64,000 nucleotides of DNA from Paracyclopina nana (taxonomy: Eukaryota; Arthropoda; Copepoda; Cyclopoida; Cyclopettidae): positions 4,290,501-4,354,500 of the forward strand of contig JAGUCH010000002.1 in assembly GCA_019096065.1 (NCBI GenBank), written 5' to 3'. The notes beneath the pieces are model-generated. The model ran no database searches. It was not told the origin of the DNA and saw only the letters and a list, made by a program, of their open reading frames with translations. Below, in pieces: positions 1 to 64,000 of this stretch. Position numbers and translations under genes: made by a program. Numbering within the stretch: the first letter of the stretch is position 1; each line of letters starts with the position of its first letter.

Positions 1-831
1 GCCACCTCCCAGCATCAAATGAGCACGGTCACGACCTCGGCCTCACTCCAGCCGCTCAGGGTCACCCAGTACGCGTACACTCAGTCAGGGGAGCGCATTG
101 CTATCCAGGGGCTGACTCCAGAGCAGGCCAAGCCTGGCTCGACCGTGCAGCTGCAGATGAAGGGCGGAGGGACGCAAACCCTGCAGCTCCAGAGCCTCCA
201 GGGTCTCAACTTCGACCCCTCAAAGCTGACCATCCTGCAAGAGCTGCCCGAAGTGGGCAAGGTTGTCATCCAGGAGGCCAGGCACATGGGAGCCGACTCC
301 ATCACCTCCATCCTGGAGGAGATGAAGGGAGGCAACGACGACACGGTCACGCTACCTGCGGGCAGCATGGAGTACGCCACGGCCATACCCGTCGCCGTCA
401 CCCCGCTCGCTTCGGACCCCAAAAAGACCACGATTAAGAGGGTGGGTGGGCAGACTTCGACAGTCTTCCTGCCTGGCAACAAGACATCCAGGAACATCAT
501 TTTCGCTGGCAATACCCTGCCCCAGGGTGCCATACCCATCCAGATTAACGGGTTGAATGCCATCCCCTTGTCGGCCGTCAAGAGTCTACCCATCAGCATC
601 ACGACGTCTGCTGGCGGAGTCCAGACTGTCGTGTCTGCCAAGAGGACCAAGGTCGAGGTCATTCCAGCCAATGGCGCACTCAAGACCAGCTCAACTGGCA
701 CAAACATTGTAACTACTCAGGTACTCAGAGCGATTGGCAGCGTGAATTAACCCCTTCTATTATTGCAGTTCCAGGTCACGAATAACAACCAGCAGCAACA
801 GCCTCAGAAGCAAAACCAGGCTCAACGGCCT

Positions 832-865
<34 letters not shown>

Positions 866-1914
866 AGGGCGGGGGTCAGGCCTTGAATCGAGTGGTGGGG
901 AACAACAAGACCTGCAATTGGGTGTTCGAGAATGGAGAGGTGTGTGGCAAGACGTTTGCCAAATCGTACAACTTGGTCGTTCACATGAGGATGCACGAGG
1001 ACGTGAGGCCGTTCGGATGCAGCTTCTGCGACCAAACATTCAGGTTCAACTAATCGAAATACCTGTCGAGGGGTAGATTTAGAATATCTTGTCCTAGGCA
1101 AAAGGCTCATTTACAAAGGCACGAAACCACTCACGGGGTCGGAGTGAAGGTGAACAGGGGCCAAAATGCGGCTCAGCGGCGGAAACGGAAGCGTTCTCGT
1201 GGAGCGACCAACAGTGGGGGAAGTTCAGGCCCACAAACAACCACTGTGACACTCAGCGCAAACCTCCAACAACGTCTGGCACGAGTCTCCGAGCAGTTTG
1301 GCACAGCCTCCAAAGGCTCGGATGTGGATGACGAAGACGAGGAGGACGAGGACGAGGACTTGTCCGTCAACCATTCCGGAGGAGCCATCAAAAGCTACTC
1401 CAAGCGAAAAGCGTCCTCCGAGGACAAGAGCGACCTCGAGGACAACGACGAGGATATGGAGGACGAGGACCACGTGACCAACGAAAGCAAAACCACTGTG
1501 ACCATCGAGGCCACCTCCAACCCCGAAGTCTTTCAGTCCTCCTACGTGGACGTTCAAGACGAGGTGACCGACCTCCGAGACGAGGACATTATCGAGGCTG
1601 TTCCTGGCACCACTGTGGTCATGACCTGTGGTGTCACCGCGGCCTCCAGCTCTACCACCGTGTCCACCGTGGACGCTGTCACCGCGGCAGTCAACGAGGC
1701 CATCAAGGATATGGAGTATGACGCCTCCGAGGTTGACAATGTCCGCGTCGAGGCCCAGCCCGAGGTCACTCACTCCAACATGTCCCCGGAATCCTTGACG
1801 GCCATTTCTGGAGGCTCCTCGCCGCAACCTCCATGTTCAACGGCCGAGGAGGTCGATGCCGAGGACAAAAGCACGGAAATGATGTCCAACTTGTTCCACG
1901 ACGAGGACAAATGA
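1..1914 (+). CDS. Gln-rich, acidic-tailed C2H2 zinc-finger protein (5' end probably outside window)
   Basis: Exons <1-720, 769-1043 and 1098-1914, with introns of 48 and 54 nt. From the ATG at 19 the product is 597 aa, but the frame is open from base 1, so an upstream exon is likely. The N-terminal 230 residues are low-complexity (Thr, Val, Gln). A run of 12 Gln (mixed CAG/CAA) lies near residues 258-269. Two zinc fingers follow: one with an unusual CX9C spacing then X12-H-X3-H, and a classical CX2C-X12-HX3H finger that is assembled across the second intron. A basic stretch and a long Asp/Glu-rich tail follow. The expected role is a DNA-binding nuclear regulator, which is family knowledge; the targets are unknown and I do not recognise the ortholog. 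A polyadenylation signal lies at 2633. Confidence 0.85.
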
Positions 1915-2655
1915 GGAAACAGCACAAAGTAGCATTTCGGCTCTTTTGGCCACCTTCTGGCCTCTTTCGACCGCATACCTATCTAGCCTGGCTTAATTAG
2001 TCGTGCGTAACAATTATGGCATTTCTAGACCACAAATCGAATTTTAGTCAGGATGCGACACATGACTCGATCCTGATATACTGAAATACTCAATTTTCGT
2101 AGTACCACTATTTTGGAAGAGCAGCATGAGTCAAACAGCATCATCAGTTCTAGTCATTTGAGCCTAAATTGGCCCCCACCAAACAAAAATACTATCTAGC
2201 TAGGTAATCAGCGAAGTAATTATAATGCAAATATATTAACAACTAACAAATTTGACCCTAGTCCCACCACCAGCTTTTGAAAATGGCTTTTTTCTATCAC
2301 TTCTAGATTGAGGACAACCGTACTACTATTCAAATTCCTTTTTCATTTGGTTTGCACACAAATTTACCTGAGACCAAGTAATAATTGATCAATACGCTAA
2401 GTGTGTACTACTCAAGTGTGTAAAATTTTGATTTTCGGCATGGATTTTGTAGCAATTTGGAAAGAATTCCAACCATCATAGCCCCCTGATGCCTTTGCTA
2501 AAATTATTATTACTCTCAATTATATTTAGGCAGTTTGTTCTACTACTATCCACGTAAAACGCTAAATATTACTCTCTGTATTCTGCGATGAGCGAGTGTA
2601 TTATTATTACGACTTCTACCATAGTGAGTTTAAATAAAAGTGTATTTGTTGAAAC
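1915..2655 (+). other. 3' UTR of the zinc-finger gene
   Basis: AT-rich sequence with no coding frame runs from the stop codon to an AATAAA signal at 2633-2638. This makes it the likely 3' UTR. Its end is inferred, not observed. Confidence 0.5.
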
Positions 2656-3666
2656 TTCATTCACGACGAGACCCATTGTTGCTGCTGCGGAGGCGGCGAA
2701 AGAAAACCTGTCCAAGATGTCAAACTTTTTGTGGCAAAATCATTCCGAGCAGGAAGGACAAAAAGTCCAATCAATGCATTTCATAAAAGTAACCAAGTCA
2801 TTCCACTAAAGATTCCCATGGGAATTTCTACTGCATTGTGCTTTTTTTGGCACTGCTTCTCACCAGTTCTGCTACTACTTGTTCTATTGCTACTCACTTA
2901 GATGTCGCATTGCAGAAAAAATCCTTTCTTTTAGCAGGACTCATATAATCCGGGGATGAAAGTCTGTAAATAATTTGATGCAGGGGTCTTAGCTGGCTGA
3001 CCTCGGAATCAAAAATCCTGCCTTGAGCCTTGTCAATTTCTAGCAGATGGCGCTCTTTTGACAGCCAATTCAGCCCATACAGCCGTGCTGCCAGCAAGGC
3101 TAACAGAGCGCCCTCTAGCCGGCAAAATAAATCAAGACCTAAATAGCTAACTGGCCATTTCATCAAGTTTCATTTTGGAGAAGCTGAAAATAAACTCAAC
3201 CAGCGTGAGATTTGATGGGTCTGCTGCTACCACTTGGAAATGTAAATGAGAATCTCGCCTCCTAAGTTGAGCATGAAGAGGTTTTTTCACTATGACAAAG
3301 ACGCTGATGATGAAACTATCAAGTGAGCCTTTTTCATCACACAATCCACCCATACACTTGATGATGACTTTCTCCTCCCTTGGGAACTTTTGGTTAGTCA
3401 TTTGCATGCAAGTTGGTGTGAGCTAAAAATTGCATCTTAGGTTAACTTTCACAAAGTCTTGTTCAGATGACCGCATTTCATTCGTGGCTCTTCCATTGAA
3501 AGTTGCTAGCCCTTTGCATTGCCTGACATTTCAAAGTTCTCGGCTTGGAATTTTGCAATTTTACATGTACCTAGAGCAATTGTTCAAGCGCAAGGTTTTG
3601 CAGGCCCCAGCGGCAAATGTTGCGTAAATTCTCAACACTTTGGTAAATCAGCTCAAAAAAGAAAAC
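2656..3666. other. Intergenic, no gene recognised
   Basis: Short open frames on both strands lack splice logic or recognisable motifs. It probably holds the promoter of the MBD gene. I see no clear TATA box. Confidence 0.4.
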
Positions 3667-4330
3667 ATGGAAGCTCAAAATGTCGGCGAGGATTTCATAG
3701 AATTGAAGCCCCTAGATTCGGTAAAAATGTCAACTTATTATTTTTTGTGCAAAAGTTTGCGCTGCTGACAGACATTTTCAATTTCAGGCCAGCAATGTGG
3801 AAGAAGATATCATACCAGAGAGTACCTTTAGCTACCGCCACCCGACCGAAGCTCGCCTTTTTGACAGGTTCGACAGTGATGCAGGATTGACTCCGATGCA
3901 CTACGAATATGAGGACGTGAACTTGGTGACAATTTCCATCTCCAATCTGGGCGATCACCCCATAAAATTGGACGACTTTATTCGGCTGCCAAGTCCGATT
4001 AAAGTTCCACCTTATTCCTGCATGGAAGCTCAAAGTGAGGAGCAGAAAGAAAAGGCAACAATGCCTAATCATGTCCCTGTCATTGCAACAGCGGATTCGC
4101 CAAGACTGCGCAAAAAATACAAGTTGCCCTATGGCTGGGTGAAATTAGCCGCCCAAAGATCTACAGGAGCCACAGAAGGAAAATGGGACATTTACTTGAT
4201 TAGCCCCAAAGGCAAAAAGCTCCGGTCTGGCGTGGAATTGAAGAGGTATTTGAAATGCAATCCTGGCTTGAAATACGACCCCAATGCAACCACATTCAAA
4301 AGGCCCGAGGAGAGATTGCTAAATTCATGA
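3667..4330 (+). CDS. Methyl-CpG-binding-domain (MBD) protein
   Basis: Two exons, 3667-3720 and 3788-4330 (intron 67 nt, phase 0), encode 198 aa. The C-terminal third (about residues 127-190) reads as an MBD fold: an LPYGW opening, a QRSTG turn, the GKWDIYLISPKGKKLRS core and a YL helix. In this family the fold binds methylated CpG or acts as a chromatin adaptor. The N-terminal part is acidic, probably disordered and unfamiliar. The start is the first ATG, and its short exon joins in frame. No second domain (glycosylase, TRD, CXXC) is present, so this is a minimal MBD protein. Whether the methyl-binding residues are functional cannot be judged here. Confidence 0.85.
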
Positions 4331-5021
4331 AAATTCAAATTTGAGACCACAAAAGTAAGCTTACTTTAGAAATACATTGAAGTGTCAAATTGCATCATTC
4401 ATTTCCACGGCTTTCTAATCTAAATCCTGGGCTTCTTTCGTCGATGCAAGCTTGTGCATTTGGCAAAAAGTGCACTCAATTTACGCAAAGGGTAGTTAGA
4501 ACAGAGTGTTGATGCTCCATATCCTGTATAGAGTAGACTATGACGTGAATTGAAGGCTGGCCTTAAAATTTCAAACGCTACACGAGTGAAATTGCATATA
4601 CACACGCGGCGAAGAAGTGGCCGAAGACGACTTCGACGCGGCAGCGAAGAAAGCATTTTTGGCTCGCAGTCTCGATGCTTTCGTCAATAGCTGAGGCTGC
4701 TTTTTGCTCGTCGGCCTCATCAAGAACAAGCTAACTTGGCCAGAGATCTGGAAACAACACTCTCGGAAAGGCCAACTCACCAAAAGGTAAGAGTCCCATC
4801 AATTATTGATGTGCATTCACAAGGCGGCATAATTCGACCTTTAAAACGAGGAGGCCTTTGCTGGTATTAGCAGAAATGTTTGCCAAAAGGACAACTGCAA
4901 GGACTACTGCAGTATTATTTGCTAAGCTATATAGTCCACACACACACACAAGCTAGCAAAAATGTCCTCCTCTGTTCCAGATGATTATTAGGCACTTGAC
5001 TGCTGGAGAATAATTGTCATT
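4331..5021. other. Intergenic with a short CA tract
   Basis: No gene is recognised. A (CA)n tract lies at 4937-4950. A 28-codon open frame ending at 4676 looks peptide-like but has no start codon and no convincing splice partner. Confidence 0.4.
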
Positions 5022-6555
5022 ATGGATGCCGCTCGTCTCATATGCAAATTATGGATACTTATGGAAATATGTGGATTGAGCAAAGTGGTGTGCCAACAAG
5101 ACCAAACCACATCCACAATTAATGACAATAACGTAAGAAACATAAAAAAGATCCTTTGCTGCCTTGTATAATACGGACATAATCGTTTTCTTATCTCAAG
5201 AACGAGCCGGGCGGAGGGCCTTTAATGCATGCTCACCCTATCTACCAAGAGCCACCTCCAACCTTTAGCCATAGCTCCGCTTCCTACTGGAGCAATCCTG
5301 GAGCCTACGAGTCCGGAGCGACCGTTTGCAGGGAGACCAAAAACGACCTCGTGGAAGCTCGGGATCATTTGTTCCACGTGAAGGAAACTCTGCTCGATAG
5401 GATTGATTGCGGAGGAAACAGTAACTGCACTAAAATCATCGTTTCTTCAGTTGGAAGATCTCTGATTCGACATCCTCCTAGGTGAAAGCACAGCTCTCCT
5501 TTTGCCACCATGCTAATTTGGCCTTTTTCAGGTTCGGTTTGTACGCCTTGGAAACGCTCTTTGAGGGATATCCAGCCTACACACGAAAAGCCAGCCGACA
5601 AAGCCTATTCTACAAGGAGGAATACGAAAAGTGGATTTATGCGCACAAATTCGAGAGATGGGTGATTGGGCCGACAATTGGGGATGAATCAGTACGAAAT
5701 TGCTGCCAGCGCATGCAGGTCACCACAATATTTTGCTTTCAGGGCGGACTGGTTATGCTCAGTGAGCAAGTGTGCCCGTGGAAAATTGACTTTGACGACA
5801 CGGATATTTACTTTTACGATAAGTTAATGTCCAACCCATGGAATCCGGTGGGAAATGGATGGCGTCCAGAGACGGGAATTTCTATAGAATGCTACGAGCC
5901 AGACAAATACCCTCCATTTTCTTGCGGCTGTAATGTGGTCAATGTTTCCAGCCCTGCTGGCAGAATCTCCGAATACCATCCAAACAAAATTGGTAATAGG
6001 AGTTCACGAGAGCATTTTCGGCGAAAGGTGCATAATTAATCATGCGGTTTGTGCAGGCTTGTATCATGTTGTTCCGCATACTGTGAAAATTGGCTTTCTG
6101 GCCCCAGTATTCAAGAAGGATGGCAATCCGAGCCAATATTTATACAGCCATCATCATGAAGGAAGATTTTGGCTGCTGGGACAATCGTACACATCTTGGT
6201 CCATCAGACTTGATTTGATTAGCTCTTTCAGAGTAAGTACATAAATCAGCCAAAGAGTGGTCACACCAATCGCAATCTACAGTTTCCTACACTACACAAT
6301 AGCACGCAACCTCCTAACTTTCAATTGAAATTTGAAGCTGCTTTATCCCAACTCGTTTTCACGCCATTTCAGGAAGACATTGAAATTCCTCCAGACTCGG
6401 CCTTCTTTGGGTCAACTACTCACGCAAAATTGGGTGCTTTTTGCCCAACCTCTGCCCCTCCAGAGGGCACAAAGTGGGAGTATTTGCAAAGCCGTAATGG
6501 CGAAGACGAAATCTGGCTCAAGGATGACAAATTCAGAATTGACTGTGTTGGTTGA
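5022..6555 (+). CDS. Secreted protein of unknown family, 403 aa
   Basis: Five exons: 5022-5132, 5201-5481, 5532-5992, 6057-6232 and 6373-6555. All junctions are GT-AG and in phase. The first exon gives a signal-peptide-like start (hydrophobic stretch within residues 6-23, then Cys and Gln-rich). The rest is Trp-, Tyr- and Cys-rich and probably extracellular with disulfides. It seems built from loosely repeated beta-like segments that carry W-x-(I/V)-G or W-x-I-D-x-C motifs (KWIY..RWVIG, CPWKID, RFWLLG, W.YLQSR..IWLKDD.FRIDC). I do not recognise the family and assign no function. An AATAAA signal 13 bases after the stop supports the 3' end. Confidence 0.7.
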
Positions 6556-6567
6556 AAAATCTTGCTC

Positions 6568-6573
6568 AATAAA
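6568..6573 (+). terminator. Polyadenylation signal AATAAA
   Basis: A canonical hexamer lies 12 bases after the stop of the secreted-protein gene. Confidence 0.6.
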
Positions 6574-6735
6574 GAATCTATTAATTTTAAAAGTTCAAAA
6601 TTCATCGCGTTAATAGCGCCATCTATCAAAAAAATTCCAAGAAGTCAGCTGTTTTATAATGATAAAGGCCGACTTAACCGGATCTTTCTTGTACCCGAGA
6701 ATGCATTTCACATGAAGAATTAAATTCAGGCTTAC

Positions 6736-6816
6736 CCTAATTATCCGCAGAGGTTTATCGGCCATTCGAATGCCCCACGGAGGGGGGCCCGGGACAAAAA
6801 CTACCCTGGTAGTCAT
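6736..6816 (-). CDS. First coding exon of a PDZ-LIM (ALP/Enigma/Zasp-type) protein, partial
   Basis: An 81-nt exon (27 codons, ATG at 6816) ends in a GTAAGC donor. It reads MTTRVVFVPGPPPWGIRM followed by a PLRIIR segment. The start of vertebrate PDLIM/ALP PDZ domains has the same pattern: P-G-P-x-P-W-G-[FI]-R, a short loop, then PL-x-I-x-R, with an exon boundary at the same Arg. In that family the PDZ binds alpha-actinin at Z-discs and stress fibres. No matching second PDZ exon lies to the left on this strand within the window. The remainder is probably beyond position 1, which would place the three + strand genes inside its intron. A lone gene relic is the alternative. Confidence 0.6.
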
Positions 6817-6960
6817 CTTGGGCAATGTCACGCTAAAAATTCACTGCAAGTCGGCTCACAACACTGACACGCTCAGCTGACGGCGGCTGGATTTCGCCTG
6901 TTTCCATCAGAAGCTGAGAATTTCTCGAAGAATTCGGAATTGTTTTCGTTTCTGCTCAGA
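6817..6960. promoter_or_regulatory. Possible bidirectional promoter
   Basis: This 144-bp interval separates the PDZ start codon (-) from a short ATG frame (+). The shared 5' spacing is the only evidence; no TATA box is evident. Confidence 0.25.
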
Positions 6961-7047
6961 CATGAAAAAAACTGCAGACGTTGTGGAAAAGTACAAGGTG
7001 CCCGTTAAGCCAAAGGCCAATAAGAAGCCATTCAGGAGTTCCTTTTA
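6961..7047 (+). CDS. Candidate 28-aa basic micro-ORF
   Basis: An ATG opens 28 codons (MKKTADVVEKYKVPVKPKAN, then a basic end and TAG). Lys and Val content is high and regular. It diverges from the PDZ exon. Nothing recognisable was found. It could be the first exon of a longer gene, an uORF, or chance. Confidence 0.2.
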
Positions 7048-7264
7048 GGCCTAAGGACGCACAGCGCCTTTTGTGAAAGCACATCTGCGCGCGCGCACCA
7101 TTTCCGATGACCTCGAGGTCTGGCCTCGAGGGAGACTAAAAATCACTTTAAAGGATAGGCAGACATGGTCCTTTTTATTGCAGTTACACACTTAAGTTAA
7201 GGTAATCTGTTTTTGAAATCTAGCTATTTATTAATTTAGATATTTGAGTCACAGCTCTTAATTT

Positions 7265-8269
7265 TTAAAGTAGGGGCATATCCACACCACTTCCGTACCT
7301 TCTTTGGTACTTTTTTACGCATAGTCTGAGAGCATAGTGGCACCAATCATCCCTCTGAAGATGATGTGGCCTCAACACTCCAAGTTGGACTGAATTGAAG
7401 TATTCAATTTGAGGACACCCATCATGCAGTACTTTAAAGAGGTCCAGTTCAGAATTGGCCTGGCCTGCTTCCCTGTTTTCTCTGATCTTTTTAAAGTAGC
7501 CAGTTAAACCTTCATGAAACATGAGTACCAGCAAATTGGGTGCATTCAAATGTCTAATTTCTACAAATTCTGACTTGTAAATGCTGAGCTTTTCCAAGGA
7601 GCTGGAAGATATTGAAAGCTTCTGCACTGGGCAAGAGTACAAGTACAAAGTTTTGAGCTTGGGCATGTGTTCTAAAATACAGTCTATAAACTGAGTCTGA
7701 AGTGAGTGCTGAGAAGTTGGACTAGACTTGATTTTCTCTTGTAGCTCTATGTGAGGGGTGAAGTGTAAGCTGAGAAATCGCAGGTTCTTAAATTGACTGA
7801 GCAGCTGAGCACACTTGTAAGTAGCACGTTCTGAGTTCTCAGCTGCCGAGCTGAGATCAACATTGAGCAGGAGTGTTCTCAGTGTTCTAGTTGTGTTCTT
7901 GGTGGTTGCTAAGTGATTCAGAATGTCCAAATAATGAGGAGAGAGTGTGGTCCTATTTGATTTGGCCAAATAATCATTGGCCACTAATTGGGCTTCAGTC
8001 AGCCTTGACAAGTTGAGATGGCCCACTTGGTACTTGACATAAAGAGCAGACTGGCTGTTGAAGAGTGATGACACTGGAATCTTATACCGGGACATGATTT
8101 TCAATTGTTCGTCTTGGAGTGGCAACCTCACAGGAACAGGGCAACCAAAGGCTGCTTGCCTAAACTTACTGCATAGTGTAGCCAGCTCCAACAAATTATG
8201 AAGGTTGGGTCTCAAATAGTTGAAAATGATGACCAGTACTTCCACTGGCAAATCCTGGATTGTTGTCAT
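7265..8269 (-). CDS. F-box protein with leucine-rich C-terminal region
   Basis: A single exon encodes 334 aa. Residues 3-40 form an F-box (I-x-DLPVEVLVIIFNYL, then L.ELATLCSKFR), the segment that binds Skp1 in SCF ubiquitin ligases. Leu-rich stretches follow (LRTLLLNVDL, LRFLSLHF, LKTLYLYSCPVQKLSISSSSLEKLSIY) that look like irregular leucine-rich repeats for substrate binding. The ATG follows a polypyrimidine tract ending in AAG, so a 5' UTR intron may end right at the start codon. Only 85 bp separate it from the Mps1 stop upstream on the same strand. The substrate is unknown. Confidence 0.8.
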   Translation of the reverse strand: MTTIQDLPVEVLVIIFNYLRPNLHNLLELATLCSKFRQAAFGCPVPVRLPLQDEQLKIMSRYKIPVSSLFNSQSALYVKYQVGHLNLSRLTEAQLVANDYLAKSNRTTLSPHYLDILNHLATTKNTTRTLRTLLLNVDLSSAAENSERATYKCAQLLSQFKNLRFLSLHFTPHIELQEKIKSSPTSQHSLQTQFIDCILEHMPKLKTLYLYSCPVQKLSISSSSLEKLSIYKSEFVEIRHLNAPNLLVLMFHEGLTGYFKKIRENREAGQANSELDLFKVLHDGCPQIEYFNSVQLGVLRPHHLQRDDWCHYALRLCVKKYQRRYGSGVDMPLL

Positions 8270-8354
8270 CTTGAAAAAAAAAGATATTGTTTTGGAAAAA
8301 AGAAAGTGTTGAAATGATATAGAGAGAGTAAGGTTGACTAGTCAGTTGAGGCTG

Positions 8355-9742
8355 TCAAAATGGCATTGGCTGAAGATAGGGATGAGTTAAGAGTTCTTTA
8401 ACGCTAGGGCGGTTTTCCACTCTTTTTTCTAGGCAAAGCCTCAATGTGTCCATTAGGAAAGGATCTGGGAGAGGATCCAGTTCTATGGGAACATCCAAAG
8501 TGGTCAAAGCTTTGATTTTTGTAAATTTCCCTCCCGGTAAGTTTGAGTAGGGATGGTTGAGGTCATAGACCCATTGATACAGAATAATGCCCAAGGCCCA
8601 GACATCAGATTTGGTATTGACATTGATTCTAAAGCCTCCAGCATTGGTAGACACATCTCTCATTGCATGAATGTCCAAAGCTCCATCTTCAATAATGTAG
8701 GCACTGTACACCTCTGGACTTATGTAGTCCTTGGTGCCAGCTACAAAACTTCTCTGTACTTCATGCTCGCCTTCTTCTAGCTTGCAAGCTAGGCCAAAAT
8801 CAATAATTTTTAGCTCATCATTGACAAGTAGGAAATTTGAGGGCTTGATGTCAGCGTGAATGATGCCTCTCTCATGCACTTGCTCTACAGCTTCCAACAT
8901 TTGCTCCCAATAAAACCTCATTTTTGCAGGAGTCAAATTTTTCCTTTCCTTCAACTTCTTGATGATATGATCCAAGTCCATGGCTCCTCTTTCCATCAAG
9001 ACAAACAGCCAACTCTTGGATCCAGTTCCGCCACCTGCCAATCCATAAATCAATAGAATGTTGAAATTCATATGCTGATTTGTATTTTTTTTAACCTGTT
9101 TCAACATCATGGTCCAGAAATGGCAATCCGCGCACATCTTCTTTGATCTCGTAGTCAATCATGTTGATCACCTTGCTCGAGTCTTGGAGCTCCTTCAGAA
9201 AATCAATTTCAGCCATCAATTCAGCTTTGACTTTGGTATCGTTCAGGTTCACCACTTTGAGAGCAAACACATCTTTGGCTTCATTGAACACTTCATAGAC
9301 CTTCAAAGGAAGGAAGAAACGGTCACTTGCATATTGTATCAAAGGCGGCTGAAATGCATACCTTTGCATAGCCACCTTCTCCAATACATCTGAGCGCCTG
9401 TAAATTGGTCCCCTTGACTGAAAACTTGATGTTGGAGAAAGCATCCGTAATTTTGGCGTTAATCAATCTATTTCGCAAAGTTCCCCAAGATGCTTGTCTT
9501 TGCAGTGCTTTTTCCCTCATCGAGCTTGAAGGCATGACAATGGGGGCAACTTTTTTATCGACGTTCAGCGCATTAGAGGATTTGGTCTTGAGTAGTGGCT
9601 TCTTTACCAATGTTCTTACTTCAGAGGGGAGTGGCATCACAGTGGAGAGGGCGTGGTTGTTTGGAAAAAGGTTTCTTTTGGTGATGGCCACTTCGTCAGC
9701 AGCTGCACTAGTGACCTGAATGATTACTGATTGATTAGGCAT
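8355..9742 (-). CDS. Mps1: Mps1/TTK dual-specificity spindle-checkpoint kinase
   Basis: Exons 9742-9362, 9300-9096 and 9034-8355 (all minus, introns about 60 nt) give 421 aa. The kinase core carries a glycine loop (GEGGYAKV), VAIK-type FALKVVNL, the catalytic loop HADIKPSNFLLV, IDFG, and a GTKDYISPE P+1 loop. The TTK hallmarks are present: a SVKG motif before the glycine loop, the short LNDTKVKAELMAEIDFL helix and the NFL catalytic-loop ending. Mps1 phosphorylates kinetochore MELT repeats and activates the mitotic checkpoint. The visible N-terminus is short. The frame at 9889-10338 is a probable upstream exon. A TATAAAAG string lies 34 bases upstream of the 9742 ATG, so this ATG could also be a genuine start. 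Confidence 0.88.
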
Positions 9743-9888
9743 TTTCTCCTCTTCCTCTGCTTCTTCAGCTAATTTGCCTTTTATACGTGATATGGCAGTT
9801 GGAACATTTTAAAATTGATATAAACTGCAATCATTAGCGTGCGTGTAGGAAGCTTCCATCATGAAAACTAGATTTAAAGGAAAAGCAA

Positions 9889-10338
9889 TCAAACGGTAAT
9901 GAATAAAATGTTCCAACCAATATCGTCTGGCTGATGCTGCTCGTCTAGGTAATTTTTGATGTCTGGAGTAGGGGCTCTCCTCTTGATTCTTGATATCAAA
10001 TTGGAGATTCTTAGGGCAACGCCAAAGCCAAATTTTCCTTTTTCTTCTGCTGCTTCCTCTTCCTTTGCTCGTGGTGCAGCCGTTTTTACGGCAATAATGG
10101 AAGCAGTGGTCTGGCTCTTGTCCGAATGTCTTCTCAATGGTTTGTTGGTGTCTTGATGATATGTTGAAAGAGTTGGCAGTTTCACGGAGCTCGTTCTGCG
10201 ATTGTGTCTGTACTTGGGTTGGTAGCGTAAATTATTGCTATCCACCTTGGAACCAGTTAGTCGCGGCAGGAAAAAGTTGTATTTCATGGAGGGTCTGGGT
10301 CTCACTGAGGTGATGAAGGGCCTCTTAAAATCTGCCAT
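9889..10338 (-). CDS. Basic low-complexity protein, probably the N-terminal exon of Mps1
   Basis: An ATG frame of 149 codons is rich in Arg, Lys, Ser and Pro, with an acidic EEEAAEEKGK patch and no recognisable domain. It lies 146 bp upstream of the Mps1 ATG on the same strand, and no polyadenylation signal lies between. A GT at 9917 and an AG at 9769 would fuse it in frame to the kinase (phase 1, acidic linker retained), but both sites are weak. Mps1 proteins usually have a long disordered N-terminal arm, which favours fusion. A separate small gene is the alternative. A 5' UTR exon with a GTATGT donor at 10558 is also plausible. Confidence 0.5.
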   Translation of the reverse strand: MADFKRPFITSVRPRPSMKYNFFLPRLTGSKVDSNNLRYQPKYRHNRRTSSVKLPTLSTYHQDTNKPLRRHSDKSQTTASIIAVKTAAPRAKEEEAAEEKGKFGFGVALRISNLISRIKRRAPTPDIKNYLDEQHQPDDIGWNILFITV

Positions 10339-10932
10339 GTCTTCCAGATCAAGAGTCTGATGACAAAGACTAACCGACAGACCTCAACTGACTTCTGAGA
10401 AGAGCGCATAGTAACGCGTACACTGACACATGCCCTCATCAGTCAAAAATATCGAAAAAATAATCATGCACGAAAACAATCGAAATTTCAATTGCCACGA
10501 TGTACGTGTGTCACGGCATAAATGTACTACGCCAAAAAATATTGTATAACAACATACCTCGGTGATTCCGCGAAACGACAATACGTCCGTCCCGTCCGCC
10601 TGCATCACCCAGTGATTTGACGGAAAAGCAGCCCGTTGAAAAATACGAGACTTGCCATTGTTGTTGTTGCTCGCGTAAAAAGAAATCGATACAAATGTTT
10701 TGACACTAGGGTCTTCTGTCCACGCAACCTCCGTGGCAGCTTTCTTGCCTCATTATTGTTCTAGATGGAAATGTTCCAAAAGTAGATGCAACCAAACACG
10801 TTTGACCTCTTAGCTATTGCGAACTTCATCAGATATTTGCCGACACACGTTCTGCATTTACAATTTTTTTTATTGTCCTATAGGTGAAAACATACATAAA
10901 TTGTCTTTCCTTTGCAGTATAAAGCACATGAA
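10339..10932. other. 5' region of Mps1 and 3' region of the peptide gene
   Basis: It holds a likely 5' UTR splice pair on the minus strand (donor near 10558, acceptor just upstream of the 10338 ATG). It also holds a minus-strand AATAAA near 10870 that serves the secreted-peptide gene. No other coding frame is convincing. Confidence 0.35.
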
Positions 10933-11316
10933 TCACTTGAGTTGTTGCTGACTGAAATAATGGGATGTTCCAGAACGAGCTGCATACCCGCTATTGGATG
11001 GCCGTCGGACATTTCCCGATTGCAGATAGGTATAAAAGAACCTCGAGATGATTCCTGGCTGAGGGTTCGCGGATCTTTTCTCTACGCGACGAGAGCCTTC
11101 AAAGGGGATGGCAGCCTCCAAACCATTGCTGTAGATTGGCGGAATCACTGAGCTGGGATAAGCGTCGAGAACGTTGTCGGGTTCGTTCCTCGGTACTGGA
11201 ATTGCTTTCACGCAAACAACGACTAAAAGTGTGACCATCTAGCATAAAAATTACAAGTTGATTATATATACATGAGCAGAATTAATTTAATAAAAAAGCC
11301 TTACCGAAGCTTTCAT
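10933..11316 (-). CDS. Small secreted peptide precursor (candidate prohormone), 105 aa
   Basis: Exons 11316-11305 (MKAS) and 11238-10933. The two exons join to make a signal peptide of about 16 residues. A Pro-rich propiece follows, then a dibasic KR at residues 58-59, a 22-residue segment starting SANPQPGIISRFFYTYLQ, and a second dibasic RR at 82-83. This is the layout of a neuropeptide or hormone precursor (signal, spacer, KR-flanked peptide, tail). There is no amidation glycine at the second site. No known peptide family is recognised. A TATA box lies about 35 bases upstream of the ATG, and an AATAAA lies downstream. Confidence 0.7.
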
Positions 11317-11347
11317 TGTTTATAACGAGACTCTTCTACTTGGCTGT

Positions 11348-11355
11348 CTTATATA
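11348..11355 (-). promoter_or_regulatory. TATA box of the peptide gene
   Basis: TATATAAG on the minus strand, 32 bases upstream of the start codon. The spacing fits a very short 5' UTR. Confidence 0.5.
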
Positions 11356-11872
11356 AAATGCTAGAGAATTGCCAATCTGGTCCACACTTATAGCCAGTCA
11401 TCAGCTTTGTCCATCATGTTGCAGCTATCTAAAAAACCGCTCTGCCTTGGCCAAACAATTAAAAAACCAAAACTCGCCCCGCTAAATAGGCTGAACGGAA
11501 AAGTGAGCGTCGCAAAAAGTTCCTCTTAATAGTCTGGTCCTTGAGATGAAAATAAAAAACACGTTATTCCTCATTCTATGCATATCTCTTTTTGCTACTA
11601 GACGAAACCAGAAAAGGTCTTTATAGCAAAAGATGCGTAAATACAGTTGTACCCATGAAAACATTAGGCATTTGCCTTTTCGAAAAAAGCTAAACTTATT
11701 TTGAATTTGAGCCTAGGCCATGCAGCCCAAGTTAAGGCAGAAATACTGTTTTTGAAGTATTAGAAAGCTGCACGCGCAAGAAGTGCACTCTACTGACGGA
11801 TGCCAAGAAATGTTTTTCAGGTGAAAATCAGGCCAGGAGTTTTTGAGTGTAGTGAAGCCAAAATGACTTAAG
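11356..11872. other. Intergenic between peptide gene and glutamate receptor
   Basis: AT-rich sequence with no coding frame. It must hold the promoter of the + strand receptor gene. Confidence 0.35.
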
Positions 11873-14800
11873 ATGAAGTCTCATCCGCAAGTCTTCATTT
11901 CGGCCTTGATCGGCCTTTTTCTCGCCAATCAAGGAAGCTGCATGCTGCCTGCGCAAATTCGAGTGGCTGCCATATTTGACCAAGATGGTGACAGGAAGCA
12001 CGAGCTCGCTTTCAAATACGGAGTTGAGAGGATCAATAGGGAGCCAGGAATTCTACCAGGAAAAAGGCTACAGGCTGAAATTATCCGAATTCCCAGCGGA
12101 AATAGGTAAAAAGAGCGCATAAGTCATTGTTCCATCCTGAAACCTTGAATTTGCAAGAATGTCAGTCTTTGAGACAAATCATCAAGTCTTTCTTGGGGGC
12201 TTTCTTATTTCATTTCAGTGTCACGGCTGAGCGAGAAACTTGCGCGCTTTTACAAAAGGGCGTAGCTGCCATTTTTGGTCCGCAAAGTTTGGCCTCGGCT
12301 GAGCATATCAAATCCATCACTGACGTAGCTGAGATTCCCTTCATTGACACCAAATGGAATATGCACCCGGTCAACCCCGTATTGACTATGGCCCATAAGT
12401 CGAATGACTATGCCATCAATTTGCATCCTGATGTAACCACTCTGAGTAACTCTTCATCTCTATTGCTAATTTGTTACATTGAAAATTGATTGTTGTTCTC
12501 CTCTGAAGGCTCAGCTTTCATTGATATTGTTATCAAATATGGATGGGATTCCGTCACAGTTTTGTACGAAAACAACGACTCTATGATGAGGCTAAAGGAG
12601 ATTTTCACGAGGACCACAAAGGTAAATTATAGGGTATTATTTTCAAATCCTTGATGCCTTTGTATAATGATGCTGCTTTTTGTATAAAAAGACACATACG
12701 CATATAAACAATTTTGTTTTGTCCTCTTTTTGATACAGAAAAACGGGGTAAGCTTTTTGCTTGAAAATTGTGCCTACATTTTGCTTGTATTTGTTCCCCC
12801 TCCTGCATGGCTTTCATTTCATATATCACCCATACAGAAATCTGTCTGTGCTAGTTCTTTTTCAACAGAAATTGTACTTTTCAGATTTTGTATCCCAGTA
12901 CGTTCCGAATGGTGATCAAGCAGTTGGTTTTCACTGAAGAAAACGGATACAGAGATGTAAGCTTCACCCCTTTAAAGAGCACGTATTTAAGACTTTTTAA
13001 ATTAGGTACTGAAAGAGGTGCACGCATCCAAGTCCACGAATATAATTCTTGACTGCAGTAAAGATGTGGTTGGGGAAGTGCTGACCCAAGCTCAGCAAAT
13101 TGGTATGGTTGCAGAGGACAACTTTTACCTCTTAACGAGCCTCGATGCCCACACTGTGGATTTGCATGGCTTCAAGGTAACAGCCTGATTTCTCATTATA
13201 CAACTGTATTATAATATATATGGTCAATCCAGTTTAACAACTGCACTTTTTTGTTTTTAGTATGGTGGCACGAATTTCACAGCTTTCAGAATGATAGATA
13301 CAAACAAACAGGAGGTGAAAAGTGTCATCAGGGACATCGTGAGCAAGGAGATTACCCAAGGTCGAACATTGGACATTCAGGTAGTAGTATATTTCATTCT
13401 TGTAATTTTCCTATTGAAATACCGTGCATTGAAATATTTTAAGGATGGCAATCTTGATACCACTACAGCTTTAATATATGATGCAGTCCATTTATTTGCA
13501 TTGGCTTTACATGAGTTGAGCATGATTCAAGATATCAATATTGGTCCTCTGGACTGCTCAGGGGAGACATCCTGGGCTCATGGAAGCTCACTCATCAATT
13601 ATATGAAATTAACGGAGTTCAATGGCCTCAGCGGCCTCATCAAATTCGACTCTCAAGGCCTGAGAACCAATTTTGGCCTCGATGTGCTAGAACTGCAAAA
13701 CACTGGTCTCGAGCCCATTGGTAAAGCACTCTTCTTGCAGCTATTGAGTGAGAGCATCATTGTGAATTTTCAGGCACTTGGAGCGTGATTGACAATCTAA
13801 ACTTGACCAGAATTGCTGAGGTTGTGGAAAACTCCAATCCCATCAACATTATGGCAAATAGAACTTTTGTGGTCACTTCAGTGCAACAGCCACCTTATAC
13901 CATGCTCAAAGAGGAGGTATAATGATTTATCTACTAAAACTATCTAAAACTAACTGAAATATTATTATGCTTTAATAGACCAAAAAGCTTGAAGGCAATG
14001 ACAGATTTGAGGGGTTTGCCATTGATTTAATGACGGAGATTGCCAAATTCTTGCAATTCAATGTAACTTTTAAGCTTGTGGATGATGGAAAATATGGTAG
14101 TCAGGATGAACATGGAAATTGGAATGGAATGATTCATGAGGTCATGATTGGCACTGATGAGGGTGGAGCAGATATGGCAATTGCTGATTTGTCAGTCACC
14201 TCAGCCAGAAACCAAGCTGTTCAATTTAGTATCCCATGGATGAATCTAGGCATGAATCATAATTTCCTTATTGATTCGGTGTGCTATTTCGTCATTTTAA
14301 TATTTTTAGGAATCTCAATTATCTACATCAAGCCCAGGAAAGCTCCACCGAGTTTGCTTTCGTTTTTGTCCCCGTTCACTGTTGAAGTCTGGATGTACAC
14401 AGCTTTTGGTATAACTCACGGAATTTTTATTCATCAAATGCTATATCAAGTATTTGGTTTCGTTTATAGGATATGTTTTTGTCTCCTTGGTTCTTTTTGT
14501 TCTCGCTCGGTTTGACCCACACGAGTGGGACAATCCGTATCCTTGCATAGAAGAGCCAGAAGAGTTGGAGAATCAGTTCAGCTTGGCCAACAGCTTTTGG
14601 TTCACAATCGGCTCGTTGATGCAGCAGGGCTCAGATGTGGCTCCCATTTCTCTTTCTACTAGGTTATTGGCAGGCATGTGGTTCTTCTTTGCACTCATCA
14701 TGATTGCATCGTACACAGCCAATTTGGCAGCTTTTCTCACAGTTGAAACGCTAGAAAAACCAATTGAATCTGCAGAAGATTTGGCAGCACAGGTACAATC

Positions 14801-15873
14801 ATTTTCAGGAAAAAAATGTATGATTACTCCATGCGATTTATGGTAGACTGAGATTAAGTATGGAGTTCTGGATGGAGGCTCCACAATGAATTTCTTCAAG
14901 ACCTCAACCATGCCAACCTTTATGACCATGTGGGAGTTCATGTCTGGTGTACACAGATCGGAGGTTATGGTGGGCTCTAACAACGAGGGAATTGAAAAAG
15001 TCATTGAATCTGATGGAAAGTACGCATACATGATGGAGTCCTCAAGTATTCAGTACATTATTGAGAGGAATTGCAAAGTCACTCAAATCGGAGGAAACCT
15101 GGATAATAAGGGCTATGGCATTGCTATGGCTCACGGAACGCCATACAAGCCACTCATGGACTCCGCTATTTTGCACCTTCAAGAAGCAGGTGTGCTGCAT
15201 AGGCTCAAGATCAAATGGTGGAAGCAGAAACGGGGTGGAGGTGCGTGTGTGGCAGGTGAAGGTGGAGGAGGTGTGGCCGAATTGGGATTGCCTAACGTAG
15301 CTGGAGTCTTTATAGTCACCGTGGCTGGATGTATTGTGGCCTCGTAAGCTTTAAACCAACTTTAGATAATTTTGAGTAGAAATTTAATTTCAATTTGCTC
15401 ACAGAATGTTGGCAGTATTAGAATTTTTCGTTGGAACCAAGCAACAATCCGAGGAGATGGGAACTTCGTGGGTTACTGAAATGAGGGAGGAAATGAGGTT
15501 TGCTATGCTTTGCCATGGAAGCAGCAAGGTAAAAGTTTCCAAATAGACAAACTAAAGAATGCTTCTAAAAAAACGTTTCTAGGCTGTAAGGAAGCCCCTG
15601 AAGGACTCCAGCTCAAAACTTGGCTCCTCTTCAAGCTCCCAGTCCGGCTCTGAGCCCTCAAGTGTCTCAAAGACAGTAAAGAAGCGCAGGGGAAAGGGTT
15701 CATTGCCACCCAGCCCAAATCCGAGCTCACAAGAAAATCACTATGCCAGATCCAATGCTTCCAATAACCCCTACGGAGAATCCGGATATGGCAGAAGAGC
15801 AGCCACCAAGTCTCCAGCCTCACAATTGTATGGCAAAGGAGGCAATCCTTTTGATGATTCTGACAGAGATTAA
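11873..15873 (+). CDS. Kainate-type ionotropic glutamate receptor subunit, 989 aa
   Basis: Exons: 11873-12105, 12219-12445, 12509-12621, 12739-12747, 12885-12956, 13006-13176, 13261-13380, 13444-13720, 13774-13916, 13979-14249, 14310-14408, 14470-14792, 14847-15343, 15405-15528 and 15583-15873. The frame stays open throughout. Order: signal peptide, amino-terminal domain, S1 (DGKYG, then LSVTSARNQ with the glutamate-binding Arg), M1 ([11 protein letters not shown]), pore loop ([11 protein letters not shown]; Gln at the Q/R site), M3 ([13 protein letters not shown]), S2 ([16 protein letters not shown]), M4 and a Ser-rich tail. The signature fits kainate receptors, which are glutamate-gated cation channels of neurons and muscle. 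Two oddities stand out: a 9-nt microexon (KNG) and an intron with a GC donor at 14250. Confidence 0.92.
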
Positions 15874-16183
15874 TGTAAATGCTAAAAATACTGATTGAAA
15901 TACATGTGAGGGTTGTTATACCCGAAACTGGTTTATTCTGCAGCATTTTGTTCAGCAAAGCAGACCCTTATACAAACAGTGGATGAAGAAGAATCCTTAT
16001 TGTGAGTTGTAGTAAATTACAGGGTCTGACCTGCTTGTGTACATGTTGTGTGTACAAATAATAATTTACAGCCTTTTGCATTCATAGGATGATAATAATA
16101 ATGGTTAAAATTGTTAAAAACAAGGATAGATATATAATCAAGGTTGGTTCACAATAAATATGTCATGTGATAGCGCTGAAATC
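15874..16183. other. Overlapping 3' regions of convergent genes
   Basis: A + strand AATAAA near 16153 and a minus-strand AATAAA near 15929 lie in opposite order, so the 3' UTRs of the receptor and the kinase gene probably overlap antisense. Confidence 0.4.
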
Positions 16184-21858
<5,675 letters not shown>

Positions 21859-24800
21859 TTTGGAGTAGTCAATTGTAGGAACCTAAAAAGAAGGGATAAA
21901 AAAAGTTATAAATGCAAGCTATGTGCACTTCCTGACCTTTTCATCTTTGAGCAAATAACTTGGGAAATATCTGCCAAAGGCAATTGGGAAGCAGCAACTT
22001 TTAATCATTTTTCATTTAGATATGCTACTTTTTTGTTGCACCAACAACTAGCTAGTGATCAGAAAAGGTGGCATGGAGATTAAACCATGATTATCAATCA
22101 CAACATCTACTATTACTAGGAATAACAATGTTTGGGACAGCCAGCAGACAAACATGGCCAAATAAGGACATTGAACAAACTTTGACCCTCATTCTAAAAC
22201 GATGCATTAGCGGGGGAAGTTTTGTCAAAAATTCTTATCAGCAAAGGTAATAAATCTTTTATGGCATACATCAAAATTCTGTTGACATTTAGAGCTCTCT
22301 GCAAAAGATTTCCGCAACTCTCATTTTGACAAGCAAAAAAATCATACATATCTAAGCTTTTCGTACATAAAAAATGGATAGTGAATTGTGAGCTTTTACT
22401 TGAGCTCTCCTAGAAACACAACATAGTAGCACTAGGATTGATGTTAGAAAGCTTCAAAATTGTCACGGCTTTGCCACTGCGAGATCAAAACAAGAAATTT
22501 CCATTTGAATGAATGCTAAACAGTCACTGACTCGCTTCTTTCAAGTTTACCAGCCCTACTTTTCCTACTCAGAGGATTTGCTGATGGGTTTTTCAAATGA
22601 TTGTTTGTGCCTCCCTAGTGGATAGGTAATTAGTCAGAAAAACTTGAAACTGATCACCTGAAGCAGGTTGACTAATTTTTGTCAATGCTACAGAAAACTT
22701 GGGGCTATTTTCTATTCAAATTCAATAGTACCTCAAAAATTCGATTTATTTGCTGGATGCTGAACTTGAGGGTCTTGAGGCAGTGCAGTAACTAGGCTTT
22801 ATCTAAAATTCCCCTCGTTATCTCATGACTTGAAATTTAGATATCACTTGACACTTGTTACTATACCAACACCGCAGCCCAGCTGCTGCAAAAATGAACA
22901 CAAGACACCCAAGATTGTTTTCCCGAGATATCATAAGATCGAGCTGGCGCTGGGACCCAATTTTGCAACTTATTACCAATTCGTAAAACTAGTCTAGACT
23001 CGATTACTGAGCTCTTTTCTAGCTCATTTTGTTGGTGCAACGACTGAATAATATTTTGCAAACGACTCTCTTGCAGCATTTTGTGGATGTGAAGAGCTAC
23101 AAACATATGGTTCATACTGTATATGGCCTGTGTAAAAAAATACACGTGCTGGGTTCACGCTAGTAATAGAAGTAGGTTCTGCATGTGTAATTGTCATGCA
23201 CAACTAAGCTAAAATTGAAAAAAAAAAACAGTGGTTTCTCTCTCATGCCAACATATAAAAAATGCAATGATCTCTTGGCCAAATAGTACGCAGCTTAATT
23301 AGGACTACAACATTTGTTGAGTCAGCTAAAAGCTACACAGTATAAAGTTGCCTGTTTCAAGTTTTTCAATCAAGATATCCTTATCCTGATGAATTCCTAG
23401 CCTTATCACGCAAAAATCAGGAATATTGCTTGCATAATCAAAGAAAATTCACAAAATATACCGAGTATGCAATCTGCTGGCATAATCTGATTATTTGCCC
23501 ATATCCAGCTCAAATTCCCTTTTTAAGTGGATTTTTTCTACGAAGCAAGCACAATTTTAGGCTTTTTAGCTTAAAAAGGCAAGAAGCTTTGTACAAAGGG
23601 TCTCCTTCTGATCACAAACGATAATCCGAGAATTAAGCCAAATTTGGAGGCTCTCGTTCAAATCCCCCTCACAGATGTGAGTGCGTACATTTGAGGCAAA
23701 AAACAGCAATAATGGCCTTACCTGACCAGGAAGTTAGGCTCGTCACCCAAAAGTGCAGTCAATTTCTTCAAGGCTCAATGGAGGCCAGTGATTAAGGACA
23801 AAACTGCGAAACGGGTTACTACTTCTCTCCCCTTAGAGGAGACTCATAAACAAAACCCAAGGACTACTGAGCAGAAATGGAGTTTCTACATACACAGACA
23901 AGACAAAACGCGAGTGAGAGTAATCACCACGGTGCGCAAGCAGTTGACTTTAACGCGCGTGGTCGGGGCGGAGCTGGCCGAAAGGCGACAAAAAATTGGC
24001 GGAAAAAGCCAAAAACTCCACCTTACGATGAAAGGCATGCGAACAATGCGAGTCTGTCACTTTTATGCTCCATTGATGCAAATTAACTCAATCATGATGA
24101 ATTTGAATGCTTTCTCTTATGTTGGAAACCCAATGAGATTATGGTTTCTCAAGTAAAAATAAAAGAATATTTAACTTTTTGAAAGGCTCTTTTAGCTCAG
24201 TTTTGCTTGCGAAATTAACGCACAAAAGTTGATGCATCTTTTTCTAGAAATAAACCAACGGAGAGAAAAAGGGACATATCATTACAAAATTAGGTACCTA
24301 TTCTCAGTAATAACGCGTTTTGTTAGCTTTTTTGCCGAAGTGGTAAAAGAGCGTCTGTGCTTAAATTGCATATGCTCGTCATCAGGCCATGCTTTTTTTA
24401 AAGAGAAGTAGACGAGGAAAATAATGCTTTCTGTTTAGTCTGGCCAAGTGGGCCAAGTGAAATTGGGTTAAGCATTTGTCACACAGCAGCTATCTTCTTG
24501 GTCGGTGGCCAACTGTTGTCATGCATGGCTGGAAAAAGCCACATCTGGCAATGCTGGTGGCATGCGCAGGCCAAACGCGCACTTCCCCACCTATGCGGGC
24601 AACGCGTGTGCAGCGGCCTTACTGGAAAGAGACGTAGCCAATGTGGAGCATGCCTCGGCCCCTATAAATTCTGCCTTTTTTCCAACTTGCCCATCTCATC
24701 TCTCCCTCCCTCTGCAAAAGAGATTGCACTGAGACAAGCGCAGATAATCAGGCTCGAGAGAGGGAGATACATTCAGGCTCAGCTATAGCCTATATATTAT

Positions 24801-25166
24801 ATGCTGGGACGCTAAAGTTCCGAGGTCATGACTGAAAAAGGCACAACTTCATTATTATTGAGGAATGTGCGTATGATCATCATGATGTGAATCCTTTTCT
24901 CGCACTAATTGCCCTAACTCCTGCCTGCATCGGTTTCTTGCTCTATGTAGTACCATTTTAACGATCTTGAGCTATTTTTAAGGTGCACATCGTTAAATCT
25001 ATCGCTTAAAAACAGGCTGCATAGTAGTAAAAAACTAGTCGCGTTTCTATCTGCGATAATAGATGCTACCCATGCTCTTCAGGCCTGCAGGTGGACATCA
25101 CAAAAAACAAGGAACATATTATTAATTTCCGTAGTTTTGAGTAAGCGTGTAGTATATCTGTATTTA
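21859..25166. other. Large gene-poor interval upstream of PKG
   Basis: No convincing coding exon. On the minus strand a CAG|GTAAGG donor near 23716 follows a stretch that could be a non-coding first exon of PKG. Around 23930-24010 there is a GC-rich patch with a GGGGCGG box. A TATAAA at about 24667 and the + strand frames at 24498-24788 have no protein support. The interval most likely holds alternative PKG promoters and 5' UTR exons. Confidence 0.35.
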
Positions 25167-27949
25167 TCACTCCACACGACACTGAACAACAACGGATCCA
25201 TTCCATAGTGGGACATAGGAGGCATCGATGGTTTCTTCTTGAAACACTTCCTCTCCATCCATTTCAGTCTTGAAGAAGAAGCGGAAAACGCTCTTCTTCG
25301 GCAGATGGCGCTTTACATCGCCCAACGTAACTGGCGGAGATCCTGCAAAATACATCATTAACTTACTATATTCAACATTGTTCTTGTAGACTTGAAATGT
25401 ACCTGGAATTCTGACTAAAAATGGAGTGTTGTCTTTCGACTGCGGAAAAGTGTATCTAGCAGAGGTAAATTCGGCTGTCACTGCATGAGCAGGATGGTGA
25501 TGATGCACTGGAAGACTTTGATTGAGGCTACTTTGCTGCTGTCTGGATGCCAATCTTCTGGACGCCTCATTGACAACCATAGAGGCATTGGATTGGTCGA
25601 TATAACTGGTCTGCAGCTGATTGAGATGCGGGCCCGCTGAGTAAGCTGAAAACAGCTGCTGCGGCTGCTGGCCGAACCTGTCTTGAGATCGCGCTCGTTT
25701 CTGATTGGATCTCCCGCTGCCACGTGGTGATGTTTTGACAAACGCCGGTTGTGATTGGTCATGGTGCAGACTCGTGGTCTTTAACCAGTCATTCACTCGA
25801 TCTGAGCCCTGCAATATCAACCGGTTTTGGCATAAAGGTGTCAATAAAAACAAATGAGATAGGCTTGATTACGTGACTGGTTTGATAAGTGGGAGGTGCC
25901 ATGCTGAATGGCAATTGAGCGGTGGTGGAAGACATTCTGAGGCCAAAATCTGTATCACTGTAGCTTTTGGTAGCTCCTGCACTCGTCCGGGATGGATAAT
26001 AGGCCAAGTCACCTCTATAATGGCTCATAGAAGAGCTTGGGATGCCTGAAAAAAGAATTCTTTGGTCAGCGTATTTTTCTAGCAATGCTTTTTGCTGTCT
26101 CACCAAAATGGTTAGCATGGTGATGCCTTGCACTATCGAGCGTTCGATAACCAGCATGAAATGAAGCACTCATCAGTCTGGAAGAGTCAAACTGGTTGGC
26201 CACAGCTGAAGAGACATTGTGAGCCTTGCTCGCCTCCTCGTTGAACACTCGGTCCACATGCTCATCCAGGATGCTCTGGTCTGACTCAAGATCATCATAA
26301 TCAGGCTGGTGAATGCTTGACTTGGTCTTGTTGAGGTCGAGAATGCCTCTCAGCTTGTTCTCCTTAGCCTGCTCAACTTCAAGCTTGCTCAGCTTTGACA
26401 TGAGCTGCTTGGCAAACTGGGAAGGATGACTGGTGGCCAGGTTGAAGGGCTCCAAAGGGATTTTTGGCCTTGGTATGAATTGAGTACTGTCCTTTTTGCC
26501 AGTGTTGGCTGCCTGCTGATGCACCACCTTTTTACTGCCAGCGCCTGAAGGCCTGACAGGCCTGGCTTTGTCAGGCTTGAACATGGACGAATAAGTGGTG
26601 TCATCCACCGCCGCTCCAGATGACTGAGATTGGAGCTCCGAGTCTTGCCTAGACACTGGATTCCACGTGGAAGAATGAGCATGGTAGGGAAATGAGGCAC
26701 TGGCCAATGACACAGGATGAACTTCTGCACTGGGCCTGGTGGCTGGCAAAGATGACACAGATCTGGACATGAAGGCTGATGAGGAAGAGGTTTTCGGCCT
26801 TGCCCCACCAGGAAAGCTTAATTCAGAGTCCTCTCTGACTGTGGGCAACAGTTGACTACAAGAAGAGCTCGCTGGAGCATCTGGCGACAAGGTAGGGAAT
26901 TGCGAGTTGGTTGAGCTTGATGACAGGGTGTTGGTGTCAAAAGTGGTGGCCTTTTCTGACGTGGTGATCCCTGAGATGCCCGAGTCGTCAGCATTGACTT
27001 TGGCAGGATGACCAGATATGGAGCTGGCTGTGGATGACTGATACTTGAGGCTGGTGACTTCAGACTCATGCGTCTGGAAGCTTTGCACATGCTCTATATA
27101 GACTTCAGAGGTGAGGAAATTGGGGTAGCATTTCGACTCTAAATGCTCAATCACTGTCGCGTAGAGGTCGTCAAAGACATGAGGATCCAGGCCAACCTTG
27201 GTCGTGATTTTCTCCTCCAGGCTTTTCCTTTGGTCTGGTGACAAGCACTCGATCCTGGAGCTGAGATTTCTGCCCAGAGAGTTGACATATCTCTTGTTGA
27301 TGGTCTTGACCAGCCTTGGGAGCAGATCTTGATCAGAGGCTGGTTGGAGCTCAGCCATCTGAATCTTGAAGCCTTTCACAGCCATCAGAAACTCGAGGAG
27401 GTGTCCAAGAGACTGTTGGTCCAAATAATACTTGAACAGGCTCACTCCATCCCCATCGTCCAAAAGGTACTGCATACTTTCAGCCCATTTCAGGTAGGAA
27501 GGAGTGGTCGGAAGACTTTCAGAACAGGACGGACTTAGGTCAATGCTGCCTGTAAGCAATAGTTGCGAAATCGGGTTAGTGTGGCGTTTTCAGCCAACAG
27601 TTGGCACTTTTTGTTTACCTTCGGGATGAAAGCTTCTACTGGTCTCTGAGCCAGTTGTGTGCGGAGGACTGGCTTCAGCAATAGCTGCTGAGGAGAGCTT
27701 TTCTGACAATTTTGAGGGTGGCGGCGATTGGAACTGGTTAATCACATCTTCCTCCCTGTCAAGTTTGGACGGTTTTGGTGGGACGGGCGGCTTACCGAGG
27801 CCACCCGAAGAGGTACTACTTTCTTCCACGCTCATCATCACATTAAAGTCTGTCAGCATCTCATTTCTGCAGCCTGCTTCTCTTTCTTGGCCAATGACTG
27901 GTGGTCTCTTTTGCAATGAGCTCGTCGAATGCTTCAAAGTCATGGCCAT
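25167..27949 (-). CDS. Axn: Axin, scaffold of the beta-catenin destruction complex, 843 aa
   Basis: Exons (minus) 27949-27619, 27549-26104, 26045-25873, 25808-25403 and 25342-25167. Layout: N-terminal tankyrase-binding motif (RPPVIGQE), RGS domain (SYLKWAESMQYLLDD through LTSEVYIEHVQS; binds APC), GSK3-binding helix (FAKQLMSKLSKLEVEQ), beta-catenin-binding helix (ILDEHVDRVF) and a C-terminal DIX domain (VTLGDVKRHLPKK, FRFFFKTE) that polymerises with Dishevelled. Domain order and length match Axin. The final intron (25343-25402) is 60 nt and open in frame, but it would split the DIX domain, so it is certainly spliced in the active form. The ATG at 27943 is an alternative start. Confidence 0.95.
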
Positions 27950-29677
27950 CAGCGCATGCAGTGAAATCAGGCAGGAACCTCATTGAGTTGGCTGAAAACG
28001 GACAATTTTGATGTCATCAGTACATCTCTACATATTCATGCTCTATGCAGTGTAGTAATGCTCATAAGATTGCCTTTGATGTCGAAACTTCAAAGGAAAC
28101 TTTCGAACCGAACGCTGGCTTTTTCGTGGGGGAAGCCGGGTCTAGCAACGGCTTTTGCACTTCTCTTTTTATTGTTGTTGTTTTTTGGTTCTTATGCAGA
28201 CATTGGGCGGTTCATTGAATAACCGGTTAAGTGACTTTGCGAGGCCATATAAGGGTGGTTGACATACCTTTTATTCATTCATACAGCCCATAATGAAAAG
28301 TGGAACCTGGTGTGACCAGAGCACCGAGTCAGAGGTGAGTGCAAAGTTGAGAAAATGTGGGCAATGAAAATTGGTGTTTCCTTCGTACAGGTACAAAAGT
28401 GCAGAAGATGAGATTGTTCATTGGAGAAAAAACGAGACCCAATCACACGGTAAGTCTGCCGCAATGGCGGCAAAATTCAAACTACTCTAAACTTGCATGT
28501 GTGCAACTTGAGCAAAATCAGGTTCTTGACTTCTAAAAACCCTCAAACATACGCCCAAACACTTATTGTGCTTGTGCAGAATTTAATCTAAAAATTAAAA
28601 AAAGCTTTAAAGAATTACTATTGATTAAGTTGCTTACTTTATAATATGAAGAACCCTCATTTAACCGATCAATAAGTATTTATGCTTAGTGACTTACCTT
28701 GGCTGTATGGGATAGGTTATTGTAACACTTTTGCTCGAGTTGGGTCATTGGTGTGCCGCACACTTTATACATTAGAGGCTAAAAGCAAACTGACATAATC
28801 TTGACTGGAGTTTCAGTTAAAATCGACCCCGGCCAACTTTTTATTATCTTGCGAATGTGGGCTCGTTAGCTGGAAAGAGAGCGTAAGCAAGTTGTCCATG
28901 TAGGGTGGGTGCACAGTGTGCCCCCGTTGTCGGAAACTATTGGTGGCCAACGTTCCTTTGAAATGCGTTTGTCGGCAAATCTCTTTGATCTCGCGAGTTT
29001 TTCAACGTTGATGCTCACTTATTGCACCACAACCGACTTGGGCTGTAGTCGCTTCTCCGCGAGAAATAATGTGACAAATAAACCAAAACGAAAAAATACG
29101 CCCTCTTGGCAAGAAGAAAGGTTGGCAGTTAGGTTGGGGGAAACTCTACTTTCAGCTCATTCGATAGCATCTATCAACCTTAAAAGAGACACCGACTCGC
29201 TTATCTTAACGTGCTACTAATTTACATAAAAGCAACTGAAATTCTTGCTTTGTTCTTTCCTTCTTGTCATCAGAATGTTATTGGCCTTGAGTGCTTCTTG
29301 CTTATACTCTTGGTAAAAATATTGACCATTTGTACTTTAAAAAAACCTAAAAACTTTTAAAGAAATTGTGAAAAAACAATTTTCGGCTCATGAATGAATA
29401 GGCTTCATTTTCATTTTCTCATTTGAAGCTTTTCTAGCCAAAGACCACAAGTCTAGAAAATTATGCTACTCTTTTTTATTTTATTTTGTTCTTAATGCTT
29501 GGTGTAATTTTGTGTGGTGGTGAATTATACGAAATCATGCAGTACCATTACGTTGCATGTTCAATTTTTTAAGCCAATTTTGTCGGTGGTGGTTGGTGAT
29601 TTGAGCACAGTAGTGTCTAGTCCGAGATTGTAGTGTGGATATGGGTAATAGACAGAGAATGCCGACCCTTAAAGAAA
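27950..29677. other. Axin upstream region
   Basis: A minus-strand donor near 28697 may close a non-coding Axin first exon. A perfect CArG box lies at 28244-28253. A + strand ATG at 28291 followed by GTGAGT and GTAAGT donors hints at a short spliced transcript of unknown coding value. The rest shows nothing recognisable. Confidence 0.3.
28244..28253. promoter_or_regulatory. CArG box (SRF-type site)
   Basis: CCATATAAGG matches the CC(A/T)6GG consensus exactly. It could equally act as a TATA element for the short + strand transcript starting about 40 bases downstream. Single sites of this length arise by chance. Confidence 0.3.
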
Positions 29678-29986
29678 ATGCCGCCATTTGAGCAAAGAAG
29701 AAGAACGGTTACTCCTATGGCAGCACAGCTAGCAGCTTTGCTCGCGCAAGCTCCTAGGACATCATCAATGCAATGCCCCCAGAAAAAAAGGGCCAAAAGA
29801 AGTACCGACAGTGAAGTAACCGAATTTAGCCAAAAAAATTTAGATTTTCAATATTGGATTAGCCAGGCTACTCCTATGCACCTTTTCTCCGTTTTTCCTG
29901 CATTTTGTTCTTGTTGTTGTGGGAATTTTCACTGTTCTCCCCTGCTGTCGGAATCTTTGGTATTTCGAGACATGTCATATTCGTAG
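29678..29986 (+). CDS. Candidate small nuclear-type protein, low confidence
   Basis: An ATG frame of 102 codons begins MPPFEQRRRTVTPMAAQLAA and contains a KKRAKR nuclear-localisation-like motif. The second half is Cys/Phe-rich and looks non-coding, so a splice may follow residue 65 or so. No family is recognised. Confidence 0.25.
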   Translation: MPPFEQRRRTVTPMAAQLAALLAQAPRTSSMQCPQKKRAKRSTDSEVTEFSQKNLDFQYWISQATPMHLFSVFPAFCSCCCGNFHCSPLLSESLVFRDMSYS

Positions 29987-30106
29987 CCTTGACAACTCGA
30001 AATGTTTTCAGACTCTGTGGGAAAAAAACTGGTCGAGAATATTGAGCTAATCCCTGTCGGAATTTGCGCAAAAAATGACTCGCAATCTCTACTTTTAATA
30101 ACACGA

Positions 30107-32243
<2,137 letters not shown>

Positions 32244-32581
32244 AGTGTTGATATTTTGTGCTGCAGCTTTCTACTCATAGCAGCAGTGTACGTGAAGCTT
32301 TTGCAAAGAATGGAAGAAAGTCTAGTTCTATAATGCACCAAGAGGCAACCGATACTTGTGCCGCAATCAATGAGATCTTATTAATGCATGTGAATTCGTT
32401 CATTAATCTGGCGTTTGAAGGCCGATAATAAATCAAGCAATTTTGAAGGAAGACTGCACAAATTCAGCGTTGTTTTTTATTTTAATGAGAGGTTTCGCAG
32501 AAAATATTATTGTGGTTGCACTATTTGTTGTTGTTTTGAAAAAATCAGTGCGTGACCCGCGTGTGCGCAAACTTGTGAAAA
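32244..32581. promoter_or_regulatory. Bidirectional promoter region
   Basis: This 338-bp interval separates divergent start codons of the esterase-like gene (-) and DIS3 (+). No core element is clear. Confidence 0.35.
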
Positions 32582-35500
32582 ATGATCAAGCTAAAGACTT
32601 TCTTGAAGAAAACTCGCCGAGGCAAAGTGCTCAAGATTGTCAGGGAGCATTATCTTCGCGATGACATTAGTTGTGGAGTCAAAGGCTGCGAAGACTGTCC
32701 GGATCCTGGAGAATTCGGCAAGTTTTCCCTTCTGCACGAGTCGAAAAGTGTGTCTAAAGTGTGCCCAAGTCCTCATTTCATCTTGCTGGATACCAACATC
32801 ATTTTGAACCAGATTGATATTCTCGAAGAGTTCCAAAATGTCATAATTTTGCAAACGGTTCTGGAAGAAGTGAGGCATCGGTCGTCGCCAATTTACAAAC
32901 GGCTGAAAGATTTGATTGTCCAAGACAATTTACATTTTTACGTGTTCATCAATGAACACCACAAAGATACGTATGTTGAACGCAATCCTGGAGAATCACC
33001 CAACGACCGGAACGACCGGGCGATCAGGGTGGCAGCCAAATGGTACCAAGATCATGTCGATGTCAATTTGGTCCTCGTCACTGATGACATTGCCAACTTG
33101 ACAGAAGCTCGAAATTTCGGCATCGAAGCTTTCACCATCAAGGAGTATGTGCAAGGCATGGATTGTCCCAGAATTATGGACAAACTGAACTTGTCTGGAT
33201 CCAACCCTGAAGTCGCACACAGCAAAAGGTTTCTGTTTCCTGAACACTTGTCTCCAGCCCAGATCAATGCTGGCATCAAGAAAGGATCCATTCTCCAGGG
33301 AGTGTTCTACTTGAGCAGAACCAATTTCCAAGAGGGAACTGTAAGTTCTGAAGCGCTGGATCAACCAGTGCTCATCCAAGGTTTGGAGCAATTGAACAGG
33401 GCTGTTGATGGTGACATTGTTGCCATTCAGCTTTTGGACAAGTCTCAGTGGTCTGGGCAAACAGAGCTCGTGCTTGAGGATGAAGGCTATGATCCTGGTG
33501 ACACTCTTGATCAAGATAAGGGTGTCCTTGAGAATGCAATCAAAGCTAAAGAGGTGCAACCTACTGGAAAAGTGGTTGGGATTATTCGTAGGAAGTGGCG
33601 GCAGTATTGTGGAATTCTGCAGGAAAATCCGTCGGGACCAGATGCTACTGTCCACATTTTCGTTCCCTCGGAGAAGAAGATTCCCAAAATTAGAATTGAA
33701 ACGAGGCAGGCAGCCACTCTAAAAGGCCAGCGAATCATTGTGGCCGCTGATTCTTGGCCGAGGTACTCAAGATATCCAGTTGGCCACTTCATCAGGTCTC
33801 TAGGTAATTCTTGCCATTCTTAACAATGATAACTGTTCTCAATCCCTTTTTTTCCTATTTTAGGGCCTATTGGTGACAAAACTACCGAAAATGAGGTCCT
33901 CCTGCTTGAGCATGACATTCCACACTCGAAATTCAGTGAGGCTGTCCTTGACTGTTTGCCTAGCCTTCCATGGGTGATCACTCCTCAAGATGAAGCTGTC
34001 AGAGTCGACTTGAGGCACTTGGACATTTGCTCTGTTGACCCTCCTGGCTGCACTGACATAGATGATGCCCTCCATTGCTTCCAAATGGAGAATGGGAATT
34101 TCCAAGTTGGTGTCCACATCGCTGATGTCAGTCATTTCATCAGGCCTGGCACAGCCATCGACAAGGAAGCTGCCAACCGAGGTACAACCGTGTACTTGAC
34201 GGATCGGAGGATTGACATGGTTCCAGAGCTGCTTTCTTCGAACTTATGCTCTCTCAGAGGCGGAGTGGAAAGGTTGGCTTTCTCGTGCGTTTGGGAAATG
34301 ACTCCAGATGCGGTTACCGTTTCCACCAAATTCCACAAGAGCATCATTAAGTAAGTTATTAAAAAACCAACAATTTCAGCCGAATATTTCTAAAACCGTA
34401 CATGTAGATCAAAAGCTGCCATGACTTATGAACAAGCGCAAAACAAGATTGATGATCCCAACGACCAAGACAGCTTGACGAAAAGCCTTCGTCACCTTTT
34501 GAAGCTATCCAAAATTCTGAAAAAGAGAAGAATTGACAATGGTGCTTTATTGCTCGCCAGCTCCGAGGTGAGGTTCAATGTCGACAGTGAGACTGCTGAC
34601 CCGATTGACGTGGAAGTCAAGCAAATGAGAGACACGAACTCCATGGTCGAGGAATTCATGCTGGCAGCCAACATTTCTGCTGCTGTGGAAATTTATCGCA
34701 GTTTCCCCGACTGTGCCATGCTGCGTCGACATCCCGCTCCTCCCCCCTCTAATTTTGATCCCTTGGTCAAGGCTGGAAAGCAGCAAGGTTTCGAGATTGT
34801 CACTGGTAGTGGCAAAGAGTTGGCTGATTCCCTTAACGCTGCAGTTGATGCGAAAAATCCTTACTTCAACACAATGCTGAGGATGATTGCCACCAGGTGC
34901 ATGATGCAGGCAGTGTACATGGCCTCGGGCTCCATAGAGGAGCCCCTTTTCCTGCATTATGGCCTGGCTGTGCCCATTTACACACATTTCACGAGTCCCA
35001 TCAGAAGATATGCAGATGTGATCGTTCATCGCCTTTTGGCGGTGGCTGTTGGAGCTGATTCTACCTACCCTGAATTGCTTGACAAAAAGAAAACCCAAGA
35101 AGTCGCCAACAATATCAATTATCGGCACAGAATGGCCCAATATGCGAGCAGAGCCTCGGTGAACCTTCATACTCACCTTTTCTTCAAGAACAAGAAAACC
35201 TCAGAGGACGGCTACATTTTGTTCATCCGGCAGAATGCGTTGCAAGTTCTCATTCCAAAGTATGGCTTGGAGGGAACACTCTACATTCGCAGTGAGCATG
35301 ACTTCATTTTTGATGAAGATGAGCCCAGTCAAAGGTCAGGATCCGTCTCTTTGACCTTATTTCAAAAGGTCAAAGTTCAGCTGTCATTGGACACGTCAAA
35401 CGTCCAGCACGAGAAGTTGGAGCTCAAGCTGATCGATCCTTTCATTCCTGGATTTTCGGTGGAGAAAAACGGCGAAGAGAAAGCAATGGAAATCGATGGA

Positions 35501-35587
35501 GCTGAGCAAGAAGTCATCGCGAAACGTCCAGCCAAGACAGAGGAACCAGTAAAGAAGACCAAAAAGACCAAGTGGAACAAAGTATAA
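32582..35587 (+). CDS. Dis3: DIS3/Rrp44 exosome ribonuclease, 962 aa
   Basis: Exons 32582-33803, 33864-34350 and 34408-35587. Layout: N-terminal CR3 cysteines (CGVKGCEDC), PIN endonuclease domain with acidic residues (LLDTNIILNQ, VTDD), cold-shock domains, the RNB exonuclease domain with its Asp cluster (SVDPPGCTDIDDALH), an RRYADVIVHRLLA motif and a C-terminal S1 domain. Length and every motif match animal DIS3 (human about 958 aa). It is the catalytic subunit of the RNA exosome and degrades RNA 3' to 5' with additional endonuclease activity. The tail is Lys-rich (KKTKKTKWNKV), a likely nuclear localisation signal. Its stop lies 16 bp from the stop of the convergent small gene. Confidence 0.97.
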
Positions 35588-35603
35588 GCTAAACTTTATT
35601 CTC

Positions 35604-36111
35604 TTAGTACCATTTCATTTTCACTTTGAGTCTGTCTTCCCTATGTTGCTGCTGCTTCAAAATGAAATCTTCGTGCAAAATCTTCTCCTGCAAGTATTCA
35701 AAGTCATCATTAACTTTTTTTGCTTATTGCAATTACTACCCGCAAGGCCAGAAACTCGTAGGATAATGGTTTATTGTGCCACATTACATCCTTCCACGTC
35801 TGCGTCTTGAACAGGGCTGCAAATAACAAGTGCTCCAGTTCAATGTAATTGTATCAAGTAGGGTAAATCGCTCTATGCGTTACCTACTGCGAGGTAGTCA
35901 ATTGCATTTTCATAAGCATCTAAATTGGCCATTTTAAGAGATGCCAATGTTGTTTTTAAATTCCCTACAAATTGTGGAGTGACCTGAAAATCCTTTGATT
36001 AAAAATATTAGCAGTATTTTGAGGGTACGTTACGTCAACACCGTAAGATATTTTGATATTGATAGCAAAAGCTATCATCAAAAAAATTATGATAGCAGCT
36101 AGCTTGCCCAT
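35604..36111 (-). CDS. Small secreted protein, 112 aa, unknown family
   Basis: Exons (minus) 36111-36034, 35983-35884, 35816-35740 and 35687-35604, all GT-AG and in phase. A strong signal peptide comes first (MGKLAAIIIFLMIAFAI), then a mature chain of about 86 residues without cysteines, probably helical (LKTTLASLKMANLDAYENAI, EKILHEDFILKQQQHRED). No family is recognised. Its AATAAA lies at 35596-35601, between the two convergent stop codons, so its 3' UTR runs into DIS3. The ATG at 36111 is 97 bp from the fucosyltransferase stop on the same strand. Confidence 0.75.
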
Positions 36112-36208
36112 GATTGCTCTTTGAGTGTGCAAAACTCACGATGGGAAATCGTTTTTATCTGGAAATGCAAATCACAGAAGACCGAGTCAAGGCCACTTTG
36201 GGATCAAT

Positions 36209-39200
36209 TTATTTTTTTTCTCTTTTTATGCTAGCATAATATGCTCTGTCAGATCCAGTATTGCAAGTTAATTCTCCGTTGTCTCTCAAATACCACCACT
36301 CGTACGCATCTTTGATAGTTTTTCTTGGCATTGCAGGATTGCCGTTGAGCGTATCACACAGCTGGCAAAACGTTTGCCTGTTAATTGATAAAAAAATTAA
36401 CGGCTAATTTTTATCATAATATTTTTCATACCATGTGTAAGCATTGTGACTTTCTTTCCACTTGAAGTATGCGCTGTAAAGCTCCTGAAAAAAAATTAAT
36501 TGGATGCTTTTTTTAAAATCTCCTTTGACTAACCTTATTCTTGCTTAGCTTTATAAGATATTGCGCCAATGCCTTGATGCTTGGGAAGTCATTCACGTCT
36601 ATGTACGAGTTGGGTGGTGCTATTGCCTTGTAATCTGCTCCGCCCATCACCACAGGAACCACAGGATACATCAGGGCTCTGAAGAACTTTTCAGTGGCGT
36701 ATTCATCACATATGCTGTTTTCGAACGCGATGTAAAACATGTAATTCAGCGAATAGTTTTGGAAGCATTCATTGCCTTTCCTGGCACATTCACCCATTCC
36801 GCATCTTCCAAAAACGTCCACCTTTATGTATTGTTGCAGTTGCTTCACATATCCTTCACGATTGATGCCAGTTTCACAATGGGACACCAGCCAAAATGCC
36901 ATTTCTCTTTGAGGTAGCCTATTAATTTTTAATAGTTGATCACTTTTCGTAAATATGCTGGATTTTAGGGCAGTGGCCAGATATCCAGCGCACAGAATCC
37001 CCGAAATAGGCACGCCCGCATCCATTGAGCATCACAAACGAATCAAGCACAGAACACAGAATTCCCGAAATAAGCACGCCCGCATCCAATTAGCATCATG
37101 ACTGCACAGAACACAGAATCCCCAAAATGGACCTGTAGCAACAAAAAACTTGGTCTTTCCTTTCACGTCCTCACTGTGCTCACCCAGACCAGCTGGAAGC
37201 GAGCCGGGCCAGCGTCCTCACCCTACGCCACCCAAACATTCACGCGCGCGCGCGCGTGGGCCCTCAAGCTACAGAAAAACTTTGTGTTTCTTCCCGCTTC
37301 CTCACTGTGCTCACCCAGAGCCGCTGGAATCGACCCGGGCCGGCGTCCTCACCCTACGCCACCCAAAGCTTCCCAGGCGCGCGCGCGCGAGGGCCCACAA
37401 GCTACAGAAAAACTTTGTGTTTCTTCCCGTGTCCTCACTGTGCTCACCCAGACCCGCTGGAAGCGACCCGGGCCGGCGTCCTCACCCTACGCCACCCAAA
37501 GCTTCCCGGCGCGCGCGCGCGAGGGGCCTGTAGCAACAAAAAACTTGGTCTTTCCATTTGCGTCCTCACTGTGCTCACCCAGACCCGCTGGAAGCGAGCC
37601 GGGCCGGCGTGCGCACCCAACGCCGACCAAAGCTTCCCGGCGCGCGCGCGCGAGGGACCTGTTGCAACAAAAAACTTGGTCTTTCCTTTCGCGTCCTCAC
37701 TGTGCTCACCCAGACCAGCTGGAAGCGACCCGGGCCGGCGTCCTCACCCTACGCCACCCAAAGCTTCCCGGCGCGCGCGCGCGAGGGACCTGTAGCAACA
37801 AAAAACTTGGTCTTTCCATTCGCGTCCTCACTGTGCTCACCCAGACCCGCTGGAAGCGAGCCGGGCCGGCGTGCGCACCCAACGCCGACCAAAGCTTCCC
37901 GGCGCGCGCGCGCGAGGGACCTGTTGCAACAAAAAACTTGGTCTTTCCTTTCGCGTCCTCACTGTGCTCACCCAGACCAGCTGGAAGCGACCCGGGCCGG
38001 CGTCCTCACCCTACGCCACCCAAAGCTTCCCGGCGCGCGCGCGCGAGGGTCCTGTAGCAACAAAAAACTTGGTCTTTCCTTTCGCGTCCTCACTGTGCTC
38101 ACCCAGACCAGCTGGAAGCGAGCCGGGCCGGCGTGCGCACCCAACGCCGACCAAAGCTTCCCGGCGCGCGCGCGCGAGGGACCTGTTGCAACAAAAAACT
38201 TGGTCTTTCCTTTCGCGTCCTCACTGTGCTCACCCAGACCAGCTGGAAGCGACCCGGGCCGGCGTCCTCACCCTACGCCACCCAAAGCTTTCCGGGCGCG
38301 CGCGCACGAGGGTCCTGTAGCAACAAAAAACTTGGTCTTTCCTTTCGCGTCCTCACTGTGCTCACCCAGACCAGCTGGAAGCGACCCGGGCCGGCGTGCG
38401 CACCCAACGCCGACCAAAGCTTCCCGGCGCGCGCGCGCGAGGGACCTGTTGCAACAAAAAACTTGGTCTTTCCTTTCGCGTCCTCACTGTGCTCACCCAG
38501 ACCAGCTGGAAGCGACCCGGGCCGGCGTCCTCACCCTACGCCACCCAAAGCTTCCCGGCGCGCGCGTGCGAGGGTCCTGTAGCAACAAAAAAATTGGTCT
38601 TTCCTTTCGCGTCCTCACTGTGCTCACCCAGACCAGCTGGAAGCGACCCGGGCCGGCGTGCGCACCCAACGCCGACCAAAGCTTCCCGGCGCGCGCGCGC
38701 GAGGGACCCGTAGCAACAAAAAACTTGGTCTTTCCTTTCGCGTCCTCACTGTGCTCACCCAGACCCGCTGGAAGCGACCCGGGCCGGCGTGCGCACCCAA
38801 CGCCGACCAAAGCTTCCCGGCGCGCGCGCGCGAGGGACCCGTAGCAACAAAAAACTTGGTCTTTCCTTTCGCGTCCTCACTGTGCTCACCCAGACCCGCT
38901 GGAAGCGACCCGGGCCGGCGTGCCCACCCAACGCCGACCAAAGCTTCCCGGCGCGCGCGCGCGAGGGACCCGTAGCAACAAAAAACTTGGTCTTTCCTTT
39001 CGCGTCCTCACTGTGCTCACCCAGACCCTCTGGAAGCGAGCCGGGCCGGCGTGCGCACCCAACGCCGACCAAAGCTTCCCGGCGCGCGCTCGCGAGGGAC
39101 CTGTTGCAACAAAAAACTTTCCTTTCGCGTCCTCACTGTGCTCACCCAGACCAGCTGGAAGCGACCCGGGCCGGCGTCCTCACCCTACGCCACCCAAAGC

Positions 39201-42200
39201 TTCCCGGCGCGCGCGCGCGAGGGGCCTGTAGCAACAAAAAACTTGGTCTTTCCATTTGCGTCCTCACTGTGCTCACCCAGACCCGCTGGAAGCGAGCCGG
39301 GCCGGCGTGCGCACCCAACGCCGACCAAAGCTTCCCGGCGCGCGCGCGCGAGGGACCTGTTGCAACAAAAAACTTGGTCTTTCCTTTCGCGTCCTCACTG
39401 TGCTCACCCAGACCAGCTGGAAGCGAGCCGGGCCGGCGTGCGCACCCAACGCCGACCAAAGCTTCCCGGCGCGCGCGTGCGAGGGTCCTGTAGCAACAAA
39501 AAAATTGGTCTTTCCTTTCGCGTCCTCACTGTGCTCACCCAGACCCGCTGGAAGCGAGCCGGGCCGGCGTGCGCACCCAACGCCGACCAAAGCTTCCCGG
39601 CGCGCGCGCGCGAGGGACCTGTTGCAACAAAAAACTTGGTCTTTCCTTTCGCGTCCTCACTGTGCTCACCCAGACCAGCTGGAAGCGACCCGGGCCGGCG
39701 TCCTCACCCTACGCCACCCAAAGCTTCCCGGCGTGCGCGTGTGAGGGTCCTGTAGCAACAAAAAACTTGGTCTTTCCATTTGCGTCCTCACTGTGCTCAC
39801 CCAGACCAGCTGGAAGCGAGCCGGGCCGGCGTGCGCACCCAACGCCGACCAAAGCTTCCCGGCGCGCGCGCACGAGGGACCTGTTGCAACAAAAAACTTG
39901 GTCTTTCCTTTCGCGTCCTCACTGTGCTCACCCAGACCAGCTGGAAGCGAACCGGGCCGGCGTCCTCACCCTACGCCACCCAAAGCTTCCCGGCGCGCGC
40001 GTGCGAGGGTCCTGTAGCAACAAAAAAATTGGTCTTTCCTTTCGCGTCCTCACTGTGCTCACCCAGACCAGCTGGAAGCGAGCCGAGCCGGCGTGCGCAC
40101 CCAACGCCGACCAAAGCTTCCCGGCGCGCGCGCGCGAGGGACCTGTTGCAACAAAAAACTTGGTCTTTCCTTTCGCGTCCTCACTGTGCTCACCCAGACC
40201 AGCTGGAAGCGACCCGGGCCGGCGTCCTCACCCTACGCCACCCAAAGCTTCCCGGCGCGCGCGTGCGAGGGTCCTGTAGCAACAAAAAAATTGGTCTTTC
40301 CTTTCGCGTCCTCACTGTGCTCACCCAGACCAGCTGGAAGCGACCCGGGCCGGCGTGCGCACCCAACGCCGACCAAAGCTTCCCGGCGCGCGCGCGCGAG
40401 GGACCCGTAGCAACAAAAAACTTGGTCTTTCCTTTCGCGTCCTCACTGTGCTCACCCAGACCCGCTGGAAGCGACCCGGGCCGGCGTGCGCACCCAACGC
40501 CGACCAAAGTCCTGGCGCGCGCGCGCGAGGGACCCGTAGCAACAAAAAACTTGGTCTTTCCTTTCGCGTCCTCACTGTGCTCACCCAGACCCGCTGGAAG
40601 CGAGCCGGGCCGGCGTGCGCACCCAACGCCGACCAAAGCTTCCCGGCGCGCGCGCGCGAGGGACCCGTAGCAACAAAAAACTTGGTCTTTCCTTTCGCGT
40701 CCTCACTGTGCTCACCCAGACCCGCTGGAAGCAACCCGGGCCGGCGTGCGCACCCAACGCCGACCAAAGCTTCCCGGCGCGCGCGCGCGAGGGACCCGTA
40801 GCAACAAAAAACTTGGTCTTTCCTTTCGCGTCCTCACTGTGCTCACCCAGACCCGCTGGAAGCGAGCCGGGCCGGCGTCCTCACCCTACGCCACCCAAAG
40901 CTTCCCGGCGCGCGCGCGCGAGGGGCCTGTAGCAACAAAAAACTTGGTCTTTCCATTTGCGTCCTCACTGTGCTCACCCAGACCCTCTGGAAGCGAGCCG
41001 GGCCGGCGTGCGCACCCAACGCCGACCAAAGCTTCCCGGCGCGCGCGCGCGCGAGGGACCTGTTGCAACAAAAAACTTGGTCTTTCCTTTCGCGTCCTCA
41101 CTGTGCTCACCCAGACCAGCTGGAAGCGACCCGGGCCGGCGTCCTCACCCTATGCCACCCAAAGCTTCCCGGCGCGCGCGCGCGAGGGACCTGTAGCAAC
41201 AAAAAACTTGGTCTTTCCATTCGCGTCCTCACTGTGCTCACCCAGACCCGCTGGAAGCGAGCCGGGCCGGCGTGCGCACCCAACGCCGACCAAAGCTTCC
41301 CGGCGCGCGCGCGCAAGGGACCTGTTGCAACAAAAAACTTGGTCTTTCCTTTCGCGTCCTCACTGTGCTCACCCAGACCAGCTGGAAGCGACCCGGGCCG
41401 GCGTCCTCACCCTACGCCACCCAAAGCTTCCCGGCGCGCGCGCGCGAGGGTCCTGTAGCAACAAAAAACTTGGTCTTTCCTTTCGCGTCCTCACTGTGCT
41501 CACCCAGACCAGCTGGAAGCGAGCCGGGCCGGCGTGCGCACCCAACGCCGACCAAAGCTTCCCGGCGCGCGCGCGAAGGACCTGTTGCAACAAAAAACTT
41601 GGTCTTTCCTTTCGCGTCCTCACTGTGCTCACCCAGACCAGCTGGAAGCGACCCGGGCCGGCGTCCTCACCCTACGCCACCCAAAGCTTCCCGGCGCGCG
41701 CGCGCGAGGGTCCTGTAGCAACAAAAAACTTGGTCTTTCCTTTCGCGTCCTCACTGTGCTCACCCAGACCCTCTGGAAGCGAGCCGGGCCGGCGTGCGCA
41801 CCCAACGCCGACCAAAGCTTCCCGGCGCGCGCGCGCGAGGGACCTGTTGCAACAAAAAACTTGGTCTTTCCTTTCGCGTCCTCACTGTGCTCACCCAGAC
41901 CAGCTGGAAGCGACCCGGGCCGGCGTCCTCACCCTACGCCACCCAAAGCTTCCCGGCGCGCGCGTGCGAGGGTCCTGTAGCAACAAAAAAATTGGTCTTT
42001 CCTTTCGCGTCCTCACTGTGCTCACCCAGACCAGCTGGAAGCGACCCGGGCCGGCGTGCGCACCCAACGCCGACCAAAGCTTCCCGGCGCGCGCGCGCGA
42101 GGGACCCGTAGCAACAAAAAACTTGGTCTTTCCTTTCGCGTCCTCACTGTGCTCACCCAGACCCGCTGGAAGCGACCCGGGCCGGCGTGCGCACCCAACG

Positions 42201-45200
42201 CCGACCAAAGCTTCCCGGCGCGCGCGCGCGAGGGACCCGTAGCAACAAAAAACTTGGTCTTTCCTTTCGTGTCCTCACTGTGCTCACCCAGACCAGCTGG
42301 AAGCGACCCGGGCCGGCGTGCGCACCCAACGCCGACCAAAGCTTCCCGGCGCGCGCGCGCGCGAGGGACCTGTTGCAACAAAAAACTTGGTCTTTCCTTT
42401 CGCGTCCTCACTGTGCTCACCCAGACCAGCTGGAAGCGACCCGGGCCGGCGTCCTCACCCTATGCCACCCAAAGCTTCCCGGCGCGCGCGCGCGAGGGAC
42501 CTGTAGCAACAAAAAACTTGGTCTTTCCATTCGCGTCCTCACTGTGCTCACCCAGACCCGCTGGAAGCGACCCGGGCCGGCGTGCGCACCCAACGCCGAC
42601 CAAAGCTTCCCGGCGCGCGCGCGCGAGGGACCCGTAGCAACAAAAAACTTGGTCTTTCCTTTCGCGTCCTCACTGTGCTCACCCAGACCCGCTGGAAGCG
42701 ACCCGGGCCGGCGTGCGCACCCAACGCCGACCAAAGCTTCCCGGCGCGCGCGCGCGAGGGACCCGTAGCAACAAAAAACTTGGTCTTTCCTTTCGCGTCC
42801 TCACTGTGCTCACCCAGACCCGCTGGAAGCGACCCGGGCCGGCGTGCGCACCCAACGCCGACCAAAGCTTCCCGGCGCGCGCGAGGGACCTGTAGCAACA
42901 AAAAACTTGGGCTCATTATCTTCCTCATCTTTGATTGTAGCATGGTTGCGGTTGTTATCGGTTCTTATTTACTGACGAGGTTGCGATGTCAGTAAATAAG
43001 AAGCGATAACAACCGCAACCAAGTCACGATCAAAGACGCGGAAGATAATGAGCCTTGGTCTTTCCTTTCGCGTCCTCACTCTGCTCACCCAAAACTTTTG
43101 ATAGGACTAGTCTCCTAGTGCTAAATGCTAACTGAAACAAGCATATTTTTTGGCAACTTTTTTGAGCTATGAGCAAAACTCGCGTAACGTGAATAATTGC
43201 CTGAGCGAAATTGCACTTTTTGACAAAGGCCAAAGTTTGGTCTTTTTTCACCTAGTTTTGATAGAACTAGTATCCTAGTGCAAAAACTAGCAGAAACTGG
43301 CATATTTTTTGGCTACTTTTTTGAGCTAGGATTGAAACTCGCGTAACGTGAATAATTGCCTGAGCGAAATTGCACTTTTTGACAAAGGCCAAAGTGTGGT
43401 CTTTTTTCACCTAGTTTTGGTAGGACTAGTCTCCTAGTGCAAAAACTAGCAAAAACTAGCATACTTTTTGGCAACTTTTTTGAGCTATGAGCGAAACTCG
43501 CGTAACGTGAATAATTGCTTGAGGAAAATTGCACTTTTTGACAAAGGCCAAAGTGTGGTCCTTTTTCACCTACTTTTGGTAGGACTAGTCTCCTAGTGCA
43601 AAAACTAGCAAAAACTAGCATATTTTTTGGCAACTTTTTTGAGCTATGAGCAAAACTCGCATAACGTGAATAATTGCCTGAGCGAAATTGCACTTTTTGA
43701 CAAAGGCCAAAGTTTGGTCTTTTCACCTAGTTTTGATAGGACTAGTCTCCTAGTGCTAAATGCTAACTGAAACAAGCATATTTTTTGGCAACTTTTTTGA
43801 GCTATGAGCAAAACTCGCGTAACGTGAATAATTGCCTGAGCGAAATTGCACTTTTTGACAAAGGCCAAAGTTTGGACTTTTTTTACCTAGTTTTGATAGG
43901 ACTAGTCTCCTAGTGCAAAATGCTAACTGAAACTAGCATATTTTTTGGCAACTTTTTTGAGCTAGGAGCGAAACTCGCGTAACGTGAATAATTGCCTGAG
44001 CGAAATTGCACTTTTTGACAAAGGCCAAAGTTTGGACTTTTTTACCTAGTTTTGATAGGACTAGAATCCTAGTGCAAAATGCGAGCTGAAACTAGCATAT
44101 TTTTTGGCAACTTTTTTCAGCTAGGAGTGAAACTCGCGTAACGTGAATAATTGCTGGAGGAAAATTGTGACTTTTGACGAAGGCCAAACCTTGGCCTTTA
44201 TCCACCTAGTTTTGATAGGACTTGTCTCCTAGTGCTAAATGCTAACTGAAACAAGCATATTTTTTCTTATTTTTTGGCAACTTTTTTGAGCTAGGAGTGA
44301 AATTTGCGTTTGACCTTTTTTCAGCTAGTTTTGACAGAACTAGTCTCCGGTTATGTGACCATTAAAATTGCATATTATATAATGGCCAGAAGGAAAGTTT
44401 TTTAGTTGCTACAGGGCCCTCGAGACCGCTAGCGCGCGCCCGGGAAGCTTTGGTCGGCGTTGGGTGCGCACGCCGGCCCGGGTCGCTTCCAGCGGGTCTG
44501 GGTGAGCACAGTGAGGACACGGGAAAAAACACAAAGTTTTTCTGAAGCTTGAGGGCCCTCGCGCGCGCGCGCGCGTGAAGCTTTGGGTGGCGTAGGGTGA
44601 GGACGCCGGCCCGGGTCGATTCCAGCGGGTCTGGGTGAGCACAGTGAGGACACGGGAAGAAACACAAAGTTTTTCTGAAGCTTGAGGGCCCTCGCGCGCG
44701 CGCGCGCGTGAAGCTTTGGGTGGCGTAGGGTGAGGACGCCGGCCCGGGTCGCTTCCAGCGGGTCTGGGTGAGCACAGTGAGGACACGGGAAGAAACACAA
44801 AGTTTTTCTGAAGCTTGAGGGCCCTCGCGCGCGCGCGTGTGAAGCTTTGGGTGGCGTAGGGTGAGGACGCCGGCCCGGGTCGCTTCCAGCAGGTCTGGGT
44901 GAGCACAGTGAGGACACGGGAAGAAACACAAAGTTTTTCTGAAGCTTGAGGGCCCTCGCGCGCGCGCGCGTGAAGCTTTGGGTGGCGTAGGGTGAGGACG
45001 CCGGCCCGGGTCGCTTCCAGCGGGTCTGGGTGAGCACAGTGAGGACACGGGAAGAAACACAAAGTTTTTCTGAAGCTTGAGGGCCCTCGCGCGCGCGCGC
45101 GCGTGAAGCTTTGGGTGGCGTAGGGTGAGGACGCCGGCCCGGGTCGCTTCCAGCGGGTCTGGGTGAGCACAGTGAGGACACGGGAAGAAACACAAAGTTT

Positions 45201-46869
45201 TTCTGTAGCTTGTGGGCCCTCGCGCGCGCGCGCCTGGGAAGCTTTGGGTGGCGTAGGGTGAGGACGCCGGCCCGGGTCGATTCCAGCGGCTCTGGGTGAG
45301 CACAGTGAGGAAGCGGGAAGAAACACAAAGTTTTTCTGTAGCTTGAGGGCCCACGCGCGCGCGCGCGTGAATGTTTGGGTGGCGTAGGGTGAGGACGCCG
45401 GCCCGGGTCGCTTCCAGCGGGTCTGGGTGAGCACAGTGAGGACGCGAAAGGAAGGACCAAGTTTTTTGTTGCTACAGGTCACTCGCGCGCGCGCGCCGGG
45501 AAGCTTTGGGTGGCGTAGGGTGAGGACGCCGGCCTGGGTCGCTTCCAGCGGCTCTGGGTGAGCACAGTGAGGACACAAGAAGAAAGACAAAGTTTTTCTG
45601 TAGCTTGTGGGCCCTCGCGCGCGCGCGCCTGGGAAGCTTTGGGTGGCGTAGGGTGAGGACGCCGGCCCGGGTCGCTTCCAGCGGCTCTGGGTGAGCACAG
45701 TGAGGACGCGGGAAGAAAGACAAGGTTTTACTCCAGCTTGAGGGCCCTCACGCGCGCGCGCGCGGGAAGGTTTGGGTGGCCTTTTTTCTTGGGATTGCTG
45801 TGTTTTCTTTATCTGATGCTCAATCGCGGGCGAGCCCATTTTGGGCATTCTGTGTGCTGTGATTTCTTGTTGCAATTGTGATGCTCTATGAATGCGGGCG
45901 TGCCTATTTCGGGGATTCTGTGCGCTGGTTATCTGGCCACTGCCGATTTTAGTTTACGCTGAAACATCAGTGACTGGAATGTGATGAGCTTTCCAATATT
46001 TCGTTGGCTGCAAATCCTTGGACAAGAACTTGTATCCATATGGGTCATAAATGTCACTTTTCTGCTTGTAGCTCCATGTCCAATTGAAAAAGTGGCTGTA
46101 ATTCAAGAGCAAAATTTTTTGCCAGCTCGATGAAATGTATCCACTTGCAATACTTACGGGGTGAAGTACTGCCTATTTACAAATGACATGGAGATGTCTG
46201 GTCGAGGAGATTCGTGCAGCTTCATTATGTAGATTTGGTTCGGATGTCTCTTCGTGAACATCTTCATTAGTTGCATAGCTTTCTAAAAGCAAAAAAATTC
46301 CATTGATGTCCATTTTTATTTTACATGGGCTTACGTCGTCTTCCTTGAAACTTTCCACATTTACCACAATTGCATCAAACAAATCTATGCCTTTACGTGC
46401 CAAGAAGTCTTCATTAGCGGTGATTAAACAATTGGAGTATTCGCATTCTGCATGACAATAAAGTTGAAAACATTTTATTCATGTTTCAGAATTGCATGAT
46501 TACCTGAGAACTTTGAAAAACCATCTTTTTCTTTGTAATTAATGAATAAGATGTACTTGATTTGTTGCTGTGCTGAAATCTTGCCAAATACAATTTTTTT
46601 TTTTTTTGCATTTATTGATTTTGTCTAGTTAAATTACCACTTACCTTATTTAAGCTAACTATTTCCTGTCGTGTTTCCTGACCCGGTCTGAATTTTGGCT
46701 TACGTGTAATTTGCTCTTCATCAGCCGCACGATACAAGAGGTAAGTGGTCACAACACAAAGTGATATTAATATTAGAAGCCTTGAAAGCATGATGAGCCA
46801 GCTTTCCAAAGTTCCGAACGGCGCTGCTAAATTATTGCCATTTGTTGCTCGATTTCTAGCATACGTCAT
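36209..46869 (-). CDS. Alpha-1,3-fucosyltransferase (GT10 family), 427 aa
   Basis: Exons (minus): 46869-46645, 46579-46504, 46447-46335, 46282-46158, 46095-45958, 36918-36534, 36484-36432 and 36377-36209. Layout: short cytosolic tail, one TM helix (LIMLSRLLILISLCVVTTYLL), stem, then the GT10 catalytic region with FNWTWSYKQKSDI and YIAFENSICDEYATEKFF, the GDP-fucose-binding motif. Such enzymes work in the Golgi and add fucose to N-glycan cores or antennae. Seven introns; six are short, but the fifth is 9039 nt and consists almost wholly of a foldback element. The phase across that intron (GC then G) restores an Ala codon and a continuous family-like sequence, so splicing of the giant intron is expected. 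Confidence 0.9.
36969..37037 (+). repeat. Left terminal inverted repeat
   Basis: 69 bp, reverse-complement match to 45876-45944 with mismatches at TIR positions 16, 54 and 58. It begins exactly next to the 8-bp duplication. Confidence 0.9.
36991..37130 (+). repeat. Subterminal direct repeats of the foldback element
   Basis: A unit starting CACAGAATCCCCGAAATAGG occurs at 36991-37035, again at 37055-37099 with a few changes, and as a truncated third copy at 37112-37130. Related inverted copies lie at about 45813-45925. Short subterminal repeats like these are typical transposase-binding sites. Confidence 0.75.
37132..42910 (+). repeat. Left arm: about 44 copies of a 131-bp CG-rich tandem repeat
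   Basis: The anchor CGTCCTCACTGTGCTCACCC recurs every 131 bp from 37166 to 42796. Each unit holds a (CG)n tract of 5-7 repeats, an AAGCTT site and a GCAACAAAAAACTTGG block. Two subtypes differ in the middle (CCTCACCCTACGCCACCC versus GCGCACCCAACGCCGACC) and often alternate, giving a 262-bp higher-order unit. The first two or three units carry the CTACAGAAAAACTTTGTG block that is typical of the right arm. Long open frames here are by-products of the period (131 leaves remainder 2 on division by 3). Confidence 0.95.
42911..43053. mobile_element. 143-bp hairpin MITE nested in the 131-bp array
   Basis: It starts GCTCATTATCTTCC and ends with the reverse complement. Two arms of about 66 bp match with roughly eight differences around a short loop. 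It is flanked by direct CTTGG copies (42906-42910 and 43054-43058), and the array unit resumes after it, so it is an insertion with a 5-bp target duplication. There is no coding capacity. Confidence 0.88.
43088..44350 (-). repeat. Central array: about eight copies of a 159-bp repeat
   Basis: The block CCTAGTTTTG recurs at 43251, 43410, 43726, 43886, 44045 and 44205 (one copy varied at 43569), a period of 157-160 bp. Units include a palindromic ACTAG region, a TTTTTTGGCAACTTTTTTGA run and CTCGCGTAACGTGAATAATT. It is AT-rich and unrelated to the 131-bp unit. Open frames in it have no protein support. Confidence 0.9.
44405..45779 (-). repeat. Right arm: about ten inverted copies of the 131-bp repeat
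   Basis: The reverse complement of the arm unit recurs at 131-133-bp spacing from 44502 to 45691. Most copies carry the AAACACAAAGTTTTTCTG block, unlike the bulk of the left arm. One copy near 45440-45480 is of the left-arm type, and the adjoining stretch is nearly identical (inverted) to 37150-37500. Confidence 0.93.
45876..45944 (-). repeat. Right terminal inverted repeat
   Basis: Inverted partner of 36969-37037, ending CTGGCCACTGCC directly beside the right target-site copy. That copy lies 5 bases inside the splice donor of the host intron. Confidence 0.9.
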
Positions 46870-47174
46870 GTTCTACAGACACATCCCTAAATAAGTTTTT
46901 TGTCCAGCTGACCTGCAGGTGCAGTTGTGTCATCCATATGGCTAGAAAAATGGAGAAAATACCATCTACATTATTCAGCTAAAAATGTAATTGATCACTT
47001 CTGCTAAAACTACTACATTTTAGTTCATAAGCTATGCTAAAAAATAAAACAGATGCAATGAAATGAGTCTTTTGTGGCTCCTGATTGCAAATCCAGAAAA
47101 GTAGCAGGATATTTTTGCAGAAGGAGGCTTAGGTTCAACGGTATTTATTCACCGACTAAGTTAAATTCAACTTC
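46870..47174. other. Short intergenic interval
   Basis: This holds the fucosyltransferase upstream region and the 3' region of the mS37 gene. No further feature is seen. Confidence 0.3.
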
Positions 47175-47661
47175 TTAATTTCCTCCATTTTCAGTATACT
47201 TTGGATCCATGTACAGCTGCTTATATCGACCACTTGTAGGGAACTTTTTCAAATATGCGTTAAGTTGATTTGTGGTCATCTTGGCATTTCTTCCTAGATC
47301 AGCTTCTTTGCTTTTGGTGCCTTTAGTCTTCTGATATAGAGCGTAAGAATTGTCCGTACAACTTTGAAATCTGAAAAGCAATATGTTTGATTCGAGGTCA
47401 AATATGAAAATAATACGAGCGGAAATCCTACTGAGCAAGCTCTTTTGAACACATGGATTTGTCCTGGTTGTACTTGGACATGCACTCAATCAAACCCATC
47501 ATTTCTTCCATGCAAACTTTAGTGTTGGTCTTTCTGCCCGTGCTACGCACATGATTCTTCAATGCTAATGGATGGGTTTCTTTGAAAACGACATAGTTCT
47601 CCGAAATATTTCCTCGAGCGTTGACTCGATGAGCCAAATCTGGAGCTCGACGCCAAGTCAT
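47175..47661 (-). CDS. mRpS37: Mitochondrial ribosomal protein mS37 (CHCHD1), 141 aa
   Basis: Exons 47661-47432 and 47370-47175. A basic N-terminus leads into a CHCH helical hairpin: CMEEMMGLIEC and CSKELAQFQSC, a twin CX9C arrangement whose second pair spans the intron. An LNAYLKKFPTSGRY motif near the C-terminus matches the LNKLLQRFPN segment of human CHCHD1. The protein is a subunit of the small mitoribosome, imported and oxidised by the Mia40 route (family knowledge). The C-terminal extension is about 15 residues longer than in human. The ATG at 47661 is chosen because it begins the conserved basic segment. Confidence 0.85.
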
Positions 47662-48366
47662 TTGACAAACTTCACTAATCAAGTCCCGAGACGTATGTTT
47701 ATTTACGAAAAATTCCTTAACATTTTTCAGAGGGAGTCAATAAACAAGTCAAGCTTGAAGAAGATTTGCTAGTCATGTTTAACTACATGAATATGAGGGG
47801 CATGTTTCAATAAAATTGCTTCTTTTCAATTTTTAGCAAAACATTGTATGCGATGAATTTGGTTGTCATCAAATAACCGTAATGGTTTACTGAAGATTTT
47901 TCTAGAAAAAATATCTTCGAAGAACCTCAGAGATCGTATATCGGTTTGCTATAGTGTACTGTTCGGTCCTGGGTCGACCATAACCTCCAAAACTCTGTTT
48001 AAGACTGAAATTGCTCCTATCAGTACTCTTGCAATAGATTGACGATATTCCGTATAATTCAAAAAATACAGATGAATATCAATTAAGATAATTTAATGTA
48101 AAATTCTTTAGAGTTTATATTTTAAAATCAATAACCTTACCTGAAAGTTGCCTGAAAAATATACACTCAGTTTAAGAATTTTTGCGTAGCTACTCACTGG
48201 CAAACAAAAATAGCCAAAAACGTGCTATAAAAGTCGAATAATTGTTTTTTGGTGCCTGAAAAAGGTCATGTTTTGTTAGCCTTAAGCCTCAGTTGAGTTG
48301 AAAGGAGGAGAAACAAAAAGTGACTTGGAAGAAAATTGCAAAGAGTTTTATTTTCTGTTAATCGAG
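47662..48366. promoter_or_regulatory. Divergent upstream region of mS37 and PSMD9
   Basis: A 705-bp AT-rich interval between two divergent housekeeping-type genes. No clear core-promoter motif and no coding frame are seen. Confidence 0.3.
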
Positions 48367-48993
48367 ATGGCTGAAATCAGTTACAGCAGAGAGGATGCTC
48401 TGAAAGCAAACGAAGAAAAGCTGAAGATCGAGGCCGAAATATCGCAATGGAAGCTGATTTTAGATTCGGAGAAGAATGTAGGAATGGACGGGAAGTTGGT
48501 CGATGATGAAGGCTACCCTCGCAACGACATTGACGTTCCCAAAGTGAGGCTGGCCAGACAGAAAATAATTTGCCTCAGCAATGATCACAAAGCTGTCATG
48601 CAGAAAATCAGCCAAATTCTGGTCGCCATCCACTCAAATAGCACCAACAATCACCAAGAGGAAGAAAGAATGGAGGACGGGAACAAATATGCCGATTTGC
48701 CCACCCCTTTTGCCAAAGTTGAGTTTGTCAACATTGGCAGCCCTGCACACGACTGCGGAATCAAACGTGGTGACCTCATTGTCGAGTTTGGCACGCAAAA
48801 CGTGGAGAACTTCAAGTCGCTCATGGATATCGGACAATTAGTGCAAAACTGCATGAACAGAAACGTGCGAGTGAAGCTGATCAGAGACAATGTACAAGTT
48901 ATCACGCTCAACCTAGTGCCAAAATTGTGGGCTGGAGTTGGCCTTTTGGGCTGCAAGTTGATCCCACTGAAAGAAATCGAAATGCCAGAATAA
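48367..48993 (+). CDS. PSMD9: 26S proteasome assembly chaperone PSMD9 (p27), 208 aa
   Basis: A single exon. The N-terminal coiled coil (LKANEEKLKIEAEISQWKLIL, then the DEEGYPRNDIDV-like segment characteristic of the family) is followed by a PDZ-like domain (AKVEFVNIGSPAHDCGIKRGDLIVEFG). PSMD9/Nas2 binds the ATPase Rpt5 and guides base assembly of the proteasome. Length is close to human (223 aa). The start is the first ATG that precedes the conserved helix. It converges on the EcKinase-like gene; an AATAAA near 49090 serves this gene. Confidence 0.92.
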   Translation: MAEISYSREDALKANEEKLKIEAEISQWKLILDSEKNVGMDGKLVDDEGYPRNDIDVPKVRLARQKIICLSNDHKAVMQKISQILVAIHSNSTNNHQEEERMEDGNKYADLPTPFAKVEFVNIGSPAHDCGIKRGDLIVEFGTQNVENFKSLMDIGQLVQNCMNRNVRVKLIRDNVQVITLNLVPKLWAGVGLLGCKLIPLKEIEMPE

Positions 48994-49143
48994 GTATTCA
49001 TAATTTTCTCGGGGCTCTTTTTGTCAGCCTGTCTATGTATCATCTTGACTCCATTTATCTTGTTTCTACAGCTTTACGTAAGGAAGAGAGAATAAATTCG
49101 TGCTCTTGGCTTCCTTAAAACAACATAATATACAAAAACAGAG

Positions 49144-50497
49144 TTAAATGATGTTTTGCTCGGCAGCCTCCTCGACCAGGTCGACCAGCCTCCTTCGTAT
49201 TTCAGCAATGTGGGGGCTCACCTCGTCGGCCTCGCCACAAACCTCCAATTCACGTTTGCGCTTCAGTTCATTCATGACAAATAGGCCAGCATCAGTCAAG
49301 TCAATTTCATTCGGGCTGAGAACATTGGGCACAACTTCAGCCCCCAAGATAAGAGCAATAGGCCGAAGTTTCTCAATATCAGCCTGGAAAGCTCCAAACG
49401 TCAACTCGGGTAAATCCGGCACCCCGTTATAGTACTTAATATAGACATCATAATAGGCTTTCAAGACCAAGTCCAAGTTTGCCTTGCGCCACTCTGAATC
49501 GGTGCAAATTGAGAGGAAATACCAGATGTCTTGCGATGGATGGTTGATAGCAATCATTTGGAAGTCGACAAAGCACACCTAGAGTGGAGCTATCAAAATA
49601 GAAGAACCCTTCAGTTAGACTTTGATGGTAATTTACGTGCTGGTCATCGTTGGAAAAGAGGATGTTGTTTTTCCAAAAGTCTCCATGCACCATCGTGATT
49701 AATGGGGACTCTGAGGAATTTTTGAGCCAATGCTTGATGTCATGCTTCGCTTTGGTCTTGATGTACATTTCATACCTGGTAATCAATGCTGGATCAGCAT
49801 TCGACAAGCGTAGCAACTTTGAGACGAGCTTTGCAGTACTCTTAACCATGCTGGATATCATCCAGAAAGGTATATTTGTGGAGTATGTCTTTTTTATTTG
49901 CTCACTGGTCAATCCTCCTATGGAGTCGTTGGAGGTGCGCAACCAATTGAACCAAACACCATGGAACTTGGCCAAGTTTTCAAATACTGTGATAGCCTGC
50001 CTGAGCGAGACAATTTCATGCTTGTTTCTTGTGCTGAACCTTAGAGTCCTCTGGGTGACATCCTCCAAGTAAATGCTGCCCAACTCATTGGGCTCACACA
50101 TCAGGATACAAGGGACGCAATGATGTCTGCGCCAGAACCCACCAGGCATCCCAGAGTAGTTGCAACTTGCTTTGTAGCAAATCGGGGCAAGACCAGCAAG
50201 TTCAGGGTTATGCTTACTCAAGTAAGGGTAAGCAGCATTGTACCAGAACGACTCCTTCATGAATGGCAATGCTATCTTGGATGTGTTTTTGTGAAAATTG
50301 CCATTAAGCTGAGTCTTGCAAATCACGTTCAAGAATCCGTCATGAGTTTCGAGTGTTTGCTTTTTGATGTTTGAGTTCAGTTGGTCATTGGTACCAGTGA
50401 ATGACTCCTTTTTTAGAATGGCCTTGACAGTGATTTCTGGGCGCAACTTCTGCCTCAAAATCTGAGTCCATTGCTCTTCGGTGAGGTCTTCGTCCAT
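49144..50497 (-). CDS. EcKinase/CHK-type kinase-like protein, 431 aa
   Basis: Exons 50497-49637 and 49578-49144. The catalytic region carries MVHGDFWKNNILF and then CFVDFQ, the Brenner loop and DFQ motif of the EcK/DUF227 (CHK) family, which is expanded in insects. An N-lobe region (FMKESFWYNAAYP) and the central LRQAITVFENLAKFHGVWF helix also fit. Characterised members phosphorylate ecdysteroid 22-hydroxyl groups, and others are linked to detoxification. The substrate here is unknown. The family is usually tandemly duplicated, but only one copy lies here. Confidence 0.9.
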
Positions 50498-51133
50498 AAC
50501 TTCTCTGCCTTCAGCTGTACTTTCACCTCCAGATTAGAACATATCGTCATTCATCCATGAGCTCTACAGATCTGCTGCCTAGGTGCGCAGGGAGAAGTTC
50601 GGTGATTTCTCTCCCCATCTACCGATGAATAGAGTCGAAAAAGTTAAACCAATCATAGCTCATGAGAATCAGACGCTGTGATTACTTTGGTGGTATTTCC
50701 GATAAATATATAAAAAATGAGTTAAAATAATTTTTTATCTAGCTTTCCATTTTTTTCTTTTAACTACCGCGAGTCAACTAATTCCTGTGTCTGTCAAAAC
50801 TTTTTGGTTTCGGGCTTAATCTTGTAGTGCCAAATATTTATCTAAATTGTTGATGTTGCCGAAGTGAAGAAAAGCCGCTTGCCAAAAAGTTCACTTATTC
50901 ACGACTTGCATCCCTGGCGCTTTCAAAAAATCACATTGGCTAAGTAAGTCATTTTTCGCTTGATTCGTTTCGCGGGAAACAAGCTCTTTGTTTACATTTT
51001 TGTTTCACTATCTGTGTTCGACTCCTACGCACAGTCAACTGATGATTTTCTATCTCACTTGCGTTAAGAGTACATCTGTTCAGACTTCTCCAAGTGAGAA
51101 TCTTCTTGTGGTGCTAACCTTTTCTTCGTCACC
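50498..51133. promoter_or_regulatory. Divergent upstream region of EcKinase-like gene and presenilin
   Basis: A 636-bp interval between divergent ATGs. AT-rich stretches but no definite core element. Confidence 0.3.
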
Positions 51134-52546
51134 ATGAGCAGGTCAAGGAAACCGGAGGAATTCAGCTTGGCCAGAATGGATCGAGTAGACTCGAATTCGA
51201 GCCAAGCGAGTTCTGAGCACAACTTGGTTGATGGCGATCAAAGCAATCCGAGAAGACCTCCAAGGAAGACGAGGGGAGGTGCACGATCGAATCCAGATGA
51301 CTACCATGCCAATAACCTTGTAAGTTTTTTGCTTGTAAGCGATAATTTTTTTCCTGAGTCAACTGGTATTTCACAGGGCGCAGGACAAGAAAATAGCCAT
51401 AGAAATGCCAGAGGTCGTGCTCCAGAAGCCGTCAGAGGCCCCCCACTGGTCAATGCCGGTCCTGATCCTGCACTAGAAGAAGAACTGGATCTCAAGTATG
51501 GAGCTCATCATGTCATCATGCTGTTCACCCCAGTTACCCTTTGCATGGCGGTTGTGGTTGCAACCATCTCTAGTGTTACCTTTTACACGAAAAACGACGG
51601 CGTGTACTTGGTGTACACGCCGTTCCACGAGACCAGTGACAATGCGGGTACTATTGCTTGGAATGCTCTGGCCAATGCTGGAATCCTGCTGGGCGTCATC
51701 GCTGTCATGACCGTGCTATTGATTCTGGCTTACAAATTCAAGTGTTACTGGCTCATTCATGGCTGGCTTTTCGTCTCCTCCCTCATGCTCCTCTTTCTCT
51801 TCTCCTTCATCTACTTAACTGAAGTACTTAAAACCTACAACCTGCCCCTTGACTACATCAGCCTCTCGATTTTCATGTGGAACTTTGGAGTCGTTGGGAT
51901 GATTTGCATCCACTGGAAAGGACCCTTGAAGCTCCAGCAGGCTTACCTTGTTTTCATATCAGCCCTGATGGCGTTGATTTTCATCAAGTACATGCCCAAC
52001 TGGACCACTTGGGCAGTCCTGGCTGTCATCTCTCTATGGGATCTCTTCGCAGTCCTAGCACCATTTGGGCCCCTGCGGATCCTCGTTGAAACTGCTCAAG
52101 AGAGAAATGAGCAAATTTTCCCTTCCCTGATCTACTCTGCTGGAGTTGTCTACACTCTGGTTGGCATGGCTGATACCAATGCCCCGAGGACAAGACGAAA
52201 CTCAGATGGAGGATTTGAGGATAGCAATCCAAGACAGCAGCAAGTGCAGCAGCCGCAAGAGCTTGACGAAGAAGATCGTGGGATCAAGCTTGGACTCGGT
52301 GATTTCATCTTCTACTCCATCTTGGTTGGTAAGGCAAGCTCTTACGGCGATTGGAATACGACATTGGCTTGTTTCGTGGCCATTTTGATCGGGTTATGTT
52401 TGACCCTGATGTTCCTTGCTGTCTTCAGAAAGGCACTGCCTGCATTGCCTTTTTCGATAGCATTTGGATTAGTGTTTTACTTTTTGACAAGAGAAATCAT
52501 TACGCCATTCGCTGATGCCTTGTCAGCCAAGCAAATATTTATGTAG
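51134..52546 (+). CDS. Psn: Presenilin, catalytic subunit of gamma-secretase, 451 aa
   Basis: Exons 51134-51319 and 51377-52546. The 57-nt intron has GTAAGT and TTTCACAG ends but is a multiple of three and open, so read-through would add 19 residues. Nine TM helices are visible. The two catalytic Asp lie in [10 protein letters not shown] (TM6; WD in place of the vertebrate YD) and [10 protein letters not shown] (TM7), and a PALP motif (ALPALPF) lies in TM9. The long hydrophilic loop with [10 protein letters not shown] is present. Gamma-secretase cleaves Notch and other type I membrane proteins within the membrane. Confidence 0.95.
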
Positions 52547-52741
52547 CATTTGTCACCTGCGCATTCCAAAGACTAAGAATACATAATCGAGCTATCATTA
52601 CAAGTTACCCTATGAATGAATGTCACAATAGCTTGACAAATACCAGGCGAAGTTTAGTCTTGGAAATTGTTTTGCCTCGAAGTTAACCGTGTCGAAACTA
52701 TCTTCACTTAGTTCCATCGATCTGGTCAAAAAGTATTTTGG

Positions 52742-54117
52742 CTAGTATAGAATGTCACTTTTCAGTTTCCGACGAACTGCAGGCCCGTAGATTTTGCCTG
52801 TTGTGTACAAGTCCCTGACATTGACCCAGACGAATAGAGTCCACACGATTTTAAAGACCACTAAAAGTATCAGGTAATTGTCCATGAAGATGATCACGAG
52901 CACCATGACTGAGACATATGTCGCTGAAAGTTGCAATAATTCAGGATGGAAAAAAGAAATCTGTGTAAATAGGGATAGTAACGCTTACCCATGTCTATGA
53001 TGTACCAAATCAGCCAAGGTATCAAGAGCTCCCTTGTTCTACGGTGGAGTGCCAGCAATGCCACAGCATCTGTTGTCAGACTTAATAGTGCATAGCACAT
53101 GCTGAAGGATGCAGCTATCAAAACTGGAATGGAAAAAAGATTTATCATCTTCAATTATGACGTTAGCTTCTGCCCGTCAGTCCCTCGTTAGAAAATGCTG
53201 CAAATATTTTGCTCGATGCCGTTCATACTTCAACTCGTGCAAAATTAAAGTGTCAGTCTTAATTATGTAGGGCGACTGGCTAAAGTTGATTTCTCTCCAG
53301 TTAATTGTAGCCTGTCATGGATCTACTAGTGGTTTCTTTCTTCTCTTGATGCAATTGTTGAAACCAAAATAAGAAGAGAAGAACCATTATATTGGCCAAT
53401 TCAGTGGTTTTTCTCGAAAAGTGGTTGTGAAATGATTTATTTGCTTTTTCGCTATGCTTAAAAAGTGGCAATTCTTAAGTCCTCCACAGAAACCTCTTGT
53501 TAAATGGAAGCGTTAATAATTTTTTAAAGAAATGTACCATATTGGAATGAAGGCTTCTCGGATGCGTTCCCATTGATGATTGACACAAAACCGGTTGCAC
53601 CCAGAGCAAATACCAAAAAGTTGATGGCAATTGACAGCAGCATGTTATATTTCACCACTCTCCTTTGATGAACATTCAAGCATGGCTGGAAAAGTATGTC
53701 TAACCTCGACAGTTCGACTTGCTTGTGCCGTTTTTGAGCACTTTTGGGCCTCATGGCCGCAGGCACATCTGAGTGGAATTGGCCAATCCTGGGTTTCAGG
53801 GATTCTGGGCTATATCTAGCATCCTGGGGGTCCATATACTCGGGAGCCAAATAATTTTGGTTTGGGTCTGGCCCTGTCCAAATTTTCTCAATGGTTAGCA
53901 TGTTTGGCGCACTGGTTTTCTGGCTTCTCCGTGAAGATTCTCGTCGAATGACTTTTTTGTGATGCTTGCAATGATGAATGTTTTTGGGCATTGTGTCAGT
54001 CTGGACTCCTATGGTCCTCGACACGGGCCTCGACTCTGCACCGGGAGTAGTTGACCTCATTCTAGAGGTTGAGGTCAAGTCGTAAATAACTTCTGGCGAT
54101 GCCTGTGACGCTCGCAT
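52742..54117 (-). CDS. Four-TM membrane protein with long cytosolic N-terminus, 298 aa
   Basis: Exons (minus) 54117-53538, 53123-52989 and 52923-52742. The N-terminal 150 residues are polar, basic and Ser-rich (HHCKHHKKVIRRESSRRS). Four hydrophobic helices follow: one near residues 170-194, then VLIAASFSMCYALLSL, WLIWYIIDMATYVSVMV and LILLVVFKIVWTLFVWV. The short loops resemble LAPTM or DUF4728-type arthropod membrane proteins, a tentative comparison. Function unknown. The first intron is 414 nt, long for this region. It converges on presenilin. Confidence 0.75.
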
Positions 54118-55428
54118 CTCAGCTCACCTTCCTAACTACAAATGATCATCAATTTCACTTGGATTTCGTAGACGCCGGCGGATCTTCATCGCCTCCCACG
54201 AAAATCAGGACCAGACATTTGAACATCAACTTCAATAAGGCGTCGCATTCATGATGCATGTAACTTAATTTGTGCATGAAGTCTCATAGGAGACTTTAAC
54301 GCACGGCTCGTATTTTATATAAAATCAAATACGAGTAGAAAGATTTTTTGCATAATTGTTATTAAAGATTTTTCGGTAGCTAATGAAGGCAGAAAACCGA
54401 CGATCAAAATATCATAATGCCAAAAAAGATATAAAAAAGCACACTATTAAGTTTCCAAAAAGAGATCTGACTAGGTAGGTTAGATAGGTTTATGGCCTAC
54501 ATCTCGTAGCATAATCACGGAGAGGAACTCTTCCCATGGCTTTGGGAACAGTATCTACCCTGAGTGAATGGCTTGTCCTAATTTCTGTGAAGGTGCCTGT
54601 CTTATTGGTGATCGATGGCGTTGGCTAAATTTTTTCGAGTGCGAGTTCAAAATTAAGCAAAAGATTCGACGCTGATTGATATGACTGATTAATGATCTTT
54701 TGCAACGGCACTTGCCAAAAACTCTCACGAGTCTGTTTTGATCATTCTGAAATCTCATGAAGAAAAGTGGTATTATGTGTAAGGTCAATTACCATTTATA
54801 GATTTATGGTCAATAATGATAAAGGAAGTGGCTAAAATTAACGAGTCCAATCAATATCAATCATACTATCATTTCTCTTTTTTTTTTTTTAATTGCAATT
54901 TTTAAGATTCGAAGACATTAGTTGGTCAGATTACTATTTATTTTTAATTTTCAACCTCACACTTAATTCGTGAAAACCTTAATTAGTATGATTTTGAATT
55001 AGTCAGGGTGTGAATGAGATCAAATTCACTCCCTTGTATTAAAATTAAGCTTGGAATAGGTTGCGTTCCAAATAATTGTGATATAAGGGGTCTGCTTAAC
55101 TGCAACATTACTTTAAAAATTCCCTTGCACATTGCATGCAGTGGTTAAAATGCCGCTTTCACGCTCATACCAAAAAAATGAAATTAACGGATGCGGAGGT
55201 GGTCCATCATTTGCTTCTGACGATGTTTGGTATATTTGATTAACTAAATATTAAACGACACAAAATTCAATATGCCTTCAATTGGATGATTGACACACCC
55301 TTACATCGTCTTTGAAGACCGCTCTAGACTAAATGTAGTTTAATTTATCTCAGAGCCAATACTGTTTACAATGATAATTTTGTGATGGCAAATGGTAATT
55401 CTGACAAACGGAAGAAATATTCACTAAA
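54118..55428. other. Intergenic, nothing recognised
   Basis: AT-rich with a poly-T stretch near 54880. No supported exon, RNA gene or mobile element seen. Confidence 0.4.
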
Positions 55429-56765
55429 TCACGCAACCTGCTTTTTAGGTGGTTGCGGAGCCCATTTGGCTTTCCGGGAGGGAATTTTCCGCGAGAACTT
55501 TGGCTTCTCACTTGAATGGGTTACAAAAGTTTGAAGTGAGAAGAACTTGGTGTAATCTCTAGATCCAAGGCTGACAATGTGCTCAAATCCACATGGGGAA
55601 GAAATGTCCTTCTTGTCGGGGACTTTGATGTATTTTCGCCGTTGCCTGCAAAAAATAGCAGATTAATTGATAATTTTTTAATGTTTGTTTAGCTCCGTGC
55701 GAATCTTCTTTGTTCTAGCATACAGAGTGATATCACTTAAATTAGCATCTCCTGAATACGAGCCTGTATGATTATAGATAGAATGCTTATTAAATAGCCA
55801 CAACAATTTCATATCACTATAATATCTCTCGTTTTCAGGAGGAAGCAAAACTGGCAATATTAAAGGTGGGATTTTCTGTAAAAAACGTTGCCTTCCTCGC
55901 TCCCTTCACATCAATGTAAAGCTAAAATGTCATTAGTATTTGCTTGACTTTTAGCATTTGATGGTGGCTGCATGTTTTTAATTGTTCATTTTGGCACATG
56001 TCTACTGATGAAACCGGATATTTTTCTAAACTTTGAAATGGAACTCAATAGAAATGCCTGAGCTACTTACCTTTTAGCTTCTTCAATAATGGCAGCTTGA
56101 ACTGGTGTCAGCCTGTAAGGGCCACTTAGGCTAATGTTAGCTGGGTCTGAGGTCAGCACATTTAACGCGTCATAAAATTCCTGAGCTGCACTGATTGAAT
56201 CAAAACTGAAGCCAACCATCCTGGAGTGATCGGTGGACACATGCATGGTGTGAAAAAGGCAATCTAGTGATATTTGATATTTCGTCAAATTGTCAACGAC
56301 ATCTTTCCACAAGACAAAGCCCGTTCCCTTTTCCACCAGGCATATTTGTATTTGCCTTTTATTTCTGGACTTGGTATTGCCGAGGTCAAAAACCAACACT
56401 GGAATGCCAGTAAACGTGAGAGTCCAATTGATGTTTGCCTCCTTGTTGTGGTCATGAGTCAAATTGATCTTGGGGCACCCATACAAGTTAGCTAGGCACT
56501 TGCACACAAACACCCTGGACTTGTGGCCTTTCAGGCAGCATTCACTGGCCTTCACGTCTTGTGGGCTCAGAGCCAGTTCATCACTCATTTCTGAAGAATA
56601 AGTCGATGTATCCGAGGAATGCAAGTACATTTCAGATTTGTACATTTTGTCCTCTTCTTCCAGGGTGGGAGAGTACTTGGTGTGGTCATAGTACAAAGTT
56701 GGCGAGGACGCATAATGCAGACTTTCTTTGGCACTTTTGGACATTAAATAACGTTGAGCTGTCAT
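55429..56765 (-). CDS. WH1/EVH1-like plus CRIB-domain protein, 303 aa
   Basis: Exons 56765-56071 and 55645-55429, with a 425-nt intron in phase 2. Residues about 85-215 form a PH/WH1-like fold (WTLTFTGIPVLVFDLGNT, VLWKDVVDNLTKYQIS, MVGFSFDSISAAQEFYDAL). A basic linker and a CRIB-like motif (VPDKKDISSPCGFEHIVSLG; compare the I-S-x-P-x-x-F/H-x-x-H core of WASP and PAK) follow. The C-terminus is basic and Pro-rich (KAKWAPQPPKKQVA). The layout resembles a WASP minus its actin-binding VCA tail, suggesting a Cdc42/Rac-binding adaptor. That role is inferred. Confidence 0.75.
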
Positions 56766-58544
56766 GGCTGTGGTGTTGACATTGAACGAGGCTTATGTGT
56801 GAACTGTGGGATGTTCAGGTGGTTGTAGAAGTAAAATTCCGGGCGCTAAAAATTCTTGCGCGTGAGGCGCGCATCGGTCGTTCAATAACAGGAACTATTA
56901 ATGACATCATACATCCTCATTGCTGAAATCAATTGAATGCGTGTAGCCTGCAACTGAAGCCTGATTAAAGATCTAGGTATTCAAAAAATCAAAGCAAAAA
57001 TTCATGGGTGAGAAAACAAGCTAAATAGAAACATAAATAAAAGCAAGATTATTAACAAATATTGAGCTAGCCTCTTTATTAACTTAGAAGTACTGAAAAG
57101 GATTTTTTTAAATAAAAGAGTCATTGGACGTATTAGTACATAACCTCATAAGGACATGTATTAATTGCCTTTTGGACCTTGGATGAATTCAGGCATTTTG
57201 TTTGAGGAAAATTTAAAGCGAATTGGTAAAAAAGAAATGATTTTCGAGAAACAATTGATAATCTAATGGAAACTTTCGCCGCGTAGCTATATCTGGAATT
57301 TGTCATTTCATGGGGAGGAAAAGTTGACATTGCATTTTATGATAGGCTAGAAAAATGCATGACACGCCAACTTCGAAATAGCTTTGTTGAAATAGTGCCA
57401 ATTAGCCGAAATACCATATATTGCCTCACTAAAAGTGGAAACCTCATGTATCATCAGATCTGAAAATTATCAGCAATTTTCATGTAATTAGGCTGGATCT
57501 TGTTATCTTCCTGGCATGGGAAAATAAGTGCCAAGGATTTTCAGTGGCAACCATAAAGATTTTCAACCAGTTGGTTGGGGTATGACGCAATTATTCAACA
57601 ACTTTGCTCCTTTTTCGACTCGTTCTTTCCTGTCACAAAAACTTAGTTAGACCACTTATACAGATCTTTTTAATTAAGACATAGCAGCAGGAATTTTTCA
57701 TTGTGCTTTATCTATGGACCAGGTCACGAATGGCTCCCCCAAAAATTGGCACTATGGCGAAACGTGACTTTGCATGAGAAAATAAATCTATGATTACCTT
57801 TTAAAGGCACCTATTGAATTTTGTAACCATTTTCAACAAACTGGAATTCATGAAGTAGCTGAAGAAATCAACCATTGCCATATTACGTTACTATTCACTG
57901 TAGGAGTTAAAGTTGCATCATTGTTCTCAGATTTGGGAACTCCTCTCATGCACGACAATTTGGAAACCAAATTATTTCAGTTGCAACACCAACAACTAGT
58001 CATAAATGTGTCCATCATAAATAACACATATATCAATACTATGAAGTCTTGCGACCAAATCCAAGTATTTTGGTTTTAATCAAATCTGGTCAAGGTCAAG
58101 GCATTTTTGTGGCATTGATCCAAAATTCACCAGGTCATTTCATTAATTGCCTTCATGTCTGGTCATTGTGGATAAAAAACCGTTGATCAATCAGCCTGAC
58201 AGCAAAGCCAGAGTGTCAGTAAATAGAAGCAGTGGAAACAAAAGATTGATACCACCAACTGTAAGCCAAGATAGCCTTGGATCCACTGAAGATCTCTTGG
58301 ACCAGTAATTGGCACCACTTCCCCAAGATGGACACAAAATAATCTAGTTCAGAGGTTTTGCAATACAGCACAATTGTAGCCTTGAAAAAAGCCATGTGCT
58401 CATTTGCGTCAAAACATGATAAATGAATTGGAGGCGAGTTTCGGTCATGGGCACTTTTTTGCGCCTCCAGTCAAAAAGCAATCTAACGCATCATATCACT
58501 TTTGAGTGAAATTAGTAATTAGCTGACTCAAAACGAGCGGTGCC

Positions 58545-58826
58545 CAACCAGAAATTTTCCCTAGTTTTCTTAAAGTTATTGTAACGTGTTAGCACTCCTT
58601 CGTTTTACCCAGATTGAGTTTATGTCGTTATGTAACATTAACTTCAGTACCACCTATGTAAAAAAATTGAAAAAAATGGAAGGTGACACGGAAAATAGGT
58701 GTTTTCGATTTTACCAAGGTGTCAAGGCAATTAATGTTACATAATGACTTAAACTCAATGTTGATAAAACGTATAAGTTTCACTGAGAGTTTTTTAGGCG
58801 TATGAGGGCTCTGAATTTCTGGTTGG
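58545..58826. repeat. Imperfect inverted-repeat (MITE-like) element, 282 bp
   Basis: Ends match as 13-bp inverted repeats (CCAACCAGAAATT at 58545-58557; its complement at 58814-58826). Inner blocks at 58613-58641 and 58731-58759 pair over 29 bp with 2 mismatches, and a CGTTTTA block pairs between them. No flanking duplication is visible, so it is probably old. Confidence 0.65.
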
Positions 58827-60154
58827 ATGAGACGAGATAAGCACTTGAAGCGTGACATTTATAATGTGGTTGTAGGCACTAATCCATTAAAATTCCTTTT
58901 TTCTTTGACCAAGTTATTCTGTGGCCATTTATGAAGCGTCCATTTAGCTTCCTCTTGTTTGAAATTAGATTTTTTTCGACACTTCCAAAGAGGCACAGAT
59001 TTACTACAAAGAGATGAAACCGCTTCTCACGGAAGCTTCCGACAAAACAAAGGCAGAATTCCAGAACCCAGGGAGAAATTTGGCCATTTTCAAGGCTGCA
59101 GGATATATCTGTACGTAAAGATGGGCTAACCATTATAATTGCGCTCGGTTTTACCGCTTGGCATCGATGCAGTCAGCTGTTCGTGTCAATATGGCTCTTG
59201 TTGGCCTGTGATTAGGCCCCAAGGGTCAAAGTGGATGAGAAATTTGAACTTGGGCAAAATTTTACCTGCGGCTAAAGCCACAAAGCCGCGAACACCATAA
59301 TGACTTTTATATTCGGAAAATCCGCTCCATTTTTCAAGGACATATCTGGTCACGAATCTGGGCCCATTTTATTCAGCCATGAAGAAGTATAGACATCATC
59401 CACAGAGCTGCCTAACAGCAATTACTATATTTATGTCAAATCGATAGTCAGGAAAATAACGATAGGACTGAAAGAGGAAATTCCTGGACCCTGAGTTTTG
59501 TTTTCAAACCCTTCCGAGTGACTCTCACATTTTAAAGGCAGTTGCAATTTGTATCAATTGTGGGTCACTTCGATTTCTGAAAAGTGCCCAGCCCAAGAAA
59601 CATCAATTTACTCTCGGTAATCTTGGCAGAACTCCTTCAAAGAAATCGTATCGGAATGGGAAATCAACTAGCTTCATGAGAGTTGCAACGAACTCAGAAA
59701 AAGGGACATTATGCAGTACAGCTCAATGTGCCATTGAGTGAATATGTGGAGCTGAGGCTACTGACATAACCTGACTCAATTTTGGTTCCTGATTTGTCAC
59801 AGATGCTGAACTTGGCTAGCAATAAATAGCAGCCTGAAAATTGAGTGGGGAGCAATACCCCACTAAAAAGGGAAACTGCACTTCAATATTTTGCCGATGT
59901 TATGACAACCCAAATTGAGATTTGCTCTGGCTTTAAAGGGACACCTCAAATTGATTTTTTATGCGCCTTGGCACACGGGAGGCTGTGTAACATCTGCAAG
60001 ACATCATCATATTGAAACTAGGATCCCAGAATGAAACTAGGGCGTGAGCGCTCAGGACCAGTGCCAATAATTATTGTGATTTTCCTTTCTGTTTTATAGA
60101 CACCACTAGGTGGAGTGCTCACTTTTAAAAATGTTATGTTAGAGTGATTTTTTC

Positions 60155-60728
60155 ATTTTATATGATGGAAAGTAATTTTCGCATGTATAATTCAGTTTAC
60201 CAATTCATCTCAGTTCATATAACTACACATATATAAAGGCTCAGACGTTTTACTTTATCAAGTGACACCCATTATAAAGTATTTTATAAGGTGTGTTGCT
60301 CCTCTCTTTGACCAGATATTGTCCAAGAAGTAAATCCCATTGCAGAAAAAAGGAGAAAAAATGCCTTGCATGGGGATCGAACACTGATCATCTAGATTAG
60401 GAGTCCGACGCTCTACTGATTGAGCTACCAACATGTTATGTTAGAATTTCTTTTTATTCTTCTTCTAAGCTGAGCTAAGCTTAGCAGAGGAGTAGAGTCT
60501 CTATCAGAGATTCCTGTCAAAACGCGATCTAACACCTCTTTTAGCTTCAAAAACAGCCAAATTGAAAATGCACACTTTTTAAGTGATTCATTAACACTTT
60601 CGGCTAATCTTGCACTACTGAGGGCCTCTCAACCCAAGCCCTCAAAGTAATGGATCAAATGCTAAGTCAAGATTGCCTGGTCTGGTAACTTCATTAACAT
60701 TTGAAAATTACTTTCCATCATATAAAAT
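60155..60728. repeat. 26-bp perfect inverted repeat pair, 522 bp apart
   Basis: 60155-60180 is the exact reverse complement of 60703-60728. Sequences beyond the 26 bp do not match in either direction. A tRNA-like sequence lies between. This may be the ends of a decayed element. Confidence 0.6.
60365..60436 (-). pseudogene. Decayed tRNA-like sequence (tRNA-Arg CCT-like)
   Basis: On the minus strand a D-arm (TAGCTCAATCAGTAGAGC), an anticodon loop CTCCTAA (anticodon CCT) and a T-loop TTCGATC are in the right order, as are pol III A and B boxes. The anticodon stem has mismatches, and the acceptor and T stems pair poorly. It is a tRNA pseudogene or the head of a tRNA-derived SINE. Confidence 0.5.
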
Positions 60729-61626
60729 CGTATATATGTGTAAACAAATTATAAAACAGGCTTACAAAATGTCTGAGCTCATTTTACAAAGTAAAAATCT
60801 CGTAGCATTACTTGGCTCTCGCAAGCTCGAGCCCGCAAAGTTGCCACTCAATTTTTACTTAACAAAATTTGCTCAGCTATTTTATTAGCTTGTTTTATAA
60901 ATTGTTTACATATATAAATAGATATAATTGGTGCAATTATCCAACTAAGAGCTAAGAAAAAACGATGACAGTCCTATCAAGGTTGGATACAGAGGTTTGG
61001 TTTTCAAGCTCTTCAAGATCCCAATTTTTAGGTGACTGCTCAAGTATATACTACATCAAAAATTGTTTTTTTGTGTCCATCAAATTATAACTCTCAGCTA
61101 CATTCATTGAGAAAACTCAACCAAGGTGATGCTGCTCCCCTAGGTGGCAATTTTAGGCCAATCCAGCCACTGAATGGAAAAAACAACATACATGCCAAGC
61201 TTTCTAATTCAGCAAGGTTCCAAAAAGCTATTGCAATTTCAATTCTAAATATTCTAAATCAGGAAAACTGTCTCAGTTATTTTGTGCTTCATATTTAATT
61301 TGACCTTACTTTGAACTTTATGCATTTCATCGTCAATGTAGGCCAAATATGAGTAGCCACAAATCTATTTATCGTTATTTGGTAAACAAATGCAAAACCA
61401 CAAAAATAAATTCTTACATAAATTCGATGAATACGCCCCACATGGGCTCGTTGTATAAGCTGTCTTTTCAAAAGCCGGCTATTTAACAGCTCACGTTTAA
61501 TTCTCTCATGTCAATTATTCCATTCGGCTGCACATCGTGAAAAAGTTCCTAAAAAAGAGGTTTGAGATAAGGAAAAATTAACAGGGCTTATTACACTGTG
61601 CATGGCTAACTTAGATAATAAGAACT

Positions 61627-61634
61627 TATATAAG
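61627..61634 (+). promoter_or_regulatory. TATA box of the SDR gene
   Basis: TATATAAG lies 32 bases before the ATG at 61667, which supports this start and implies a very short 5' UTR. Confidence 0.5.
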
Positions 61635-61666
61635 GGCAAAGGAAAAGGTGATAGCAAACATTCACA

Positions 61667-62615
61667 ATGGATAAGTGGAGAGGTCGAGTTGCTTTGGTTA
61701 CGGGAGCTAGCGCTGGAATTGGAGCTTCATTGGCTCAAAATCTGGCCTTGAAGGGCATGAAGGTCGTGGCATGTGCCAGAAGGCTTGAGAAACTGGAGGA
61801 AATGGCAGATGAAGGTTGGAAATGCAATTCATTATCAATTCTACATTTATCACAGAGTATCTGCTACTCCTCTAGTCAACAAGGGGAATCATGGTGGAAA
61901 AATATTCCCCTACAAGTGTGACATGAGCGACTTTGAAAACATAGCGGATATGTTCAAATGGATAGAAGGCCAGGCTGAACTTGGTCAAGTTGATGTTTGC
62001 ATATGCAATGCAGGACTTGCTATCAATAAGACCCTGAGTGAACTGACTCCAGATGAGATGAAGCAAATGATGCACGTGAATGTAATTTCAGCCTCATATT
62101 GCACTCAATTGAGTGTACTCATGATGATGAAGAAGGGCATTGATGATGGTCATATCATCTTTATAGGAAGGTAATGAACTTTTCTACATTTTGCAAAAGC
62201 AGATTTTTAAAAATCCATCCACCTCCAGCTCAACTGCTCACAAAGTTGGAGTGCCGCCAAACATGGCTTTCTATTCTGCTTCCAAGCATGCCATGAAAAG
62301 TCTTCTTGAAGGATGGAGAAATGAAGTAGGGCACTCGATATTAAAATTAACTCATTGGTACATTATTTCATTTATTTATAGCTGAGGAGCAAGGGAAAAA
62401 ATGGAATCCGGATTGGAGCCGTGAGTCCTGGATTTGTCAAGACAGAAGCCATTATGGCCGCAAACAATGGCAATCAAGCATTGTCTGATATGATTTATGC
62501 AGCAACGCCGCATTTACTAGCTGATGATGTATCTGATGCTGTCATGGGTCTTCTAACAGCTAAACCCTACGTTCAAATTCATGATGTGCTTTTGAGGCAT
62601 GTTGATGAGAAATAA
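61667..62615 (+). CDS. Short-chain dehydrogenase/reductase (DHRS11-like), 257 aa
   Basis: Exons 61667-61814, 61876-62170, 62229-62325 and 62382-62615. Classical SDR motifs: TGASAGIG for the cofactor, an ARR after beta-2 that suggests NADP(H) preference, CNAG, a Ser in the IIFIGSS strand, YSASK as catalytic Tyr/Lys, and SPGFVKT. Length and motifs fit insect DHRS11-like 'farnesol dehydrogenase' type enzymes; the substrate cannot be told. The second acceptor is at 61875 (CCTCTAG), chosen because it keeps frame. The AATAAA overlaps the stop codon, and the convergent gene ends 10 bp away. Confidence 0.9.
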
Positions 62616-62625
62616 AAGTGTTTTT

Positions 62626-63703
62626 CTATTGTTTGTCATTCTTTTTCATGAACTCCATTATCTTTGGACAATGCAATAAACCAAGCTGGTATAGAGGTTG
62701 GCCCACAGTGAGATCTTCCATTTTGATGTGACTTGAGTGCTTTCCCCATAAATGAGCAGAATAACTATTGACTAGATCAAACTGAAGCTCTTTGTCATAG
62801 AATTGCCTCCACTCTCTCCATGGAATAGGATAAAAAGCATTCGGGTGAAACACTTCGATGCCATAGCAAAGTTCAGGTCTCATCAAATCCAGATCTTTGG
62901 TCGAGCAAAGCTCTTTCAGAACTGCAGTTACCAATTTGGGTCCGTTGGCACCCCAATCTTGTCCATCAAAGTGGTACTTCATGTGTTGCAAAAATCTATC
63001 CAGTACTGGATGATCCTTTTGGAATCTCAAAACTCCAGTAGCTGAAAATACTTCAATTTCGTAATGAGTAATTACAAGAATATTGACTCCTCTTACCAAT
63101 AAATGGAAAACTCATGCTTTCTCTTCCTATAAAATTTGGCACTTCCATTGGTAGTTGTTTCAGCACCAGAGCATCCAAATCCAAGTAAGTACCTCCAAAT
63201 CTGGAGAGAACTAGGAATCTCAATACATCACTGAGATGTGAAACCAAAAAATATGACGATTCTATCACTTTTTCAGTCCATAGACTTTCCAAGGGACTTC
63301 CCTTGATAAAAGTTTGAACATGAATGTATTTGGCGTTGATGTTGGTGTATTCAGCTTGTAGCAAAGTCAAGTATTTGTCTTGGATCACAGGTGAGGTCAT
63401 CAATGCATAGATGCTTTGGTTTGGATGATATTTGGCAGCACTTTCAATGACGCAAAGATTTTTTAGCTCAAATGCCAATCTACCAGATGTTTCAATAAAG
63501 TAAATGCTATCATGTCGTGGCAAGATCTCAGCAAGTCGCCAATTCATTGCTAGATTTTGGTCCATAACTTGATCAAAGTACAAGTACTTCGTTCTAGGCT
63601 CAGGCCAGTGGGAGGCGATATAAATCAAGGTCCAAGTTCCAATTGTAAGCAGAACACAAAGCCAAAAAGTGCCAGCCAAAGACTTGATTCTATAAAACAC
63701 CAT
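62626..63703 (-). CDS. Alpha-1,4-glycosyltransferase (A4GALT/Gb3-synthase-like), 340 aa
   Basis: Exons 63703-63097 and 63041-62626. The ATG at 63703 places a TM helix (LAGTFWLCVLLTIGTWTLIYIA) near the N-terminus, as usual for type II Golgi enzymes. An upstream in-frame ATG at 63799 would add 32 residues but overlaps the divergent gene. The catalytic domain has the DXD motif in GGTYLDLDALVL after LSDVLRFLVLSRF. The C-terminal Gb3-synthase region has DWGANGPKLVTAVLKELC and a HLWGKHSS motif. Relatives transfer galactose or GalNAc in alpha-1,4 linkage to glycolipids; in insects the known one makes alpha-1,4-GalNAc glycolipids. Confidence 0.88.
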
Positions 63704-63786
63704 TTCAGCCTTATCTATGTTTTGAAATGCCTTATCTCCTACTCTGCTCAAATGTTGAAGCCTTATCTTTTTGTTGTGGCAAACAT

Positions 63787-64000
63787 GAAGGTGCTTCATG
63801 TGAAAGTGAAAAAAGCATTGCTTTTCATCCTTCTTTCAATCATTGGCATTGTCTTATTGTGCCACTTATCATTTCAGCCAAATGATCAGCACACAAAAAG
63901 AACATCAGCTCAAGATTTGTCCAATGCCTCAACAACAGAAAAGAACATACATGAGGCCTTTTTTGACTTTGACTTTGAAGATGTTAAAATATATGGAGAG
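63787..64000 (+). CDS. Start of a type II membrane protein (partial at window end)
   Basis: An ATG at 63787 opens 71 codons with no stop: a short basic tail (MKVLHVKVKKA), a TM helix (LLFILLSIIGIVLLCHL) and then a Ser/Thr-rich stem. This matches the N-terminus of a Golgi glycosyltransferase. Because its neighbour is A4GALT-like, a divergent paralog is plausible but unproven. Confidence 0.6.

Follow-up and report, generated by a model that had tools for sequence, protein, structure and literature searches.

A fucosyltransferase gene of the copepod Paracyclopina nana contains an intron of 9,039 nt, and the question that this locus raises is what the DNA inside the intron is and how it came to be there. 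The window, i.e. the whole 64,000-nucleotide stretch of DNA analysed, holds at this place an element of 8,976 bp (36969–45944) that consists almost wholly of mirror-image tandem repeats. We interpret it as a non-autonomous foldback transposon and as one copy of a genome family, a reading to which we assign a probability of about 0.87. A presenilin of this genome has its best E-value with Trichuris trichiura (54% identity, 67% of the query covered) but a higher identity with the sea louse Lepeophtheirus salmonis (74% over 73%), with a TCALIF (Tigriopus) record (71% over 74%) and with further contigs (up to 80%), which makes a copepod host probable. The features of the locus are the following.

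36513–36918, minus strand: fucosyltransferase exon downstream of the insertion (Glyco_transf_10 match and intron edge; 36513 is the limit of the open frame)
36961–36968, plus strand: left copy of the target-site duplication, GATTTTAG (direct reading and duplication test)
36969–37037, plus strand: left terminal inverted repeat, 69 bp (66/69 against the right end; 103 genome matches to its first 30 bp)
37038–37128, plus strand: left subterminal region, in which the inner part of the end recurs in diverged form (direct reading; 81% match)
37129–42910, plus strand: left arm, 131-bp unit x 44.2 (Tandem Repeats Finder, unit map)
42911–43095, no strand: spacer between left arm and centre array (gap between called arrays)
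43096–44265, plus strand: centre array, 159-bp unit x 7.3, common to other subfamilies (Tandem Repeats Finder, unit map)
44266–44431, no strand: spacer between centre array and right arm (gap between called arrays)
44432–45780, minus strand: right arm, 133-bp unit x 10.2, opposite in orientation to the left arm, its units forming a separate clade (Tandem Repeats Finder, unit comparison)
45781–45875, minus strand: right subterminal region (direct reading)
45876–45944, minus strand: right terminal inverted repeat, 69 bp (comparison with the left end)
45945–45952, plus strand: right copy of the target-site duplication, GATTTTAG (direct reading and duplication test)
45958–46172, minus strand: fucosyltransferase exon on the upstream side of the insertion (in-frame join; 46172 is a limit of the open frame)

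The open reading frame at 36513–37031 matches Glyco_transf_10 in Pfam (E 6.6e-45), and with the 55-nt intron removed the upstream exon reads in frame into the downstream exon. Both results bear out the location in a fucosyltransferase intron that an earlier note on this DNA had claimed. The intron measured 55 nt before the insertion, and the element adjoins its splice donor.

The edges of the element are exact. Both flanking 8-bp copies of GATTTTAG stand where the earlier note had put them, and the only third plus-strand occurrence in the window is at 48456. The 69-bp inverted ends have three mismatches, again as described there, and these are at positions 16, 54 and 58. Subterminal repeats are visible on direct reading of the sequence, and bases 31–100 of the end have a second match just inside the left end (81%, C2:4327555-4327617). 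The note had also counted about 44 and 10 copies of a 131-bp unit in inverted arms, which agrees with the arrays that we called, the right-arm unit being 133 bp. Unit maps place the left arm on the plus and the right arm on the minus strand. Two features by which a foldback is recognised, long inverted tandem-repeat arms and a short conserved terminal inverted repeat with a target-site duplication, are thus present, and the proposed foldback layout holds. The inverted arms imply that strands of the element would snap back after melting. When the outermost 168 bases of the left end were folded by themselves, they gave no structure beyond that of shuffled sequences.

The first 30 bp of the end, searched with up to three mismatches, were found at 103 places in the 92-Mb genome (52 on the plus and 51 on the minus strand), and the reversed-sequence control gave no match. 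The ends in the window are therefore not a chance pairing, and the lack of other copies that would have spoken against the earlier note was not encountered. The family end starts with GGCAGTGGCCAG and is constant over about 60 bp among copies. The family is dispersed and multicopy, with copies from less than 1 kb to 53 kb that vary in arm and loop length; 32 of the 100 listed ends have no partner by position. Clusters of listed ends lie at C4:9.5-9.65 Mb and C2:149-379 kb. An exact search with the first 15 bases of the end returned 81 places, 80 of which coincide with listed ends, while the remaining one (C1:10204277) lies inside the copy at locus L046. The genome thus has no additional group of elements with this start, which speaks against a separate set of autonomous partners with identical first 15 bases. 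No match to the end was found in the viral contigs searched.

Behind this constant end, the arms are built of 131-, 27-, 110/140- or 9-bp units, and in the 131-, 27-, 110- and 9-bp types the left arm is on the plus and the right arm on the minus strand. Centre arrays with 159- and 169-bp units are found in more than one subfamily. Some copies, but not all, of the 131-, 27- and 110-bp subfamilies carry the 159-bp array, so the central array of the window, which had been noted as unrelated to the arms, is present as described but has counterparts in other family copies. In the 27-bp subfamily, cores that had seemed unique turned out to consist of long-period repeats. In a comparison of up to 14 sampled units per array, the two arms of the window element belong to different unit clades, being 83.3% alike, against 92.0% and 91.3% within arms. 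Its left arm is 93.5% identical to the right arm of L027 and its right arm 91.1% identical to the left arm of L027. This likeness across copies exceeds that between its own arms and indicates inheritance with transposition.

The arm satellites are mostly private to the foldback family. A tag for the 131-bp unit had 142 of its 150 matches in the family sequence examined and four more within the pair C3:1636274-1666723; for the 110-bp unit the figures were 154 of 206, with a further 22 within the pair C5:5861180-5870383. The 159-bp tag had 255 of 510 matches outside the examined family sequence. Some of the placed matches lie away from listed ends (e.g. the array at C2:58385-64666), which means that this array also exists outside the family. 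A motif of 16 columns, GTCCTCA(C)TGTGCTCA, is common to the 131- and 110-bp units and scores 25, where 200 shuffles reached at most 24. The same search found nothing beyond shuffles in the 27-bp units, the 9-bp units or the end itself; the idea that all arms carry one shared binding site is therefore not supported.

Are these copies transposons at all? They could instead be blocks of satellite DNA that recombination or segmental duplication has spread, as the 159-bp arrays away from listed ends and a recombinant locus without duplication (C8:1299212-1303967) might suggest. The target sites argue strongly against this. Target duplications of the copies, which the earlier note had proposed to list, were exact in 24 of 29 end-pair tests, including one that flanks a 53-kb copy; all 24 measure precisely 8 bp and all 24 differ in sequence. 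The remaining five tests comprise one with a single base of eight off, two degenerate copies with no duplication, and two that use one left end of a recombinant locus. Positions 3–6 of the duplications are AT-rich (AT fraction 0.81, 0.90, 0.90 and 0.81, compared with 0.59 in the flanks). In addition, an empty site could be reconstructed for the copy C1:11039710-11052974, which is inserted within a satellite array. Its flanks, joined with one copy of the duplication, align to the 169-bp arrays of other copies with 237 identities, 37 mismatches and one gap, and the alignment is gap-free at the insertion point. We consider the spread of satellite blocks very improbable as an explanation and retain the reading of the copies as foldback transposons.

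We then ask which enzyme moves them. No transposase, and hence not the autonomous copy that the earlier note had hoped for, was found in the family sequence examined, which covers 60 of the 100 listed ends. For ten ORFs taken from the five cores L009, L010, L019, L020 and L031, all Pfam matches stayed below the cut-off, the weak ones being to DUF1722, DUF5871 and zf-HIT. Translation of the L010 core in six frames matched no Pfam model. From the duplication length, the earlier note had suggested hAT, P or MULE-like enzymes. P elements make 8-bp duplications, and the 7–8 bp range of the P superfamily accommodates all 24 exact cases. A P-superfamily transposase would make the family Galileo-like, Galileo being described as a foldback of the P superfamily whose ends contain tandem repeats (PMC3573991). 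The P-type RNase H model has 11 matches in the genome, three of them strong (E 1.1e-28 to 3.6e-24); P-type genes lie, for instance, at C1:7813061 and C5:1232660. However, each strong match contains one stop, and the nearest P match to any listed end is 34.7 kb away. We regard this as the leading candidate, at somewhat below even odds.

A Mutator-like (MULE) enzyme, the type linked to Tm1 and suggested for Tetris, is a less probable second candidate. The MULE model has five genome matches, all in open frames of 252–537 aa without stop, and most foldbacks are said to be Mutator elements (PMC4079207). One match, C1:17718506, is 4.4 kb from a listed, unpaired end (C1:17714075), but this end points away from it, so the match lies outside the element. 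Mutator-linked foldbacks also vary in duplication length, with 8–10 bp, mostly 9, given for Tm1 (PMC3169594) and 8–10 bp for Tetris (PMC4079207); the invariant 8 bp here is in range but not the usual value. Neither the 11 P nor the five MULE matches fall inside any paired element, again with 60 of the 100 listed ends within the sequence examined. hAT transposases usually produce 8-bp duplications, as seen here, at the target consensus nTnnnnAn. Only one of the 24 duplications fits this consensus, which disfavours a hAT enzyme and makes it improbable. The hAT models PF05699 and PF14291 had no genome match and were silent in the control genomes too, as was the KDZ (Zisupton-like) model, with no genome match and a silent control. 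Merlin (DDE_Tnp_IS1595) likewise had no match in the genome, with a model that detected one control genome. The likeliest source of mobility, though unproven, is thus a trans-acting enzyme of the P or Mutator type; we rank P-type ahead of Mutator-type and both ahead of hAT, and leave the remainder to other enzymes.

The layout resembles that of classical foldbacks. FB of Drosophila and TU of the sea urchin combine a short unique end with mirror tandem-repeat arms and a variable loop, and our family is likened to them by description. To our knowledge, the start of the terminal inverted repeat matches no known element. The literature carrying the 12-base start of the end included none on transposons, and that on copepod or crustacean foldbacks nothing on the subject, both judged by title. 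An undescribed family, as the earlier note had suggested, is therefore plausible, judged from the literature.

Three known foldbacks come closest. Tetris of Drosophila virilis (PMC4079207), compared by description, has long inverted ends with variable numbers of tandem repeats, a non-coding middle of variable size, a link to satellite DNA and similar duplications, and no autonomous copy is reported for it either. It is described with one repeat, TIR-220, in three structurally complete copies, whereas our family has four arm satellites behind one end, kilobase arms, centre arrays common to subfamilies and strictly 8-bp duplications. Galileo of Drosophila (PMC3573991) likewise has inverted ends that are repetitive inside, repeats that expand and contract, and chimeric copies that combine two end types and whose flanks do not match; it differs in its 7-bp duplications and in the transposase sequence in some copies, none being found in the copies read here. 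Tm1, a Mutator/Foldback element of root-knot nematodes (PMC3169594), has composite inverted ends with a repeated motif and mostly non-autonomous copies. Unlike our family, it has short, redundant motifs (about 14 bp), terminal motifs of 7 bp that are asymmetric, a transposase-coding copy and mostly 9-bp rather than 8-bp duplications.

We conclude that these copies form an apparently new foldback family, whose members, as far as read, are non-autonomous and whose satellite arms can be exchanged. We propose that a transposase encoded elsewhere would bind the constant ends and excise the element, which would reinsert with 8-bp staggered joins and a preference for an AT-rich four-base core. Since only the ends seem to be required for movement, arms and centre would be free to grow, shrink or be replaced through unequal exchange, and replacement would yield subfamilies with the same ends and a different arm satellite. 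In the window, one such copy would have inserted into the 55-nt fucosyltransferase intron beside the splice donor.

More tentatively, the family may be a satellite shuttle: an end of about 60 bp may suffice for the enzyme and the inverted arms may act as exchangeable cassettes, so that the turnover of satellites and of transposons would be one process; the enzyme may belong to no described superfamily. If this doubtful extension is true, four arm satellites (131, 27, 110/140 and 9 bp) came to lie behind one end, the 159- and 169-bp centre arrays persisted while arms were exchanged, and transposition plants fresh mirror-image arrays, also in introns and in the arrays of other copies. The origin of foldback arms and the seeding of satellite DNA by transposons are open questions with few known cases. 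The fucosyltransferase gene offers a simple test case, with an intron extended from 55 to 9,039 nt beside its splice donor. Dozens of copies in this compact genome have exact 8-bp duplications, several arm types stand behind one end, and array lengths vary among related copies, which allows the order of arm replacement, unequal exchange and transposition to be read from sequence.

The foldback layout that an earlier note had claimed at 36961-45952 of the window was confirmed in its parts. 8-bp direct copies, GATTTTAG, are present on both sides of the element, the inverted ends are 69 bp long with 3 mismatches, subterminal repeats are present, the two arms mirror each other and consist of 131/133-bp units (44.2 and 10.2 copies), and the 159-bp array holds 7.3 copies. 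The following features were placed in the window:

18911-21076: 721-aa acidic open frame
19662-20029: in-frame 36-bp tandem repeat, 10.2 copies, within the 721-aa frame
36513-37031, minus strand: frame matching fucosyltransferase (Glyco_transf_10, E 6.6e-45)
36969-45944: foldback element without its duplications, 8,976 bp
51098-52546: presenilin, apparently single-exon, with an open frame spanning most of the protein

When the element and one duplication are taken out, a 55-nt GT...AG intron is restored, across which the fucosyltransferase exons are in frame. The Glyco_transf_10 match and this exon joining bear out the proposed position inside a fucosyltransferase intron; the element is inserted 13 nt into the intron, whose length rises from 55 to 9,039 nt.

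The genome search with the end sequence, set as a check by the same note, revealed a multicopy family instead of a single element. With up to 3 mismatches allowed, the first 30 bp of the end gave 103 matches (52 plus, 51 minus), and the reversed control gave 0. Pairing the 100 listed ends by position joined neighbours that face inward into 34 pairs and left 32 ends unpaired; some of the wide pairs may be neighbouring elements instead of a single copy. The end occurs in two variants, ...CAGAAT and ...CAGAAA. With the window counted in, 60 of the 100 ends fall in the sequence read. Ends are concentrated in a few regions (C2:149-379 kb, C4:9.02-9.64 Mb and C8:1.09-1.59 Mb), two of these three being near contig ends.

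Exact 8-bp duplications, and none longer, were found in 24 of 29 end-pair tests, in which one left end, from a recombinant locus on contig C8, was entered twice. They include C3:4075315-4128744 (CCATTTCA), whose ends lie 53 kb apart, the 30-kb pair C8:2882964-2913100, and a 706-bp miniature copy, C1:10204026-10204731 (locus L046; GCCTTACG), which has an extra internal start of the end. Another 30-kb copy, at C3:1636274, was available without its right flank. At L043, 7 of 8 bases match; two degenerate copies (L044, L045) and both tests of the recombinant locus showed no exact 8-bp duplication. This locus (L025/L040, C8:1299212-1310590) carries one 131-bp-type unit on the left and then, further on, a 110-bp-type arm and an inner right end, followed by a 169-bp array, units of the 131-bp type and another right end. 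The 24 exact duplications all differ in sequence, share an AT-rich core (0.81, 0.90, 0.90 and 0.81 at positions 3-6), and fit nTnnnnAn in a single case.

One copy, C1:11039710-11052974 (L029/L030), is inserted in a 169-bp array with the duplication CATTTTGA. Its flanks, joined with one duplication, were aligned with the 169-bp arrays of L033 and L040, giving 237 identities, 37 mismatches and 1 gap, which lies away from the insertion point. This is the pattern predicted by insertion with an 8-bp target duplication.

The unit map of the loci read showed four arm types behind one constant end:

Arm types of the family and the loci carrying them
131/133 bp: window, L027, L029/30, L031/33, L041
27 bp: L009-L018, L034, L036-L039
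110/140 bp: L021-L024, L026, L028, L042, L043, L047/48
9 bp: L019/20

Three 9-bp steps appear to make up the 27-bp unit. The 131-, 27- and 110-bp types have centre arrays of 159 and 169 bp; in the unit map, no 159-bp array was seen in L009, L010, L015/16 and L019/20. The 159-bp units are about 77-93% identical between subfamilies and 96-98% within the 110-bp type. The centre of one 110-bp-type copy (L022:3512-5325) holds a 660-bp inverted repeat, 97% alike, that looks like another insertion.

Several centres (L031-L033, L034-L035, L036-L038, L019) contain LTR-type retroelement frames. Integrase core matches came from L035 (rve, H2C2 and DUF5641) and, slightly under the Pfam cut-off, from L037; the gag-like frames of L019 and two frames of L031, 458 and 637 aa long, gave no Pfam match above cut-off. 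These nested retroelements, foreign to the foldback family, account for some large copy sizes.

Searches with tags of the units located the satellites genome-wide. The 131-bp tag gave 150 matches, of which 142 fall in the sequence read and a further 4 inside the pair C3:1636274-1666723. For the 110-bp tag, 154 of 206 were in the sequence read, at least 22 more within the C5:5861180-5870383 pair, and 3, at C7:2669300-2669607, remote from every listed end. The 159-bp tag gave 510 matches, 255 of them in the sequence read; among the matches listed, arrays far from listed ends were seen at C1:3390242, C2:58385-64666, C2:2642964 and C3:937859. Such remote 159-bp arrays are either free satellites or a different element family, and further free arrays may exist beyond the matches listed.

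The left and right arms of the window copy are 83.3% alike, the window left arm and the L027 right arm 93.5%, and the window right arm and the L027 left arm 91.1%. The 159-bp array is reversed between these copies in step with the arms. From these crosswise sequence matches and the reversed array, we infer that the two are a single lineage, inserted in opposite directions, whose arms were distinct beforehand. Array lengths have changed between the two (44 against 10 units, 10 against 7). Between-arm identity is 91.0% in L041 and 89.7% in L031/33, similar to within-arm values; the family thus contains copies with distinct and with non-distinct arms. An exchangeable-cassette role of the arms, taken in its strong sense, is possible but less likely than not.

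No transposase was found: the ORFs of five cores and the six frames of one core, to which the L015 and L036 cores are 97-99% alike over long matches, gave no Pfam match of any kind above cut-off. Scanning the genome for transposase models brought up 5 MULE and 11 P-type matches, none inside any end pair when compared with the listed ends; the closest MULE match lies 4.4 kb outside an unpaired end and the closest P match 34.7 kb from a listed end. The Merlin model gave 0 genome matches, as did the hAT and KDZ models, whose controls were silent too. Given the lack of a transposase in the cores and of MULE or P matches within end pairs, the copies read are taken to have been mobilised in trans. 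The strict 8-bp duplications would fit P better than Mutator.

We found no description of several arm satellites behind a single constant end in the open-access literature searched. Layout and behaviour match those of foldback transposons; in the portions of the sources consulted, Tetris (PMC4079207) is closest in form, followed by Galileo (PMC3573991) and Tm1 (PMC3169594). Our results indicate, with a probability of roughly 0.87, that the window element is a transposed foldback of a multicopy family.
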